DNA of 64,000 nucleotides from Brachyspira innocens ATCC 29796 (GTDB taxonomy: Bacteria; Spirochaetota; Brachyspiria; Brachyspirales; Brachyspiraceae): positions 1 through 64,000 of the forward strand of contig NZ_ARQI01000123.1 in the NCBI RefSeq assembly GCF_000384655.1, in the 5' to 3' direction. Position 1 is the stretch's first letter. Every line of letters starts with the position of its first letter. Both the position numbers and the translations under genes were made by a program. The notes under the pieces were generated by a model, which saw only the letters and a list, made by a program, of their open reading frames with translations, ran no database searches and was not told where the DNA came from. Shown piece after piece: positions 1 to 64,000 of the stretch.

Positions 1-18
1 AGGACTTAAACAGCCTGC

Positions 19-40
19 CTATAACAATTACTTGTTATAG
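19..40. other. Perfect 9-bp hairpin near the window edge
   Basis: CTATAACAA (19-27) and TTGTTATAG (32-40) are exact inverted repeats around a 4-nt loop. No T-tract follows on either strand, so a rho-independent terminator is not clear. It may belong to a gene ending left of the window. Nothing else is recognisable in 1-128. Confidence 0.4.
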
Positions 41-128
41 CGTTATGTCTCTTGTAAAAATCCTACCTAATTAATATTATATAAAAAAGTTCTAAAAAAT
101 CAATAAATAATATCTTATTCGCTGTTGT

Positions 129-419
129 GTGATGGTCTATTGCTTGTATTTATCAATATGGCTTGATTTTTTAAGTTATTTAAAAATATATTTAATAAAA
201 GGCGACAGAGAAAACACTATCAAAAGACATTACAGCAAAGAGGAATTGATAAAAAAAGAAAAAATATTAAAAGAAAGAGAGTTAATTAAAATACAAATAG
301 AAAAAGAAGAACAATTAAAAATGCTTGAAGAAGAAAAAAGGCTTGGGTTTAATAATATGACAGAAGATGAAATCATTGAGTTTACAAAGATGAGTTTGAG
401 GCATTTAAAAAGGGCTTGA
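129..419 (+). CDS. Small charged, probably coiled-coil protein of unknown function
   Basis: This 96-codon frame is not recognised. The first 25 residues are hydrophobic and aromatic and could be a membrane segment. Residues 28-75 are very rich in Lys and Glu with heptad-like Leu/Ile spacing, suggesting one long charged helix. The end contains an acidic stretch followed by MSLRHLKRA. The frame would start at GTG 129 or ATG 132, and no ribosome-binding site is visible before either. An in-frame stop lies at 108-110. It could be a real small membrane-anchored coiled coil, the tail of a broken gene, or a chance frame. It precedes the TPP riboswitch with no obvious link. Confidence 0.35.
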   Translation: MMVYCLYLSIWLDFLSYLKIYLIKGDRENTIKRHYSKEELIKKEKILKERELIKIQIEKEEQLKMLEEEKRLGFNNMTEDEIIEFTKMSLRHLKRA

Positions 420-495
420 TTATCTTGATTATAATAAAAAATAATTATATTTCTATTTGAAATAATTATCATTTTATTATATAATGTATTTCAAA

Positions 496-590
496 TTAGG
501 GGAGCTTTAAAAGGCTGAGAGTAAGTTTTATTTTCATATAATAAACTTAGACCCTTATAACCTGTTGGATAATGCCAGTGTAGGGAAATA
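496..590 (+). promoter_or_regulatory. TPP riboswitch (THI element) upstream of thiM
   Basis: All signature blocks of a thiamine-pyrophosphate aptamer are present in order: GGGGAGC at 499-505, GGCTGAGA at 513-520, GACCCTT at 550-556, AACCTG at 559-564, GGATAATGCCAG at 567-578 and TAGGGAA at 581-587. A variable arm lies at 521-549. The aptamer ends about 80 nt before the thiM start codon, leaving room for an expression platform. In this class TPP binding lowers expression of the downstream gene, so thiM should be repressed when thiamine is plentiful. Confidence 0.95.
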
Positions 591-670
591 TTTTGTACCA
601 ATTCATTTTTGCACATCTAAAAATAATCCAATAAAGTTTTCCTAATAATTTTTATTTTTAAGGATTAATT

Positions 671-1459
671 ATGATACAAGAAGAAATATCTAAAGCAATT
701 ACCGATATGAAAGCTAAAAGCCCATTAGTTCATAACATCACAAATTATGTTGTTATGCAAATTACAGCTAATGCCTTGCTTGCTGTTGGAGCTTCTCCAG
801 TTATGACATTTGAAAAGGAAGAGTTTGAAGATATGCTTTCTATTGCTTCATCGCTTGTTATTAATATCGGAACATTAACTTCTATTTCTATAGAGGCTAT
901 GCATAGTGCATGCAAAATAGCAAATAAAAAAAATGTTCCATTTGTTCTTGACCCTGTAGGAGCAGGTGCTACAAAACTTAGAACCCAAACTTCTATAGAT
1001 ATAATAAAAAATTATAATCCTCAAGTGATAAGAGGAAATGCCTCTGAGATAATGGTTCTTGCTGGTGAGAGTATCAAAACTAAAGGAGTAGACAGCACTG
1101 CCAATGTTAATATGGCTTTGGAGGCTGGTAAACATTTAGCTAAAGAGTATAATACTGTTGTAAGCATAAGCGGTGAAACTGATATTGTAACAGACGGAAA
1201 CAGAGTTTTATATGTAAGCGGAGGCTCTCCTTTGATGTCATTAAATACTGGTATGGGATGTACTTCTACTGCAATTACTGCTGCTATGCTTGCGGTGTCA
1301 AATCCTTTAATTGCTGCTTCTTCTGCTATGTGTATAATGGCTGAGGCTGGAGAGATGGCCTCAAAAAAAGCAGATGCTCCTGCTAGTTTTGCTGTTTCAT
1401 TTATTGATGAACTTTATAAACTTAATATAAGTAATGCTTCTAATAGAGTAAGAGAATAA
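671..1459 (+). CDS. thiM: Hydroxyethylthiazole kinase
   Basis: ThiM phosphorylates 4-methyl-5-(2-hydroxyethyl)thiazole so that it can be coupled to the pyrimidine half of thiamine; it is a cytosolic salvage enzyme. The 262-residue length is normal. Recognisable motifs are the N-terminal HNITNYVVMQITANALLAVG with GASPVM, the LDPVGAGATKLRT block near residue 94, and the anion-hole loop NTGMGCTSTA near 193-202, which holds the conserved Cys. The start ATG follows an AAGGA ribosome-binding site. No thiD or thiE follows, so the riboswitch controls this one salvage gene here; the rest of the pathway must be elsewhere or the cell depends on import. An inverted repeat at 1539-1572 closes the unit. 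Confidence 0.96.
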   Translation: MIQEEISKAITDMKAKSPLVHNITNYVVMQITANALLAVGASPVMTFEKEEFEDMLSIASSLVINIGTLTSISIEAMHSACKIANKKNVPFVLDPVGAGATKLRTQTSIDIIKNYNPQVIRGNASEIMVLAGESIKTKGVDSTANVNMALEAGKHLAKEYNTVVSISGETDIVTDGNRVLYVSGGSPLMSLNTGMGCTSTAITAAMLAVSNPLIAASSAMCIMAEAGEMASKKADAPASFAVSFIDELYKLNISNASNRVRE

Positions 1460-1538
1460 TATTTTAATTGATATAATAAATAAATGTTTCAAAGCAATAT
1501 CTAAATTAATTGATTTTTTATTATTGGGAGTTAGTAAT

Positions 1539-1572
1539 AAACAATGGGCTTTAATATTAAAGTCCATTGTTT
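1539..1572. terminator. Long inverted repeat between convergent thiM and the dehydrogenase gene
   Basis: The 34 bases from AAACAATGG to CCATTGTTT form a nearly perfect palindrome with a single G-T pair. It sits between two converging genes. There is no long T-run directly after the stem on either strand, so bidirectional termination is inferred from position and stem strength. Confidence 0.6.
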
Positions 1573-1585
1573 AAGCATATATTTT

Positions 1586-2671
1586 TTATTTTAAGTACTG
1601 ACTATTATTGAACTCTTCTAAATCTATAATAGCTTTTAATATCATTTCTTTATCAGCTTTATATGTACTTATATTTAAGTCATCAAGAGCAAGTGTGCCG
1701 TCTAATGCTGTATTAAAATCTTCATCTTCTAAACTAAAATTATTTATGCCTATATCTTTTAAGCATGTTGGAAGAGACATGAATTTATTAAACTTAAAAA
1801 TATCTTCTCTGGCATCGTATTGTTTGTCCATAGTAAGAAGCAGTAATATACCGTATGATACCAATTCACCATGCAGCAGTTTTTCTCCTATTCTTTTTAA
1901 TTTTGTTAATCCATTATGTAAAGACATATGATAATTATCTTTTATCATTATAGATGTTAATCCTACTGTGTATATTATATGAAGTATAACTCTGTTTAGA
2001 GCATCTGTTACCTTTTTATTTCTAAAATCATCTACAGCTTCTGAATAATATTTTAATATATCATTAGAGCAGTTTTTTATAACTTCTATGCCTAAAAAAT
2101 TTTTATAATTTAAATTTTCATCTCTTGTGCATAATAATGCTTTATACTGTTTTGAAAGTGCATCTGATATACCAGCTATAAAATAATTTTCAGGCGAGTT
2201 TAATATAACATCAGTATTTATAAATGTGTGTAAAGGCGGTCTTTTCAAATTAAACATTTCTCTAAAACTTCCATCATTATAATATATAACAGATGAACAA
2301 GTTACAGCAGCACAGTTTGAAGCTAATGTTGGAAATGTAAATATAGGCTTATTCATCATATCAGCTAAAACCTTTGATGTGTCTAATGCTCTTCCGCCTC
2401 CTACAGCAAATATCATATCCGCTTCCATAACTGCTTTTTTCTCTTTAAGGAAATCAACATTTTCAAAAGTTGAATTTCCTCCGTAATGAAGCATTCCAGT
2501 TATGTTTATATCTTTTATATTATGTAGTATAAGCTCTATTGATGCCTGAAGAGATTTTTTTCCCGATATTATAACAGCTTTGTTTCCATAATTTGAACAT
2601 ATATCATATATATTTTTATAAGCGTCTTTTCCTATACTGAAATTAGGTAAAAATAAATTTTCTGTACTCAT
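1586..2671 (-). CDS. Iron-containing alcohol dehydrogenase family protein (glycerol dehydrogenase-like)
   Basis: A NAD(P)-dependent dehydrogenase of the GldA/iron-type ADH superfamily, 361 residues, the usual length. The dinucleotide-binding motif GGGRALDTSK is at residues 91-100, and TFPTLASNCAAVTCSSVIY (112-130) is the typical loop after it. The likely metal ligands are D170 (in AGISDALSK), H252 (LHNGL) and H267 (LLHGEL), the D-H-H set used by glycerol dehydrogenase. The substrate cannot be fixed from sequence: glycerol, hydroxycarboxylates or another alcohol are possible. It has no operon partner. The gene is followed by the shared hairpin at 1539-1572 and preceded by the MITE-like repeat at 2758. 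Confidence 0.85.
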   Translation of the reverse strand: MSTENLFLPNFSIGKDAYKNIYDICSNYGNKAVIISGKKSLQASIELILHNIKDINITGMLHYGGNSTFENVDFLKEKKAVMEADMIFAVGGGRALDTSKVLADMMNKPIFTFPTLASNCAAVTCSSVIYYNDGSFREMFNLKRPPLHTFINTDVILNSPENYFIAGISDALSKQYKALLCTRDENLNYKNFLGIEVIKNCSNDILKYYSEAVDDFRNKKVTDALNRVILHIIYTVGLTSIMIKDNYHMSLHNGLTKLKRIGEKLLHGELVSYGILLLLTMDKQYDAREDIFKFNKFMSLPTCLKDIGINNFSLEDEDFNTALDGTLALDDLNISTYKADKEMILKAIIDLEEFNNSQYLK

Positions 2672-2757
2672 TTTTCAATCCTTTTAATTAATATTATTAT
2701 TTAAAATTTTAAGTAAGTTGTTTTTTAATTCATTAAATTATTTTTATTATATAATAG

Positions 2758-2959
2758 ACTTGTTTCAAAACTATTTTTATTTATAATTACGGGGACTAGC
2801 CCCCGCACCCCCACTTCTTTTGGACGCTGTCCGCCCGTGGCGTGGCACAAAGAAGCAAAAAGACTGCATATTTATATACTAAAATAGTAAATTATATAAC
2901 ATGTAAAACATTATGTTTATAATTTTATACTTAATCTTTCAAGTACTTTTGAAACAAGT
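2758..2959. repeat. MITE-like inverted-repeat element, copy 1 (202 bp)
   Basis: The left end ACTTGTTTCAAAACTA (2758-2773) and right end TACTTTTGAAACAAGT (2944-2959) are inverted repeats with one mismatch. The AT-rich ends enclose a GC-rich core at about 2790-2870 with its own hairpins: CTTCTTTTG paired with CAAAGAAG, and GGAC/GTCC inside. A second copy lies at 11371-11628. A TA dinucleotide sits one base outside each end (2755-2756 and 2961-2962), as expected of a TA-duplicating element, although TA is common in this DNA. No ORF is present, so it would be non-autonomous. Confidence 0.75.
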
Positions 2960-3144
2960 ATATTGAAATTAACAATTAATAATCATATTTCTCTCCTTAT
3001 AAAAATTTTTTTTATTTAAAATAAATTTAGTCTATGCTTATATCAGCTATAAACTAAACAATTTTTATCCTGGCTTAAAAGATAGGAACCAAGCAGTCTG
3101 TAATATTATTTTTGTTATGACTTTTAGATTATTAGTGCTTTTAT

Positions 3145-3183
3145 TTGATGTTATAGTTTATTCTCTTAACACTATAACATCAA
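3145..3183 (-). terminator. Inverted repeat downstream of ilvD
   Basis: TTGATGTTATAG (3145-3156) and CTATAACATCAA (3172-3183) form a perfect 12-bp stem with a 15-nt loop, 17 bp beyond the ilvD stop codon. A weak U-run follows at best, so termination is probable, not certain. The rest of 2960-3144 shows no gene. Confidence 0.55.
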
Positions 3184-3200
3184 TTTGTTTTCATTAAAAA

Positions 3201-4883
3201 TTATTTTAATATAGCACCAGTATTAGCAGACTGAACAAGTTTTCTATATCTTCCAAGCCAGCCTCTAATTTCCTCTAAAGGTTTAATAGCAGTCTCTTTT
3301 CTTCTTTTTTCCATTTCTTCATCAGAGATTTCTAAATTGATTTTATGATTAGGAATGTCTATACTAATGATGTCATTTTCTTTTATAAAAGCTATTTCTC
3401 CGCCGCTTGCAGCCTCTGGAGAAACGTGCCCTATAGAAGCACCTCTTGAAGCCCCAGAGAATCTTCCGTCAGTGATTAAAGCAACATCTTTATCTAATTT
3501 CATACCAGCAAGAGCAGAAGTAGGGTTAAGCATTTCACGCATACCAGGTCCGCCTTTAGGTCCTTCATATCTTATAACTACAACATCGCCTTTATTTATT
3601 TTTCCAGCATATATAGCAGATATTGCCTCTTCTTCGCTGTCAAATACTCTTGCAGGTCCTTTATGTACAAGCATTTCATCAGCAACAGCAGAACGTTTAA
3701 CAACGCAACCATCTTTAGCTATATTGCCCCAAAGTATAGCAATTCCGCCTGTTTTACTGTAAGGGTTTTCTATATTTCTTAAAACATTATTATTTTTATT
3801 AACAGCATCTTTTATATTTTCAGCTATTGTTTTACCAGTAGCAGTAAGAAGCGAAGTATTTATAAATCCGCCTTTATCAAGCTCTTTCATAACAGCAGGT
3901 ATTCCGCCAGCTTTGTATAAATCTTCTATATAGTTATGACCTGCAGGTGCTAAATGACACAAATTAGGAGTGCGGTCGCTTACTTCATTGATAGTTTTTA
4001 AATCTATTGGTATGCCAGCCTCATTAGCTATTGCAAGCAAGTGAAGTACACTGTTTGTAGAGCAGCCCAATGCCATATCTACAGCAAGAGCATTTTTAAA
4101 TGATTCTGGAGTTATTATATCCAATGGTTTTATATTGTTTTTTAATAATTCCATAACCTGTATGCCTGCTTTTTTAGCAAGTAAAGTTCTCGCAGAATAT
4201 ACTGCAGGTATTGTTCCATTTCCGGGAAGTGCTATACCTAAAGCCTCAGAAAGACAGTTCATGCTATTTGCAGTGTACATACCAGCACAAGAACCGCAGC
4301 TTGGACATGTATTTTGTGCATATTCTTCTAATTCTTTATCATTTATAAGATTAGCCTTTTTTGCTCCTACAGCTTCAAATATATTAGATAAACTTATTTT
4401 CTCATCGCCATGATCACCTGGCAGCATAGCTCCTCCGCTTATGACTATACCAGGTATATTCATTCTTAAAAGTCCCATTATCATACCAGGTACTATTTTA
4501 TCGCAGTTAGGTACTAGTACAACTCCGTCTAATCCGTGTGCTATAACCATACTTTCAACAGAATCAGCTATTAACTCTCTGGAAGGAAGTGAATATTTCA
4601 TTCCTAAGTGTCCCATAGCTATACCATCGCATACGCCTATTGAAGGTATAAGTATAGGTGTACCTCCTCCTATTAAAACTCCAGCTTTAACAGCCTGAGA
4701 GAGTTTATCAAGATGTATATGTCCTGGTACAATTTCACTATATGCAGAAATAATTCCAATCAGAGGTCTTTTTAATTCTTCATCTGTATAACCCATAGAA
4801 TAGAATAATGATCTGTTTGGTGCTCTTTCATCACCCTTTAATACTCTGTCGCTTCTTAAAGAACTATTTTCTCTGAAACTCAT
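3201..4883 (-). CDS. ilvD: Dihydroxy-acid dehydratase
   Basis: IlvD dehydrates dihydroxy acids to 2-keto acids in isoleucine and valine synthesis. Length is normal at 560 residues. Visible signatures are [11 protein letters not shown] with C127, the cluster motif [19 protein letters not shown] with C193/C196/C199, [12 protein letters not shown], and the C-terminal [19 protein letters not shown]. At the position where [2Fe-2S] enzymes carry a Cys (PCN) this protein reads VPGH (residues 52-55), as in the oxygen-sensitive [4Fe-4S] E. coli type, which suits an anaerobe. No other branched-chain biosynthesis gene is adjacent. The ATG follows a GGAGAAAT ribosome-binding site. I see no T-box or leader attenuator in the 295-bp upstream gap. 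Confidence 0.96.
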
Positions 4884-5065
4884 AATTATTTCTCCATTTA
4901 ATAAAATTGTTATTATTTGTAAAATTGTAATGCGTACATTCTATTAGCAGAATGATAAAAAATCAAGAGTTTTTTTGTATTTTTTCTTATTATAAAATAA
5001 ATATGATTTTTTCTTAAGTAAATATTATTTTTTGTTAAATAAATTTGATTTATTATAAATTTTTA

Positions 5066-5094
5066 TTGACTTTTTTATTTCTCGGTGATAACAT
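5066..5094 (+). promoter_or_regulatory. Sigma70-type promoter for the chemoreceptor gene
   Basis: TTGACT (5066-5071) and TAACAT (5089-5094) are separated by 17 bp. Transcription would start near 5101 and leave a 5' leader of about 80 nt. The gap 4884-5065 shows only AT-rich sequence. Confidence 0.55.
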
Positions 5095-5178
5095 CTTTCT
5101 ACTAATTTAGATTGTTATATTAGTAAAATTCTTTTTTTTAAATTAAATTTGTAATTAAGCAGTACAGGCAGGATAATC

Positions 5179-7116
5179 ATGTTTAAAAAAGTTGGTCTAC
5201 AATTTCAAATTACTATTTCAATATTAATTCCAATTATATTAATTATAATTTTAGCAAACGGATTTATAACAATATACAGTGGAAATATAAGTAAAAGGCT
5301 GTCTTATAAAGTACTAGAAGAGACTTCTTTAAAAGAGGCAAATAGTATAAAATATACCATCAATAATAATTTATATAATGTAATGGGGCTTAAAATTAAT
5401 ATAGAAAACATCTATAATAGAGGAATAAGAGAAAGAGAAACTTATAAACAATTAACTTCAGTATTTTTTAGTAGCCTTCCTGATGATATAAATGGTCTTT
5501 CAATAGCTTTTGAACCTAATGCTTTAGATAATGATTCAGACTATACAAATTCAGAATATAGAGCTGCTAACGGCAGATTTAATTATTATATATCAAGAAA
5601 TGGAGAAGCATATTTATCAATAGATACTTTTAATGTGGATTATTACACGGAACCTAAAAGAACTGGAGATATATATGTATCTGGAGTTTATAATTCTACA
5701 GTTAATGTTGGAACAGTACTTTTTACATTATGCATACCTATCAAACCAAATAATAAATTTATAGGTGTTATTTATGTTGATATATTTGTGGATTCTGTTA
5801 CTTCTTTGATTAAAGATATTGCACCTTTTGAAGGTACTTTAATAATGCTTTATGATCAGAACGGATATTTAGTATATGATACGCTTAATAAAAATGATAT
5901 TTCAAAAAACATTTATGAAGTATATCCTCATTACAAACGATATAATATATTTGAAAATATACAGTCTGGAAAGTTTTCAATAATAGAAGCATATGGTGAA
6001 AGCGGAAAAAAACATTTTACTTATGCTTTTACTCCTATAGAAATATCAAAAGGGGTATATTGGGGATTAGAATTAGCAGCCCCTAAAGATATAATATTGA
6101 AAGACAGTATCATTATGAGAAATTCTCTTATTGTTATATTGGCACTGATTATTATTATATTTGCTGTATTTATACCATTTATTATCAAGAAAAAAGTGTC
6201 TGATATTATTAATTCTTTGGCTAGAGATATTTTAGATATGTCTAATGGAGATTTGACTGTGTCTATGCCTAAAGGATTTGATAAAAGAAAAGATGAATGG
6301 GGTGATATAGCAAGAGGCTGGGATAAATCTATGAACAATTTTAACAAAATTATTCATACTGTAAAAAACTCAGCGGAGCAAGTTTCTACAGCAGCGAATC
6401 AGGTTTTAATGGGGAATAATGATTTATCTGAAAGAACAGAATCTCAGGCTTCAAGTTTGGAAGAGACTGCAGCATCAATGAATGAGATGGCTAGTGCTAT
6501 TAAAGAGTCTGCAGAAAATGTTGCATCAAGCACTGCTATGGTATCAGAGGCTAAAGATCATTTGAATAAAGCAGGTGAAATAGTAGAGGACAGTGTAAGC
6601 AAAATGGATGATGTTTATGAGGCAAGCAATAAAATTATGGATATTACCAAACTTATAGAAGGCATAGCTTTTCAAACTAATATATTAGCCTTAAATGCTT
6701 CTGTAGAGGCAGCACGTGCAGGAGAGCAGGGCAGAGGTTTTGCTGTAGTGGCAAGCGAAGTAAGAAACCTAGCACAGAATACTCAGGAATCAGTAAAAAA
6801 TATTACTTCATTAATCAATGATAGTAATGAAAAAATTCATTTGGCGGCAGAGAGTGTTAAAGAGTCAAAAGACATATTTATGGAAATATCTGAAAAGATG
6901 GATAATGCTTCTTCTTTGATGGAAAGAATAAATACAGCAGCTCAGGAACAGGAAAGAGGCATAGAACAAATAAATATAACTATTAATAATATGGACGCAG
7001 CCTTACAGAAAAATGCTTCTTTAGTTACTGAAGCTACTTCCGCATCAGAATCATTATTAAATGAGGCTAATGAACTTATTAAATCAATAGAATATTTCAA
7101 ATTAAAAAATAATTAA
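5179..7116 (+). CDS. Methyl-accepting chemotaxis protein with periplasmic Cache-type sensor
   Basis: A transmembrane chemoreceptor, 645 residues. TM1 is at about 12-34. A periplasmic region of about 280 residues follows, with Cache-like features such as [12 protein letters not shown] and [17 protein letters not shown]2 is at about 315-338, then a HAMP region to about 392 and the long cytoplasmic hairpin. The signalling tip near 493-520 is canonical ([19 protein letters not shown], then [16 protein letters not shown]), so it should couple to CheW and CheA, encoded 40 kb away. Glu/Gln-rich helices flanking the tip provide likely methylation sites for CheR and CheB. There is no C-terminal CheR-tethering pentapeptide. 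The ligand cannot be predicted; the gene is monocistronic. Confidence 0.95.
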
Positions 7117-7132
7117 GAAGTATATACAGATT

Positions 7133-7166
7133 TAATTTAGCATGATAATAGTATCATACTAAATTA
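7133..7166. terminator. Inverted repeat between convergent chemoreceptor and acyl-CoA synthetase genes
   Basis: TAATTTAGCATGATA (7133-7147) pairs with TATCATACTAAATTA (7152-7166) with one mismatch around a 4-nt loop. It lies between two converging genes; no strong T-tract is adjacent, so its role as a bidirectional terminator is inferred. Confidence 0.55.
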
Positions 7167-7182
7167 AAAATATTTTATATTA

Positions 7183-9060
7183 TTATAATTTTTTCTCATA
7201 TAGAGCCTCTATTTTATCTTTGTATGCTTCTGTAACATTGGCTCTTTTTATTTTAAGCGACTGTGTAAGAAGTCCGTTTTCAATAGTAAATTCTTCATCA
7301 GTTATGATAATTTTTGCTATAGCTTCATAAGGTCTGAAACCATTTTTATAGTTTATAAGTCTGTCTAATTCTTCTCTTATGAGTTTATAAACTTCTTTTG
7401 ATGATGCAAGATTTTTTTCATCGTAGGCAATCTTTTCTTTATCAAAATGATATTTAATATTTTCTTTATTAATAACTACTATTGCCCCAGTAGATGCTTT
7501 ATCCTGACCTACAAGCATTATCTGCGATATATAGCTTGATTCCATAGCTTTATTTTCTATAGGCTGAGGCTCTACATTTTCTCCAGTAAGAAGAACAATA
7601 GTTTCTTTAGCCCTTCCTGTTAAAACTATTTCTCCTTCCTGAGTATATGTTCCCAAATCGCCAGAATTGAAGAAATCATCTATTTTTGCCTGTGCTGTTA
7701 ATTCTGGGTCTTTATAATATTCTTTAAATATATTAGGTCCTTTAATCCAGCAAACTCCCATAACTCCGTCTTTGCATGAATTACCGTCTTTATCTCTAAT
7801 TTCAATTTTTACTTCTGGTATAGGAGCCCCGCATGTTCCTCTGTAATTTTTGTACGGAGATCTTAATGTAACTACTGGAGAAGTTTCAGTTATTCCCCAG
7901 CCGACTACTAGGTTTATACCTACTGCCTCAACAAAATCTTCAATATACATAGGTAATGCACCGCCTCCTGATATTGTAAGGCGTATCTTTCCTCCTGTTA
8001 ATTCCATTATTTTGCTGTATACCATTTTTTTAGCCATTTTATGAAATATAGGGTCAAACATTCCTATACTATATTCTGCTTTTTTATCCTCTCTTTTTTC
8101 ATCTCCAAGAAGATAAACTAAATTATTCTGATACCTTACACTTCTTATATAGCTTATAGACCTATTTATTATAAACTTAAGAAACTTCTTTAGAAATGCA
8201 TTCTTTCTGTCTATATTTTTCATCACAGTGTTATATATATTAACCCATATAGCTGGTACTGAAATAAATATATCTGGTTTTTCTTCTGTGAAATCATTTT
8301 TTAAATATCTCTTATTTGTTATAGCAGTAAAACAGCCTATTATAGCAGTTACATATGATATTGTTCTTTCATAGATATGCCATATAGGAAGAATAGTTAA
8401 AAGTTTTTCACCTGCTTTTAATTTTATTATATCTGGGAGCACTCTAACATTATGAAGTATATTTCCATGAGTGAGTATTACACCTTTAGGTTTTCCAGTT
8501 GTACCAGAAGTATATATTATAGTTGCAGTGCTTTCATTTGTTAATTTGGCTGCTTTTTTTATAGCAAACTCTTCATCGCCTTTTAAATGTTCTTCTCCAA
8601 GTTCTTCAAATTTATCAAATGCATATATATTATTTTCTGGGTCATGCATAGAACTGTCAAGCAAAACTATTAATGATAAATCTTTATGATGTTTTTTTAT
8701 TTTTTCAAATACATATTTATTTTCTACAAGTACGGCTTGAGCTTCACTGTGTTCTATTATGTAGTTTAACTCATCAGAAGTTGAATCTATACCTCTAGGT
8801 ACATCAGCAGAACCTAATGCCAATAGTGCCATATCGGATACAAACCATTCTATTCTGTTTTCAGAAAATATAGCAACATGTTTTTGTGCCAATCCTTTTA
8901 CTTCAAATGCTTTGGCTATTGCATTTACTTTATCATAAAGTTTTTTATATGTAATTGTAACTTTTTCATCATTATTATTTCTATATCTATATGCAGGACT
9001 TTGCGGCATGTTTTGTACTGTTTCAAAAAAAGCACTAGGTATAGATGTATAATTTCTCAT
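7183..9060 (-). CDS. Long-chain fatty acid-CoA ligase (AMP-forming)
   Basis: An adenylate-forming enzyme that activates fatty acids to acyl-CoA, 625 residues as in the bacterial FadD/FAA group. Motifs in order: phosphate-binding loop YTSGTTGKPKGVILTHGN (183-200), LPIWHIYERT, SGGGALP, the GWGITETSPVV acyl/ATP motif, FFNSGDLGTYTQEGEIVLTGR hinge region, and the C-terminal catalytic Lys region SLKIKRANV. The linker containing LGDEKREDKKAEYSIGMFD is typical of long-chain enzymes. The gene starts 74 bp after a glycosyltransferase gene on the same strand, so they may be cotranscribed, although a local promoter is possible. Membrane lipid synthesis from scavenged fatty acids is a plausible role. Confidence 0.9.
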   Translation of the reverse strand: MRNYTSIPSAFFETVQNMPQSPAYRYRNNNDEKVTITYKKLYDKVNAIAKAFEVKGLAQKHVAIFSENRIEWFVSDMALLALGSADVPRGIDSTSDELNYIIEHSEAQAVLVENKYVFEKIKKHHKDLSLIVLLDSSMHDPENNIYAFDKFEELGEEHLKGDEEFAIKKAAKLTNESTATIIYTSGTTGKPKGVILTHGNILHNVRVLPDIIKLKAGEKLLTILPIWHIYERTISYVTAIIGCFTAITNKRYLKNDFTEEKPDIFISVPAIWVNIYNTVMKNIDRKNAFLKKFLKFIINRSISYIRSVRYQNNLVYLLGDEKREDKKAEYSIGMFDPIFHKMAKKMVYSKIMELTGGKIRLTISGGGALPMYIEDFVEAVGINLVVGWGITETSPVVTLRSPYKNYRGTCGAPIPEVKIEIRDKDGNSCKDGVMGVCWIKGPNIFKEYYKDPELTAQAKIDDFFNSGDLGTYTQEGEIVLTGRAKETIVLLTGENVEPQPIENKAMESSYISQIMLVGQDKASTGAIVVINKENIKYHFDKEKIAYDEKNLASSKEVYKLIREELDRLINYKNGFRPYEAIAKIIITDEEFTIENGLLTQSLKIKRANVTEAYKDKIEALYEKKL

Positions 9061-9134
9061 AAAATCTCCTAATTAATTATAACTATTTTTTTATAATGAG
9101 TAGTGAATTATAACTATAATACATATTGAAAATA

Positions 9135-10265
9135 TTACAAGTACTTTACAATGTATTTTATTATATTTTCACTGTATGATGATACTGTGAAATTATGTAT
9201 TGATGGCTTTGATAATTCTAAAAATTTTTCTTTTATGCCTTTATCTTTATATGAAAGTAACATGGCATTATAAATTTCTTCTATATTTTCCATATTACAG
9301 CTTATAGAATAGTCCTTAACAGCCTCATAAACTCCAGATTTATTTGATATTATCGATATGCAGGAACAGTATAATGCCTCTATAACTGTAAGTCCGAATG
9401 GTTCATTTATAGCTGGCATTACTAGAGCGTAGCTTTTGTTTAATAATTCTTTTTTTTCTTCCTCTGATACGAAACCTTTAAATATTATATTTTCTTCTAA
9501 ATTAATTTTTTTTACAAAGTTTTTTAAATATTTTTCATACCTTCCTTTTCCAGCTATAATAAATTTCAAATTTTTATCTTCAATATTTTCTAATAATATT
9601 TTAAAAGCTGATAATGCATTTTCTATATTTTTTGGCTTTTCTATTCTCCCTATATATAAAAAATGTTCGCTTTTTTTTATCTCCATAAAATCAATATTTG
9701 ATGTAATGCATGGGTATATAACTTCAGCCTCTCTATTATAAACTCTTTTAATACCTTCTTTAGTTCTGATACTGTTTGATATTATATAATCTATTTTGCT
9801 TACTCCAAGTCTGTCTAAATGCATAGTGTATCTTGCTATTATATCCAAAGTTTTTTGAAGTCTTTTATAGCTTTCATCATCATATCCGTAAAGCCTTACA
9901 CTTGGTTCATGGCAGTACCAAAAACTTTTAGGTAATTTTATATTATTTTTTTTAGCATAATCATATGCAAGTCCGAAAAATATTGTAGCTGGGAAATTAT
10001 GTATTAAAACTGCATCATAGTTTTTTAATTCATTAGCTAAAAATTTGGATGTTTTATTAAATACAAAAGGGTTTAATGTAATATCTGTTTTTATTTGCTT
10101 TATATAATCTGGTGCATTATCTCTTAATCTGTAAGTATAAATTACTGTTTCTATACCTATGCTATGCCAATACTCGACACTTGATAATATTACATTTTCA
10201 GCTCCGCCATTATATCCGAATGTAGGGTGGAGTATAGCTATTTTTTTTATATTGTAATTATTCAT
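9135..10265 (-). CDS. Glycosyltransferase family 4 (GT-B) protein
   Basis: A 376-residue GT-B glycosyltransferase. The N-terminal domain begins with HPTFGYNGGAENVI, the acceptor-side glycine-rich loop. The C-terminal Glycos_transf_1 domain shows FLYIGRIEKPKNIENAL, KFIIAGKGRYEKYLKNF and the nucleotide-sugar E-x7-E motif NEPFGLTVIEAL. No membrane segment is evident, so it should act at the cytoplasmic membrane face. Donor and acceptor are unknown; lipopolysaccharide, glycolipid or capsule synthesis are all possible. The gene lies upstream of the acyl-CoA ligase gene on the same strand and divergently from the lipoprotein hydrolase gene. Confidence 0.88.
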   Translation of the reverse strand: MNNYNIKKIAILHPTFGYNGGAENVILSSVEYWHSIGIETVIYTYRLRDNAPDYIKQIKTDITLNPFVFNKTSKFLANELKNYDAVLIHNFPATIFFGLAYDYAKKNNIKLPKSFWYCHEPSVRLYGYDDESYKRLQKTLDIIARYTMHLDRLGVSKIDYIISNSIRTKEGIKRVYNREAEVIYPCITSNIDFMEIKKSEHFLYIGRIEKPKNIENALSAFKILLENIEDKNLKFIIAGKGRYEKYLKNFVKKINLEENIIFKGFVSEEEKKELLNKSYALVMPAINEPFGLTVIEALYCSCISIISNKSGVYEAVKDYSISCNMENIEEIYNAMLLSYKDKGIKEKFLELSKPSIHNFTVSSYSENIIKYIVKYL

Positions 10266-10383
10266 ATATCAATAATAATTTATTTTTTATAATCTTACAA
10301 GCAGAATTTATTGTTGATTTTTTTATTATTAATTATATTATATCTTTATATACACGTATTGTCTTACATATTAAGGAGTAAAA

Positions 10384-11340
10384 ATGAAAAATATATTTAT
10401 TTTAATGATTATTGTTTTTTCTATTATTATTTCATGCAATAATGCTAATTCAAACAAGGAAAATGATATGAATAATTTTACAATGTCAACAAATGAAGAT
10501 GGAAGCATAATATTTGAACAAAAAAATATTACATATAATATTGATTATAATCCTGATGTTGTTTATGCAAGTAAAGATAATATAGATTTAACTCTTCAGA
10601 TATTTGTTCCAAGACTTCTTAAAGTTGATACTAATGCAAGATATCCGCTAATAATCGAAATAAAAGGTTCAGCATGGAAAAAACAGAATGTATATAGAAA
10701 TGTAGCAGCAATGGCAGATTTTGCTAGAAGAGGCTATGTTGCAGCAATAGTAGAGTACAGACCAAGCGACATTGCCGTTTTTCCAGCACAGATTGAAGAC
10801 ACTAGAGATGCTATTAACTTTATGATAAATAATGCTGATAAGTATAATGTAGATACTAATAATATATTCGTTTGGGGTGATTCTTCAGGAGCACATACCG
10901 CATTATTTACAGCAATACCTTTAAATGAAAATGACAATACAATAACAAGTATTAATGCAATAATAGCTTATTATCCTCCTACCGATTTGCTTGAAATGAG
11001 AAATGATCCTTTAGGCTCAACTACTGGAGATGCCGATAGTCCAGAAGGTATTTTAATTGGCAGAAAAAATGTTTATGACTTTCCAGAAGAGGCTAAAAGA
11101 ATAAGCCCTTATTATGAGATTTCAAAAGTTACTAATATGCCCCCTATATTTTTGGCACATGGAACTGCTGATAGTGTTGTTCCTTTTAGTCAAAGTAAAA
11201 TTTTAGCTGACAAATTAAAAAAAGAAAACAGAGTATATGAGTTTTATGCACTTAAAGATGCTGACCATGGAGATTGGCAGTTTTGGACTAAAGACATGTT
11301 TGATTTAGTTGAGAAGTTTATAAACAAATACAAAAAATAA
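10384..11340 (+). CDS. Alpha/beta-hydrolase lipoprotein (esterase/BD-FAE-like)
   Basis: A secreted, lipid-anchored serine hydrolase of 318 residues. A hydrophobic signal ends in IIISC with lipidation Cys C18. The catalytic domain is an alpha/beta hydrolase: nucleophile elbow GDSSG (165-169, Ser167), probable acid Asp263 in HGTADSVVP, and His295 in DADHGDW. The usual HGG oxyanion motif reads KGSAW (94-98), as in some acetyl-esterase and feruloyl-esterase-like (BD-FAE) relatives. It probably removes acetyl or similar ester groups from glycans or other substrates outside the inner membrane. An AAGGAG ribosome-binding site precedes ATG 10384. It is monocistronic and is followed by MITE-like copy 2. 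Confidence 0.85.
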   Translation: MKNIFILMIIVFSIIISCNNANSNKENDMNNFTMSTNEDGSIIFEQKNITYNIDYNPDVVYASKDNIDLTLQIFVPRLLKVDTNARYPLIIEIKGSAWKKQNVYRNVAAMADFARRGYVAAIVEYRPSDIAVFPAQIEDTRDAINFMINNADKYNVDTNNIFVWGDSSGAHTALFTAIPLNENDNTITSINAIIAYYPPTDLLEMRNDPLGSTTGDADSPEGILIGRKNVYDFPEEAKRISPYYEISKVTNMPPIFLAHGTADSVVPFSQSKILADKLKKENRVYEFYALKDADHGDWQFWTKDMFDLVEKFINKYKK

Positions 11341-11370
11341 TTTTTTAGTAAATTTTTTAAAAAATATTAT

Positions 11371-11628
11371 ACTTGTTTCAAAACTATTTTTATTTATAGT
11401 TGCGGGGACTAGCCCTACGAAGCACACAGTCGTGCCGCACCCCCCACTTCTTTTGGACGCTGTCCGCCCGTGGTGTGGCACAAAGAAGCAGGCACAGCCC
11501 GCAGTCGCGAAAGACTGCATATTTATATACTAAAATAACAATTTGTGATACATGTAAAACGTAATATTTATAATTTTAAAAATTATATAATTTCATAGAT
11601 AATCTTGTCAAGTAGTTTTGAAACAAGT
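11371..11628. repeat. MITE-like inverted-repeat element, copy 2 (258 bp)
   Basis: Perfect 16-bp terminal inverted repeats ACTTGTTTCAAAACTA (11371-11386) and TAGTTTTGAAACAAGT (11613-11628). The interior aligns along its length with copy 1 at 2758-2959 but carries two extra GC-rich segments: about 20 bp after the first ACTAGCCC block and about 18 bp after AAAGAAGC. TA dinucleotides lie one base outside both ends (11368-11369 and 11630-11631). It fills the gap between the hydrolase gene and the HAD phosphatase gene. The GC-rich core in AT-rich surroundings and the internal hairpins suggest a mobile, structured origin. No credible ORF is present. Confidence 0.8.
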
Positions 11629-11638
11629 CTATTATAAC

Positions 11639-12250
11639 TTAAATCTTCGCCCACTTTTCTACTTTTATAACCCAAGCATTAGTTTGATTGGCAGCCTCAA
11701 GTCCTACTTCGCTGTCTTCAAATATAATGCTTTCTTTTTCTTTTACATTAAAATGATTTATACATTTAAAAAATATTTCTGGGTGAGGCTTTTTATTTTT
11801 TATGTCGTTTCCTGTTAATATTAAATCAAATAATTTTTCAAGATTGAATTCTTTTAATATGGCATAAACTCCTTTTGGAGAGGAAGTTGTTGCTAAAGCT
11901 GTATATTTAGATTTTTTTTTACTTTCAATTAATATTTCCAACATCAGAGGGTGGATATTAACCATATTCAAATTTTGTAAATATATATTTTCTTTTCTAT
12001 TATGTATTTTTTTTATAAGTTCATTATTTTTATTTTCATCATCTGTAAGTTTATTATTTAATTTTAAAATATTATTTGTGAATGTTTTATAATGTAGACC
12101 GAAACATTTATTGTAATAATAATCTTTGTCTAATTCTATGCCGTATTCTTTAAAAGCGTTGCTGTATGAATAGTAATGTAAATTAGCACTGTCTATTAAA
12201 GTACCGTCCATATCGAATATTAATAATTTTATATTATCAAAACTTATCAT
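11639..12250 (-). CDS. HAD-superfamily phosphatase (beta-phosphoglucomutase-like)
   Basis: A 203-residue cytosolic HAD hydrolase of subfamily I with a helical cap. Motif I is FDMDGTLID (12-20, with Asp13 nucleophile and Asp15 acid/base), motif II is ATTSSP, motif III Lys is in NDIKNKKPHPEIF, and motif IV is IIFEDSEVGLEAA. The KPHPEIF/EDS combination is typical of sugar-phosphate phosphatases and beta-phosphoglucomutases. The substrate is not determinable. The stop codon is 10 bp from the end of MITE-like copy 2, so the repeat may supply or alter its 3' end. It is transcribed away from the RavA-like operon. Confidence 0.88.
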   Translation of the reverse strand: MISFDNIKLLIFDMDGTLIDSANLHYYSYSNAFKEYGIELDKDYYYNKCFGLHYKTFTNNILKLNNKLTDDENKNNELIKKIHNRKENIYLQNLNMVNIHPLMLEILIESKKKSKYTALATTSSPKGVYAILKEFNLEKLFDLILTGNDIKNKKPHPEIFFKCINHFNVKEKESIIFEDSEVGLEAANQTNAWVIKVEKWAKI

Positions 12251-12391
12251 TTTTTATTCCTAATTTATACTATTTAAATTAATTATAACATATAAACTTA
12301 TAAAATAAAGAATTCCAATTTATAATAAAAATGATATATACTGGAACGATTTCATTTTGTCAACTGATATACATTATATAGAATTATCAAC

Positions 12392-12590
12392 TTTTTTGCC
12401 GCACACGCTCTGCGGGCTTCGCCAAAGTTTTTGCCAAAGGCACGCTTCGCGAAAAACGCAATTGCTAGGACTCTATATTTTATATATACGTATTAAATGT
12501 AGTGTATATCAATAATTTAGGACAAAAATTCAGTTCTTTTGGTTCTTTTATACCAATAAAAGAACTGGGGTGCGGGGCAAAGCCCTGCAA
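12392..12590. repeat. GC-rich, hairpin-bearing intergenic island related to the MITE core
   Basis: Within the 448-bp gap 12251-12698, two GC-rich blocks stand out: about 12397-12475 (CGCTCTGCGGGCTTCGCC, then GCACGCTTCGCG) and 12536-12590. The second block contains the hairpin GTTCTTTTA/TAAAAGAAC and ends in GCGGGGCAAAGCCCTGC, another stem. Read on the minus strand it gives GCCCCGCACCCCAGTTCTTTT, which resembles CCGCACCCCCACTTCTTTT in the core of the two MITE-like copies. TTTTGTC...GATATACAT before the block and ATGTAGTGTATATC...GGACAAAA after it are rough inverted repeats. I read it as a dispersed repeat of the same general kind. No ORF. Confidence 0.55.
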
Positions 12591-12615
12591 ATATTTTAAA
12601 TTAAAAAAATTAATT

Positions 12616-12644
12616 TTGACAAAATAAAATTGTTTAGGTATAAT
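12616..12644 (+). promoter_or_regulatory. Consensus sigma70 promoter for the ravA-viaA operon
   Basis: TTGACA (12616-12621) and TATAAT (12639-12644) are both perfect consensus with a 17-bp spacer. A start near 12651 leaves a leader of about 48 nt with AAGAGAG before ATG 12699. Confidence 0.85.
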
Positions 12645-12698
12645 AAGTTTTATACGTTTACTGTAAAAAGTATTGAGTATTAAGAGAGAAATACATAT

Positions 12699-14285
12699 AT
12701 GAAAAATACTAAATTAAGAATTGAAAAAATTATTAGTCTGCTTTCAGATGGACTTTATGAAAGAGAAGAAATAGTTGCATTAACGTTTTTAAGTGCCGTA
12801 GCAGGAAAGCCAGTATTTTTATACGGTCCTCCGGGTACAGCTAAAAGTTTTATTGCAAAGAGAGTATCATCAGCTTTTAGAGAATCAAAATACTTCGGAT
12901 ATTTAATGCAAAGATTCAGTACACCAGAGGATATATTCGGACCTATTAGTTTGGAAGAGTTAAAAAATGACAGATATATTAGAAAGATAGAAGGATATCT
13001 TCCAGACTGTGATTTTGCATTCTTAGATGAAATTTGGAAAAGTACTCCTGCAATACTTAATACGCTTTTAACCATAATAAATGAAAGAGTTTTTAAAAAC
13101 GGATATAAAGAAATCAAAGTTCCATTAAAAGCATTGATTTCTGCAAGCAATGAAACACCGCCAGAAGGTCAGGGGCTTGAAGCATTGTATGACAGATTTA
13201 TCATGCGTTTGATGGTAAGACCTATGAAAAATAAGGATAATTTTGAAAAGATACTTCAAAATACTGAAATTAATTCATATATACAAATTGATGAAGAGAT
13301 TAAAATATCATCAGAAGAATGGATAAAAATAAGAGAAGAAGTTAATAATATAAAACTTTCAAAAATAGTTATTGATATAATTCACAGAATTAAACTCTCT
13401 ATAGAAAAGTTTAATGAAGATAACAGAGATATTGCTATATATGTATCAGACAGAAGATGGCAGCATATATCATACTTGTTAAAAACAGCAGCGTACTTAA
13501 ATGATAAAGATGAGGCAGATATTTACGAGGCTTTTTTAATAGAGAATTGTTTATGGAGTTTGGAGGAACATATTGAAGTTGTAGGTACTATAGTTGAAAA
13601 TGCAGTAAGAGAGTCATATAGTTTTAATAATGAACATATTAATGAATGGAGAGAGAGTTTTAAGAGTGTTCAGGAAAATATAGATAATGAGTTTTATGAA
13701 TTAGAAAAAACTTATGATACAGAAAATATTGATGATAAACCGCATATTGCGAAAACATTAAATATAAATATAGATGAATACGGAAATAAAGGCGAGACTA
13801 TAATATATATACCAATAAAACAGCTAGGTAAAAAAGGTTATTTTTATCCTTTGGATTTATCAAGAAATCAGACAAAAAAATTCAGATGCAGTTTTAATGG
13901 TACTGATAAATGCACTGTAGAAATAAATTCTGCTACTTCTGTTAATGGTTTTGTATCAAATAAATTATCAAAAAATTATGAGTTTTTAGAAGAGTTTGAA
14001 CCAGACTTTTATATGAAAAAAATCGGATATAAAAAACAGGAAAAAGAAAAAAAATCTTCATATATAAAACTTCTTAATTCATTAATATCAAGTATTGAAA
14101 ATATAATTATAAACTTAAAAAATGATTATAATGCAAATAAAAAAAATACTAAAAGTATATTTATTTCAGAGGAAAAATTTAATATTTTTGATGATATATT
14201 TAATTCTTATATAGATAATCTTGAAAGCGAAAAATTAGACGCTCAAAGAGTAAAAAGCGAAATAGAAAATCATGAAACAATTTAA
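12699..14285 (+). CDS. ravA: MoxR-family AAA+ ATPase, RavA-like
   Basis: An AAA+ ATPase of 528 residues that should form a ring and act with the VWA partner encoded next. Walker A is GPPGTAKS (43-50), Walker B is FAFLDEIWKS near 105-114, and a sensor I region follows with KALISASNE. The IYVSDRRWQH segment near 250 matches the sensor II/arginine region of RavA. A beta-rich patch near 365-420 may correspond to the RavA LARA insertion. The C-terminal 90 residues are charged and helical. RavA of E. coli works with ViaA and affects respiratory complexes and aminoglycoside uptake; that role is not established here. It overlaps viaA by 14 bp, so translation is probably coupled. Confidence 0.88.
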   Translation: MKNTKLRIEKIISLLSDGLYEREEIVALTFLSAVAGKPVFLYGPPGTAKSFIAKRVSSAFRESKYFGYLMQRFSTPEDIFGPISLEELKNDRYIRKIEGYLPDCDFAFLDEIWKSTPAILNTLLTIINERVFKNGYKEIKVPLKALISASNETPPEGQGLEALYDRFIMRLMVRPMKNKDNFEKILQNTEINSYIQIDEEIKISSEEWIKIREEVNNIKLSKIVIDIIHRIKLSIEKFNEDNRDIAIYVSDRRWQHISYLLKTAAYLNDKDEADIYEAFLIENCLWSLEEHIEVVGTIVENAVRESYSFNNEHINEWRESFKSVQENIDNEFYELEKTYDTENIDDKPHIAKTLNINIDEYGNKGETIIYIPIKQLGKKGYFYPLDLSRNQTKKFRCSFNGTDKCTVEINSATSVNGFVSNKLSKNYEFLEEFEPDFYMKKIGYKKQEKEKKSSYIKLLNSLISSIENIIINLKNDYNANKKNTKSIFISEEKFNIFDDIFNSYIDNLESEKLDAQRVKSEIENHETI

Positions 14286-15708
14286 TAATGATTCATATAG
14301 AAACGAAATAAAAAAAACTGAAAGTATGGCAAGAGGAGTTTTTTACGGCTCTTTTGAAAACATAAATGAAAAAAGACTTGAGGAAGAGCTTGAAGTAAAA
14401 ATAACAAAATGGAAAAAAGATTTAAATACTTTTACCAACGAAAATAATCCTTATGATGAAAATAAAACAGAATTAGAAATATCATTAAAAAAATTAAAAG
14501 TCTTAAAAAATAAAAATATAAAAACTACAAAAGAAGATATTATAAATGATTTAAATAGTTTTAGTATTTTATCAGATGATAGCAGTGTAGAGTTTTGGAA
14601 AGATAAGCTGCATAATTCTGAGAGTTTAAATATTAATTTAAACATAATAAAAAATAATATTTTATCTTCATGGCAGAAAACTTATAATAAAAAAAATAAT
14701 GAATGGCTTGTTCATACAGTTAAAGAAAAAAGGGATAAATTTATTTCAGATATAGAATCTTGGATTAGTTTGATTAAAAAATTAAGATACATGTCAAATA
14801 TATTAAGAATAAAAATAGGAGTATTATGGGATTTTAGGGTAGGGGAGCTTGAAGAAAATGATATATCTTTATTAGAGAGATGGGTTGAGTTTATAAATAA
14901 ATATAAAAAAGAAATAGAAACTATATGCGACAGTATTGGAAAAAGAGTTGATATTGAAAAGGCTTTAAAAAATATAGAGTTTAAAAATACTTATAGTTAT
15001 ACAAATAAAAAGATAAGCTCTAAAGAGGAGATAGTTGGTATATATTTTGCTAAAGATATAGAAAATGTGGTTCCAGAAGAGCTTTCACTTTTGTGTAGCG
15101 AAGATAGCGAAAAATTATTTAAGCTTAAATATATAGAAAATAGGCTTATGTGTTTTGATAAGAGTGCTTATGTATTTAATGAACATGATTTTGACATTGT
15201 TAAAGCTGGATATAAAGAAGGCAAAGGGGATATGATTATATGTATAGACACAAGCGGATCTATGAAAGGAACTAGTGAGTATATTGCAAAAGCTATAATG
15301 TTTAAAATGGTAATGCAGGCTCTATCTGAGAATAGGAATGCTTATCTTATAAACTTCAGCACTGAAATATATACTTGCAGATTTACTAAAAATAATGGTA
15401 TTGAAGATTTAATAAAGTTTTTAAAATTAAGCTATCATGGAGGCTCTGATATATATAAAGCACTTTATGAGGCAAACAGAGTAATGAACACATCTTCTTT
15501 CAAGAATGCTGATGTATTAGTATTATCTGATTTTATTATGGAAGATATGCCAGACAATTTAGTGAAAATATGTTCAAAGCAAAGAAATAACGGAAACAAA
15601 TTTTTTGCTGTATCTATTGGTAAGTTTCCGTTTGGTTACTCTTATAAAAAAGTATTTAATAAACATTGGATATTTGATATTGACAGCGGCATAAAAGAGA
15701 TTTATTAA
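14272..15708 (+). CDS. viaA: VWA-domain protein, ViaA-like partner of the AAA+ ATPase
   Basis: A 478-residue protein with a helical N-terminal half of about 300 residues and a C-terminal von Willebrand A domain. The metal-ion-dependent adhesion site is visible: DTSGSM from residue 326, the later Thr/Gly region YHGGSDIYKALYEA, and LSDFIMEDMP. MoxR ATPases are usually paired with such VWA proteins and load or remodel targets through the metal site. The gene begins within the last codons of ravA. It ends 17 bp from the stop of the convergent murI. There is no signal peptide or membrane segment, so the pair is probably cytosolic or peripherally membrane-bound. Confidence 0.87.
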   Translation: MKQFNNDSYRNEIKKTESMARGVFYGSFENINEKRLEEELEVKITKWKKDLNTFTNENNPYDENKTELEISLKKLKVLKNKNIKTTKEDIINDLNSFSILSDDSSVEFWKDKLHNSESLNINLNIIKNNILSSWQKTYNKKNNEWLVHTVKEKRDKFISDIESWISLIKKLRYMSNILRIKIGVLWDFRVGELEENDISLLERWVEFINKYKKEIETICDSIGKRVDIEKALKNIEFKNTYSYTNKKISSKEEIVGIYFAKDIENVVPEELSLLCSEDSEKLFKLKYIENRLMCFDKSAYVFNEHDFDIVKAGYKEGKGDMIICIDTSGSMKGTSEYIAKAIMFKMVMQALSENRNAYLINFSTEIYTCRFTKNNGIEDLIKFLKLSYHGGSDIYKALYEANRVMNTSSFKNADVLVLSDFIMEDMPDNLVKICSKQRNNGNKFFAVSIGKFPFGYSYKKVFNKHWIFDIDSGIKEIY

Positions 15709-15725
15709 TTTATCATTTTATATAC

Positions 15726-16553
15726 TTATAATTTTATTTGTTCTAATTTGTATTTTCTATCTTTAGGCATAAATATATTTATAATCTTTTCTTCTTTCTC
15801 TACTGATGCTGTTGTATATATTATTATATCATCACTTTTATCTGTATTTATTAAATTATTTTTTTTCAAATATTCTTTTACAGATATAGAAGTATGATAA
15901 GCTGGGTCTATAATATTTTGTATAGAGTTATTTACATTATTTTCCAAAGTTTTTTTTATATCATCAATTATATGAGGATAATGAGTGCATGCAAGTATTA
16001 AAGTATCTGATTTTTCATCTATATTTTTTAAATAATTTTTTAAAACTTCAAATCTATTATCATAGCTGTACCAATCATTTTCTATCATAGGGCATAGATC
16101 TTTGCATGCTATTTGAGTAATTTTGCTTTCTTTATTTTGCTTCTTTATTTTGTTTTTATACACACCAGAATGAACTGTAAACTCTGTAGCCATTACAGAT
16201 ATATTATTATTTTTTGTTTTATTTAAAGCATCAGCTACCCCATTTGATATTACTTCTATAATAGGAATGTCATATTTTTGTTTTAATATATCATATGCAC
16301 ATGCTGATATAGTATTGCAAGCTATTATAATTATCTTGCATTTTTTACTTATTAAGAATTCTACCATTTTTGATGTAAGATTAATAATTTCTTCTTCTGA
16401 CTTATCCCCGTATGGTATATTAACATTATCACCCAAATATATATAGTTTTCATTAGGCAGTATTTGCAATAATTGTTTTAATACAGTTAATCCTCCGAAA
16501 CCAGAATCAAAAACAGCTATAGGCATACTTGAGATAGATGAATTAATGTTCAT
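15726..16553 (-). CDS. murI: Glutamate racemase
   Basis: MurI interconverts L- and D-glutamate to supply the D-Glu of peptidoglycan. The 275-residue protein has the diagnostic FDSGFGGLTVLKQL (15-28), GDNVNIPYGDKS (41-52), the first catalytic Cys in IIACNTISACAYD (C79), and the second in LACTHYPHI. Both cysteines needed for the two-base mechanism are present. It is a single gene converging on viaA and diverging from the oad operon. Confidence 0.96.
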   Translation of the reverse strand: MNINSSISSMPIAVFDSGFGGLTVLKQLLQILPNENYIYLGDNVNIPYGDKSEEEIINLTSKMVEFLISKKCKIIIIACNTISACAYDILKQKYDIPIIEVISNGVADALNKTKNNNISVMATEFTVHSGVYKNKIKKQNKESKITQIACKDLCPMIENDWYSYDNRFEVLKNYLKNIDEKSDTLILACTHYPHIIDDIKKTLENNVNNSIQNIIDPAYHTSISVKEYLKKNNLINTDKSDDIIIYTTASVEKEEKIINIFMPKDRKYKLEQIKL

Positions 16554-16660
16554 AATTTTACCCTATTAAGTTAACTAAATAAATATCAGTTATTATATAA
16601 AGTATTTCTATAAAGTCAATGATATTGTGAAATAAAAGCTATATTTTGTAATAAATACAC

Positions 16661-16689
16661 TTGTATATAAGTAGAAGATAGTGTATAAT
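16661..16689 (+). promoter_or_regulatory. Sigma70-type promoter of the oad operon
   Basis: TTGTAT (16661-16666) and TATAAT (16684-16689) with a 17-bp spacer. The predicted start near 16696 leaves a short leader of about 30 nt before oadG. Confidence 0.7.
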
Positions 16690-16726
16690 GCAGTATTAAA
16701 AATTTACAGTAATAGGAGTATTTTTG

Positions 16727-16975
16727 ATGAACAGTAGTATCATGGAAGCTCTACAAATAATGGTCATAGGTATGGGCGTTGTTGTATTGTTTTTAATCAT
16801 ATTAGTTTTCGTTATGAAATTTGTTAGTGCTGTTGTAGCTCAGGTAGATAAGTTAATGCCTCCTCCTCAAGAGGCCTCTTCATCTTCTCCAGCACCAGTT
16901 CAAACAGTAAATAATGATAAAATGGTTGCTATAGCTATAGCTTTGGCACATGTTCATAGCAATAAATCTAAGTAA
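16727..16975 (+). CDS. oadG: Oxaloacetate decarboxylase gamma chain (Na+ pump)
   Basis: A small membrane subunit of 82 residues that assembles the sodium-pumping oxaloacetate decarboxylase. One hydrophobic helix near residues 6-34 is followed by a Pro/Ser-rich linker (PPPQEASSSSPAPVQ) and a C-terminal helix, the usual OadG layout. ATG 16727 is chosen because GGAG at 16714-16717 is properly spaced; an in-frame TTG at 16724 is also possible. It is the first gene of oadG-oadA-oadB, with 27 bp before oadA. Confidence 0.88.
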   Translation: MNSSIMEALQIMVIGMGVVVLFLIILVFVMKFVSAVVAQVDKLMPPPQEASSSSPAPVQTVNNDKMVAIAIALAHVHSNKSK

Positions 16976-17002
16976 TAGTGAGTTTTTTAAGGAGATATAA
17001 GA

Positions 17003-18811
17003 ATGGCTAAAAAAGAAGTAAAATTTATGCTAACAGCATTCAGAGATGGTTTTCAGTCCGTTTATGGTGCTAGAGTATTATCTAAGGATTTTATGCCTGC
17101 AGTAGAGGCTTTTGTTAAAGCAGGCGTTACATATTTTGAATCAGGCGGCGGTGCAACTTTCCAAAGTGCTTTTTTCTACAATCAGGAAAATGCTTTTGAT
17201 GTAATGGATACTTTCAGAAAAACAGTAGGTCCAGATGTTAACTTACAAACATTAGCAAGAGGTGTAAACGTAGTTGGTTTGGAATCTCAGCCTAGAGAAA
17301 TGATAAAAATGCATGCTCAGTTATTCAAAAAACATGGTGTTACAACTATTAGAAACTTTGACGCTTTAAACGATGTTAATAACCTTATTTTCAGCGGTAA
17401 ATGCATTAAAGAAGCTGGATTAAAACACCAAGTATGTGTTAGTATGATGGCTTTGCCTCCTGGATGCGAAGGTGCCCATGATGCTGCTTTTTATGCAAAA
17501 GTATTAAAACAAATTAAAGATAATGTTGAATTTGATTCAGTATGTTTTAAAGATGCTTCAGGTACTTCAACTCCTCAAGTTGTTTATGATACAGTTAAAG
17601 AAGCTAGAAAACTTTTAGGTTCTGATATGCATATACAAGTTCACAGCCATGAAACAGCTGGTATAGGTGCTGTTCAGTACAGAGCTGCATTAGATGCAGG
17701 TGCTGATTGTATAGACCTTTCAGCTGCTCCAGTATCAGGCGGTACTTGTCAAACAGACTTAATAGTTATGTGGCATGCTTTAAGAGGAACTGAATATGAA
17801 TTAAATATTGATATAGATAAAATCAGAGAAGCAGAAGAAGTATTTAAAGACTGTATGAAAGATTATTTCTTACCGCCAGAAAGCAGAACAGTAGAGCCTA
17901 TGATTCCATTTGCTCCAATGCCGGGCGGTGCTTTAACTGCTAATACTCAAATGATGAGAGATATTAATGTAATGAACAGATTCCCAGAAGTTATAAAAGC
18001 TATGACTGAAGTGGTAAAAAAAGGCGGTTTTGGTACTTCTGTAACTCCAGTATCTCAATTCTATTTCCAACAAGCATTTAATAATGTAATGCAGGGTAAT
18101 TGGAAAAAAATAGCTGATGGATATGGTAAAATGGTATTAGGATATTTTGGTAAAACTCCTTCTACTCCAGACCCAGAAATAGTAAAAATAGCAAGCGAGC
18201 AATTAGGTTTACAGCCTACAACTGAACTTGCTATGGATATAGATGATAAAAACCCTAAAAAAGGAAGAAAAGCTGCAGAACAGGCTTTAAAAGATGCTGG
18301 TATCACAGATCTTTCAGATGAAAATGTATTTATAGCTGCTGCTTGTAAAGAAAAAGGTATACAGTTCCTTAAAGGCGAAGCTAAACTTGGTATCAGAAAA
18401 AATGCTCCTAATGCTGCTTCTTCTGGTTCTTCTCAAGCTGCAAGCAATGAAGTTACAGTTACTGTAGGCGGTTCAAGCTATGGAATAAAAATAGAAAACG
18501 GTAAAGCTATAGTTGACGGAGTAAGTTATGACTATACTATTAAAGACGGTATAGCTGCTGGTGCTTCTCAGGCTGCTGCTCCTGCTTCTTCAGGTTCTGC
18601 TACTCCAGTTACAGCTGGTTTACCTGGTACTGTATTAAAAATAGTAGCTCCAGTAGGAACACAAGTTCAAGATGGTTCTACAGTATTAATAGTAGAAGCT
18701 ATGAAAATGGAAGTAGAAATAAAATCTTCTGCTAATGGTGTTGTTAAAGAAGTTAAAGTTAAACCAGGAGACGCTGTAGTTGCTGGTCAGGAATTGGCTA
18801 TTGTAGGCTGA
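17003..18811 (+). CDS. oadA: Oxaloacetate decarboxylase alpha chain with biotin carrier domain
   Basis: The alpha chain transfers the carboxyl group of oxaloacetate to its own biotin. The 602-residue protein has an N-terminal carboxyltransferase TIM barrel ([52 protein letters not shown]), the conserved PASTE-like linker domain, and an Ala/Ser/Pro-rich hinge near 520-535. The C-terminal biotinyl domain has EAMKME with the biotinylated Lys at residue 568. The first barrel motif begins at residue 11. The three genes make a complete pump that couples decarboxylation to Na+ export and links pyruvate and oxaloacetate metabolism to a sodium gradient. An AAGGAG ribosome-binding site precedes the start. 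Confidence 0.95.
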
Positions 18812-18842
18812 TAATGATGCTTGTTGTAAGGAGATAAAAATA

Positions 18843-20219
18843 ATGAGAAAAATATTTTTAGTATTTGCACTTGTCTTTATGACTGCATCAGTAGTGCTTC
18901 CTCAGGAAAGTGCTCAGAAACCCCTTAATATAAAAGATTCGCTTATTTCTTTAGCTAGAAATACTGCTTTCGGAGGTCTTTTTCCTAGAAGCGAACAGGA
19001 AATAGCAGAAGCTCAGGCTAAAGCTGAAAGCAGCAAACAAGAAAAATATCAAACTAAATTAAATGATATTAAAGTAAAATCTGTTCCGCTATGGCAGAAT
19101 CTTATAATGATTTGTGTGGGATTAGTTTTAGTTTATCTTGCTATAGCTAAAGGTTTTGAACCATTACTTCTTATTCCTATAGGTATGGGCGGTATTTTGG
19201 CTAATATTCCTATTGCTAATATTGCGGCACTTCCTGTAGTCGAAGTTATGAATGGTATACCAGTAACTTTAAGCAGCGGAGGTTTTTTAGGTCAGATATA
19301 CACTTTTGGTATTGAATCTGGATTGTTCCCATTATTCATATTCATAGGTGTTGGTGCTATGACAGATTTCGGACCACTTATTGCTAACCCTAAAACTGCA
19401 TTATTAGGTGCTGCTGCTCAAATAGGTATATTCGGTACTTTGCTTGGTGCTATGATTCTATCTGCTTATGTTCCAGTAATTTCTTTCACTTTGAAAGATG
19501 CTGCTTCTATAGGTATTATAGGAGGTGCTGACGGTCCTACTGCTATATTTACAGCTTCAAGACTTTCGCCTTCTTTATTAGGTGCTATTGCTGTTGCTGC
19601 TTATTCTTATATGGCATTGGTTCCTATTATTCAGCCTCCTATTATGAAATGGCTTACTACTGAACAGGAAAGAAAAATTGAAATGAAACAGTTACGCCCT
19701 GTAAGTAAAAGAGAAAAAATTATTTTCCCTCTTAGCGTTATAATACTTGTAGCTTTACTTTTACCTGATGCTGCTCCTCTTATTGGTGCTGTTATGTTTG
19801 GTAATTTGCTTAAAGAATCTGGTGTTACTGAGAGACTTTCAAAAACTGCTCAGAATGAATTAATAAACATTGTTACAATTATGTTAGGTTTATCAGTTGG
19901 AAGTAAATTAGCTGCTGATAAGTTCTTACGTTTTGAAACACTTGGTATATTAGTATTAGGTTTAGTAGCATTCTCTATGGGTACTGCTGGCGGTGTACTT
20001 CTTGCTAAATTAATGAATTTATTCAGCAAAGATAAAATCAATCCGCTTATTGGTGCTGCTGGTGTATCTGCTGTTCCTATGGCTGCTAGAGTTGCTAATA
20101 AAGTAGGACAGGAATCTAACCCTCATAACTTCTTACTTATGCATGCTATGGGACCAAACGTTTCTGGTGTAATTGGTTCTGCAGTTGCTGCTGGAGTACT
20201 TTTGGCTATACTTGGTTAA
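18843..20219 (+). CDS. oadB: Oxaloacetate decarboxylase beta chain (Na+-translocating)
   Basis: The integral membrane subunit that decarboxylates carboxybiotin and exports Na+. Hallmarks of the family are present: [46 protein letters not shown] and the C-terminal [18 protein letters not shown]. At 458 residues it is longer than many OadB proteins because of about 75 N-terminal residues: a hydrophobic segment that looks like a signal peptide ([15 protein letters not shown]), then a charged, helical stretch ([18 protein letters not shown]) before the first normal membrane helix. The start ATG has a good AAGGAG site, so the extension appears real. A terminator follows at 20240. Confidence 0.93.
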
Positions 20220-20239
20220 TATTAAGTATTAAAAAAATT

Positions 20240-20279
20240 AAAGGTGTAAATCTTCAAGATTAGATTTGCACCTTTTTTA
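20240..20279 (+). terminator. Rho-independent terminator of the oad operon
   Basis: AAAGGTGTAAATCT pairs with AGATTTGCACCTTT around a short loop and is followed by a run of six T. Its location 20 bp after the oadB stop and the T-tract make this a clear terminator. Confidence 0.9.
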
Positions 20280-20328
20280 TTTGAATTATTTTATATGAAA
20301 GAAGCTGCAGTTGGTTTTATAGAGTTCA

Positions 20329-21285
20329 TTAAAACTCTGCACAAAAACCTTTATATTTCTCCACATAACCCACTGGATTATATGATAATTTTGCTTTTCT
20401 AAGTCCCAAATCTCCTACGTCCTGTTCTCTATTAACAAATTTAAATCTCTCATAATCGCTTACATAATTTTTTAAATTTTCTAAAAACATTCTGTTTATA
20501 GCCTGATAAGTACCTTTATAATTTCTATCTCCTCTTTCAGAGTGAACTACTATTGTATCTCTCATGCTCAAATCAGCTATTGTATATGCAGCTACTTTTT
20601 TATCAACGTATATCGCACCGCCTGCTATATTGTTTATGATATCCCAATTATCAAGTAAAGTTCTTATCATTATTGTGTCAGCTTCTGCTCTTACTTCATG
20701 TGATAATAATTTATTACTGTCAAAGGCTTCGCATTCTTCTGTGTTATTTTGAGATGCATCATTATTCTTTTTTTCTTCTTCTTCCCATTTGGCTTCAAAA
20801 TCAAGTATATCTTTTACAATAGTTTTATCTATAGGCTTGTACTCAAAATCATTTTTTATAAATTGATTATACAGATTCTTCTTATTATGGAATTTTTTTC
20901 CTGAAAGTGTAACTAGTTCATTAAAATCGTATAAATATTCCCATTCATCTCTGCTTTCTTTTACTTTTATTTTAGTAGTTTTCTCCCAAAATAAAGCAAG
21001 TTCCTTTGGTATTCTTATAACAGCTTCTCCTGATATTTCGCAAGGTCCCATATCATTGCAGAAATCAGTATTAAACCAATCTCCCACAGGTGCCCAGTAA
21101 GTAATGTATGGTGATTTCTGTCTTATCCAAACTAGCTTTTCTGTAAATGCCCACTCAAGCATATATATATCTTTAAGTCCTAGAAGATTCATAAATGTGT
21201 AATCTGCTGATTGTTCTGGTGTTATAGAAAAATATTTATGATAAAGTTCTTGTTTATCTAAACTAATAGGCTCAAAATTAAGCAT
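20329..21285 (-). CDS. DUF2156 (phosphatidylglycerol lysyltransferase C-terminal-like) protein
   Basis: A 318-residue soluble protein of the DUF2156 family, a tandem GNAT-like fold related to the aminoacyl-transfer domain of MprF. Typical features are the N-terminal FEPISLDKQELYHKYF, SADYTFMNLLGL, the YDFNELVTLSGKKFHNKKNL block near 145-160, and the late LRKAKLSYNPVGYVEKYKGF. It lacks the membrane part of MprF, so it may transfer an aminoacyl or acyl group to an unknown acceptor. An acidic linker near 175-190 (EEEEKKNNDASQNNTEECE) splits the two halves. It is transcribed alone, converging on the oad operon. Confidence 0.85.
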   Translation of the reverse strand: MLNFEPISLDKQELYHKYFSITPEQSADYTFMNLLGLKDIYMLEWAFTEKLVWIRQKSPYITYWAPVGDWFNTDFCNDMGPCEISGEAVIRIPKELALFWEKTTKIKVKESRDEWEYLYDFNELVTLSGKKFHNKKNLYNQFIKNDFEYKPIDKTIVKDILDFEAKWEEEEKKNNDASQNNTEECEAFDSNKLLSHEVRAEADTIMIRTLLDNWDIINNIAGGAIYVDKKVAAYTIADLSMRDTIVVHSERGDRNYKGTYQAINRMFLENLKNYVSDYERFKFVNREQDVGDLGLRKAKLSYNPVGYVEKYKGFCAEF

Positions 21286-21350
21286 ATATTTTTATCCTTT
21301 TTTAATTTTATTGACTATATATTATATATTAAAATTCATTAATGTAAATG

Positions 21351-21905
21351 CTATAATATCAATTTACCAATTTCAAATGCTTTATTTAATTCTTCCTTTC
21401 CTTTAATATCGCCTATATTAAATACTCCTCCTGCTATTAAATATCCTAAATCTTTCCAGCCTAGATAATTTAAAAGATATTTATAGTATTCTATTACAGG
21501 TTTAGAATTATTTTCATCATTTCCTTCTGCCGCCATAAGCATGATGCATTCTTTGTACGGCGTTTTATAATTAGGGTCTATTTCTGTAACTGCAAATAAT
21601 CTGTCTATTGCAGTTTTTAATTGTGAACTGAAAGCCCAATAATACATAGGTGAAGCTAGTACTAATATATCTGCTTCTTTATAGTGCGGATATATTTTTA
21701 GCATATCATCTTTTTGTGTGCAAGGACTTTCTTTATCTTTTCCTCCTTTTAAGCAGCCTTTACAGCCATGTATATTCATTTTATCTAAATCGAATTTTAT
21801 TATATTATTTCCGTTAAGTTTTGCTCCTTTAATAAACTCTTCTATTAATGCTTCAGTATTACCGTTTGGTCTTGGGCTTCCGTTTAATATTAGTATTTTT
21901 TTCAT
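21351..21905 (-). CDS. Flavodoxin-fold NAD(P)H-dependent FMN reductase / iron-sulfur flavoprotein-like
   Basis: A 184-residue flavoprotein. The FMN phosphate loop is LNGSPRPNGNTEAL near residues 7-20, and the isoalloxazine-binding loop is ASPMYYWAFSSQLKTAIDR. A Cys-containing segment, HGCKGCLKGGKDKESPC, resembles the cluster-binding region of iron-sulfur flavoproteins, with three Cys visible. Related proteins reduce quinones, nitro compounds or electron carriers. It is divergent from an HxlR-type regulator gene with a candidate operator between them, so it is probably that regulator's target. Confidence 0.88.
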   Translation of the reverse strand: MKKILILNGSPRPNGNTEALIEEFIKGAKLNGNNIIKFDLDKMNIHGCKGCLKGGKDKESPCTQKDDMLKIYPHYKEADILVLASPMYYWAFSSQLKTAIDRLFAVTEIDPNYKTPYKECIMLMAAEGNDENNSKPVIEYYKYLLNYLGWKDLGYLIAGGVFNIGDIKGKEELNKAFEIGKLIL

Positions 21906-21973
21906 TTTTTAACTCCTTTTACTATAAATTGTTATTGATATTATTATTATAGTATTATATATTGGTATAATCA

Positions 21974-21998
21974 AGTACTAACAAAAATGTTATATACT
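21974..21998. promoter_or_regulatory. Candidate HxlR operator in the divergent intergenic region
   Basis: AGTACTAACA (21974-21983) and TGTTATATACT (21988-21998) are inverted half-sites with a one-base offset around four A residues. It lies between the flavoprotein and HxlR genes, next to a TATAAT at 21966-21971, as expected for autoregulation and control of the neighbour. Confidence 0.45.
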
Positions 21999-22027
21999 AA
22001 CTATAAGTAAAGTAAAAGGATAGTTTC

Positions 22028-22360
22028 ATGCCAAAAGAGAGTTTGAAAGAAAAATATATGGAAGATACAGGTTTTGCCTATACTATGTCATTGATATCTG
22101 GTAAGTATAAGATGATAATATTATATATATTGTCAGAATTAAAAGTTGTAAGATATAATGAATTGAAAAGAATAATATCAGGAATATCACATAAAACATT
22201 GAGTTTAACTTTAAAAGAGTTAGAAAAAGACGATTTAGTAAGTAGAAAAGAGTATCCTCAAATACCGCCTAAAGTAGAGTATAGTCTTTCAAAAAGAGGA
22301 AAATCTTTAATACCAATACTGGATGCTATATGTGTATGGGGCGAAAAAAACAGAAAATAG
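22028..22360 (+). CDS. HxlR-family winged-helix transcriptional regulator
   Basis: A 110-residue MarR-like regulator of the HxlR family. Recognisable blocks are FAYTMSLISGKYKMIILYIL, the HTH with RYNELKRIISGISHKTLSLTLKELE, and the wing LVSRKEYPQIPPKVEYSLSKRG. Redox-sensing members such as YodB have a conserved Cys near the N-terminus; none is present here, and the only Cys is near residue 103 (AICVWG). It is divergent from the flavoprotein gene, its probable target. Confidence 0.9.
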   Translation: MPKESLKEKYMEDTGFAYTMSLISGKYKMIILYILSELKVVRYNELKRIISGISHKTLSLTLKELEKDDLVSRKEYPQIPPKVEYSLSKRGKSLIPILDAICVWGEKNRK

Positions 22361-22364
22361 TTAA

Positions 22365-22895
22365 TTATTTTCTATTTTTATTAATGAAGTTTCTTAGTCT
22401 TCTAAAAAAGTCGCTTTTACCATTTTCATCTATAAGAACATATTTTAACATAAATCTTAAATATGGGTGGTATACGTACAATGTTTCTTTTATAGTCATT
22501 CTAGTTCCGCCATTTTCAGCATCTTCTAGTATATAAGTCCATAAAGCTGTAAATTCATTTTCAGTTTTTACTATAGATATTTCACTGTTTTCTACTCTTC
22601 TTACTTCTATTAATTCCTGATATGTTCTTCTATTTGAATATGTCTGCATTATTTTTAGTTTATTTCCTTCTAATTTTTCAACACGTACTATGGATATATA
22701 TTTAAGCCAAGCAGGATAATTTTCGTAGTCTATTAGAAGATGATATAATTCATTTCTTGGTATATCAAATACCTGAGTTTTTTCTTTAGAAAAAGAAGGC
22801 GGCATTCTTTTTCCTATAACAGTTGGAAGAAATATCATAATTGCCATTAATATAAGCGGTAATATTATAAATATAGGTATTAAATATAATAACAT
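22365..22895 (-). CDS. Membrane-anchored SRPBCC-fold protein
   Basis: A 176-residue protein with one N-terminal hydrophobic helix (about 1-27) followed by a domain resembling the SRPBCC/polyketide-cyclase fold: FDIPRNELYHLLIDYENYPAW near 43-63, a beta-rich middle (KIMQTYSNRRTYQELIEV) and GGTRMTIKETLYV. The W-containing entry motif and the beta-strand pattern fit; the ligand is unknown. Its start overlaps the stop of the upstream AI-2E transporter gene by one base, so the two are translationally coupled. It may help the transporter or bind a lipid. Confidence 0.7.
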   Translation of the reverse strand: MLLYLIPIFIILPLILMAIMIFLPTVIGKRMPPSFSKEKTQVFDIPRNELYHLLIDYENYPAWLKYISIVRVEKLEGNKLKIMQTYSNRRTYQELIEVRRVENSEISIVKTENEFTALWTYILEDAENGGTRMTIKETLYVYHPYLRFMLKYVLIDENGKSDFFRRLRNFINKNRK

Positions 22896-24202
22896 TATTT
22901 TCCTCTTTTAGTTAAAGTATAAAATTTTGAATGATAGTATTTATTAAAAAAGTTCTGAACCACTAATAAAACAATTCCGCAGAATGGTACAGAGAATAAT
23001 ATTCCTAAAAATCCGAATAATACTCCTCCTATAATGGTACTAAACATTACAGCTATAGGGTGTATTTTAACAGATTTACCAAGTATTTTTGGCGCCATTA
23101 ATCCAGAATCTAGTATTTGTACAAAACCAAATATTATGCATATTTTTAAAGCCCCATGCCACCATATATTTTCTGTAATAATGCCTGCTAATAGGGCAGT
23201 TATAAATGCAGCAAATGGTCCTATAAAAGGGATATAGTTAAGAAGTCCTCTTAATAAAGCTAAAATAAAAGCGTATTTTGTATTAGTTACAGATAAAAGT
23301 ATATAGCTTATTATAAAAAATGAGAGAGCAAGTATAGTCATTCCTCTTACATAACCGTTAATAATGGAATTAGATTTTTTTATTATTTCGTTTATAGAAG
23401 TCTGCCATCTCATAGGTATTATTTTTATAATTTTTGATTTAATATTCTGAAAATCAAGCATCAAATAAAAAGTTACAAAAGGAAGTATTACAAAGTATGA
23501 AAATATTACACTAAATATTGTAGTTAAACTTGAAATGTTCTGAAATCTGAAATCTATCATTTTTTTATATATTAGCGTGAATATTCCGTCACTTCCAAAT
23601 AAAAAATCTTTTATAGAAGCAGCATCTATTGCCATATCAATATCAAAACTTTTTCCTATGGATTTATTCAATTTATCTGATATTGAAATTAATAGTGATG
23701 AAATAGAGTTGTATATTTTATCTACATACTGCGGAAGACTTCTTAATATTATTTCCATCTCTTCTATAGTTCTAGGCAGTATAAATACAAAAAATATTAC
23801 AGCAATTATAATAAGCGGAATAAAAATAAAAAGTACAGCTACTATTCTTGGAATTTTTGTCTGCATTTTTGTTATAAGAGGATCGAACATATATGCAATA
23901 AATATACCCCATATAAAAGGAGCCACTAAATAACCAGCTTCTTTAATTACCCATAAAGTAAAGAGACATAATATCAAAAATATAGAAGTTTTAGCCCATA
24001 TATATCTCCAAAATGGGATTAATGCTGCTATTAGAACAATAAATAATATAATAGGGTTTATAATTTCTCTAATTAAATAGCAAAAATAAAAAAAAGCACT
24101 TGATATTATCAAAACTAATAATATCTCTCCGCCGTTTACTAGTATTTTATTATGAGTTAATGAATTATTATTTTTATCTTTATCAAAAAAGTTGTTATTC
24201 AT
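22895..24202 (-). CDS. AI-2E/PerM family membrane transporter
   Basis: A 435-residue integral membrane protein of the AI-2E transporter (PerM, YdiK) superfamily. Roughly eight hydrophobic helices are visible. The signature LLNYIPFIGPFAAFITALLAG lies in the second half, preceded by the soluble helical region typical of this family (residues about 160-250), and the tail is LGILFSVPFCGIVLLVVQ. Family members export signals, Na+/H+ or other solutes, so the substrate is open. A charged, Asn-rich N-terminus (DKDKNNNSLTHNK) faces the cytoplasm. It forms a two-gene operon with the SRPBCC protein. Confidence 0.9.
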   Translation of the reverse strand: MNNNFFDKDKNNNSLTHNKILVNGGEILLVLIISSAFFYFCYLIREIINPIILFIVLIAALIPFWRYIWAKTSIFLILCLFTLWVIKEAGYLVAPFIWGIFIAYMFDPLITKMQTKIPRIVAVLFIFIPLIIIAVIFFVFILPRTIEEMEIILRSLPQYVDKIYNSISSLLISISDKLNKSIGKSFDIDMAIDAASIKDFLFGSDGIFTLIYKKMIDFRFQNISSLTTIFSVIFSYFVILPFVTFYLMLDFQNIKSKIIKIIPMRWQTSINEIIKKSNSIINGYVRGMTILALSFFIISYILLSVTNTKYAFILALLRGLLNYIPFIGPFAAFITALLAGIITENIWWHGALKICIIFGFVQILDSGLMAPKILGKSVKIHPIAVMFSTIIGGVLFGFLGILFSVPFCGIVLLVVQNFFNKYYHSKFYTLTKRGK

Positions 24203-24299
24203 AAAATTATTTCTGTATTTTTATTTTCTATATATTATAGTAGAATAAGGTTTTTTACAACATATTTTTAAAAAATATTATTATTTTTTAAAAAAAGGC

Positions 24300-24327
24300 T
24301 TGTTATTTTTTTTAATTATGGTATAAT
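24300..24327 (+). promoter_or_regulatory. Promoter of the tRNA-Ile/tRNA-Ala unit
   Basis: TTGTTA (24300-24305) and TATAAT (24322-24327), 16 bp apart, lie 26 bp before tRNA-Ile. The -10 is consensus; the -35 is only fair. Confidence 0.55.
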
Positions 24328-24353
24328 CTAATCCATATCGTTGATGATTAAAA

Positions 24354-24427
24354 GGGCCTGTAGCTCAGATGGCTAGAGCGTTCGACTGATAATCGAAAGG
24401 TCGGTGGTTCAATTCCTCCCAGGCCCA
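24354..24427 (+). tRNA. tRNA-Ile (anticodon GAT)
   Basis: A complete 74-nt cloverleaf: acceptor GGGCCTG/CAGGCCC, D arm GCTC/GAGC, anticodon arm TTCGA-CTGATAA-TCGAA with anticodon GAT, and T arm GGTGG-TTCAATT-CCTCC. The T stem has a T-T mismatch at its middle pair (51:63), where most tRNA-Ile have T-A. The 3' CCA is not encoded. It lies 29 bp before tRNA-Ala and is probably cotranscribed with it. Confidence 0.95.
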
Positions 24428-24456
24428 CACGCTCAGGTTCTTTATAATACATATAC

Positions 24457-24530
24457 GGGGGTTTAGCTCAGTTTGGGAGAGCGACTGCCTTGCACGCAGT
24501 AGGTCGTGGGTTCGATCCCCATAACCTCCA
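24457..24530 (+). tRNA. tRNA-Ala (anticodon TGC)
   Basis: A 74-nt cloverleaf: acceptor GGGGGTT/AACCTCC with one G-T pair, D arm GCTC/GAGC, anticodon arm ACTGC-CTTGCAC-GCAGT with anticodon TGC, and T arm GTGGG-TTCGATC-CCCAT. The 3' CCA is not encoded. The G3-T70 wobble pair, the classical identity element of alanyl-tRNA synthetase, is in place. Confidence 0.96.
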
Positions 24531-24539
24531 CATCTTTAT

Positions 24540-24577
24540 AAAACTATTCTTAAATCATTAAGGATAGTTTTTGTTTT
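24540..24577 (+). terminator. Terminator of the tRNA unit
   Basis: AAAACTATTCTTAA pairs with TTAAGGATAGTTTT with one mismatch, followed directly by TTGTTTT. It lies 10 bp after tRNA-Ala. Confidence 0.85.
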
Positions 24578-24620
24578 ATTAACATATATTATATCATCTA
24601 AATTACAGGAGGTGTTTATG

Positions 24621-24965
24621 ATGAAAAATATTATACTAATACCATTAATTATAATATCTGTTTTATTAATACCATATAATAAACTATATCCCCTCACTCA
24701 AGATGAAGAAACTTTTTTAGATGCGGCTATATTCGGTGATGAAGATGTTATAGAAAAAATTATTGCTAAAAATATTAATGTTAATGTACAAGATGATGTA
24801 GGAAATACAGCTCTTATATTAGCATGTATGGAAGGGCATATAAAAGTTGTAGAGTTATTAATTAAAGCAAATGCTGATAAGTCTATAGTAAATAAACATG
24901 GTAATGATGCTTTATTCTATGCTAAGCAAAAAAATTATAATGATATAATTAAGTTAATGGAGTAA
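24621..24965 (+). CDS. Small exported ankyrin-repeat protein
   Basis: A protein of about 114 residues with an N-terminal signal sequence (hydrophobic to about residue 22) and two to three ankyrin repeats. DVGNTALILACMEGHIKVVELL is a consensus ankyrin unit; LDAAIFGDEDVIEKIIAKN and HGNDALFYAKQKNYNDIIKLM are flanking ones. The start at ATG 24621 fits AGGAGG at 24607-24612 (8-nt spacing); ATG 24618 and GTG 24612 are also in frame. It is probably periplasmic and binds a protein partner that cannot be named. A larger relative is encoded at 58024. Confidence 0.82.
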   Translation: MKNIILIPLIIISVLLIPYNKLYPLTQDEETFLDAAIFGDEDVIEKIIAKNINVNVQDDVGNTALILACMEGHIKVVELLIKANADKSIVNKHGNDALFYAKQKNYNDIIKLME

Positions 24966-24976
24966 AATATTTAGTT

Positions 24977-26749
24977 TTAAAAAATTAGCTCTTCATTTTC
25001 TTCTTCAAGTACATAGTTTGTAATAATGATTATTTCATCTTTATTATCTAACATGCAGTCATTATTCGGATTGATAATAACATCATTATATCTTTTTACC
25101 CCAATGATAATAACCTTTTTTCTAAGCAAGTACAAATAAACATCTTTAAAACTTTTTGATTCATTAAAATAATCGGAGTAGGGCGACATTATTATATCTT
25201 TTCCATTCTTACTTAAAAGCCCGTAGAAAATATACAATATATTTGAACTTATAGAAGCCTGAGCCATAAGCATACCTATTAATTTACCGCTTACTATAAA
25301 ATCTCTCACATCATCAGAATATATTAAATTCCTTTTTTGTATAGAGTTTAATAAAGAAAGTATTGCTATATTTAAATTCTCTTTTCTTATAATCTGTCTT
25401 ATGATTAAAAGTATATTAATGCTTTTAACATCAGTAAGATTATCTTCTGATATTAAAACTATTTTTGTAGTATTTTCTTTTTTTAGTTTTTCACGCATAA
25501 ACTTATATTTATTTTTTTGAGATTTTATTGAATTGTAACTAATCATACTTGTATTATGATTTTCCATATATTCAGAAATCTCTTTTATTATTTCATCATA
25601 TCTGTTTTCTTCGCATATTAATAATATATTATTTTTATATTTTATAATGCTTGGTTTTATATCAGGGTATTCTTTTATATTATCATCATTATTGTTTCTT
25701 GAAAGTATTACAAGTCTATTTTCTTTTTTTAATAAATAATCATAATTAGGTATTAACAACTGACTTCTGTCCTCTTTTGTTATACCTAGAAGTATCATAC
25801 CTCTTTCAAGATATTTTAAAGCTGCATCTTCAAATTTGCAGTCATTAAAATCATGATCAGTTTCTATATAAAATACATTGCCGTCATTGGAAAATAAATC
25901 TTCATAAACATTGCTAAGCCCAGTATAAATTATACTTTGAGCTATAAGTTTGTATAATATCTCATATTTATAAATAACATGTATAACAAAGTTTTTCTCT
26001 TCGATAGATTTTATTATTTCAATAGTATCCTCTTCATGAACTAATACACATATATTTATTTTTTTATCAAGTTCTTCTTCTTCGACTATCTTTTTTAAAG
26101 CTAGAAGTATATTTAATGACTCTGTATCATCATTATTTATTATTGATATACTTGAAGATTTTGCTATATTAAGAAGTTTAATATTTTCTATTCTGCTTGC
26201 GGAGCCTTCTCTTATTATTATATTGGTTTGTTTACTTCCTTTTATAAATGATATTCTTTTTCTTATTATATCAACATTATGTTCGGATAGTATGATAATA
26301 GTTTTTACTTTAGCCATAATAAACTCTTCTACTATAGTTAAAGCCTCTTCACCGTATCCTAATATAATAGCATGGTTTTTTTCCATAATAAAAGCATTAC
26401 CTTTGCTTAAATTATTAATTCTATCCTGAAGAGCTTTATTAATCATAGCTATAAGAGAACCCCAGCCGCATACTCCTATAAAAGTTACCATAAGAAAAGT
26501 TAATACAATACCAGTACTGCCGTCTACAGAAGATATGTTTCCAGTATCTATAAACTGCATCAAACTGTCCCAAAATGCATCTTTAGGCGGATAATTAAAA
26601 AATACTATTATAAATATGGATACTATTAAAAGCAGTATTATTATTGCAAATACCAAAAGAAGTAATTGATAAAGCAGACCCTTATTAAGCATTCTATCAA
26701 TTCTGTATTTTATATATTTAGGTATATCTTTTAACATAAAGCAACTCAT
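24977..26749 (-). CDS. CASTOR/POLLUX-type ion channel with RCK/TrkA-N domains
   Basis: A 590-residue membrane protein. TM1 is at about 25-52, followed by the pore-loop region AFWDSLMQFIDTGNISSVDG (58-77) and TM2 at about 78-104. Two tandem Rossmann-type RCK regions follow: the first opens with NHAIILGYGEEALTIVEEF (125-143), the second near residue 370 (NILLICEENRYDEIIKEI). The FWDSLMQFIDTG pore helix resembles the FW-SLM--LDPG segment of plant CASTOR/POLLUX cation channels and their bacterial relatives; a TVGYG potassium filter is absent. It probably gates a cation flux in response to a cytosolic ligand. No partner gene is adjacent. Confidence 0.8.
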   Translation of the reverse strand: MSCFMLKDIPKYIKYRIDRMLNKGLLYQLLLLVFAIIILLLIVSIFIIVFFNYPPKDAFWDSLMQFIDTGNISSVDGSTGIVLTFLMVTFIGVCGWGSLIAMINKALQDRINNLSKGNAFIMEKNHAIILGYGEEALTIVEEFIMAKVKTIIILSEHNVDIIRKRISFIKGSKQTNIIIREGSASRIENIKLLNIAKSSSISIINNDDTESLNILLALKKIVEEEELDKKINICVLVHEEDTIEIIKSIEEKNFVIHVIYKYEILYKLIAQSIIYTGLSNVYEDLFSNDGNVFYIETDHDFNDCKFEDAALKYLERGMILLGITKEDRSQLLIPNYDYLLKKENRLVILSRNNNDDNIKEYPDIKPSIIKYKNNILLICEENRYDEIIKEISEYMENHNTSMISYNSIKSQKNKYKFMREKLKKENTTKIVLISEDNLTDVKSINILLIIRQIIRKENLNIAILSLLNSIQKRNLIYSDDVRDFIVSGKLIGMLMAQASISSNILYIFYGLLSKNGKDIIMSPYSDYFNESKSFKDVYLYLLRKKVIIIGVKRYNDVIINPNNDCMLDNKDEIIIITNYVLEEENEELIF

Positions 26750-26839
26750 GATTTTATTTATATAAAGATTATACTAGAGTAAATTAAAATTGCAAAATAT
26801 TTTTTATTAAAAAATATATATAAAAAATAATATATAAAA

Positions 26840-29800
26840 TTATTTCTGATAATTTATTTTTATAAGCTTCAAATCGGCAGAGATCATAAATAGAGAAGGA
26901 AGCAGTATCAATGTCAAAAGTGCAGCAAATAAAAGTCCGTAAGCCATAGACATTACCATAGGTACTATCAAATCAGCACGTCCGCCTATACCATAAACAG
27001 TTGGAAGAAGTCCGAATATTGTAGTTACAGTTGTGAGAAATATTGCCCTAAATCTGTCTCCTGCACCTTCCACAACGGCATTTAATACATCTTGTTTGTT
27101 ATGTATATTGCCTCCTTCAAGTATTCTGTTTATTAAATCAACCATTATAATACCATTGTTTACAACAACACCTGCAAGCCCAACTATACCAACAGCACCA
27201 ACGAATGACATAGGCATTCTATGAGCTGCAAATCCTAGTATAACACCGATTATTCCAAAAGGTATTATACCAAGTATCATAAAAGGCTGAACGAATTTAT
27301 TAAACTGAAGTAGAAGTATTACATATATAGCTATTATGGCAATTAAATATCCCCAAGCTATACCTATTATAGAGCCTCTTGTTTCTTTTACCTCTCCTGC
27401 AAACTCTACGCTTATATTAGGGTAATCTTTAGCTATAGAATTAAAATAATCCTGCATTGCATATGTTACTTGTATGGCAGTATTTTTTCCCTGTTCAAGG
27501 TCTGCAGTCATAGTTATAGATTTTTTACCGTTATAGTGTCTTATGCTTGACTGATTATTTGTAATGTATATATCTGCTATATCTTTTAATTGTATAAGTC
27601 TGTAATAGGTATTTGGTATTAAAAGATTATTAAGTACATTAGTATCATAAGTATATTTTTTATCTAAACGTACTCTAAAGTCTAATTTATTTTCAAACTC
27701 CTGTATTGAAGTTGCTACTATTCCAGAATAAGCAGCTCTTAATTCTCTTGCCGCATATGCTACATTAACTCCGAGTTCAGACATTCTGTCATAATCAAAT
27801 ATTACTCTCAATTCTTCCTGTCCTATTTTATCATCATCATCGTAATTGACTACTCCGTCTAAACTTAAAAGATGTTCTTTCATTTTATCTTTTACTTCTT
27901 TAACCATAGCAGTATCATTTCCTATTATTTTTATGTCAACTGCTTTTCCGGGGTTTATTGGAAGTTTCGTATTAACTGTTATAAGCTCTAGTTCATCTTT
28001 TATCCCGCTTTTTTCTATAGCTGCATTTAAATCATCTGCTATATCATAGGCTATTTTTTCTCTGTTATTGGCTGGAACTAAATATATCATAGTGCCTGCA
28101 ATATTATCCATCTCTTCTGATATCTCTACAGTATTTTTATCTAATTGCTTTCCAAGTAAACTATAAACTGCCACTATATCATTAGTATTTATTGTTTCAT
28201 AAATGATATTTTCTACTTTTTGAAGATACTTTTCTGTTTTGTATATAGAACTTCCAACACCTGTATCTATATTAACAACTATAACATCAGCACTTGTATC
28301 ATAAACTAAAGTAAACTTTGCAAATATTGATTTTGCTATTAAAAGAGTGATAAGAAGTGTAACTATAAAAAATATAAGAACAATATATCTAAACTTTAAT
28401 GTAAATCTTAAAAACTTAACAAATGGAATTTTTAATTTATCAAATAATTTATCTTTATCAAAATCAAGCGGATTTTTAAAATTAAATCTTTTTCTTTTAT
28501 GTTCTCCAGTAAGCTCTTCTTTGGTAATTAAGTTATTAGGAAGAAGCAAAACAGCCTGAAATATACTTACTACTAATGCCACAATAACAACTCTAGGATA
28601 CTGATTAATTAATCTTCCCATAGTACCAGTAACAAATATTATAGGAGCAAATGATGCCACTGTTGTGAGAGTAGAAACAAGCATAGGCATAAATACTTCT
28701 CCCACAGCATTTTTTGTAGCTTCAAGTCCTTTTATTCCTCTTTGATGATAATTAAAAATATTCTCCGACACTACTATAGAATTGTCCACTATCATACCAA
28801 GTACAGTTATGATTCCGCCTAGAGATATTATATTAAAAGTAATTCCAGAGTATGTCATATAAATAAGAGAAACAGAAATAACTATAAGCATTCCAAGCGA
28901 AGTAAATATTGCACTCTTAAAATCCAAAAATATAATAAGTATTATAAATATGATGATAAAACCAGTTATAATATTTGAAGAAACTGCATTAAGCAAGTCT
29001 GTAATAGTTCTTGAGTTATCGGCCATAGGTACTATTTCTATATTGCTTGGAATGGTAGATTTATTTTTTTCAAAATATTTATTAACATTATCAATAGTTT
29101 TTAATATATCAGCATCTTCTTTTTTTATTATATTTATAGAGTATCCATGCTTACTATTAACTCTCATATACACACTTTTATCAACAAATAATTCTTCAAC
29201 TCTTGCAATATCTCCTATTCTTACAGGCTGTCCGTTAAATATAGAACGCACTATAACATTTGTAATAGATAATGGGTCTTGAAATTGTCCTGTAGTAACA
29301 AGAAGTTTATTTTTATCTTCTAAGTTATCACTTTCTGAAGGCTTCATACTTCCGCTTGTAGAGCGTATATTTCTTAAAGATAATGCCTGTATGATTTCTG
29401 TTAATGAAGTATAGTATTCTCTTAATTTATAAGGGTCTGCTAATATTTGTATTTCTGGGTCTGTTCTTCCGTATACTTCTATATTTGCAACTCCGTCTAC
29501 ATATTTTAATTCTTTTTCAAATCTTTTAGATATATCATAAAGTTCTTTTTCACTTCCTTCCAGTCCTTCTTTAAATCTTATACCCAAATTGTATATAGGC
29601 ATTCTATTTGCATTAGCTTCAAAAATTTTGATTTCTGAAACATCTTTTGATACATTAGGAGCATTCTGAAGTCTTCTAAATATTTCATCTTTTACTGGTC
29701 TTGAATCTTTTAAATTCATATCTATTCTTATAGTAAGTATGCCTGCATTTTCTATTATTATAGAATAAAACTCATCAATACCTGCTATAGTCTGAAGCTC

Positions 29801-30010
29801 ATCTTCTATTGGTATCATAGCATATTGTTCAACATCTTCTGGAGAAGCCCCTGGGTATATAACCTGAACTATCATAACATCAAAGTTTGTAGATGGGAAT
29901 GCCTCTTTTTTTATATTAAGATAGGAGTATATTCCAACTGCTAAAGTTATTAAAATGATTACATTAACCAATAATCTGTTTTTTGCAAATAGTTCTATAA
30001 TTTTATTCAT
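26840..30010 (-). CDS. RND-family efflux permease
   Basis: A 1056-residue inner-membrane proton-driven transporter with the RND layout: TM1 at 12-30, a large periplasmic loop, TM2-TM6 (beginning near residue 340), a second large loop, and TM8-TM12 near the end. Conserved RND blocks include VIYPGASPEDVEQYAMIPIE near 48-67, GGIITVLGMIVDNSIVVSEN in TM4, FVTGTMGRL, and the C-terminal AGVVVNNGIIMVDLINR and ILLPSLFMISADLK. TM4 carries an Asp (MIVDNSIV), the usual proton-relay residue. It belongs to the HAE family by overall look; the substrate is unknown. It follows a TolC-like gene 62 bp upstream; no membrane-fusion protein gene is present. Confidence 0.93.
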   Translation of the reverse strand: MNKIIELFAKNRLLVNVIILITLAVGIYSYLNIKKEAFPSTNFDVMIVQVIYPGASPEDVEQYAMIPIEDELQTIAGIDEFYSIIIENAGILTIRIDMNLKDSRPVKDEIFRRLQNAPNVSKDVSEIKIFEANANRMPIYNLGIRFKEGLEGSEKELYDISKRFEKELKYVDGVANIEVYGRTDPEIQILADPYKLREYYTSLTEIIQALSLRNIRSTSGSMKPSESDNLEDKNKLLVTTGQFQDPLSITNVIVRSIFNGQPVRIGDIARVEELFVDKSVYMRVNSKHGYSINIIKKEDADILKTIDNVNKYFEKNKSTIPSNIEIVPMADNSRTITDLLNAVSSNIITGFIIIFIILIIFLDFKSAIFTSLGMLIVISVSLIYMTYSGITFNIISLGGIITVLGMIVDNSIVVSENIFNYHQRGIKGLEATKNAVGEVFMPMLVSTLTTVASFAPIIFVTGTMGRLINQYPRVVIVALVVSIFQAVLLLPNNLITKEELTGEHKRKRFNFKNPLDFDKDKLFDKLKIPFVKFLRFTLKFRYIVLIFFIVTLLITLLIAKSIFAKFTLVYDTSADVIVVNIDTGVGSSIYKTEKYLQKVENIIYETINTNDIVAVYSLLGKQLDKNTVEISEEMDNIAGTMIYLVPANNREKIAYDIADDLNAAIEKSGIKDELELITVNTKLPINPGKAVDIKIIGNDTAMVKEVKDKMKEHLLSLDGVVNYDDDDKIGQEELRVIFDYDRMSELGVNVAYAARELRAAYSGIVATSIQEFENKLDFRVRLDKKYTYDTNVLNNLLIPNTYYRLIQLKDIADIYITNNQSSIRHYNGKKSITMTADLEQGKNTAIQVTYAMQDYFNSIAKDYPNISVEFAGEVKETRGSIIGIAWGYLIAIIAIYVILLLQFNKFVQPFMILGIIPFGIIGVILGFAAHRMPMSFVGAVGIVGLAGVVVNNGIIMVDLINRILEGGNIHNKQDVLNAVVEGAGDRFRAIFLTTVTTIFGLLPTVYGIGGRADLIVPMVMSMAYGLLFAALLTLILLPSLFMISADLKLIKINYQK

Positions 30011-30072
30011 ATATTATTTTCCCAACACAAAATTAATTTATTATTGTTTTTTTTAATAAAACTAATAATTCT

Positions 30073-31578
30073 CTAATTACTAAGAAGCACAAGTGAATTA
30101 TAGTCCATTACAGTACTTATTATCATATATTCAAGATTTAGAAGTTCAGCTCTTGCCTGTGCTAAATCAAGCCTAGCATTTATTATTTCATCTATAGGTA
30201 AACGACCCTGTCTGAATTTGGCATTTTGAGTATTTATTCTTGATACTATTGCATTAACTTCTAGTTTTTTATTTTCAAGCATTTTTTTATACGTTTCAAA
30301 CTCATCATAATAAGTACCTATCTGCACATCAAAATCCCTATTAACTCTGTCAAAGTCAGCAGTAACAGCATTTAAAGCAGCATAAGCATCTTCCATTTTA
30401 GCTTTGGCATCACGTCCTCCTATAGGATAAGAAAACATAAGCCCTACAAAATAATCAACATTTGTCATAGTAGAAAAAGATTTAAAATATCCGCTGTCGT
30501 CCAAACTAGATAATGATACGCTTCCTACTATAGATAAGTCTGGCAAAGCATTATTTTTCATTATAGAGAGTGCATATTCGCTTCTTAATTTTAATTGATA
30601 TGCCATTTGTCCCTGAGCACTTTCTAAAAACGGCACTATATCCACTTTTGCATTAATAGAAGTTTCAAGAGTCTGAGTCCAGTCGTCTTCATTTGGTATA
30701 ATATTTTCTTCTGGTATGAAGAACTTTATATTTCTTATAATTTTTTTAAGCATCAACTCTGATTTATCTTTTGCTTCTATATATTTTAAAGTTTGCCTTC
30801 TTGCATTCTGATATGAGTCATTATCTATAACTCCGCTTGAATATCTTTTATAAACCTGATTTTCAAAACTTCTAGCTTCTCTAATCATGGCATCATACAA
30901 AGCTATTAATTTTCTAGCCATTATCCATTGATAATATATTTTCTGATAAGATGTTAATACGCTGTTGTCATCTATCATTCTTTTTAATTTGGCTATTGTA
31001 AGCTGATATTCTGCATCTTTTATAGGGTATCTGTCTAGCTTACCAAAAAAATCTCTTAATATTGGCTGAGCTATTTGTATTTTAATGCTTGGATAATAAT
31101 ATTTAAAATCATTGGTACTCAAGTTTGGTAATTTCCCGTTAACAGTTCCAAAAGGAGTATCTACAGGCAGTGTAATATCTCCAGTTTTGAAATCACCAAA
31201 AAAACTGTCATGTTTAATTTCTACAGACCATCTAGTACCAGAATAGGGTATAAGTCCGCTGAAACCTGCACCTATTCTAAAGCCATTATAATTAAAGTCT
31301 GAAACTGGTATGAAACTGTATTCATCAGAATGAGCCTGCTTTCCTATAGCCCCCGCCTGCAAATCAAACTTTACATCGCCTGAGCTTTTTGCTTTTGTCA
31401 AATTATTATATGCATTACTTTCTTGAGATGCTGTTAATTTCATTTCTGGTATTAATATTTTTATTCTTTCCATGTATTGTGCATATGGAAGTACTATATT
31501 GTTATTAGTTTGGGCAAAAATAAAAAAATTAAAAAAAACTGAGTTAAAAATAATAATATATATCAATTTCCTTAACAC
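30073..31578 (-). CDS. TolC-family outer membrane efflux protein
   Basis: A 501-residue protein with a signal peptide (cleavage after about residue 22, in IFAQTNN) and the OEP repeat architecture: two long helical hairpins, the last ending in INARLDLAQARAELLNLEYM. It should form the trimeric outer-membrane channel for the RND pump. The start is GTG 31578, supported by an AGGTG site 7 nt upstream; TTG 31563 is a poorer alternative. The gene precedes the RND permease gene. Inverted repeats at 31638 and 31701 upstream may hold its control. Confidence 0.85.
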   Translation of the reverse strand: MLRKLIYIIIFNSVFFNFFIFAQTNNNIVLPYAQYMERIKILIPEMKLTASQESNAYNNLTKAKSSGDVKFDLQAGAIGKQAHSDEYSFIPVSDFNYNGFRIGAGFSGLIPYSGTRWSVEIKHDSFFGDFKTGDITLPVDTPFGTVNGKLPNLSTNDFKYYYPSIKIQIAQPILRDFFGKLDRYPIKDAEYQLTIAKLKRMIDDNSVLTSYQKIYYQWIMARKLIALYDAMIREARSFENQVYKRYSSGVIDNDSYQNARRQTLKYIEAKDKSELMLKKIIRNIKFFIPEENIIPNEDDWTQTLETSINAKVDIVPFLESAQGQMAYQLKLRSEYALSIMKNNALPDLSIVGSVSLSSLDDSGYFKSFSTMTNVDYFVGLMFSYPIGGRDAKAKMEDAYAALNAVTADFDRVNRDFDVQIGTYYDEFETYKKMLENKKLEVNAIVSRINTQNAKFRQGRLPIDEIINARLDLAQARAELLNLEYMIISTVMDYNSLVLLSN

Positions 31579-31637
31579 TTTCTAACACCTATTAAAAATA
31601 TTGTATACATTTTATTATTTTTGATTTTTTTATCAAG

Positions 31638-31658
31638 TACAATAAAATTACTATTGTA
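31638..31658. promoter_or_regulatory. Inverted repeat upstream of the efflux operon
   Basis: TACAATA (31638-31644) and TATTGTA (31652-31658) are perfect inverted repeats 7 nt apart, in the 222-bp divergent gap between the TolC-like gene and treR. TGTATACA (31602-31609) is a further short palindrome nearer the efflux gene. They could bind a regulator of the pump or TreR; the sequence does not say which. Confidence 0.4.
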
Positions 31659-31700
31659 TAATAAACTACATTTTTTTATTTTTGTAAATTATATTTATTT

Positions 31701-31716
31701 TTTTACATATGTAAAA
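31701..31716. promoter_or_regulatory. 16-bp perfect palindrome between tolC-like gene and treR
   Basis: TTTTACATATGTAAAA is a perfect palindrome in the divergent intergenic region, 85 bp before treR. It does not match the GTACGTAC core of the tre operator at 32632. A regulator-binding site is plausible. Confidence 0.45.
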
Positions 31717-31800
31717 TACAACACTTATAAATATTAATAGCTATATTTACAAACAATCATTTTTGTATTATAATTTTTTTAATTAATTTCAGAGGTTGTT

Positions 31801-32508
31801 ATGGCAGCAAAATACGAAGATATTTATAATAGTTTGCTTGATAAAATAAAATTCGGACATTTTAAAGAAGGAGATATACTTCCAAGTGAATATGATTTGA
31901 TGAATGAATACAAAGCCTCAAGAGATACGATAAGAAAATCATTGCAGTTATTATCAAATAATGGATGCATTCAGAAACATAAGGGCAAAGGTTCAATAGT
32001 AATAAATTCTAATATATATAATTTTGAATTTGGAGGAATATTTAGTTTTAAAGAAGTATCATCAAAAATGTATGGTAAAGCAGAAACTATTGTTAATAAA
32101 TGTGAATGTATAAAACCTAATTTATTAATAAAAAAAACATTAAAACTAAATGATAATGATAGAGTATGGTCTATAGAAAGAATCAGAAATATAGATGGAG
32201 AAAATATTATACTTGATATAGATTTTATCAATGCTTCTATTATACCATTTATAGATGAAAATATTTTAAAAGATTCTCTATACGAATATATAGAAAATAA
32301 TCTTAAACTAAAGATATCATATGCAGAAAGAGAAATATCATGCGAGAAAGTAAATAATAATGATAAAAAACTTTTAGATTTGAAAGATTATGATATGATA
32401 ATAAATGTAGAATCAAAAACATTTTTATCAGATACAAGAGTTTTTCAGCTTACTTCAGCCAGACACAGACCAGATAAATTTAAATTCAGAGATTTTGCCA
32501 GAAGATAA
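31801..32508 (+). CDS. treR: GntR/HutC-family trehalose operon repressor
   Basis: A 235-residue regulator with an N-terminal GntR winged helix (YEDIYNSLLDKIKFGHFKEG; PSEYDLMNEYKASRDTIRKS; LLSNNGCIQKHKGKGSIVIN, residues about 5-70) and a C-terminal UTRA ligand-binding domain (ISFKE-like block GGIFSFKEVSSKM to SARHRPDKFKF). The KGKGSIVIN wing and the FSFKE start of UTRA closely resemble Bacillus TreR, whose effector is trehalose-6-phosphate. The gene is upstream of the trehalose permease and phosphotrehalase genes and is not cotranscribed with them. Its probable operator overlaps their promoter at 32632-32667. Confidence 0.88.
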   Translation: MAAKYEDIYNSLLDKIKFGHFKEGDILPSEYDLMNEYKASRDTIRKSLQLLSNNGCIQKHKGKGSIVINSNIYNFEFGGIFSFKEVSSKMYGKAETIVNKCECIKPNLLIKKTLKLNDNDRVWSIERIRNIDGENIILDIDFINASIIPFIDENILKDSLYEYIENNLKLKISYAEREISCEKVNNNDKKLLDLKDYDMIINVESKTFLSDTRVFQLTSARHRPDKFKFRDFARR

Positions 32509-32625
32509 ATATATTTTAATACGTTTTAATTATCTATAAAATTTTATAATTATTTTAACTTTATATTTTGTATCATCATTACTATTTTTTTATGAAAAAA
32601 AATAGTAAAAAGAGTTTATATATAA

Positions 32626-32667
32626 TTGACAAACTTGTACGTATATGTTAATATGTACGTACAAGTT
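32626..32667 (+). promoter_or_regulatory. Promoter with overlapping palindromic operator of the trehalose genes
   Basis: TTGACA (32626-32631) and TAATAT (32649-32654) are 17 bp apart. From 32632 to 32667 lies a 36-bp imperfect palindrome: AACTTGTACGTA at the left is mirrored by TACGTACAAGTT at the right, with two of the 18 base pairs not matching. Each half also contains its own near-palindrome centred on TACGTA, so two repressor dimers could bind. The site covers the spacer and the -10, so bound TreR would block the polymerase. Confidence 0.8.
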
Positions 32668-32699
32668 AATGATAATTAAAACTTTCGGAGGTATATTTT

Positions 32700-34631
32700 A
32701 TGGGAAAGTTTGCTGAAGATGCCAAATTACTATTAAAATATGTAGGCGGAAAAGAAAATATTAAAGCAATAACACACTGTGTTACAAGAATGCGTTTTGT
32801 TTTGATTGATACAAAAAAAGCAGATGTAAAGGCAATAGAAAATTTAAAATCTACAAAAGGTACTTTTACTCAGTCTGGACAATTTCAGGTGATAATAGGA
32901 AATGAAGTTTCTGAATATTATAATGAATTTGTAAAGATTTCTGGTATAGAAGGAGTTAGTAAGGATGCCGTAAAAGAATCGGCAAAAGGAAATCAAACAT
33001 TTCTTCAGCGTTTAATGTCTAATATAGCGGAAATATTTTCACCTCTTATTCCAGCTATTATATGCGGAGGTTTTATATTAGGATTTAGAAGTATAATATC
33101 AGATATAAAATTTTTTGAAGAGGGTACTAAGAGTTTAACTCAAATATCTCAATTTTGGTCTGGCACTAATGATTTTTTATGGCTAATAGGGGAGGCAATA
33201 TTTCATTATCTTCCAGTAGGTATTACTTGGTCTATTACCAAAAAAATGGGTACTACTCAGATATTAGGTATAGTTTTAGGTATTACATTAGTTTCTCCTC
33301 AGCTTGTTAATGCTTATTTAGTAGGTACTGTTGATCCTAAATTTTACGATTTTGGATTTTTTAAAATGCCTATGGTTGGATATCAGGCTCAGGTCATACC
33401 AGCTATAATGGCAGGATTTGTATTGGTTTATTTAGAGAAGTTTTGGAGAAAGGTTGTTCCAGAATATATATCTATGGTTATTATACCTTTTGCTTCGCTT
33501 ATACCTACAGTTATTATAGCCCATGCAGTTGTAGGTCCTATAGGCTGGAAGATAGGGGAGGCTGTTTCTTATGTTGTATATAACGGTTTAACATCAAAAT
33601 TTGGAGTTTTATTTGCAGGAGTATTCGGATTTTTCTACGCCCCTCTGGTTATAACAGGACTTCATCATATGTCAAATGCCATTGATTTGCAGCTTATGAG
33701 TCAGTTTGGCGGTACTATGTTATGGCCTATGATAGCATTATCAAATATAGCACAAGGTTCTGCAGTAGTTGCTATGGCTATACTTCAGAAAAAAAATAAT
33801 AAAGCTAAACAAATAAATATACCTGCTTTTATATCATGTTATTTAGGAGTAACAGAGCCTGCATTATTTGGAGTAAACTTAAAATATGGTTTTCCTTTTA
33901 TATGTGCTTTAATAGGTTCCTGTATAGCAGCAGTTATATCAGTAGGTTCTAAAGTTATGGCTACTTCTATAGGTATAGGAGGAATCCCTGGTATACTTTC
34001 AATTCAGCCTAGGCACATGTTAATGTTTGCTGTTGCTATGATTTTTGCTATAGCTATACCATTAATATTAACTTTGATAGTAGGAAAGAAAAAATTAAAA
34101 GCAGAGGATTTAATTGATAATATTGATAATAATACAGAAGATGCTAAAAATTCAAATACTTCAGATAATTTAACAATTTTAGATGATGATAATTTTGTTT
34201 CACCTATGAGCGGTAAAGTTTATAAATTATCAAGTATAGCAGATGAAGCTTTTTCAAGCGGAGCTATGGGAGAGGGATTTGCTGTAGAATTATATGACGG
34301 CAAAGTTACTTCTCCTTGTGATGGGGAGATAACTGCAGCATTTCCTACTAAACATGCTTATGGAATAGAAACTAAAGATGGAAAAGAAATACTTATTCAT
34401 ATTGGTATGGATACTGTAGAACTTAAAGGTGAAGGATTTGAAGCATTTGTTAAGGCAGGCGATAAGGTAAAAAAAGGAGATATTATAGCAAAAGTTGATT
34501 TGGAATATGTAAAAAATCATGGTAAGTCTTTAGTATCACCTGTTGTATTTACTGATGGAAGTAAAATTAATTTATTAAAAGAAAATGCCATTATTAAAAA
34601 TGGTGAAGGTAAAATAATAGAAATAAAATAA
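32700..34631 (+). CDS. treP: PTS trehalose-type permease, fused EIIB-EIIC-EIIA
   Basis: A phosphotransferase-system permease of 643 residues. Domains in order: EIIB at 1-85 with the phosphorylated Cys27 (AITHCVTRMRF); EIIC at about 105-470 with about ten membrane helices; and an EIIA-glucose-type domain at about 500-640 with phosphoryl His567 (LIHIGMDTVELKGEGF) and the companion His in TKHAYGIE. Bacillus TreP lacks the EIIA domain; here all three are on one chain. It imports trehalose as trehalose-6-phosphate. GGAGG lies 8 nt before ATG. The specificity rests on the downstream phosphotrehalase gene and TreR. Confidence 0.9.
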   Translation: MGKFAEDAKLLLKYVGGKENIKAITHCVTRMRFVLIDTKKADVKAIENLKSTKGTFTQSGQFQVIIGNEVSEYYNEFVKISGIEGVSKDAVKESAKGNQTFLQRLMSNIAEIFSPLIPAIICGGFILGFRSIISDIKFFEEGTKSLTQISQFWSGTNDFLWLIGEAIFHYLPVGITWSITKKMGTTQILGIVLGITLVSPQLVNAYLVGTVDPKFYDFGFFKMPMVGYQAQVIPAIMAGFVLVYLEKFWRKVVPEYISMVIIPFASLIPTVIIAHAVVGPIGWKIGEAVSYVVYNGLTSKFGVLFAGVFGFFYAPLVITGLHHMSNAIDLQLMSQFGGTMLWPMIALSNIAQGSAVVAMAILQKKNNKAKQINIPAFISCYLGVTEPALFGVNLKYGFPFICALIGSCIAAVISVGSKVMATSIGIGGIPGILSIQPRHMLMFAVAMIFAIAIPLILTLIVGKKKLKAEDLIDNIDNNTEDAKNSNTSDNLTILDDDNFVSPMSGKVYKLSSIADEAFSSGAMGEGFAVELYDGKVTSPCDGEITAAFPTKHAYGIETKDGKEILIHIGMDTVELKGEGFEAFVKAGDKVKKGDIIAKVDLEYVKNHGKSLVSPVVFTDGSKINLLKENAIIKNGEGKIIEIK

Positions 34632-34669
34632 TAAAAAAGCTGGGTAAATATTTATAGGTTCATATAGTT

Positions 34670-34699
34670 GGCAGTTAAATATAAAATTATTTAACTGCC
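34670..34699 (+). other. Hairpin between treP and treA
   Basis: GGCAGTTAAAT (34670-34680) and ATTTAACTGCC (34689-34699) form a perfect 11-bp stem with an 8-nt loop. No T-tract follows, so it may protect or separate the two parts of the mRNA instead of ending it. Confidence 0.55.
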
Positions 34700-34745
34700 T
34701 ATATAAAATCTATAATATATAATTATAAATTAATAGGAATTATTT

Positions 34746-36416
34746 ATGAATTTTAAAAATAAAGTTGTTTATCAAATATATCCAAAATCATTTATGGACA
34801 GCAATAATGACGGACTTGGAGATATAAGAGGTATAATATCAAAATTAGATTATTTGTCCGATTTGGGAATAGATATAATATGGACAACTCCTTTCTTTGT
34901 TTCGCCTCAAAAAGATAACGGCTACGATGTTGCTGATTATTATAATGTTGATCCTTCTTATGGAACTATGGAAGATGTAGAGGAACTTATAAGAGAAGCT
35001 AAGAAAAGAAATATAGATATAATGTTTGATATGGTATTTAATCATACTTCTACTGAGCATGAGTGGTTTAAAAAGGCCATTAATGGAGAAGAAAAATATA
35101 AAAACTATTATATATTCAAAGAAGGAAGAGTAATTAATGGTAAAAAAGAGCCTCCTACCAACTGGATATCTAAATTTGGAGGCAGTGCTTGGCAGTATAT
35201 AGAAAAATTTGATGAGTATTATTTGCATTTATTTGATGTTAGTCAGGCTGATTTGAATTGGGATAATGAAGAGGTTAGAAAAGAAATATTTGACATAGTA
35301 AATTTTTGGATAGGTAAAGGTGTTTATGGATTTAGATTTGATGTTATTAATTTAATATCTAAACCTAAAGTTTTTGAAGATGATTTTGAAGGGGACGGAA
35401 GACGCTTTTATACAGATGGAATAAATATACATAAATATTTAAAAGAATTAAACAAAAATACTTTCGGTAAATATGATAATGCTGTAACAGTTGGAGAAAT
35501 GTCATCAACGAGTATAGAAAACTGTATAAAATATTCAGGTGAAAAAGAAAATGAACTTAGCATGGTATTTAGCTTTCATCATCTTAAAGTTGATTATAAA
35601 AATAAGGATAAATGGCAGTTAATGGATTTTGATTTTCAGGAGTTAAAAAATATTTTGTTTTCTTGGCAGGAAGGAATGCAAAGTAATAATGCATGGTCTG
35701 CTTTATTTTGGTGCAATCATGATCAGCCAAGAATAGTTTCAAGATTCGGCGATGATAAAAAATATTATAAAGAATCAGCTAAAATGCTTGCTGCAGTTAT
35801 TCATTGTTTGAGAGGTACTCCTTATATTTATCAAGGTGAAGAAATAGGTATGACCAATGCTTATTTTAATGATATTAATCAATACAAAGATGTTGAGTCA
35901 TTAAACTATTTTAATATACTTAAAAATAATGGAATAGAAGAGAAAGAGATATATAAAATACTTCAAAGCAGGTCAAGAGATAATGCCAGAACTCCTATGC
36001 AGTGGAATGATAAAAAGAATGCAGGATTTTCAAATGCTAAGCCTTGGATAGAAATTATATCTAATTACAAAGAAATAAATGCTGAAAATAATCTTAAAGA
36101 TGAAAACTCTATTCTTAATCATTATAAAAAATTGATAAAATTGAGAAAAGATTATAAAGTTATTTCAGAAGGTAAAACTATACCAATATTAAAAGATGAT
36201 AAAAATGTACTTTCCTTTATAAGAGAATATAACAATGAAAAAATTTTGGTTATAAATAATTTTTACGGCAATGAATGCACTGCAAATTTAAGCGGTATTA
36301 ATTTTGACGTAAAAACTTCAAAGATTCTTCTTTCAAATTATAGTGATGACCTAATGCTCGATAATATTTTAAAGTTAAAACCTTATGAATCAGTTGTATT
36401 ATACAGCAAAAATTAG
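34746..36416 (+). CDS. treA: Trehalose-6-phosphate hydrolase (phosphotrehalase, GH13)
   Basis: A 556-residue GH13 alpha-glucosidase-type enzyme. The four conserved regions are present: DMVFNHTSTEHEWF (region I), GFRFDVINLIS with the nucleophile Asp (II), TVGEMSS with the acid/base Glu (III), and WCNHDQPR (IV). The N-terminal VYQIYPKSFMDSNNDGLGDI and DVADYYNVDPSYG are typical of the TreA/oligo-1,6-glucosidase group. Next to a PTS permease and TreR the best substrate is trehalose-6-phosphate, giving glucose and glucose-6-phosphate. The gene lies 114 bp after treP and is closed by a terminator at 36462. Confidence 0.93.
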   Translation: MNFKNKVVYQIYPKSFMDSNNDGLGDIRGIISKLDYLSDLGIDIIWTTPFFVSPQKDNGYDVADYYNVDPSYGTMEDVEELIREAKKRNIDIMFDMVFNHTSTEHEWFKKAINGEEKYKNYYIFKEGRVINGKKEPPTNWISKFGGSAWQYIEKFDEYYLHLFDVSQADLNWDNEEVRKEIFDIVNFWIGKGVYGFRFDVINLISKPKVFEDDFEGDGRRFYTDGINIHKYLKELNKNTFGKYDNAVTVGEMSSTSIENCIKYSGEKENELSMVFSFHHLKVDYKNKDKWQLMDFDFQELKNILFSWQEGMQSNNAWSALFWCNHDQPRIVSRFGDDKKYYKESAKMLAAVIHCLRGTPYIYQGEEIGMTNAYFNDINQYKDVESLNYFNILKNNGIEEKEIYKILQSRSRDNARTPMQWNDKKNAGFSNAKPWIEIISNYKEINAENNLKDENSILNHYKKLIKLRKDYKVISEGKTIPILKDDKNVLSFIREYNNEKILVINNFYGNECTANLSGINFDVKTSKILLSNYSDDLMLDNILKLKPYESVVLYSKN

Positions 36417-36461
36417 ATTGTTAGATTTGTCCTTCATATAAATTTTTAATTATCATTATAG

Positions 36462-36505
36462 GCCTTGAGTATATAAATTATATTCAAGGCTGATTTTTTA
36501 TTTTT
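36462..36505 (+). terminator. Terminator of the trehalose operon
   Basis: GCCTTGAGTATA (36462-36473) pairs with TATATTCAAGGC (36479-36490), one G-U pair included. TGATTTTTTATTTTT follows. It lies 45 bp after the treA stop. Confidence 0.85.
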
Positions 36506-36529
36506 ATTATTTAAATAATAAAAAAAATT

Positions 36530-36557
36530 TTGACAAAGTCTATTTTTATTGTAATAT
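36530..36557 (+). promoter_or_regulatory. Promoter of the TetR-family gene
   Basis: TTGACA (36530-36535) and TAATAT (36552-36557) with a 16-bp spacer. The start would be near 36564, giving a leader of only about 25 nt before the ATG. Confidence 0.65.
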
Positions 36558-36589
36558 TATTTTTGAATAACTTGTATTATTTATAAAAT

Positions 36590-37165
36590 ATGAAAAAAGA
36601 AGAAAAAAAAGATTTAAGAATTATAAAAACTCAAAAACTTTTAAAAGAATCCTTACTTGAACTTTTAAAAAGCAATTCATTAAAAGATATAAGCGTAACA
36701 GAAATATGCGAACATGCACTAGTAAACAGAGTTACATTTTATGATCATTTTAATAATAAAGAAGAACTTTTAAACTCCATTATAGAAGATATAAAAGAGG
36801 ATATTATAAAAGAATTGAGAAAAGATAATTCTATATATGATTTTAGAAAGAACTATAGAAAAATATTAGAAAAAGTTATTAATTACTTTGATGATAATAG
36901 ACAGTATTTTAATGTATCATTAATAGACTCTAATAATACATTATTATTTGTCTCATCACTTTATAGAATATTTTTAGAATATTTAGATGAAACTATGAAA
37001 AGTGAAAATACTGAAAATACAAAAATTATGTCTCAGTTTTTTTCAGGTGCTTTGGTTTCTGTGATACTTTGCTGGGTGAAAGATGACAATATAAATGACA
37101 AGAAAATAAAAAAAGAAGATTTGCTTAATAATATATGCATTTTACTTGAAAAATCTTTTAAATAA
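36590..37165 (+). CDS. TetR/AcrR-family transcriptional regulator
   Basis: A 191-residue TetR-type regulator. The N-terminal HTH is clear: TQKLLKESLLELLKSNSLKD, then ISVTEICEHALVNRVTFYDHF (about 33-54) and NKEELLNSII. The C-terminal helical ligand domain has an aromatic-rich segment (NYFDDNRQYFNVSLI) and resembles the TetR_C group found next to transport genes. No strong ribosome-binding site is seen before the ATG. The ligand is unknown. It lies between the terminator of the trehalose operon and gpsA, with no evident divergent target. Confidence 0.88.
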   Translation: MKKEEKKDLRIIKTQKLLKESLLELLKSNSLKDISVTEICEHALVNRVTFYDHFNNKEELLNSIIEDIKEDIIKELRKDNSIYDFRKNYRKILEKVINYFDDNRQYFNVSLIDSNNTLLFVSSLYRIFLEYLDETMKSENTENTKIMSQFFSGALVSVILCWVKDDNINDKKIKKEDLLNNICILLEKSFK

Positions 37166-37268
37166 AATATAATAAGTTTACATAACATTTTTACAATTAT
37201 ATATTGATAATAGTTATTTTTTATATATACTAATAGATACTATATTATAAAATGAAGTAGGGCAGATT

Positions 37269-38270
37269 ATGGCAAATGTAGGTATTATAGGTGCAGGTGG
37301 TTGGGGACTTGCTCTTGCAAATATTTTTTCTGAAAAACATAATATTAAAGTATGGGTTCATAGTGAAGAAAGCTATAAATTATTAAGTACAACTCATAGA
37401 AATGATAATTATCTTGAAAATATAGAATTAAATAAAAATATAAACTTCACAATGGATGTTGGAGAAGCTGTTAATGATAATGAAATAATCATAATAGTAA
37501 CTCCGTCTTTTGCATTTGCTGAAGCTTGTACAAATATAGAGCCTTATATAAGTAGTAATCAAATACTTGTATCAGCAACTAAAGGTCTTGATAGAAAGAC
37601 AGGCAAAACTATGAGCGAAGTAGCTAGAAGCATTATATCAGGAGATTTATCAATACTTACACTTTCAGGACCATCTCATGCTGAAGAAGCTGCTAAGGGA
37701 GTGCCTACTGCTGTAGTTGTAGGAGGAGAGAAAGGAGTTTCTGAATATGTGAGAGATACTTTAACCGTTCCACCCAAATTTAGAATATATAATTCTACAG
37801 ATCAGAAAGGTGTTGAAATAGGCGGAGCTTTAAAAAACATCATAGCTATTGCAGGCGGTATAGTAGACGGACTTCATCTTGGAGATAATACAAAGGCTGC
37901 CCTTATAACAAGAGGACTTCATGAAATAGTAAGATTTGCTTTGAGTAAAGGGGCTAGAATAGACACTATGTACGGACTTTCTGGTATAGGGGACTTAATA
38001 GTTACTTGTTCAAGTTCTTTAAGTAGAAACAATAGACTAGGGCGAGAATTGGCTAAAGGTAAAAAATATGAAGATGTAATAGCTGAAAATCATGGTCAGG
38101 TGGCAGAAGGTGTGTATGCTGCAACTGCTGCTTATGAGTATGCTCAGAAAAATAATATTTACATGCCTATAACAGAAGCCATATACAATATACTTTTTAA
38201 TAATGCTGATATACAAAATACTTTAACAGAACTTATGAGTAAAGATGCTAAAAGTGAGGGATTTTTTTAA
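37269..38270 (+). CDS. gpsA: Glycerol-3-phosphate dehydrogenase [NAD(P)+]
   Basis: GpsA reduces dihydroxyacetone phosphate to sn-glycerol-3-phosphate for phospholipid synthesis. The 333-residue length is normal. Motifs: GIIGAGGWGLALANIF (4-19, Rossmann fold), SATKGLDRKTGKTMSEV, LSGPSHAEEAAKGVPTAVV, GGALKNIIAIAGGIVDGL with the catalytic Lys, and GLSGIGDLIVTCSS. The gene is single and ends directly against the stop codon of the convergent lipoprotein gene. Confidence 0.97.
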   Translation: MANVGIIGAGGWGLALANIFSEKHNIKVWVHSEESYKLLSTTHRNDNYLENIELNKNINFTMDVGEAVNDNEIIIIVTPSFAFAEACTNIEPYISSNQILVSATKGLDRKTGKTMSEVARSIISGDLSILTLSGPSHAEEAAKGVPTAVVVGGEKGVSEYVRDTLTVPPKFRIYNSTDQKGVEIGGALKNIIAIAGGIVDGLHLGDNTKAALITRGLHEIVRFALSKGARIDTMYGLSGIGDLIVTCSSSLSRNNRLGRELAKGKKYEDVIAENHGQVAEGVYAATAAYEYAQKNNIYMPITEAIYNILFNNADIQNTLTELMSKDAKSEGFF

Positions 38271-38678
38271 TTAAATTTTATCCATATCAAGAGACTGCTG
38301 AACTACACCTTTTAATATTACAGAAGCTTTGGCATTATCTAAATCTTTGAACTCGAGTATTACATAAGTTATATTGTCTATATCTAATCTGAATTTTTTA
38401 TCTTCAGAATCTGGGTCTCCAACCTTTACAATACCTCTATAAACCATCCAGCCTTTTAATACTACATTAGCATATCCATTTTCTTTTAAATCTACATTAA
38501 ATGTAAAATAAGGACTTTTACTTTTATAATATCCAGCTCTGTCTTTTAATGTAATAGCTTTAGGAATAGAAGTAGTTTCTTTATTATGCACTTCTTCTGA
38601 AACAGCTACCATTTGAGTATTGGTACTTTTACATGATACAAAAGATAATATAAGTAAGATAATCAGTATATATTTCAT
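38271..38678 (-). CDS. Putative lipoprotein of unknown function
   Basis: A 135-residue protein with a lipoprotein signal (IILLILSFVSC; lipidation Cys at residue 16). The mature part looks beta-rich, with a repeating pattern of aromatic and hydrophobic residues (SPYFTFNVDLKENGYANVVL; RGIVKVGDPDSE), as in small immunoglobulin- or lipocalin-like lipoproteins. I do not recognise the family. Its stop codon abuts that of gpsA, and it is divergent from yqhQ. Confidence 0.75.
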   Translation of the reverse strand: MKYILIILLILSFVSCKSTNTQMVAVSEEVHNKETTSIPKAITLKDRAGYYKSKSPYFTFNVDLKENGYANVVLKGWMVYRGIVKVGDPDSEDKKFRLDIDNITYVILEFKDLDNAKASVILKGVVQQSLDMDKI

Positions 38679-38796
38679 ACTATATAATATATAAATTATT
38701 TCTATAAATTCAAGATTTTTTTATACTTGAAAGAATATAATATTTAATATATGATATATCTACTTTAATATTAAAATAAATAAGGATATGCATTTG

Positions 38797-39858
38797 ATGA
38801 AAAAACAATTAGATGAAAATAGAATTAAAGAAGGTGTAGGCGGACAGGCTGTAATAGAAGGTATAATGCTTAGAAATAAAAGCCATTATGTAGTTGCAGT
38901 AAGAAAGCCAGATAAACAGATAGATTTTATAAAAGCATCTATTGCCGAAAATAGAAACAGTTTAACTAAAATGCCTTTCATAAGAGGTGTTGTAAACTTT
39001 GTAGATATGATGAAATTAGGATATAAGACTTTAGTATTCTCAGCAAATACTGCAGGACTTGAAGAAGATAATAATAAAAAAGAGGCAAACAAATCAAATA
39101 ACCAAAAAAATGACAGTTTGGCTATGACTTTAAGTATGCTTGTTTCTTTAGCCTTTGCTGTAGGACTTTTTATAGCTTTGCCTTATTTTATAACTACACT
39201 TATAGGAATAAATGAGAAAGAACATTTTGTTATTTTTAATTTGGCAAGAGGTGCTATAAAATTGGCTATATTTGTATTATATTTGCTTGTAATATCATTT
39301 TTTAAAGATATAAAAAGGGTATTTGAATATCATGGAGCAGAACATATGGTTGTTAATGCCTATGAACATGGCCTTGACCCTGATACTGGAAATATAAGAG
39401 ATTATACTACTATACACCCTAGATGCGGAACTACTTTTATGTTTTTAGTATTAACTGTTTCAATTCTGCTTTATATGTTTACAAGTTATTTTGTGTACAC
39501 ATATATATATGCTTCTTATACTCCGCCTAAAATAATAGGAAATTTAACTGTTTTGGCTATTAATATATTACTTCTTCCTATTGTTTCTGGTATATCTTAT
39601 GAGATATTAAAATTGGGTTTTAGATTTTATAATTTCCCTCTTATGAGACTTGCCATATTACCAGGTCTTTTACTTCAGAAAATCACAACTAGAAGACCTC
39701 AGGACGATGAAATAGAAGTGGCATTATTTGCATTAAGTAAATTATTGGATACATCTGTAGGAAACAGAACAGAAGAAGAAGTACAGGCTGATATTAAAGC
39801 TAGTTTAGAAAATAATAATAATACAAATAATACAACAGAAGAAAAACTATGCATATAA
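38797..39858 (+). CDS. DUF1385 (YqhQ-like) membrane protein
   Basis: A membrane protein of about 353 residues in the DUF1385/YqhQ family. The hallmark GGQAVIEGIMLRNKSHY lies near the N-terminus. RNSLTKMPFIRGVVNFVDMM, FEYHGAEHMVVNAYEHG and the cysteine-containing TTIHPRCGTTFMFLVL follow. About four membrane helices lie between residues 105 and 275. The His-rich EYHGAEH suggests a metal site. Start ATG 38797 is preferred because AAGGA at 38782-38786 is then spaced by 10 nt; ATG 38788 is also in frame but too close. It is the first gene of a three-gene unit and overlaps the next by 10 bp. Confidence 0.85.
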   Translation: MKKQLDENRIKEGVGGQAVIEGIMLRNKSHYVVAVRKPDKQIDFIKASIAENRNSLTKMPFIRGVVNFVDMMKLGYKTLVFSANTAGLEEDNNKKEANKSNNQKNDSLAMTLSMLVSLAFAVGLFIALPYFITTLIGINEKEHFVIFNLARGAIKLAIFVLYLLVISFFKDIKRVFEYHGAEHMVVNAYEHGLDPDTGNIRDYTTIHPRCGTTFMFLVLTVSILLYMFTSYFVYTYIYASYTPPKIIGNLTVLAINILLLPIVSGISYEILKLGFRFYNFPLMRLAILPGLLLQKITTRRPQDDEIEVALFALSKLLDTSVGNRTEEEVQADIKASLENNNNTNNTTEEKLCI

Positions 39859-40976
39859 AAAAACGTCTTATAGCGAAAGATGATTATTATGAATATTCTT
39901 CAAGCTATATAAGAAAATATATTGCTGTAATCGCTATAGCTTTATTTTGTGTACTATTTACAATTATATTTATACAGGTAAATTATAGAAGTGTACCAGA
40001 GAAATCATATATGAGAAATGATACTCCAGTATTAGATGTTAATAATCCTATAATAACAAATAATAATGGAATATATTATACGGGTGATTTTGAGAGTATT
40101 CCTAAATCTATTCAAATTAATGAAGATATGGTTGAAAATCTTTATTTATATTTATTTCATGATAATCATATAATATTTTGGAAACTTTATAAATATAATT
40201 TAAAAAGATATTTTTCATACTATGCCTTTAATATATTAGATGGAGATTCTCAGTCATTTGTTATTAAAGAAGATGAAAAAGATTATTTAGATTTTTATGA
40301 TAATTTTATACGTGCCCAGTTTAGAAAGAGCATTGGAGAATTATCTTTGGAAATACCTAACTTCTACAATACAAAACTAAATTTAAAAACTTCTATAAAT
40401 AATATAATAGACACTGAATTCTCTTTCAAGTTTACTAATTTTAGTGCCTCTATGGTGAATTGGGCTGGCAACAGAGCTTTGTATGTATCTTTTTATTATG
40501 GTCTTCCATCTGGATATTTGGTTGTGCCCGGAAGTGAAAACTCAATAACTGATACAAGTTCTGTTTTGGCAATTAATACTGTAGGTAGAAATCCTTCAAG
40601 ATATACTCATAATGTAATAGCTGCATTAGCATATACATCATACAATACTGATCCTATACCAATTTTTATTTATGATAGCAAACCTCAGTCTCAGAATTCA
40701 AGAATTGTTAAATTTTTATTTAAAAATAAATGGCATATATATAAAAATTTTGATTCTCATGAATATAAGGATGTTATAGATTATTATTCAAAAGAAGAAG
40801 GTTTCAGTTTTGTATTTACTGTTACAAGCAATTATTTATATGATGATTTAGGCGGATTCAAAAAAATAGATTTTGAAACTACAAAGGGAGTAATAGATGG
40901 ATATTTTACTGTAGAAAATGAGCAGTTCAAAATTAATGGAAATGCTATTAAAGAGTTTGTCCATAGTGTGTTTTAA
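39849..40976 (+). CDS. Single-pass membrane protein of unknown function
   Basis: A 375-residue protein with a short cytoplasmic N-terminus, one transmembrane helix (about 25-43, YIAVIAIALFCVLFTIIFI) and a periplasmic domain of about 330 residues with many aromatic residues. I recognise no family motif. The gene overlaps yqhQ by 10 bp and is followed 15 bp later by the WYL regulator gene, so the three are translated from one message. A cell-envelope role is suggested by topology only. Confidence 0.8.
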   Translation: MHIKKRLIAKDDYYEYSSSYIRKYIAVIAIALFCVLFTIIFIQVNYRSVPEKSYMRNDTPVLDVNNPIITNNNGIYYTGDFESIPKSIQINEDMVENLYLYLFHDNHIIFWKLYKYNLKRYFSYYAFNILDGDSQSFVIKEDEKDYLDFYDNFIRAQFRKSIGELSLEIPNFYNTKLNLKTSINNIIDTEFSFKFTNFSASMVNWAGNRALYVSFYYGLPSGYLVVPGSENSITDTSSVLAINTVGRNPSRYTHNVIAALAYTSYNTDPIPIFIYDSKPQSQNSRIVKFLFKNKWHIYKNFDSHEYKDVIDYYSKEEGFSFVFTVTSNYLYDDLGGFKKIDFETTKGVIDGYFTVENEQFKINGNAIKEFVHSVF

Positions 40977-40991
40977 TATGAGGGAAATAAT

Positions 40992-42008
40992 ATGACAGAA
41001 AATAAAAAGTTTGTGAGATTATTTGAAATATATACTTCTTTAATACTTGACGGTTTTATATTAAAAAATAAATTTGTAGATGACAATAATATGTCTAAAA
41101 GAACTCTTTTGAGAGATATAAAGGAAATAGAAAAATATCTTAGAATAGAATTGAAATCAGAAAAAGATAAATACGTTATAAGTTCTTCAGATTTGAAAAA
41201 AATAAAAAAAGGGTTTAATTTTGATTATAATATCAAAAAAAATGTAGATATATTGTTCTCTATTTTTATTAAAAAAGTTAGTGCAAATTTATCTCTTATA
41301 CCTCGTTCTACAGTATCAAAATTATTACCTCAAAATATAGATGATGATTATTATGATGTTATATTAATAGCAAGCAATGATATTAATAATATATCAGGCG
41401 ACAGTGAAAATATAGATAAACTGCTTTCATTTGTTAAAGACTTAAATGATATAAGTTTTGATTATTATATGGAAAGTGCTAAAAGTAGTTTTAGAGTGGA
41501 GGCTTCGGCTTATCTTATTTATTATTTTCAGGGCATATGGTATTTGGTTGCCAATGATAATAAAAAGAACAGAATAAAGACTTATATTATCAATAATATA
41601 TCAAATATTAATTTAATGAAAAAAATTAAGTTTAATGATAAAAAAGACAAAGAGGAATATGACAATCAATATAAAATAAGATCTGAAAAGAGAGATAAAT
41701 TAATTAAACATTTAGAGAGTAAGAGAAGTATATATTGGAATGAAGATAAGATTGTAAAAACTTTGGTTAAGTTTAATTCTAATGTTTCCCATTATTTTAA
41801 GAATAGAGATTACGGATTTAATCAAAAAATAAAAACTGAACTAGAAGATGGCTCTGTATTAATTAATTTTGATTTTTCATCTTTTACAGAATTAAGAATA
41901 TTTTTAAGTCCTTGGTTAGGTTCTTTTAAAATAATATCTCCAGAAAAATTTAATAAAGAGTTTATAGAACATTTGAATAATGCTTTATCTGTAATGCAAA
42001 GTGAATAA
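40992..42008 (+). CDS. WYL-domain transcriptional regulator (YafY/PafC type)
   Basis: A 338-residue regulator. An N-terminal HTH_11-like domain (FVDDNNMSKRTLLRDIKEIEKYL, about residues 27-51) is followed by a WYL domain near 160-215; the core is YFQGIWYLVANDNKKNRIKT, the GxWYLxA pattern that binds small ligands or nucleic acid, and a WCX-like C-terminal region (LRIFLSPWLGSFKIISP). It lies last in the operon behind two membrane proteins. The operator is unknown. Terminator follows at 42036. Confidence 0.85.
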   Translation: MTENKKFVRLFEIYTSLILDGFILKNKFVDDNNMSKRTLLRDIKEIEKYLRIELKSEKDKYVISSSDLKKIKKGFNFDYNIKKNVDILFSIFIKKVSANLSLIPRSTVSKLLPQNIDDDYYDVILIASNDINNISGDSENIDKLLSFVKDLNDISFDYYMESAKSSFRVEASAYLIYYFQGIWYLVANDNKKNRIKTYIINNISNINLMKKIKFNDKKDKEEYDNQYKIRSEKRDKLIKHLESKRSIYWNEDKIVKTLVKFNSNVSHYFKNRDYGFNQKIKTELEDGSVLINFDFSSFTELRIFLSPWLGSFKIISPEKFNKEFIEHLNNALSVMQSE

Positions 42009-42035
42009 TTTATATATTATAAATTTAAAACATAA

Positions 42036-42082
42036 AAAATCAGGTATAAATATATTTAAATAATTATACCTGATTTTGTTAT
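42036..42082. terminator. Bidirectional terminator between the WYL gene and glnN
   Basis: AAAATCAGGTATAA is mirrored by TTATACCTGATTTT, leaving a 14-nt loop. T-runs follow on both strands (TTTTGTTATTT on plus, ATTTTTTATG on minus), so it can serve both convergent genes. Confidence 0.85.
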
Positions 42083-42095
42083 TTATACTTACCGT

Positions 42096-44183
42096 TTATG
42101 ATAAACTATATAGCATATCTCCGTAAGTTGGAAGTTTCCAATATTTTTTAGAAACAGTTCTTTCTAATTCATCTATTGTAACTCTCATATCTTCTAAGCA
42201 TGCAAATATCTTATCTCTTGAAAAATTAGCAGCTTTTGATACATCAGTAATTTTTTTACCTTCAGCAATGTATTCTTCTAATTTTGCCAATTTACTGTAT
42301 AAATCTGAAATTAGTTTATTGAGTTTATTAATTAAATCACTTTCAACATCAAAATTTACTTTTAAATTATTTTTCTTATCAGCTATATTAGCAAGTTCTC
42401 CAGTATATTCTATAGAAGAAGGAAGTATATGCTTATAGACCATATCTGTTAATGTAAGAGCTTCAATATTAATTTCTTTTACATACTCTTCCATTCCTAT
42501 TTCATATCTTGAACGTATTTCAACTTCTGTAAGTACTTTATGTTTGGTTAATACATCTATATTTTTTTGAGATATAAAATGAGGCAATGCTTCTGGAGTA
42601 GTTTTTAGATTAAATAATCCTCTTTTTTCAGCCTCTTTTACCCATTCATCAGAATAGTTGTTTCCATTATAAATTATTCTTTTATGTTTTTTTATAGTAT
42701 CTCTTATAAGTTCATCTACATCTTTTTCAAAATTTGAAGATTTTTCTAATATATCTGCAAACTGTGATAAAGCCTCAGCAACTATAGTATTTAATATTAT
42801 ATTAGGTCCTGATACAGAAAGACTTGAACCTACCATTCTAAACTCAAATTTGTTTCCAGTAAATGCTAAAGGGGATGTTCTATTTCTGTCAGTAGAATCT
42901 TTAGTAAGTCTTGCCAAAGAATTAACTCCCATTTCCATTTCAACTTTTGCTTTTCCTTCATAGTCTTTAGAATTTTCCATAGATTCAAGTATTTCAGTTA
43001 ATTCATCTCCAAGAAACATTGATATAATAGCAGGAGGAGCCTCAGAAGCACCAAGCCTGTGATCATTGCTTGCACTAGCAGTTGTAACTCTAAGCAAATC
43101 CTGATATTCATCAACAGCTTTGATAATAGCTACTAAAAATAATAAAAACTGTTTATTTTTAGCAGGATTATCTGTAGGGTCTAATAGATTCATACCTGTA
43201 TCGGTTGCTATAGACCAGTTATTATGCTTACCGCTTCCATTAACACCTGCAAAAGGTTTTTCATGAAGTATGCATGCAAGGTTATGCTTTTCAGCTATTA
43301 CCTTCATAAGCTCCATTGTAATTTGGTTTTGGTCAGTTGCCATATTTGTAATAGTAAATTCAGGTGCTAATTCATACTGACCTGGTGCTACCTCATTATG
43401 TTCTGTTTTAGCAACTATACCAAGTTTCCATAGTTCAATATCAAGTTCTTTCATAAACTCTAATACTCTAGGCTTTATAGCACCGAAATAATGATCTTCT
43501 AATTCCTGACCTTTAGGAGGGCAGGCACCAAATAATGTTCTTTTACAGTATCTCAAATCAGGTCTTTGTAAATATAATTCTCTGTCTATTAAAAAATATT
43601 CCTGTTCAGCACCAACAGTTGTAAATACTCTATTAATGTTATTGTGACCAAAAAGTTTTAATATTCTTTTTGCTTCTTTTTCTATAACTTGCATTGAACG
43701 AAGTAGCGGAGTTTTTTTATCTAAAGATTCACCGCTATATGAACAAAAAGCACTAGGTATACATAAAGTATCATCTTTAATAAAAGCATAAGAAGTAGGA
43801 TCCCAAGCAGTATATCCTCTAGCTTCAAATGTAGCTCTTAAACCGCCTGAAGGAAAACTAGAAGCATCTGGTTCGCTTTGAACTAATTCTTTACCAGTAA
43901 ACTCCATACGTGTGGCACCATCATCTGTTTGAGCTATGAAACTAGTATGTTTTTCTGCTGTTACTCCAGTCATAGGCTGAAACCAATGTGTAAAATGTGT
44001 AGCACCTTTTTCTATAGCCCATTCTTTCATAGCATGAGCTACAACATTGGCAACTTCTAAGTTTAAACGTTCTCCATTTTTTATAGTTTTTATAAGTTTC
44101 TTATAAATGTCTTTAGGTAATTTATCCTTCATGACATTATCATTAAAAACCATACTGCCAAAAATTTCTGGTATTTTTTTCAT
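42096..44183 (-). CDS. glnN: Type III glutamine synthetase
   Basis: GSIII makes glutamine from glutamate and ammonia with ATP. At 695 residues it has the length of the GSIII family, unlike the 440-470 residues of GSI. The family signatures are [17 protein letters not shown] at the N-terminus, [54 protein letters not shown] and [19 protein letters not shown]. The C-terminal part holds the helical GSIII-specific extension. This type is common in Bacteroides, cyanobacteria and spirochaetes. It is monocistronic; the 137-bp upstream gap shows no clear operator. Confidence 0.96.
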
Positions 44184-44320
44184 TCTATTTCTCCTAGAAA
44201 ATTTTATTATAAAATAAACAAAAAAAATTATAATATAAGTTAATTATTATATCATTAGTAAAAATTAATTCAATATTACTATTAGTAGTTATTAAAGAAA
44301 AATAAGGAAAAAATCATTTT

Positions 44321-45139
44321 TTACATGCTTTCATGTATGATTTGTTTTATTTTATACAAAGCCTTAAGAATTTCTTTTCTATGCAAATTATTTTTAATAG
44401 AAAACAAAACTTTAATATCATTAATCTCAGAAAGCGACATATAATCATCACTAGCTATCTTTTCATAAATATAATCTATCGCTTTTAATATAGCCTCATC
44501 ATAATCATTAAAGTTAAAATATTCATTTGGGAGATTCCATACAAGAGCTTCTATGATGTTTGGAGATAACTCATTCATAGATTTAATTTCACTAGAAAAA
44601 GTCAAAAATATATATTTAAATATTTTTATTAGATTAATAAAATTAGTTCCGCATTCCTGTTCTTTCTTATCAAAATTTTTATTATCAAGTTTAGGATAAA
44701 ATATCTCATTTGTACCATTAGAATTGGTAATCATAGCTCCTTCAATATTATTTTCATCTACATTTTTAAAAGAGGGTAGGAGCATTATTTTTTCATTTTC
44801 ATACTCTAATATCAAATAGTATGATATTTCATTAATTTTAGTTTGATAGTTGTCATTTTTTTTAATTAAATCCAATATAGAAAGTTTGAATTTTCTAGTA
44901 TCTGTAACACCATCAGTATCATTTAACATTATATATACATTAAGATATTCCATATAGTTTATATCTGTACGGTTTCTTTTTGCACCAGATGCTAAAATTG
45001 ATATATTATTAAATGATTTGTGTGCGGATATTAATTTTGATATTAAATCTAATTTTAAATCTATTTTATAATATGGGTAGATAGTAGAATTACCTACCCA
45101 TTTATTTATATATTCATATAAATCTATATTTTGTTTCAT
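44321..45139 (-). CDS. Nucleotidyltransferase-fold (CD-NTase/OAS-like) protein with degenerate active site
   Basis: A 272-residue protein that reads like the stand-alone CD-NTase/OAS-type nucleotidyltransferases: an N-terminal helical start with a WVGNS element, a signature-like loop ASGAKRNRT (50-58), a KxF(K) helix region NLIKIFKYI near 169-177, and the C-terminal block SPNIIEALVWNLPNEYFN (192-209) with SEINDIKVLF, typical of the family. Active enzymes have GS, then D-x-D and a third Asp. Here the loop reads GA (52-53), D-x-D appears as Y65-L66-N67, and the third Asp (in a DxVP context) appears as M119 in IMLLPSF. It is therefore probably catalytically dead. It starts 5 bp after the cheB stop. 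Alignment by eye; no search was possible. Confidence 0.72.
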   Translation of the reverse strand: MKQNIDLYEYINKWVGNSTIYPYYKIDLKLDLISKLISAHKSFNNISILASGAKRNRTDINYMEYLNVYIMLNDTDGVTDTRKFKLSILDLIKKNDNYQTKINEISYYLILEYENEKIMLLPSFKNVDENNIEGAMITNSNGTNEIFYPKLDNKNFDKKEQECGTNFINLIKIFKYIFLTFSSEIKSMNELSPNIIEALVWNLPNEYFNFNDYDEAILKAIDYIYEKIASDDYMSLSEINDIKVLFSIKNNLHRKEILKALYKIKQIIHESM

Positions 45140-45144
45140 AAGAG

Positions 45145-46278
45145 TTATACTCTTTTCAAAGCAGCAGCAAGTATTTTATCTAAAGGCAGAACTTCATCTA
45201 CTCCGCCTCTTGCTATAGCCTCTCTAGGCATACCAAATACAGTACAAGTTTCTTCATTTTGTGCGATATTGTATGCTCCTGCATCTTTCATTTCTTTCAT
45301 ACCATTGGCACCATCATCACCCATACCAGTAAGTATTATACCAATAGCTTTATTTTTAGCATATACGGCACCGCTTCTGAAAAGTACATCTACAGAAGGT
45401 TTATGTCTTGTAACAGGCTCTCCGTCTCTAACTTCTATAAAATATTTACCATTTTTTACTTTAATCATAGTATGCTTACCGCCGCGTGCTAAAACAGCTT
45501 GTCCTCTTCCTATACTCATTCCGTCTTCAGATTCAGCCACATCAATTTTCAATATGCTGTTTAATCTTTTAGCAAATGAAGTAGTAAAATGTTCAGGCAT
45601 ATGCTGAGTGATAACTATAGGGGGAGCTGAAGGAGTAACATTTTTAAGACATTCTATTAAAGCCTCAGTACCGCCTGTAGAAGAACCTATAAGAATAATT
45701 TTATCCATAGGAGTTTCTCTTGAAGGGGTAAGAGGAAGTATAATATCAGCAGTATTTTTTTGGTAAACTTTAAATCCTGCAGTTTTAGGAGCCTCTAAAC
45801 TAATAGGTGTTCTTTCTGCTGGGGAAGCTGTTTCAGTCGGCATATTAACACCATGTTTTCTATAGAATTTAGCTCTGTTTGCATAGGCATTTTTTATTTT
45901 TTCAACCAAATCAGTAGCCAATTCTTCAACGCCATCTCTAACATTGGCAGATGGTTTTATAACATAATCAAAAGCACCTATATTTAATGCATCCAAAGCT
46001 AATTCTCTATGTTTATCTAACAAAGAACTAAACATTATTACAGGGATAGGGTTATTAAGCATAAGTTTTTTAAGATAAGTAATACCATCCATTTCTGGCA
46101 TTTCTATATCTAAAGTAATAATGTCTGGTTTAAGATTTTTGACCTTACTTTCAGCTAGAATTGGATTTGCAGCAGTACCAACCATTTCCAAAGCAGGATC
46201 CGAGTTAACAATTTTTGTTAGCAATTGTCTAATTAATGCGCTATCATCAATAGCTAATACTTTAATTTTTGTAGCCAT
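45145..46278 (-). CDS. cheB: Chemotaxis response regulator protein-glutamate methylesterase
   Basis: CheB removes methyl groups from, or deamidates, chemoreceptors. The 377-residue protein has an N-terminal receiver domain (phospho-acceptor Asp57 in TLDIEMPEMDG; K109 in YVIKPSAN), a linker of about 60 residues, and the methylesterase domain. Its triad is Ser200 (LIGSSTGGTEAL), His226 (VITQHMPEHF) and an Asp in GMGDDGANGMKEM. The enzyme is complete. It lies 27 bp after cheD and 5 bp before the nucleotidyltransferase-like gene. Confidence 0.96.
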   Translation of the reverse strand: MATKIKVLAIDDSALIRQLLTKIVNSDPALEMVGTAANPILAESKVKNLKPDIITLDIEMPEMDGITYLKKLMLNNPIPVIMFSSLLDKHRELALDALNIGAFDYVIKPSANVRDGVEELATDLVEKIKNAYANRAKFYRKHGVNMPTETASPAERTPISLEAPKTAGFKVYQKNTADIILPLTPSRETPMDKIILIGSSTGGTEALIECLKNVTPSAPPIVITQHMPEHFTTSFAKRLNSILKIDVAESEDGMSIGRGQAVLARGGKHTMIKVKNGKYFIEVRDGEPVTRHKPSVDVLFRSGAVYAKNKAIGIILTGMGDDGANGMKEMKDAGAYNIAQNEETCTVFGMPREAIARGGVDEVLPLDKILAAALKRV

Positions 46279-46305
46279 AAAAAATCCTTAATAATTATTA
46301 ATATA

Positions 46306-46899
46306 TTAAAACAATGTGATGTCCGATTTTTCTTCAAGTTTATGCTGTAAGTTTTTAGAGTATTTAATTTCTTGCTCTGCTGAGAACTCTTTAGTTTTAC
46401 CTTCTAGTTTTTTCATAAGCACTCTATTTTCAGTATTAAAGAAGAATACTTTTCTAGGCCAAGAACCTCCTACATCTTCACTAACTATAGGTATTTTTTC
46501 ATCAGCCAAGAACTTTTTAGCAAATTGTATATTTTTATCAGGTACTTGGAGAATGTTGCTGGTCATACCAGATAGAACATGTCCTCCGCCGAATATTTTG
46601 GCTGTAAGATTTTCTTTCTTACCACCTAATTTAATAATTTCGTTTATCAGAACCTCCATAGCAAAAACACCGTATCTAGTATTGTTATAATCTTCTGCTG
46701 GATTTTCCCATTCTCTCATTTCTGGAAGCATGAAGTGGTTCATACCTCCGAATTTTAATTTATTTTCAAAGAGACAAACAGATATACAACTGCCTAAAAC
46801 GGTTTTAATTACAGCGGGTTCTTTTGAAGCATAATATCCACCTATATATATAGTTATTCTTTTAAAATTACTATTAGCCGCTGCTGGAAAATCAATCAT
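46306..46899 (-). CDS. cheD: Chemoreceptor glutamine deamidase
   Basis: CheD deamidates glutamines of chemoreceptors and in some bacteria works with CheC. The 197-residue protein has the catalytic Cys38 in VLGSCISVCL and His55 in GGMNHFMLPEM, spaced as in the family, and FGGGHVLSGM. The C-terminal 40 residues are extra and charged (KTKEFSAEQEIKYSKNLQHK). No cheC gene is present in this cluster. Confidence 0.95.
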   Translation of the reverse strand: MIDFPAAANSNFKRITIYIGGYYASKEPAVIKTVLGSCISVCLFENKLKFGGMNHFMLPEMREWENPAEDYNNTRYGVFAMEVLINEIIKLGGKKENLTAKIFGGGHVLSGMTSNILQVPDKNIQFAKKFLADEKIPIVSEDVGGSWPRKVFFFNTENRVLMKKLEGKTKEFSAEQEIKYSKNLQHKLEEKSDITLF

Positions 46900-46914
46900 T
46901 ATTAATACCCCTAC

Positions 46915-47766
46915 TTAAATCTTTTTATAAATATTACTAGACACATATTTAAATTTATCAGATACACCAAAAAGTGTTTCCGAGTGTCCTATAAATACCA
47001 AGCCATCTTCTTTTAAATATCTATGGAATTTATTAAATAATTCCTTTTGAAATTCTTTATCAAAATAAATAATAACATTTCTGCAAAAAATCAAATCGAA
47101 CTGAGTATGTATATCAAAATCTTCATCTTTAAAATTTAACTGTCTGAAAAATAAATTCTTTTGTAATATGTCTTTTACTTTATAAAGGCCTTCTTTATCC
47201 CCAGTACCTTTTAAAAAATATTTTCTTAAAATATTAGGCTGTATTGGTTCAACTGATTCTTCTTTATAAATACCTGCACGTCCATGAGCTAATACATTGG
47301 TATCTATATCACTTGCTAATACTTTTATATCATATCTATCATAATTAGAGCCGAAATATTCATGTAGTGTCATTTGTATAGTGTAAGGCTCTTCTCCAGT
47401 TGAACAAGCTGCTGACCATATTCTAAGATTTTTTACTTTTCCTTCCTTAAACTTTTTCTCCCACTCTGGAAGGAAATTACTTTTCATATATTCAAAATGT
47501 TTATTTTCTCTAAAGAAATCCGTTTTATTCGTAGTAACTGCATTAACAAAATTTGTCAATTCTTCATCTTTTGCATTTTTTACAAAATCTATGTATTCTC
47601 TAAAAGAATCCATATGTAAAGCTCTAAGTCTTTTACTAAGTCTAGAAGTAACTAAAGCCCTTTTATGATTAGTCATTTGTATACGAGTCTTATCATAAAT
47701 AATTTTAACTAATTCATTAAACTCAGCATCAGTTAAAGCGGGCATATTAGCATTCATATCATCCAT
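46915..47766 (-). CDS. cheR: Chemotaxis protein methyltransferase
   Basis: CheR methylates receptor glutamates with S-adenosylmethionine. The 283-residue length is standard. The N-terminal helical domain carries KRALVTSRLSKRLRAL, and the SAM-binding domain carries NKTDFFRENKHFEYM, IWSAACSTGEEPYTIQ, VLASDIDTNVLAHG and FDLIFCRNVIIYFD. It has no TPR tail. Gap to cheW upstream is 23 bp and to cheD downstream 15 bp. Confidence 0.96.
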   Translation of the reverse strand: MDDMNANMPALTDAEFNELVKIIYDKTRIQMTNHKRALVTSRLSKRLRALHMDSFREYIDFVKNAKDEELTNFVNAVTTNKTDFFRENKHFEYMKSNFLPEWEKKFKEGKVKNLRIWSAACSTGEEPYTIQMTLHEYFGSNYDRYDIKVLASDIDTNVLAHGRAGIYKEESVEPIQPNILRKYFLKGTGDKEGLYKVKDILQKNLFFRQLNFKDEDFDIHTQFDLIFCRNVIIYFDKEFQKELFNKFHRYLKEDGLVFIGHSETLFGVSDKFKYVSSNIYKKI

Positions 47767-47789
47767 ATTATATACACCTCAATAAGTAA

Positions 47790-48320
47790 TTATACTGTTT
47801 TATTTTCTCCGTCATTAGATTTGATGATTTCATCTATTGGAAGAACCATAATAATTTTATTTTCCAATCTAATGACATTAGAAATTTGAAGTCCCCTCAT
47901 ATTATCAATAGGGGTTTCGGTCATCTGGCTTTCATAAACAGTTATAACATCACTTACCATATCTGCTAATATTCCGAATTTTCTATTAGTTGTAGATATT
48001 ACTATTATAACATCATCTTCAATAGAATGATCATCTCTTCTGGCCAAACCAAATCTTATTCTTATATCAACAATATGAAGTATATTACCCCTCAAATTCA
48101 TCAAACCTCTCATATATTTAGGGCTTCCTGGTACAGGAGTAATATTAGTAACACCAACAATGCCATCAATACTCAAAACATCAAGAGCATATTCTTCATT
48201 GTCAATTTTAAATACTAAGAATTGCTGACTTGGTTCAGTAGAAATATTTTCTTCATGATCCAAAGCTGTACCTCCAACCTGAGGTATATTAGCAGCATTT
48301 ATTTTTTGATTATCTAACAT
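47790..48320 (-). CDS. cheW: Chemotaxis coupling protein
   Basis: CheW links receptors to the kinase CheA. The 176-residue SH3-like protein shows FLVFKIDNEEYALDVLSIDG, TPVPGSPKYMRGLMNLRG and ILHIVDIRIRFGL, the usual CheW core, then FGILADMVSDVITV. An N-terminal extension of about 30 residues precedes the core. It follows cheA by 11 bp. Confidence 0.95.
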   Translation of the reverse strand: MLDNQKINAANIPQVGGTALDHEENISTEPSQQFLVFKIDNEEYALDVLSIDGIVGVTNITPVPGSPKYMRGLMNLRGNILHIVDIRIRFGLARRDDHSIEDDVIIVISTTNRKFGILADMVSDVITVYESQMTETPIDNMRGLQISNVIRLENKIIMVLPIDEIIKSNDGENKTV

Positions 48321-48331
48321 ATTACAATCCT

Positions 48332-50491
48332 TTATTTTACGCCATTGTTTATTTTGCCTTGTAAAGACATATTAACTAACCCTTGTATATCTATAATAAG
48401 AGCTATTCTTCCGTCTCCAAGAATAGTACCGCCAGCTATGCCAGCATGTTTATCGAATGCAGAATCCAAAGATTTAATAACTACCTGCTGCTGATCCAAA
48501 AGTTCATCAACAAATATAGCACATCTTCTATATCCTGCTTCTACAACAACAACTATACCGTCCTCTATATTTTCAACCTGAGTATCTATTTCAAATACTT
48601 TATGAAGTCTTATTAAAGGCAAGTATTCTTCTCTTATTTTTATCATCTCACCTTTACCTTCAAAAGGTTTTACCTGTTCATTTTTTACTTTTATTTGTTC
48701 TATAATAGATATAAGAGGCATTATGTATATTTGAGCACCTAAAGCAAAAGTAATACCTTCGATAATAGCCAATGTTAAAGGAAGTTTTACTATAAAAGTA
48801 CTGCCTTTACCTTCTACAGATTTTATTTCTATTTTACCTTTCATCTTTTCAACATTAGCTCTAACAACGTCCATACCAACACCTCTTCCAGATATGTCAG
48901 TAATTTTATCAGCAGTTGAAACGCCAGGTGCGAATATAGTTCTATATATTTCTATATCAGAATATTTACCATCTTTAGATAGAAGACCTCTTTCTACAGC
49001 TTTTTTGAATATTTTTTCTTTATTTAATCCATTTCCATCATCGGATACTTCTATAACAACATGTCCTTCTTGGTGTGCTGCTGACATTGTTATAGTACCA
49101 TATTCTGGTTTTCCTCTTGCTATTCTCTCTTCTTTAGTTTTTTCTATTCCATGGTCCATAGAATTTCTTATCATGTGTTTAAGAGGGTCAGATAACTGTT
49201 CAAGCATGTTTTTATCTATTTCAGTAGTTTCTCCCTTTAGAACTAATTTAACTTCTTTATTTAATTCCAAGTTCAAATCTCTTACATATCTATGGAACTG
49301 ATTGAATATAGGGCCAATAGGCATCATCCTAATATTCATAACTTCTTCCTGTATTTGTCTTGAAGTTCTATCCATAGAGCTAACAGCTTCTTTTAATCCG
49401 TTATCTATATCTAAACTTTGAGTAAGCTGCATTATTCTTGACTGAGCTATAACAAGCTCCCCAATTAAGTTCATCAAACTGTCAAGTTTTCTTGTATCAA
49501 CCCTAACTGTTGAAGGTGCTTGAACTTTTGCTGCTTTATGCACTGCTGCAGCTGGCTGATTATTGTTCGCAGGGGCATTATTATTAGCAGTTTCTGCAGG
49601 TTTAGCTTCAGTTTTAGGAGCTTCTTCTGCTTTAGGTGCTTCTTCAGTCTTAGCAGGAGCAGCTTCTGCAGGTTTAGCTTCATCATCATCTTTAATATCT
49701 GCTTTTGTATTTACGATATTAATATCATTGTCGTCTATTACAAATAAGAAAATGTTTTGCACCTGTTCATCTGGAGCATTAGTATCAAAATCTAAAGAAA
49801 ACTGGGTATAACAAACATAAGGATCTTCAAGATTTAAAATAGTCGGCAAATTATTACATTCTATTTTTAAATTACTAATAGTACCTATGGCTCTAAGGTC
49901 ATTTAAAAACATAAGAGGGTCTATACCATTATCAAAAATAGTAGCTTTAAATCCCATATCAATATGGAAAGAATTAGAACCGCTGCTTCCAGATGCTGTT
50001 TCTGACGACTTTTCTTCAGATTTAGGAGTTTCTGCAGATTTTTCCTCTGCTTTAGGAGCTTCTGCAGGTTTTGGTGCAGGAGCCGCTGCTGCAGGATCAT
50101 TTCCATCAGCTATTGCTTTAATTTTAGCTTTTAATGAATCTATATTGGTAACACCATCTGTTTCACTTTTTCCATCTACAATATTTTGCAGCATAAGTTT
50201 AACAGTATCTAAAAACTCAAGAAGTACTGTTATCATTTGCGGTGTTACATCTAATTTACCGCTTCTAACTTTTTCTAACAAATTTTCAGCAACGTGGTTT
50301 AATTCACTCATAGTTGTGAAACCTACAGTACCTGCTGAAGATTTTAGAGTATGGGCACTTCTGAATATTTTATTCAAAAGATCTTCATCGCTTTTATTAT
50401 CCTCTAATAAAACTAAATCATTTTCTAAACCTTCTACAATTTCTTTAGCTTCACTTAAGAATATGGAAATAAATTCATCACTATCAAACAT
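48332..50491 (-). CDS. cheA: Chemotaxis histidine kinase
   Basis: CheA autophosphorylates and passes the phosphate to CheY and CheB. The 719-residue protein has HPt at 1-105 (phospho-His47, in RSAHTLKSSAGTVGF), a long Ala/Pro/Glu-rich linker near 135-170, a CheY-binding-like region near 175-265, a second low-complexity linker near 270-330, a dimerisation domain, the HATPase domain (HMIRNSMDHGIE; SDDGNGLNKEKI; ISGRGVGMDVV), and a CheW-like regulatory domain from about 580. The linkers code for Pro-Ala-Glu-Ala-type repeats, which create long but spurious frames on the opposite strand. Catalytic boxes are intact. Confidence 0.97.
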   Translation of the reverse strand: MFDSDEFISIFLSEAKEIVEGLENDLVLLEDNKSDEDLLNKIFRSAHTLKSSAGTVGFTTMSELNHVAENLLEKVRSGKLDVTPQMITVLLEFLDTVKLMLQNIVDGKSETDGVTNIDSLKAKIKAIADGNDPAAAAPAPKPAEAPKAEEKSAETPKSEEKSSETASGSSGSNSFHIDMGFKATIFDNGIDPLMFLNDLRAIGTISNLKIECNNLPTILNLEDPYVCYTQFSLDFDTNAPDEQVQNIFLFVIDDNDINIVNTKADIKDDDEAKPAEAAPAKTEEAPKAEEAPKTEAKPAETANNNAPANNNQPAAAVHKAAKVQAPSTVRVDTRKLDSLMNLIGELVIAQSRIMQLTQSLDIDNGLKEAVSSMDRTSRQIQEEVMNIRMMPIGPIFNQFHRYVRDLNLELNKEVKLVLKGETTEIDKNMLEQLSDPLKHMIRNSMDHGIEKTKEERIARGKPEYGTITMSAAHQEGHVVIEVSDDGNGLNKEKIFKKAVERGLLSKDGKYSDIEIYRTIFAPGVSTADKITDISGRGVGMDVVRANVEKMKGKIEIKSVEGKGSTFIVKLPLTLAIIEGITFALGAQIYIMPLISIIEQIKVKNEQVKPFEGKGEMIKIREEYLPLIRLHKVFEIDTQVENIEDGIVVVVEAGYRRCAIFVDELLDQQQVVIKSLDSAFDKHAGIAGGTILGDGRIALIIDIQGLVNMSLQGKINNGVK

Positions 50492-50553
50492 GTATTACAC
50501 CTCTATCTTTAATAAAAATCCTTATTATATATCATAATAAGATGGTTGGAAAA

Positions 50554-50922
50554 CTAGTTTAAAAAACGTTTAACAACGTCCAAAAGTTGGGTTGGGTTAA
50601 ATGGCTTTACTAGCCAACCGCTAGCTCCTGCAGCCTTACCCTCCATTTTTTTCTCATCTTGAGATTCTGTTGTAAGCATAAGAATAGGGGTATATTTATG
50701 TTGATCTACCTGTCTTACATGCTTAATAAACTCTATACCGTCCATTTTAGGCATATTAAGGTCAGTTATTATCATATCAACATTTGGGGTTTTACCTAGA
50801 ACCTCTAATCCTGTAGTACCATCATCTGCAGACACTACAGTATAACTGCCCTTTTTTAAGGTATATTCAACAGATGCTCTAGCTGTATTTGAATCGTCTA
50901 CAATTAGTATTGTTTTAGCCAT
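50554..50922 (-). CDS. cheY: Chemotaxis response regulator CheY
   Basis: A single receiver domain of 122 residues. Acidic pocket D9/D10 (LIVDDSNTARA), phospho-acceptor D54 (IITDLNMPKMDG), switch Thr in LMLTTES and Lys in WLVKPFNPTQ are all in place. Phospho-CheY is expected to act on the flagellar switch. It lies between the STAS and cheA genes. Confidence 0.95.
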   Translation of the reverse strand: MAKTILIVDDSNTARASVEYTLKKGSYTVVSADDGTTGLEVLGKTPNVDMIITDLNMPKMDGIEFIKHVRQVDQHKYTPILMLTTESQDEKKMEGKAAGASGWLVKPFNPTQLLDVVKRFLN

Positions 50923-50954
50923 ACTTTAACCTCTTATATCATTAATTATTTTTA

Positions 50955-51218
50955 TCAATTATTTTTATCGTTAATTATATTTAAATACTCTACAAATAAA
51001 TTATCCATGCCTTCTACTATAAGGTTTTTTTGATTTTTAGCAAGCTCTTTTTTCATAGCATACAGTATCTGCAGACCTGCCAAATCAATATGTGCTGGAC
51101 CTTCACAATTAAACTTTACAGTAATATCTTCGTTATAATTTGCACTTTTAATGACATTCTTAAAATATTTACTCATAGTTCTTATATTAAGATTGTCACT
51201 TATTTCTATAACTGCCAT
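50955..51218 (-). CDS. STAS-domain protein of the chemotaxis operon
   Basis: An 87-residue STAS protein. The domain's key loop normally reads D-(S/T)-A/S-G-L; here it is IDLAGLQIL (residues 43-51), so the phosphorylatable Ser/Thr is replaced by Leu. The hydrophobic strand pattern and the C-terminal LIVEGMDNLFVEYLNI are otherwise normal. STAS proteins in chemotaxis clusters are of unclear function; phosphorylation by a kinase seems unlikely for this one. It is the second gene of the operon, 24 bp after the receptor-like gene. Confidence 0.82.
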   Translation of the reverse strand: MAVIEISDNLNIRTMSKYFKNVIKSANYNEDITVKFNCEGPAHIDLAGLQILYAMKKELAKNQKNLIVEGMDNLFVEYLNIINDKNN

Positions 51219-51242
51219 AAAAAAATACCTCCATTACTTTTA

Positions 51243-53174
51243 TTAAAACATAGTAAAATCACCGCTGTCTGCACCTACATCTATATTTATATCGACATTA
51301 GGTGCTTCTTCTCCAGACAAAATACTGTTGGCTATAGCTCTTTCTTTCTTAATCGTATAAGAATTTACTATATCCAAATATTTATCACTTTCTATTTTCC
51401 AGTTTTCTATACCCAATAATTTATAATATTCATTTTTCTTATTTCTTATAACATTTCTCATGCTATTAAATATTTCTATTATTTCATTAATCTTTGTAAG
51501 CAGGGTACTCAAAGAACTTAAATCTATTAAAGTTTTATCTATAAGTCCGAATAATTCATCAGCATAACTATCAAGTCTTTTTATGTTATTATTAATAATA
51601 TATTTAGACTCGTCTAAACGTTTGCTCACACTGTCTGTCATAGATTCTATAAATGTATGTTCAGTAGACTGCTGATTAATATTAGACTTAAATTTATTAA
51701 TAGAACTAAATATAGCTGCCTTAATATTATGGAATTGCTCCAAACATGCATCTACTGTATCAGTTATATTAGTAGCTATAGATTCAACACTCTCTATAGA
51801 AAATGTCTGAGAATTATTAAATATATCGCTGTTTTTTTCAAGCTCTATTTTAGCCAAAAAGTTAATCGAGTTAAAGGTTTTGGCTATATTTTTAGTTTCT
51901 AAGAACATACTTTCCAATTCTTCTATGGAATCAATAATTGCTATATTACTGTCGGATATTCTATATTTATTAGTTAAAAACAATTTAAAGTTTTCTAAAT
52001 AAAGTTTGATAAATCCCATATATTCATTAAATAATGATTCTGAAACCGTAAATGGAAATTCTGATTTTCCTGTCTCGCCTCCAATCATATATTCAACTAT
52101 TGTAGTTCTGTCTGATGTTATATCAAGCAAAGCATCTTTTAAACCTTTAAGACTCTTGTATATATCTGAGTTTGTTAAACTTATTTCTTCATGAATTGAT
52201 TTAAAGTTTTCTATAATCAAAGTTAAAACAACATCATCAAAGGTTAGCAAATCTAATAATTTATGCTCTAAAGTTTGGTTCTCTGTTTTCTCTAAATCTT
52301 CAGCATTCATAGTCTCTACTTGAGAACCGTAATAATCTATAAAATTTCTATTTTCATAAACTATAGAATTTATTGATTCAACTATATGTTCTGTCTGCTG
52401 CCTTACAATATCCTCTCTTGGAAGAACCATCATTACTTCAAATATAAAATCATAAGTATTATCAACTCTTGAAATAATATTTGATATTATGTTAGAAAAT
52501 ACAGCAAAAGAGTTAACCATATTGTTATGCTCTTTATCAAGCTGTTCACGCATAATAGTAAAGTTCTGTCTTTGTAATTCATTAGTTTTTAATATCTCTG
52601 TTTTAAATGATTCAAATCTTACAAATAATTCCTTACCAATTCTATTCATTTGGTCGGCCTGTTCATTTGAAGTTTCTGACATTTTTATGATGTTTTTAGA
52701 TATTTCTCCAAAAGCCTTACCGCCTGCACCATATTTAGAAGATATTATTATTGCATTTAATGAATATACCTTAATTTGGTCAGCAAGCATTCTTATTTGC
52801 TCTATAGAGTCCATTATATTACTGGTTTTACCTACATCTTCAACCAAAGAATCTGAAAGTTCATTATCTTGAGATATAAAATTCTGCATTCTATCAAATG
52901 ACAAAAAGAAATCTTCTTGGTTTTCTTCCAAATCATTTGAGAAGTTTTTTTCACCTTTCTCTTTATTAGTAAAATAAGAAAGCAAATTATTAGCTTTCTC
53001 ATTTTCATTTTTCATTTCTTGTTCTATCATAGGAAATTTTTCGCCGATAAAACTATATACTCTGCCAACTTCTTCCAAGAAAGAATGTATATCCTTAACT
53101 GTAGTTTCAAGAATGGCAGAATAATCTAAGATATCCTGACGTATGTTATTATCTATAATAGTAGATATTCCCAC
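51243..53174 (-). CDS. Soluble chemoreceptor-like coiled-coil protein heading the che operon
   Basis: A 643-residue, mostly helical protein without a signal peptide or membrane helix. Residues 124-168 resemble the signalling tip of methyl-accepting proteins in order and spacing (IEQIRMLADQIKVYSLNAII, SSKYGAGGKAFGEISKNIIK), but the conserved EAARAGE reads ISSKYGA, and other invariant residues differ. Long coiled coils extend on both sides, with a final acidic tail ending GDSGDFTMF-like. It may couple CheA to something other than a classical ligand. It starts with GTG 53174 behind an AGGAA site. A good promoter lies upstream. First gene of the nine-gene operon. Confidence 0.8.
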   Translation of the reverse strand: MGISTIIDNNIRQDILDYSAILETTVKDIHSFLEEVGRVYSFIGEKFPMIEQEMKNENEKANNLLSYFTNKEKGEKNFSNDLEENQEDFFLSFDRMQNFISQDNELSDSLVEDVGKTSNIMDSIEQIRMLADQIKVYSLNAIIISSKYGAGGKAFGEISKNIIKMSETSNEQADQMNRIGKELFVRFESFKTEILKTNELQRQNFTIMREQLDKEHNNMVNSFAVFSNIISNIISRVDNTYDFIFEVMMVLPREDIVRQQTEHIVESINSIVYENRNFIDYYGSQVETMNAEDLEKTENQTLEHKLLDLLTFDDVVLTLIIENFKSIHEEISLTNSDIYKSLKGLKDALLDITSDRTTIVEYMIGGETGKSEFPFTVSESLFNEYMGFIKLYLENFKLFLTNKYRISDSNIAIIDSIEELESMFLETKNIAKTFNSINFLAKIELEKNSDIFNNSQTFSIESVESIATNITDTVDACLEQFHNIKAAIFSSINKFKSNINQQSTEHTFIESMTDSVSKRLDESKYIINNNIKRLDSYADELFGLIDKTLIDLSSLSTLLTKINEIIEIFNSMRNVIRNKKNEYYKLLGIENWKIESDKYLDIVNSYTIKKERAIANSILSGEEAPNVDINIDVGADSGDFTMF

Positions 53175-53482
53175 TGTATATAATTTCCTATTACTTTAAT
53201 TTTATATAGTTTAAATAAATTACTATATAAATATAACATTTATTATAGCTTTTTGCAAGTAAAATATTTCTATACTAATAATTTTACAGTAAAATTTAAA
53301 TACTTTTTACATTCTAAATACATCATAATTGTTCTATAATAGAACCTAAATAGAACCTAATATTTTTACAAATACTATATAATTTTTATATTTTACTGCT
53401 GAAATTATGAAAAATAATTATCTTTTAAATATACAAAAATTCTCAAATTATAAAACTAAAATAACTATAATAATTCTTATAG
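53175..53482. other. 308-bp gap with the che promoter and a short repeated motif
   Basis: It holds the che promoter (53230-53258) and the palindromic GTTCTATAATAGAAC at 53331-53345, whose right half recurs as ATAGAACCTAA. No protein-coding gene is supported: a plus-strand frame that begins at 53407 runs into the nadE coding region and has no good start signal. Confidence 0.5.
53230..53258 (-). promoter_or_regulatory. Promoter of the chemotaxis operon
   Basis: On the minus strand TTGCAA (53258-53253) and TATATT (53235-53230) are 17 bp apart. The start would be near 53223, 49 nt before GTG 53174. The next gene upstream, nadE, is on the same strand but ends at 53483. Confidence 0.6.
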
Positions 53483-55375
53483 TTAATCTAAATTTAATAA
53501 TTTATTTTTTAAATATAAATATCTGGCAGTATAATATACTCTGTTTTGAGCCTCTCTATTACCAAAACCAAAACTTCTTCTACTTATGGCTAATATTGGC
53601 GGAGCCTGTATTCTTTTTGTTATTCCCATTCCCATAAACTGCTTCCACCATTTCTCCAAATCATCTACAAAATCATGTGCTGTTTCAAAATATTTATTCA
53701 AAATACCTTTTTGGCATCCGATTGCCTCTTCCAATTTGTCATTAATGTACAATTCCAAAACATCTTCTAATATAATCCTGTTCCATGATTCCATTAAAAA
53801 CTTAAATAAATAATCATGATAATCATATTTTATAGGATCTCCTTTACCTTCATCTACAGCCTGAGCAGTTGATAATTCGGCACTAGGTATAATATTTATA
53901 GTTCCTTCTGGTATGATTTCTTTGCCGAAAACTTTTTCGTTAACATATTTTGCAAGTCCGTATATTTGATACTTCCATAAATCAGCCAAACATGCAAAAA
54001 ATCCTGCACTGTCGCCGTACATAGTGGAATATCCTACCATAGTCTCTGTTTTATTAGCATTGCAGGTAAATACTCCTCCAATGCTTGCTGCAATGGCTGA
54101 TAATATTCTTGATGATCTGTCTCTTGCCTGTATATTTTCTATAACAAAAGATGATAATTTCAAATAATTTTCATTTCCATCTTTTATAATAGGGGAGTTT
54201 TCTAATTGTTTTACCGTATAGTCAACCGATTCTTGTATAGGAACCACCATATATGAACAGCCTAAATTATCAGCTAAAGTTTTAGCTAAATCTTTTGTGG
54301 TATTAGAATTAAATTTACTAGGCATATTTACAAGAAAAACATTATCCTTACCAAGTGCACTTACATACATAGCTGATGATAAAGCAGAATCTATTCCTCC
54401 AGATACTCCTATGACTATTTTATTTACACCAATAGATTTTGTAAACTTTCTTATTCCATAAATTACTGTATCATATATAAACTTATATTCATCATCTTCC
54501 TGTATTTCTATAGGTTTAGGGTACGATTTATTTTTTATATCCATTTCTATATAATATACATCGTCTTCATATCTGTTTCCTGTTAATAATAAATTACCTT
54601 TATTATCATAAACAGCACTTCCTCCGTCAAATGTATAAACAGTTTTACCATTATTTTGTATTCCTACATTATTAACATATACAACAGGAGTATTATGTTT
54701 ACTTGCAATTTCTCCGTACATCTTATGACGCTTTGTATCTTTAACCAATGTATAAGGTGAGCTTGATATATTTATAAATAAATCAACATCTTTATTGCTG
54801 TTTATAATATCCATAGGTGAGAAAGAATAATTACTGCTCCAAGCATCTTCGCATATAGTAAGTCCGAGTTTTATTTTTTCTCCGTTACATTCTATTTCTA
54901 AAGGTTTTAGATATTCTTTTATATCAGCATTATTTTCAAAAGCCAAATCTTTCAAACTAAAAAAATGTCTTGGGTCTTCAAATTCTTTATAATTAGGAAG
55001 TAACGATTTTATTATAAAAGGGTAGGGTGTTGTATTATTATATATTAATTTACCGTCTTTAGCTACAAATAAAGCATTATACTTTCTTAGTCTTCCGTCA
55101 AAATTCTTTTTACTCTTATCAGAAGCTACATTACCAAAAATAACATATATTCCCTTGGAGGATTTTATAATTTCTTCTCCTAGCTCTTCGCACTCATTTA
55201 TAAATCCCTTACTCTCCCACATATCCCCAAGCATATATCCAGATACACATAACTCTGGAAATACTATAATGTCTGCATTATTTTTTTTGGCACTGCTTAT
55301 AGCACTTATAATTCTAACTGTATTATCACATGGCATAGAAGGTATTATTTCAATCTGAGATATTGCTATTTTCAT
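53483..55375 (-). CDS. nadE: Glutamine-dependent NAD+ synthetase
   Basis: NadE amidates nicotinic-acid adenine dinucleotide to NAD using glutamine as nitrogen donor. The 630-residue protein fuses a nitrilase-type glutaminase (1-280; catalytic Glu41 in FPELCVSGY, a Lys in the LRKYNALF segment, Cys in TICEDAW) to the NAD-synthetase domain (about 300-630; ATP loop VIGVSGGIDSALSS, ARDRSSRILSA, and EIIPEGTINIIPSAEL). It is a single gene preceding the che operon on the same strand and divergent from the FMN-binding protein. Confidence 0.96.
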   Translation of the reverse strand: MKIAISQIEIIPSMPCDNTVRIISAISSAKKNNADIIVFPELCVSGYMLGDMWESKGFINECEELGEEIIKSSKGIYVIFGNVASDKSKKNFDGRLRKYNALFVAKDGKLIYNNTTPYPFIIKSLLPNYKEFEDPRHFFSLKDLAFENNADIKEYLKPLEIECNGEKIKLGLTICEDAWSSNYSFSPMDIINSNKDVDLFINISSSPYTLVKDTKRHKMYGEIASKHNTPVVYVNNVGIQNNGKTVYTFDGGSAVYDNKGNLLLTGNRYEDDVYYIEMDIKNKSYPKPIEIQEDDEYKFIYDTVIYGIRKFTKSIGVNKIVIGVSGGIDSALSSAMYVSALGKDNVFLVNMPSKFNSNTTKDLAKTLADNLGCSYMVVPIQESVDYTVKQLENSPIIKDGNENYLKLSSFVIENIQARDRSSRILSAIAASIGGVFTCNANKTETMVGYSTMYGDSAGFFACLADLWKYQIYGLAKYVNEKVFGKEIIPEGTINIIPSAELSTAQAVDEGKGDPIKYDYHDYLFKFLMESWNRIILEDVLELYINDKLEEAIGCQKGILNKYFETAHDFVDDLEKWWKQFMGMGITKRIQAPPILAISRRSFGFGNREAQNRVYYTARYLYLKNKLLNLD

Positions 55376-55518
55376 AATAAAAACTCCAATATTTTTGGTA
55401 TAAAATGAAATTATATAAATTATATAATAATATTAATAAAGAAAAAATACAATAAACCGTATATTAAAATAAATAAAATAATTTGTTATTTTGTATTAAA
55501 ATACTCAAGGTGGCAGTA

Positions 55519-56106
55519 ATGAGAAGAAAGGACTTCATATTTGAAGATATGCATGAGATTGATAAGATGTTAAACAGCATAGAATTCGGAGTTATGGCAT
55601 TGCCTGATATTATACCTTATGCTGTTCCTGTGAGTTTTTGCTTCAAAAATAACCAAATATATTTTCATGGGGCTATGTCTGGAAGAAAATATGAAATTTT
55701 GAAAAATAATCCAGAAGTTTCATTTACCGCCTCAAAACTATATTCTTATATACCATCAACATTTATGAATAATAATATGATTCCTACTCAATTTTTCTTT
55801 TCAATATTTGCTGAAGGAAGATTTGAAAGCATAAATGATATAGAAGAGAGAAGAAATATATTATATGAATTGGTAAAAAAATATGAACCGAATAATACTA
55901 ATTTATCAATAGATAATAAAATGTTTAACTATGCCCAGAATAATATGTTAATAGGAGTTATAAATATAAAAAATATTACTGCAAAGGCTAAATTTGGGCA
56001 GAATATGACAGATGATGAGATAAAAATGATAATTAAAGACCTAAAAATAAGGGCTGAAAAAATCGATATAGATACAATAGAGATGATAAATAAAATGAGA
56101 AAATAA
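55519..56106 (+). CDS. Pyridoxamine 5'-phosphate oxidase-fold FMN-binding protein
   Basis: A protein of about 195 residues of the split-barrel, flavin-binding family (NimA-like). Typical elements are MHEIDKMLNSIEFGVMALPD, YAVPVSFCFKNNQIYFHGA, GRKYEILKNNPEVSF and, near the end, NIKNITAKAKFGQNM. Such proteins bind FMN and can reduce nitro compounds or bind haem; the substrate is not evident. ATG 55519 is the best start because AAGGTGG precedes it by about 6 nt; an upstream in-frame start at 55483 lacks a site. Confidence 0.82.
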   Translation: MRRKDFIFEDMHEIDKMLNSIEFGVMALPDIIPYAVPVSFCFKNNQIYFHGAMSGRKYEILKNNPEVSFTASKLYSYIPSTFMNNNMIPTQFFFSIFAEGRFESINDIEERRNILYELVKKYEPNNTNLSIDNKMFNYAQNNMLIGVINIKNITAKAKFGQNMTDDEIKMIIKDLKIRAEKIDIDTIEMINKMRK

Positions 56107-56221
56107 AAAAAATAACTTGAAAAAAGTATTATAAGTGATAGAATAAAAACCGAATAAAAAACTATCTCTTTCATATTATAATATTTTTTCATTATAATAA
56201 AAATTAATTGAGGACAAACTA

Positions 56222-57211
56222 ATGCAAACAAGAGTATATAAAGCAGGTTCTATAGTATATTTTACTGGGGATACTTCAGATAGAGTTTATATATTAAAAC
56301 AGGGTCAGGCTCAAAGCATATTTTTGTCAGAAGAAACAGGGTATGAAACCAGAGAACTTATCAATATAGGGGAGTTTTTCGGTGTAAAAAGTATACTTGG
56401 AACATATCCGCAGGAAGATACGGTTCAATGTTTGACTGATTGTGTTGTTATTATAATTACATATGAAGAGTTTGAAAGTTTAATAGCAAGAAATAAGCCT
56501 ATTATCATAAAAATGCTCAAAGTATTTTCTAATCAGCTTAGAAGAATAAATAAAAGAGTTAGAGAACTTGTAGAAAATGATATTAATGATGAAGCTCCTG
56601 ATCCTTTGGAAGGATTGTATAGTATAGGGGAGTTTTATTTCAAAAATAAAAAATATAAAAATGCTCTTTATGCCTATAAAAGATACCTGCAATATGCTGA
56701 TGAAGACTCTACATATTATAATACAGTAAAAGAAAAAATAGAAGAATGTAAAGATGAACTTGATATAACAGATGATAGTGATATAGCTCCTCCAAACACA
56801 GATGTTTCTTCAGCAGCAAAACCTGCAGCTCAGGCACAAACTGCTATTAATGATCCTACCTATAATAAAGCTTTAGAATTATATAATAATAATGATTATG
56901 TTAATTCTATAAAAACATTTAATACTTTGCTTAAAAGTCCTAATGCGGCTGCAGCAGAAAATTCTATGTTTTATATGGGTAAATGCTATTATAATTTAAA
57001 TAAATATGATAATGCTTCTACAGTGCTTTTGTCAGCAATAAAAAAATATCCTAAATCTTCAAATGTTAAAGAGGCTATATTATTTTTGGCTAAAACCTGC
57101 GAAGCTAAAGGTGATAAAACCAAAGCTAAGGCATATTATCAAAAGGTTATTTCTATGCCTCCTATGGATAATTTCTCTAAAGAAGCTAATGCCAGTGTTT
57201 CAAGATTATAA
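56222..57211 (+). CDS. Cyclic nucleotide-binding domain fused to TPR repeats
   Basis: A 329-residue protein. Residues 1-125 form a Crp-type cNMP-binding domain (VYKAGSIVYFTGDTSDRVYI; LINIGEFFGVKSIL). There is no HTH after it. The rest holds TPR units: IGEFYFKNKKYKNALYAYKR near 140 and, beyond an Ala/Pro linker (about 190-215), a C-terminal set (ALELYNNNDYVNSIKTFNTL; FYMGKCYYNLNKYDNAS) like that of CpoB/YbgF. The phosphate-binding cassette is degenerate, so cAMP binding is unsure. It may be a sensing or scaffold protein. It is 21 bp before the Crp-like regulator gene and probably cotranscribed with it. Confidence 0.85.
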   Translation: MQTRVYKAGSIVYFTGDTSDRVYILKQGQAQSIFLSEETGYETRELINIGEFFGVKSILGTYPQEDTVQCLTDCVVIIITYEEFESLIARNKPIIIKMLKVFSNQLRRINKRVRELVENDINDEAPDPLEGLYSIGEFYFKNKKYKNALYAYKRYLQYADEDSTYYNTVKEKIEECKDELDITDDSDIAPPNTDVSSAAKPAAQAQTAINDPTYNKALELYNNNDYVNSIKTFNTLLKSPNAAAAENSMFYMGKCYYNLNKYDNASTVLLSAIKKYPKSSNVKEAILFLAKTCEAKGDKTKAKAYYQKVISMPPMDNFSKEANASVSRL

Positions 57212-57232
57212 TTTTTTAATAAGGAATTAATT

Positions 57233-57868
57233 ATGGATAATAATTTATCTTCACATACAAAGAAATACAATACAGATGATATTATATTTTTAGAATATGA
57301 AAAAGGCGATAAATTTTATATGGTTCAAAGCGGATCTGTGAAAATTACTAAGGTTATAAAAGATGTTGAAAAATTATTAGACATAGTTTATCCGGGGGAT
57401 TTTTTCGGAGAAATGGCTATATTAGAAGATACTACTAGAAGTGCTTCTGCAATAGCAAATGAACCTACTGTTTTGCTAGAACTAAGAAAAGAGAACTTCC
57501 AATCAATACTAGCAAATAATACTGCTATGGCTCTTAAACTTTCAAAAATGTTCGCAAAAAGAATATTTGATGCCAAAAGAAGACTTTTAATACTTCAATT
57601 AAATGAAACTGATTTAAGAGTTTATGACTGTCTTTTACTATTGGCAGAACTTCAGAATATACCTAGAGATCATTATTATGAACCTCAGGAATTAAATGCC
57701 ACTATTAATGATATTGCTAATTGGTGCGGTGTTAAAGTTAATGATGTTCAAAAAGTATTAAATTCTTTGGTAAAAACAGGTAAAATCGATATAAGAACTA
57801 ATACAATTTACGTTAAAAACTTAAAGGAAATTCAAAGACAAATTGACTTAAAGAGAAAGAAATCATAA
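57233..57868 (+). CDS. Crp/Fnr-family regulator
   Basis: A 211-residue regulator: a cNMP-binding beta barrel (FLEYEKGDKFYMVQSGSVKI; GDFFGEMAILEDTTRSASAI), a dimer helix (ALKLSKMFAKRIFDAKRRLL) and an HTH_Crp domain near 160-200 (INDIANWCGVKVNDVQKVLN). The cassette FFGEMAILEDTTRSASA has the R-S-A arrangement used to bind cyclic nucleotides. It has no Cys cluster of Fnr. The effector is not proven. It is the second gene of the pair and is closed by a terminator. Confidence 0.9.
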   Translation: MDNNLSSHTKKYNTDDIIFLEYEKGDKFYMVQSGSVKITKVIKDVEKLLDIVYPGDFFGEMAILEDTTRSASAIANEPTVLLELRKENFQSILANNTAMALKLSKMFAKRIFDAKRRLLILQLNETDLRVYDCLLLLAELQNIPRDHYYEPQELNATINDIANWCGVKVNDVQKVLNSLVKTGKIDIRTNTIYVKNLKEIQRQIDLKRKKS

Positions 57869-57887
57869 GTTAATAAACTTTATTTAT

Positions 57888-57925
57888 AAAAAGCTGGTAA
57901 CTTTTAGTTGTCAGCTTTTTTATTT
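57888..57925 (+). terminator. Terminator after the Crp-like gene
   Basis: AAAAAGCTG and CAGCTTTTT, with AAC/GTT inside, pair around a short loop and end in a run of six T. It lies 20 bp after the stop codon. Confidence 0.9.
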
Positions 57926-57964
57926 ATTTAAAATATTTATATTATTTAATTTCAAATAATCATA

Positions 57965-57993
57965 TTGACAAAATAATATAATTAATGTATCAT
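57965..57993 (+). promoter_or_regulatory. Promoter of the ankyrin gene
   Basis: TTGACA (57965-57970) and TATCAT (57988-57993) with a 17-bp spacer. Start near 58000; AAAAGAGG at 58010-58017 is the ribosome-binding site. Confidence 0.75.
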
Positions 57994-58023
57994 ATGTAAA
58001 ATATTTTTTAAAAAGAGGTTTAT

Positions 58024-58716
58024 ATGAAAAAAATTGTATTAATGGCAGTATTGTATGCTTTATTTAGTTTTAATGCTTTATATTCAGGAAAAGCTGAAAA
58101 CGCAGCACAATTATTATTGTATATAGTATCTGGTGACAGCGAAGGGGTTTTAGAGCTTATAAATGATAAAAAAGTTGATATAAGTGGCAGAATAGAAGAT
58201 GGTCTAACCCCATTAATGTTTTCTATCATTTATAAGCAAGATGAAATATCTAAAATGCTCATAGAAAAAGGTGCTAATATCAATGTAAAAGACAAGTCTG
58301 GATTTACCGCTCTAATACATTCTATAATGTATAATAGAACAGAAATATCCAAAATCCTTATAGAAAAAAAAGCTGATGTCAATATAAAAACTTCATTAAA
58401 TGAAAATGGGGTGTATATGAAAAATATTACTCCTTTAATACTTAATGAAAATAAAGAAGTAGCTCAATCATTAATAAATGCTGGTGCTGATATTAATCTT
58501 AAATTATCTTGTAAAAATGGAGATATAAAATTAGAAAATGCTACACCTTTAATGTGGTTTATTATTGCTGATAATACGGAAGTAGCTGAGTTGTTAATAG
58601 AATCTGGAGCCGATATCAATGCTAAAGATAAATACGGAAAAACAGCATTGGATTATGCAAGAGAGAAAAATAATTCTAAAATAGAGCAGCTGCTCATTCA
58701 AAAAGGTGCTAATTAA
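58024..58716 (+). CDS. Exported ankyrin-repeat protein
   Basis: A 230-residue protein with an N-terminal signal peptide (to about residue 21, LFSFNALYSG) and five ankyrin-type repeats: LLLYIVSGDSEGVLELINDK, DGLTPLMFSIIYKQDEISKM, SGFTALIHSIMYNRTEISKI, a divergent one with NITPLILNENKEVAQSL, and TPLMWFIIADNTEVAELL, plus a final half repeat YGKTALDYAREKNNSKIEQL. It should be periplasmic or surface-exposed and bind a partner protein. A degraded paralogue lies 200 bp downstream. Confidence 0.88.
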   Translation: MKKIVLMAVLYALFSFNALYSGKAENAAQLLLYIVSGDSEGVLELINDKKVDISGRIEDGLTPLMFSIIYKQDEISKMLIEKGANINVKDKSGFTALIHSIMYNRTEISKILIEKKADVNIKTSLNENGVYMKNITPLILNENKEVAQSLINAGADINLKLSCKNGDIKLENATPLMWFIIADNTEVAELLIESGADINAKDKYGKTALDYAREKNNSKIEQLLIQKGAN

Positions 58717-58756
58717 TAAAAAGTAATTTTATTATAATTGTGAAGAGTATCAATAC

Positions 58757-58820
58757 GAAGCAAACATAGTGCCTCTAGTACTGCATATATGGCGTATAGG
58801 AGGAAGACTTTGTTTGCTTC
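58757..58820 (+). ncRNA. Long bulged hairpin, candidate structured RNA or element
   Basis: GAAGCAAACA (58757-58766) and TGTTTGCTTC (58811-58820) are perfect 10-bp inverted repeats. Inside, AGT pairs with ACT, CCTC with GAGG, TA with TA, TAC with GTA and GC with GC, around a small loop, with a few bulges. The fold covers all 64 nt and is richer in GC than the surroundings. The run TTTATCTTCT after it is only weakly T-rich. It may be an unusual terminator of the ankyrin gene, a small RNA, or a palindromic element. TATAAT at 58733-58738 upstream lacks a good -35. Confidence 0.45.
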
Positions 58821-58917
58821 TTTATCTTCTAAAGAAGGTATTTCTATGTATTGTTATTTTTTTATTAAAATATTCTAATAAGAAAGTTTATATAAAAAAC
58901 AGAACTTAATAAACTCA

Positions 58918-59046
58918 ATGAAGATGAAATTTCTATCATATATAATGTATGGCAATAGTGAAGGTGTTTTAGATAATAAAAAAATTAATATAAATATTAA
59001 CATTGAAGAAATTATTAGCACTTTAATATTATCTATTGTTTACTAG
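58918..59046 (+). pseudogene. Degraded ankyrin paralogue remnant
   Basis: Beginning at 58918, 42 codons read FLSYIMYGNSEGVL and then KKINININIEE before ending TLILSIVY and a stop. This aligns with LLLYIVSGDSEGVL, KKVDISGRIED and PLMFSIIY of the intact ankyrin gene 0.9 kb upstream, with a small deletion. Only the first repeat remains, without a signal peptide. A tandem duplication that decayed is the simplest account. The rest of 58821-58917 and 59047-59140 shows no gene. Confidence 0.65.
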
Positions 59047-59140
59047 CAACAAGTCTAATATATTTTTTTATAAATATATTTGATATTATTATATGAGTAG
59101 TATATAATAATATTAATTAAATATTATTTAGGATATATTT

Positions 59141-59368
59141 ATGGGATTTCTTTCAGAATTATTTAATATTATTATTAATAACCAAAATAAAAATAGAGTT
59201 GAAAATCTTTATAAAATCAATTTAAGTTATAAAGATGATGGAGGAAAGGTTAGATATGTTACTGAAACATTTAGAGCTTATAATAAAAAAGATGCCAGAG
59301 AAAGGGCAATGTTAAAATATGGATATTCTATAAGAATAAAAAAAGTAAAATACACAAAAACATTGTAA
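59141..59368 (+). CDS. Small protein of unknown function
   Basis: A 75-residue frame with a plausible AGGATAT site before its ATG. The first 14 residues are hydrophobic (GFLSELFNIIINN); the rest is charged and rich in Lys, Tyr and Arg (KINLSYKDDGG; FRAYNKKDARERAMLKYGYS). The pattern resembles a small beta-alpha-beta domain. I do not recognise a family. It lies between an ankyrin remnant and a transposase remnant, an area of gene decay. Confidence 0.55.
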   Translation: MGFLSELFNIIINNQNKNRVENLYKINLSYKDDGGKVRYVTETFRAYNKKDARERAMLKYGYSIRIKKVKYTKTL

Positions 59369-59422
59369 AATTTTAAGGTATTATAATATACCTGTTATAA
59401 CTTTGTACACAATTACATTATT

Positions 59423-59639
59423 CTATATTTTTAAATATAATTGTAAGTGATAAACAGATGTTAATATCTTAAATCTTTTAAGTGTGTAAAATATATGTTC
59501 TATTCTAACTCTGATTTTATTAGTAAACTGATTTTTAGGTTTAATTCATAATTCTTAATATTCGTTTTGTAATTAAAACTTTATGATGATATTTTTGTAT
59601 TCCTGTATAACTTTTATCAACTATAAAAATACTATTTTT
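59423..59639 (-). pseudogene. Relic of an IS5-family transposase
   Basis: Read on the minus strand from 59639, the frame gives IFIVDKSYTGIQKYHHKVLI, the DDE-region pattern of IS5-type transposases (ADKGYRG...). After stop codons and a shift to another frame it continues with NKIRVRIEHIFYTLKRFKIL, the conserved C-terminal R-I-R-VRIEHIFG region. At least two stops and a frameshift separate the parts, and the N-terminal domain is absent. It is inactive. Confidence 0.75.
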
Positions 59640-59654
59640 ATAATTCTATATTAT

Positions 59655-59670
59655 GCTTGTTTCAAAAGTA
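59655..59670. repeat. Solitary terminal repeat of the MITE-like family
   Basis: GCTTGTTTCAAAAGTA matches the reverse complement of the right end of copy 1 at 15 of 16 positions. A TA lies one base outside (59652-59653), as at the intact copies. No mirrored end is found nearby. It lies beside the transposase relic but points away from it. Confidence 0.55.
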
Positions 59671-59730
59671 TATTTTAAATTATTATATAATAATAGAAAT
59701 ATTCACAAAATTGCATATATACATTATTTT

Positions 59731-61011
59731 CTATTTTTCTTTTTCATTAATTTTTAATATTATTCTATGTATTAATATGATTAAGATATTATATATAAAT
59801 AATGCTATAAAAAATATTTTCATTACAAATATAAAATTTTCAAAAGTTCTAAGTCCGTTTCTTAATGAAAAATATACATAAGCAAATATAATTAAATAAC
59901 CATAGAAGGGATACCACAATCTATAAGCAAGCCCATAATTAAATGTAAGCACTGTAAAAGCTAAAGAAAAACCAAAAATAACTGCTGTAGGTACTAATGG
60001 TATAATAGCCTCGTATCTGCTTGTAAACTGTATAAGTATAATTTGTTTTGCAAATACTATTAAAAACACTGATAAACAAAGAGAGGCAAATACCAACAAA
60101 AGAATAGAATAATAAAGTATTTTGCTTTCTTTATTTTTATTATTTTCTTTCTTTGCTATTAGTATATAAGAAAACATTACTGAAGCTATTGGAGTGCCTA
60201 TATAGAAAAACATCTTTATTATTAATGATATAGTAGAGTAGTACCCTGCACTTGTTTTATCCAAATATCTGTTTGCCATGAGTACATCGCTTAAAGATAT
60301 CCAATTAAATATAAAGTTTACAATAACAATGTGAATTATATAACTTAAAAATATATATAGATTCTGTTTTGAGAAATACATTTTTATTTTATTTAATGGT
60401 ATGAAGTAGGGAAGATTAAGTTTTTTTAATTCTATTATATTAATAATAAAATATAATACACAAAATAATGCCACACTAATAATAGCCCTTTCCAAAGTAA
60501 GCCCTGTTATAATAAAATAGGCTAGTAAAAGTATTTTTGATATAAATATTGCTATAAGACTTGCAGTATAATCATAAGCTATATAATTATTAATTTTTAG
60601 TATAGACTGTGAAACTATTCCCAAAATAGTAACAAATATTCCAACAGACATTATAAGAAGAGAGGGGTAGCTTTTTATATTAAAAAGTATATCTATTAAA
60701 GGTATTGACGCTATATAAAGAATGGATATTACAATAGCAATAATATATCCATAAGCCCAATATGTACGTGCATCCTCATCATCTTTGTAATGATGCATTA
60801 TATAATAACTAAAACTAGATACTGTTAAAACTATTATGGAATATATATTTATTATACCATTATAATGAGCAAAATCTGATATTGATAAACTTCTGTTAAT
60901 ATAAATTGATGATATATAATTTAATACACTTGCAATACCGTTTATAAATACTAATAATGCATAGTTAATATAATATGAATATTTTTTGTATAATGTTTTT
61001 ATTATGTTCAT
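59731..61011 (-). CDS. Polysaccharide/oligosaccharide flippase (Wzx/MATE-like)
   Basis: A 426-residue integral membrane protein with about twelve hydrophobic helices. The N-terminus (SSIYINRSLSISDFAHYNGI) and the paired helices resemble oligosaccharide flippases of the polysaccharide biosynthesis (PST) family. It probably moves lipid-linked glycans across the inner membrane. It is the second gene of a minus-strand pair with the GldG-like gene (43-bp gap). No glycosyltransferase is adjacent, so the glycan is unknown. Confidence 0.8.
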   Translation of the reverse strand: MNIIKTLYKKYSYYINYALLVFINGIASVLNYISSIYINRSLSISDFAHYNGIINIYSIIVLTVSSFSYYIMHHYKDDEDARTYWAYGYIIAIVISILYIASIPLIDILFNIKSYPSLLIMSVGIFVTILGIVSQSILKINNYIAYDYTASLIAIFISKILLLAYFIITGLTLERAIISVALFCVLYFIINIIELKKLNLPYFIPLNKIKMYFSKQNLYIFLSYIIHIVIVNFIFNWISLSDVLMANRYLDKTSAGYYSTISLIIKMFFYIGTPIASVMFSYILIAKKENNKNKESKILYYSILLLVFASLCLSVFLIVFAKQIILIQFTSRYEAIIPLVPTAVIFGFSLAFTVLTFNYGLAYRLWYPFYGYLIIFAYVYFSLRNGLRTFENFIFVMKIFFIALFIYNILIILIHRIILKINEKEK

Positions 61012-61054
61012 ATTATATTAACTTTAATTTACCTTTATTAAAACTTTATCTTAA

Positions 61055-62683
61055 TTATCTTCTTCTAAAGAACCATATCAATATACCAAGTATACCAAAT
61101 AAACAAGGCAAACCTATTTGAGCAACATATCTTATAAAGTTAGTTTGAGTAGTAGTAAGAGTAAGATTTTTTATGCTTGCTTCTTTAGGTCTTATAGTAA
61201 TTTTTTGTCTTGCCTCTAATAGATAAGCAACGCTATTCATAAATAAGTCTTTATTACCAGCAAAAGCTATATCTACAGACTGACCTTGCTCTGGATTAAT
61301 ATATGCATTCAAAGCAAAAGTAGCATCACCAAATACAACTATTCTTGCAGGTTCTTTTCTTCCTTCTATTTCATAAGTACCGCTTATAGCCAAAGGCACA
61401 GGACCTGGTATATCTGTTCTTGGATTGAATCTTGCTCTTGATAAATCAAATGTAGCCTCTTCTTTTCCATAACCTTGAGGTGTAGTTGTAATTATGTTTT
61501 CAAAGCTGCCGTTATATTTATTTTCTCCGCTTAATATACTTCTTGCTACAACTAAGCAGGCAAATACATTACCTTCTTTAAGTGTCTGAGTTATAGGGTG
61601 TGAAGTGTATTGAGGCACTATATTAACAGGTATAACAACACTTGAAGCTGTATCTATTATATAGTCATTTTTAGTTTTAAATCCCCAATCTGATAGGAAA
61701 TTACCTAGATTGCTGTTAAATTTGCTTCTGTCCATAAAGCTGTCATATAATACTAATAATTTACCGCCAGTTTTTACATAGTTATTTAATTTTTCTATTT
61801 CAAAATCGCTGAATGTTTCAACTGGTGCAGCTATAACTATTAAAGCAGCATCTGTAGGTATATTTTCAAGTATAATATTTAATTCTCTTACTTTATAATT
61901 TTCATTTTCCAAATAAGTTTTTACATAAGATAAACCTTCCCCGCCTCTGTCCTGTATTTGTCTTTCTCCATGTCCTACAGTAAAATATATAACATACGAT
62001 TCATTATCAAGTAATGTATATATTGCCTGAGTAAATTTTTCTTCCCCTACAAATAAAGGATCTGAAGTAACTTTTGACTGAGTAGTTAAATCTTTTCTGT
62101 ATACTCTTACTTGTTTGCTTTGTCCGTAAGTAAATACTATTTCTCCAACCTGAGTCATTTGATATTTGCTTTTAGCTGAAGGTTTTTCTATAGGGTTAAT
62201 ATATTCAACAGTTATATGTTTATTAATCCTTTTATATTGTTCAAGTAATAAATCGGCCCTCCAATCAGCTGAAGTAGGGTCTGTACTTGGAGCTCTGAGT
62301 ACAACTATAGAAAGCGAACTGTCTATTCTTGATAATACATCAGTAGTTTGCTGAGATACTGTGTATGATTTATTCTGAGTCATATCAAATCTTATAGGGA
62401 AGTTTATACTTATAATATAAAGCCCTACTAATATTGCCAAAACTATAACTAAAGATAATATTCCAAAAAAAGCTTTATGCACGAAACGCATCTTTAAAAG
62501 AGATATTATATATTTTCTGTCTACTATTAATGTAATAATAGTTATAACAGCAGATATTGCAAGTACAATCCAAAAAACTGTAGTAGGTCTTTGAGTTACT
62601 GCATAAAAGAAAATCCAAGCAAAAAATAATAATACCCATGAAGCTATAGTTAAAATTCTTAAATTAAACTTTTTATTTGACAT
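61055..62683 (-). CDS. GldG-family membrane protein (ABC-type uncharacterized transport subunit)
   Basis: A 542-residue protein with two N-terminal membrane regions (about 10-58, then 67-95), a periplasmic domain and one C-terminal TM (about 518-538). It resembles the GldG/ABC-associated auxiliary proteins: the region FDMTQNKSYTVSQQTTDVLS, YFTVGHGERQI, and AALIVIAAPVETFSDFEIEKL are family signatures (a GATase-like/DUF4350-type fold). It usually works with an ABC permease (GldF) and ATPase (GldA) encoded upstream; neither is here. It is the first gene of a pair with the flippase. Confidence 0.8.
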   Translation of the reverse strand: MSNKKFNLRILTIASWVLLFFAWIFFYAVTQRPTTVFWIVLAISAVITIITLIVDRKYIISLLKMRFVHKAFFGILSLVIVLAILVGLYIISINFPIRFDMTQNKSYTVSQQTTDVLSRIDSSLSIVVLRAPSTDPTSADWRADLLLEQYKRINKHITVEYINPIEKPSAKSKYQMTQVGEIVFTYGQSKQVRVYRKDLTTQSKVTSDPLFVGEEKFTQAIYTLLDNESYVIYFTVGHGERQIQDRGGEGLSYVKTYLENENYKVRELNIILENIPTDAALIVIAAPVETFSDFEIEKLNNYVKTGGKLLVLYDSFMDRSKFNSNLGNFLSDWGFKTKNDYIIDTASSVVIPVNIVPQYTSHPITQTLKEGNVFACLVVARSILSGENKYNGSFENIITTTPQGYGKEEATFDLSRARFNPRTDIPGPVPLAISGTYEIEGRKEPARIVVFGDATFALNAYINPEQGQSVDIAFAGNKDLFMNSVAYLLEARQKITIRPKEASIKNLTLTTTQTNFIRYVAQIGLPCLFGILGILIWFFRRR

Positions 62684-62987
62684 CTAATAATAATCCATTT
62701 TCTATAATTTTTAATTAATTTGAATAAGTATTATATATAATTAATGATAAATTGCAATAATTATGTTTAGTTATACTTGTTCTCAAAGATTATCGGATAT
62801 TCTATAATTTTTTATATAAAAAATATTTTTATATAAAATGTATAAAATAATACACAGTTTCTAAATCTAGTATAAATCTTTATTTTTATAATGTTTATTT
62901 TATATTGAAATAATTTAAAAATCACTCTATTATTAATTACTATATAAATACTAATAAAATAATATAAATTTTTAATAGAGTTGTAAA
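62684..62987. other. 304-bp divergent gap
   Basis: Lies between the GldG-like gene and dxr, which run in opposite directions. It is AT-rich with a TATAAT at 62803-62808 but no well-spaced -35. No ORF or strong hairpin is visible; promoters for both genes should lie here. Confidence 0.4.
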
Positions 62988-64000
62988 ATGAAAAAAAGAA
63001 TTCTTTTGTTGGGAGCTACTGGCTCTATAGGTACTAATACTTGTACGGTTGTTAGAAAATTCAGCAGTGATTTTGAAATAGTGGGAATGTCTGCAAATAG
63101 TAAAATAGATATTCTTAGAACTTTATGTACTGAGTTTAAGCCAAAAACTGTAAATATATCAGATAAGAGTGCGGCAAATATTTTTAAAGATTATGACTGT
63201 GCAGAAAGTATAAATATTTTTGACGGAAGTATTGCTGATTTTGTAAAACATACAGATTTTGATATATTAGTAAATGCTCTAACTGGATATGCAGGATTTC
63301 TTCCTACGGTAGAGGCAATAAAAAAAGGAAAAACTGTTGCTTTGGCAAATAAAGAGACTTTGGTAGTAGGCGGAGATATTATAAATGAACTATTAAAACA
63401 GCATAATGCCAAATTAATACCAATAGATAGTGAGCATTCTGCTATATTTCAGATATTAAATCATTTTGGTAAGGATGCATTATCAAAAGTAATAATAACA
63501 GCTTCAGGAGGTCCTTTTTTCAGAACACCTAAAGAAGAGTTAAAAAATGTTACTGTAGAGATGGCATTAAAGCACCCAACTTGGTCAATGGGAAGTAAAA
63601 TTACTATAGACAGTGCCACTATGATGAATAAGGGCTTTGAAGTGATAGAAGCACATCATTTATTTAATTTGGATTATGATAAAATAGAAACTATTATTCA
63701 CCCGCAGAGTTTAATACATTCTATGGCCGAGTTTGTTGATGGAGAAATATATGCTCAAATAGGAAAAAATGATATGTGCCTCCCTATACAGCATGCACTT
63801 ACCTATCCAGAAATAAGAAATACTCCATTTGAAAAGTTAAAATTATATGAACATAGCGAAATTAATTTTTATAAAATGGATTTTGATAAATTTGTTATGC
63901 TTAAACTAGCCTATGAATGCGGTAAAAAAGGAGGACTTTATCCCTGCGTACTTAATGCTGCAAATGAGGTATGTGTATATTCATTTTTGGAGAAAAGAAT
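62988..64000 (+). CDS. dxr: 1-deoxy-D-xylulose 5-phosphate reductoisomerase (partial, cut by window end)
   Basis: Dxr makes 2-C-methyl-D-erythritol 4-phosphate, the second step of the MEP isoprenoid pathway. The first 337 residues are present; about 40 are beyond the window. Signatures: LLLGATGSIGTNTCTVV (5-21, NADPH fold), NKETLVVGG, PIDSEHSAIFQ with metal-binding Asp and Glu, ITASGGPFFRTP, HPTWSMGSKITIDSATMMNK and EVIEAHHLF, and PQSLIHSMAEF. The frame is uninterrupted. Confidence 0.96.
   Translation, partial: MKKRILLLGATGSIGTNTCTVVRKFSSDFEIVGMSANSKIDILRTLCTEFKPKTVNISDKSAANIFKDYDCAESINIFDGSIADFVKHTDFDILVNALTGYAGFLPTVEAIKKGKTVALANKETLVVGGDIINELLKQHNAKLIPIDSEHSAIFQILNHFGKDALSKVIITASGGPFFRTPKEELKNVTVEMALKHPTWSMGSKITIDSATMMNKGFEVIEAHHLFNLDYDKIETIIHPQSLIHSMAEFVDGEIYAQIGKNDMCLPIQHALTYPEIRNTPFEKLKLYEHSEINFYKMDFDKFVMLKLAYECGKKGGLYPCVLNAANEVCVYSFLEKR

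Follow-up and report, generated by a model that had tools for sequence, protein, structure and literature searches.

The window analysed here is a stretch of 64,000 nucleotides of Brachyspira innocens ATCC 29796 (contig NZ_ARQI01000123.1, positions 1 to 64,000), with a GC content of 28%; the source genome is 3.28 Mb in size. The window contains a chemotaxis (che) operon of nine same-strand genes, in the order MCP-like, STAS-like, CheY, CheA, CheW, CheR, CheD, CheB and, in ninth place, a gene here called pCDN, which starts 5 bp past the cheB stop codon (Table 1). The original prediction had placed the gene correctly, leaving out the strand, and had read it as a catalytically dead relative of the CD-NTase and OAS enzymes. 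The GC3 of pCDN (0.17) is the same as that of its neighbors. Beyond it lies a convergent gene for a type III glutamine synthetase (GSIII); no terminator-like site was detected in the gap past pCDN, a result of little weight in so AT-rich a region.

The other genes of the operon give standard Pfam matches, with two exceptions. The MCP-like gene, whose match stays under the cut-off, is present in all 29 genomes of the family; no strongly hydrophobic stretch was found in its product (maximum mean hydropathy 1.42), which may be a soluble receptor or an array component. The STAS-like ORF drew no match in a Pfam search, and its label is our own reading of the sequence. Elsewhere in the window (12699-15708, plus strand), an AAA-type ATPase gene is followed by a VWA-domain-like gene; judged by sequence only, the two resemble MoxR/RavA-ViaA pairs.

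Table 1. The che operon and the former active site of pCDN (positions in the window; residue numbers are those of pCDN unless LpCdnE is named)
Feature	Position	Strand	Remarks
Pseudo-CD-NTase CDS, pCDN	44321..45139	(-)	272 aa plus stop, ATG start
Lid 3 segment, residues 236-252 (LSEINDIKVLFSIKNNL)	44384..44434	(-)	(R/Q)xW of CdnE replaced by NN[L/I/M]; E238 kept
K175, equivalent of donor-phosphate lysine K201 of LpCdnE	44615..44617	(-)	Invariant
Lid 1/2 segment, residues 147-160 (FYPKLDNKNFDKKE)	44660..44701	(-)	Among the best conserved parts; mean entropy 0.13 vs 0.74 overall
M119, position of the third catalytic Asp	44783..44785	(-)	M/V/I/A/L among orthologues
Former phosphate loop and D-x-D, residues G52-N67 (GAKRNRTDINYMEYLN)	44939..44986	(-)	D-x-D reads Y65-L66-N67; E64 in place of the preceding Ser
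cheB, receiver plus methylesterase, directly upstream of pCDN	45145..46278	(-)	PF00072, PF01339
cheD	46306..46899	(-)	PF03975
cheR	46915..47766	(-)	PF01739
cheW	47790..48320	(-)	PF01584
cheA	48332..50491	(-)	Hpt, H-kinase_dim, HATPase, CheW domains
cheY	50554..50922	(-)	PF00072
Small STAS-like ORF, operon gene 2	50955..51218	(-)	87 aa; kept across family operons
MCP-signalling-like protein, operon gene 1	51243..53174	(-)	643 aa; PF00015 1.6e-5, under cut-off

On sequence profiles and predicted structure, pCDN is a divergent CD-NTase of clade E (CdnE), closer to the enzymes of CBASS than to OAS, which refines the earlier double label. As a Pfam search with pCDN gave no match, the assignment draws on PADLOC, on sub-threshold NCBIfam matches, on PDB profiles and on the fold. 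PADLOC oligonucleotide-cyclase models match the protein (up to 4.9e-18), mostly over residues 126-266; the single sequence matches EfCdnE in the PDB (6.4e-9); a profile built from 22 orthologues matches LpCdnE (1.7e-13), EfCdnE (1.8e-10, residues 16-251) and EmCdnE as well; and profile-profile comparison by hhalign with four active plasmid CdnE proteins gives E 2.6e-7 over columns 9-256. An AlphaFold2 model made from the Brachyspira rows alone (pLDDT 73.8, pTM 0.50) already put clade E CdnE at the top in Foldseek, with MiD49 (4woy) also among the matches. With three distant rows added, pLDDT rose to 80.9 and pTM to 0.77, and EfCdnE (7x4c) became the best match (4.2e-12, TM 0.80); the alignments with distant rows (A3 and A4) misplace the strand of the third Asp in those rows, and A4 nonetheless raised pTM from 0.50 to 0.77. 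Sequence profiles, profile-profile comparison and fold together rule out a chance resemblance. Matches to TPR proteins in the PDB were discarded as repeat-inflated, all concerning one stretch of 17-28 residues.

The clade E enzymes (LpCdnE, EfCdnE, ClCdnE and EmCdnE; PMC10442399), which are the best structural matches, share with pCDN the NTase plus helical domain fold, the G[SA] loop, the YP lid segment, the donor-phosphate lysine and an equivalent of E262; unlike them, the Brachyspira protein lacks the three metal-binding Asp residues, the base contacts, the (R/Q)xW motif and a CBASS effector, and it is encoded in a che operon. The comparison can be made residue by residue with LpCdnE, as the numbering of the loop coincides and the contact residues have been described (PMC10442399). 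Around the metals, D65 has become Y, D67 N, S64 E, and D139 any of M, V, I, A or L; among the base contacts, Q51 has become T or S, N173 F, Y or D, Y221 I or L, and W276 L, I or M. What is kept is G52, R55, T58, N59 (as N or D), K201 (K175 in pCDN) and E262 (E238). By this comparison pCDN has kept its phosphate loop and the donor-phosphate lysine, and has lost the metal site together with both base sites. The marks of cyclic di-pyrimidine CdnE enzymes are likewise absent in Brachyspira: (R/Q)xW reads NN[L/I/M], and the Asn of lid 1 reads F, Y or D.

The loss is shared by every intact orthologue of the genus. All 22 intact Brachyspira orthologues have Y-L-N at the D-x-D site (Y-L-S in one) and M, V, I, A or L at position 119, so that all three metal-binding Asp residues are lost throughout; G52, R55, N56, T58, E64 and Y65 are invariant. 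Three alignments agree in setting Y65-L66-N67 on D-x-D. The third position was originally assigned to M119, and this is upheld by an ungapped alignment in which an EN turn and a PxF motif are conserved, and by the model, in which residues 116-127 form a single unbroken strand; a register from hhalign that would make the invariant E116 the third Asp was rejected, as it needs a three-residue insertion inside that strand. One detail was true of part of the family: the GS motif ahead of the loop was said to have become GA, which is so in 12 orthologues, the other 10 having GS. As its residues read, pCDN is a pseudoenzyme that has lost its catalytic residues.

It is not a decaying one. Nei-Gojobori dN/dS over ten close pairs lies between 0.05 and 0.18 (0.01-0.04 for cheB), and the protein must on that account be functional; pCDN evolves faster than nearly all other genes of the operon, yet is clearly constrained. 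Pseudogene decay is rejected by these ratios together with the 22 intact frames, and the original description of a conserved pseudoenzyme is borne out. Within the protein, the segments lining the old cleft appear to be the best conserved parts: their columns have a mean entropy of 0.28 (0.74 for the protein as a whole), and no other of 272 circular shifts gives so low a value. The result is no more than suggestive, since the segments were chosen once the conserved blocks were already visible.

pCDN is present in 23 of 26 Brachyspira genomes, always directly behind cheB. The three Brachyspira genomes without it are G001, G003 and G019, and the two genomes of a second genus (g2) lack it too; all five retain the che operon, with cheB as its final gene as far as the loci show. 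As these members of the family do without the gene and keep the operon, pCDN must be accessory to chemotaxis. On the far side, GSIII is not adjacent in five B. pilosicoli-like genomes. In one further genome (G008), the orthologue (L075, 2017-2840) has a single-base deletion in a run of A near codon 29, which splits the frame; the rest of that gene has a dN/dS of 0.05, so the frameshift is either recent or a sequencing error, and the orthologue of the nearest relative (G022) is intact. A second copy in another genome (G020, contig C226, L035) is near-identical to that of G024 and is probably contamination, which is put at 7% for G020.

Among 393 sampled genomes of Spirochaetota, pCDN turned up outside Brachyspira only in G146, which represents a third genus of the family. 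There the frame next after cheB runs for 242 residues until the contig breaks off, and the C-terminus opens another contig; synteny with cheB, proposed as a check on the original prediction, thus holds wherever the gene exists. The prediction has with this withstood all three checks that could have refuted it: predicted fold, catalytic positions and synteny. The G146 copy is a much stronger match to the PADLOC model (7.6e-32) than the Brachyspira copies are, and it is dead in a different way: the first Asp is Pro and the third is Asn, while the second is kept. It also retains GS, the lid 1 Asn (IINYP) and the QxW motif (QKW). G146 and Brachyspira copies form one clade (support 99/95), on long branches, and on a tree of Che proteins the presence of pCDN takes two changes. 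With G146 as the outermost lineage, the pattern is most simply explained by one ancient acquisition and subsequent losses; the tree by itself would also accommodate independent gains at the same cheB junction.

The G146 copy also leads back to active relatives. The nearest of these are nucleotidyltransferases encoded on plasmids of Staphylococcus, Sporosarcina and Vibrio, each of whose genes is directly followed by the gene for a 2TM CBASS effector; these two-gene systems differ from pCDN in having an intact SDVD, a D at the third position and the effector gene directly downstream, and in being plasmid-borne. Judging by fold and context, the ancestor was probably the cyclase of a two-gene CBASS system of CdnE type. 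A viral origin was rejected: no relative appeared in scans of viral contigs (queries A1 and P0002) or in phages. On an archaeal plasmid (Halomarina; L142, 2554-4795), two nucleotidyltransferase genes adjoin, one of them CdnE-like, and a hypothetical gene follows.

The reading that best puts these elements together, to which we give about even credence, is that pCDN is a captured CBASS cyclase that has lost catalysis and now serves the chemotaxis pathway as an accessory protein. That is, a clade E CD-NTase would have been captured, probably from a two-gene CBASS system; it would have come to lie behind cheB in an ancestor of the Brachyspiraceae; there it would have lost catalysis and been retained as a co-expressed accessory of the pathway. 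The gene would be co-transcribed with the che genes, and the old cleft would still be a binding site. Its likeliest ligand carries phosphate and would be held by K175 and the G[AS]xRNxT[ND] loop, both of which are retained; a peptide of a Che protein is the alternative. Binding would then alter adaptation, through the activity of CheB, CheD or CheR, or the assembly of the array. Because pCDN adjoins cheB, the CheB/CheD adaptation branch is the first place to look, and we favor a binding protein of that branch with the old cleft as its site. We infer the role in chemotaxis from operon position alone, and the suggestion of a regulator of receptor methylation, made with the original prediction, is a guess from that position. 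Residues of CheB, CheD, CheR, CheW, CheA and the MCP-like protein were compared with the distribution of pCDN, and none tracks its presence beyond control partitions; no partner can therefore be named. CheB, CheD and CheR share operon and strand with pCDN and are unrelated to it in sequence and fold.

A more specific version, which can be put forward only tentatively, is that pCDN is a ligand-gated regulator of chemotaxis: its dead CdnE cleft would take up a nucleotide or another phosphate metabolite and, through CheB and CheD, set receptor methylation. A plain nucleotide sensor, the first of the roles originally proposed, is weakened for Brachyspira because base-contacting residues have been lost besides the metal ligands. 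For ATP binding by a CD-NTase with a dead D-x-D there is precedent in a CdnD (D62N/D64N) crystallised with ATP (PDB 6p8j, among the Foldseek matches). The same loss of base contacts would suit a pure adaptor, in which pCDN anchors CheB, CheD or CheR at the receptor array through protein-protein contacts, without a small ligand, much as MiD49 and MiD51 serve Drp1, and the conserved cleft segments are a protein-binding face. The structural match to MiD49 and the characterization of MiD51 as a scaffold pseudotransferase (PMC10211241) speak for it; a pure scaffold, however, need not keep several phosphate-loop positions and the lysine invariant, and the missing co-variation with Che proteins also counts against it, so that we regard it as doubtful.

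The link to chemotaxis being positional, pCDN might also be a mere passenger of the che transcript with an unrelated function, as its dispensability in five operon-keeping genomes and its evolution, faster than that of every Che gene in most pairs, would allow; yet the cheB junction has stayed unchanged over two genera and a long divergence, though what lies beyond pCDN varies, and this makes the idea improbable. Defense is a further candidate: among active enzymes, CBASS cyclases stand closest to pCDN, inactive OAS domains are RNA sensors in animals (human OASL, a dead NTase; PMC4446440), and a dead cyclase expressed with motility genes could be a phage sensor, a decoy or a guard. However, no CBASS effector lies beside pCDN, whose neighbors are cheB and the convergent GSIII gene; the Brachyspira genomes contain no further match to PADLOC model PDLC00801; with a pI of 5.0-6.0 the proteins are acidic, which makes RNA binding less likely; and a defense gene would not be expected to stay so stably at one locus. 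We consider a defense role very unlikely. Least likely of all is a changed chemistry, nucleotidyl or other transfer by other residues: the invariant acidic residues E64, E116 and D152 are left near the cleft, and SelO and SidJ are pseudoenzymes of other folds with new reactions, but NTase chemistry requires a two-metal Asp cluster, and no acid stands at any of the three catalytic positions in the preferred register.

In animals, cGAS and OAS are known to have catalytically dead relatives that have taken on new roles. OASL and MiD49/MiD51 share with pCDN the NTase fold, a broken catalytic triad and conservation, and have binding roles; they differ in being animal proteins of unrelated pathways, neither bacterial nor derived from CdnE. 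In the literature searched, no paper was found on a conserved bacterial dead relative of cGAS or OAS, nor one joining CD-NTase with pseudoenzyme or with Brachyspira; papers mentioning both CD-NTase and chemotaxis concern other subjects, to go by their titles and the beginnings of their abstracts. To our knowledge, pCDN belongs to no known class of chemotaxis component, as the original prediction had supposed, and the literature search turned up none of its type. In passages of two Brachyspira genome papers, the che cluster is listed without this gene; PMC7666581 assigns the Brachyspirae to the F7/F2 chemotaxis classes, possibly with an F1/F2 hybrid.

pCDN would then be a bacterial case of a dead cGAS/OAS relative, with an intermediate form preserved in a sister genus (G146) that lets one trace how the enzyme became a pseudoenzyme. 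In spirochaetes of the pig, bird and human gut, it also gives a signalling pathway that ranks among the best understood a ninth component yet to be explained; the fold of an anti-phage enzyme appears to have been re-used beside the machinery that controls swimming. If the ligand-gated version is true, the regulator is a domesticated immune cyclase, which would give swimming in the Brachyspiraceae a metabolic or infection-linked input not known from any chemotaxis class. A practical warning also follows: models built to find defense systems can flag genes like pCDN as CBASS cyclases.
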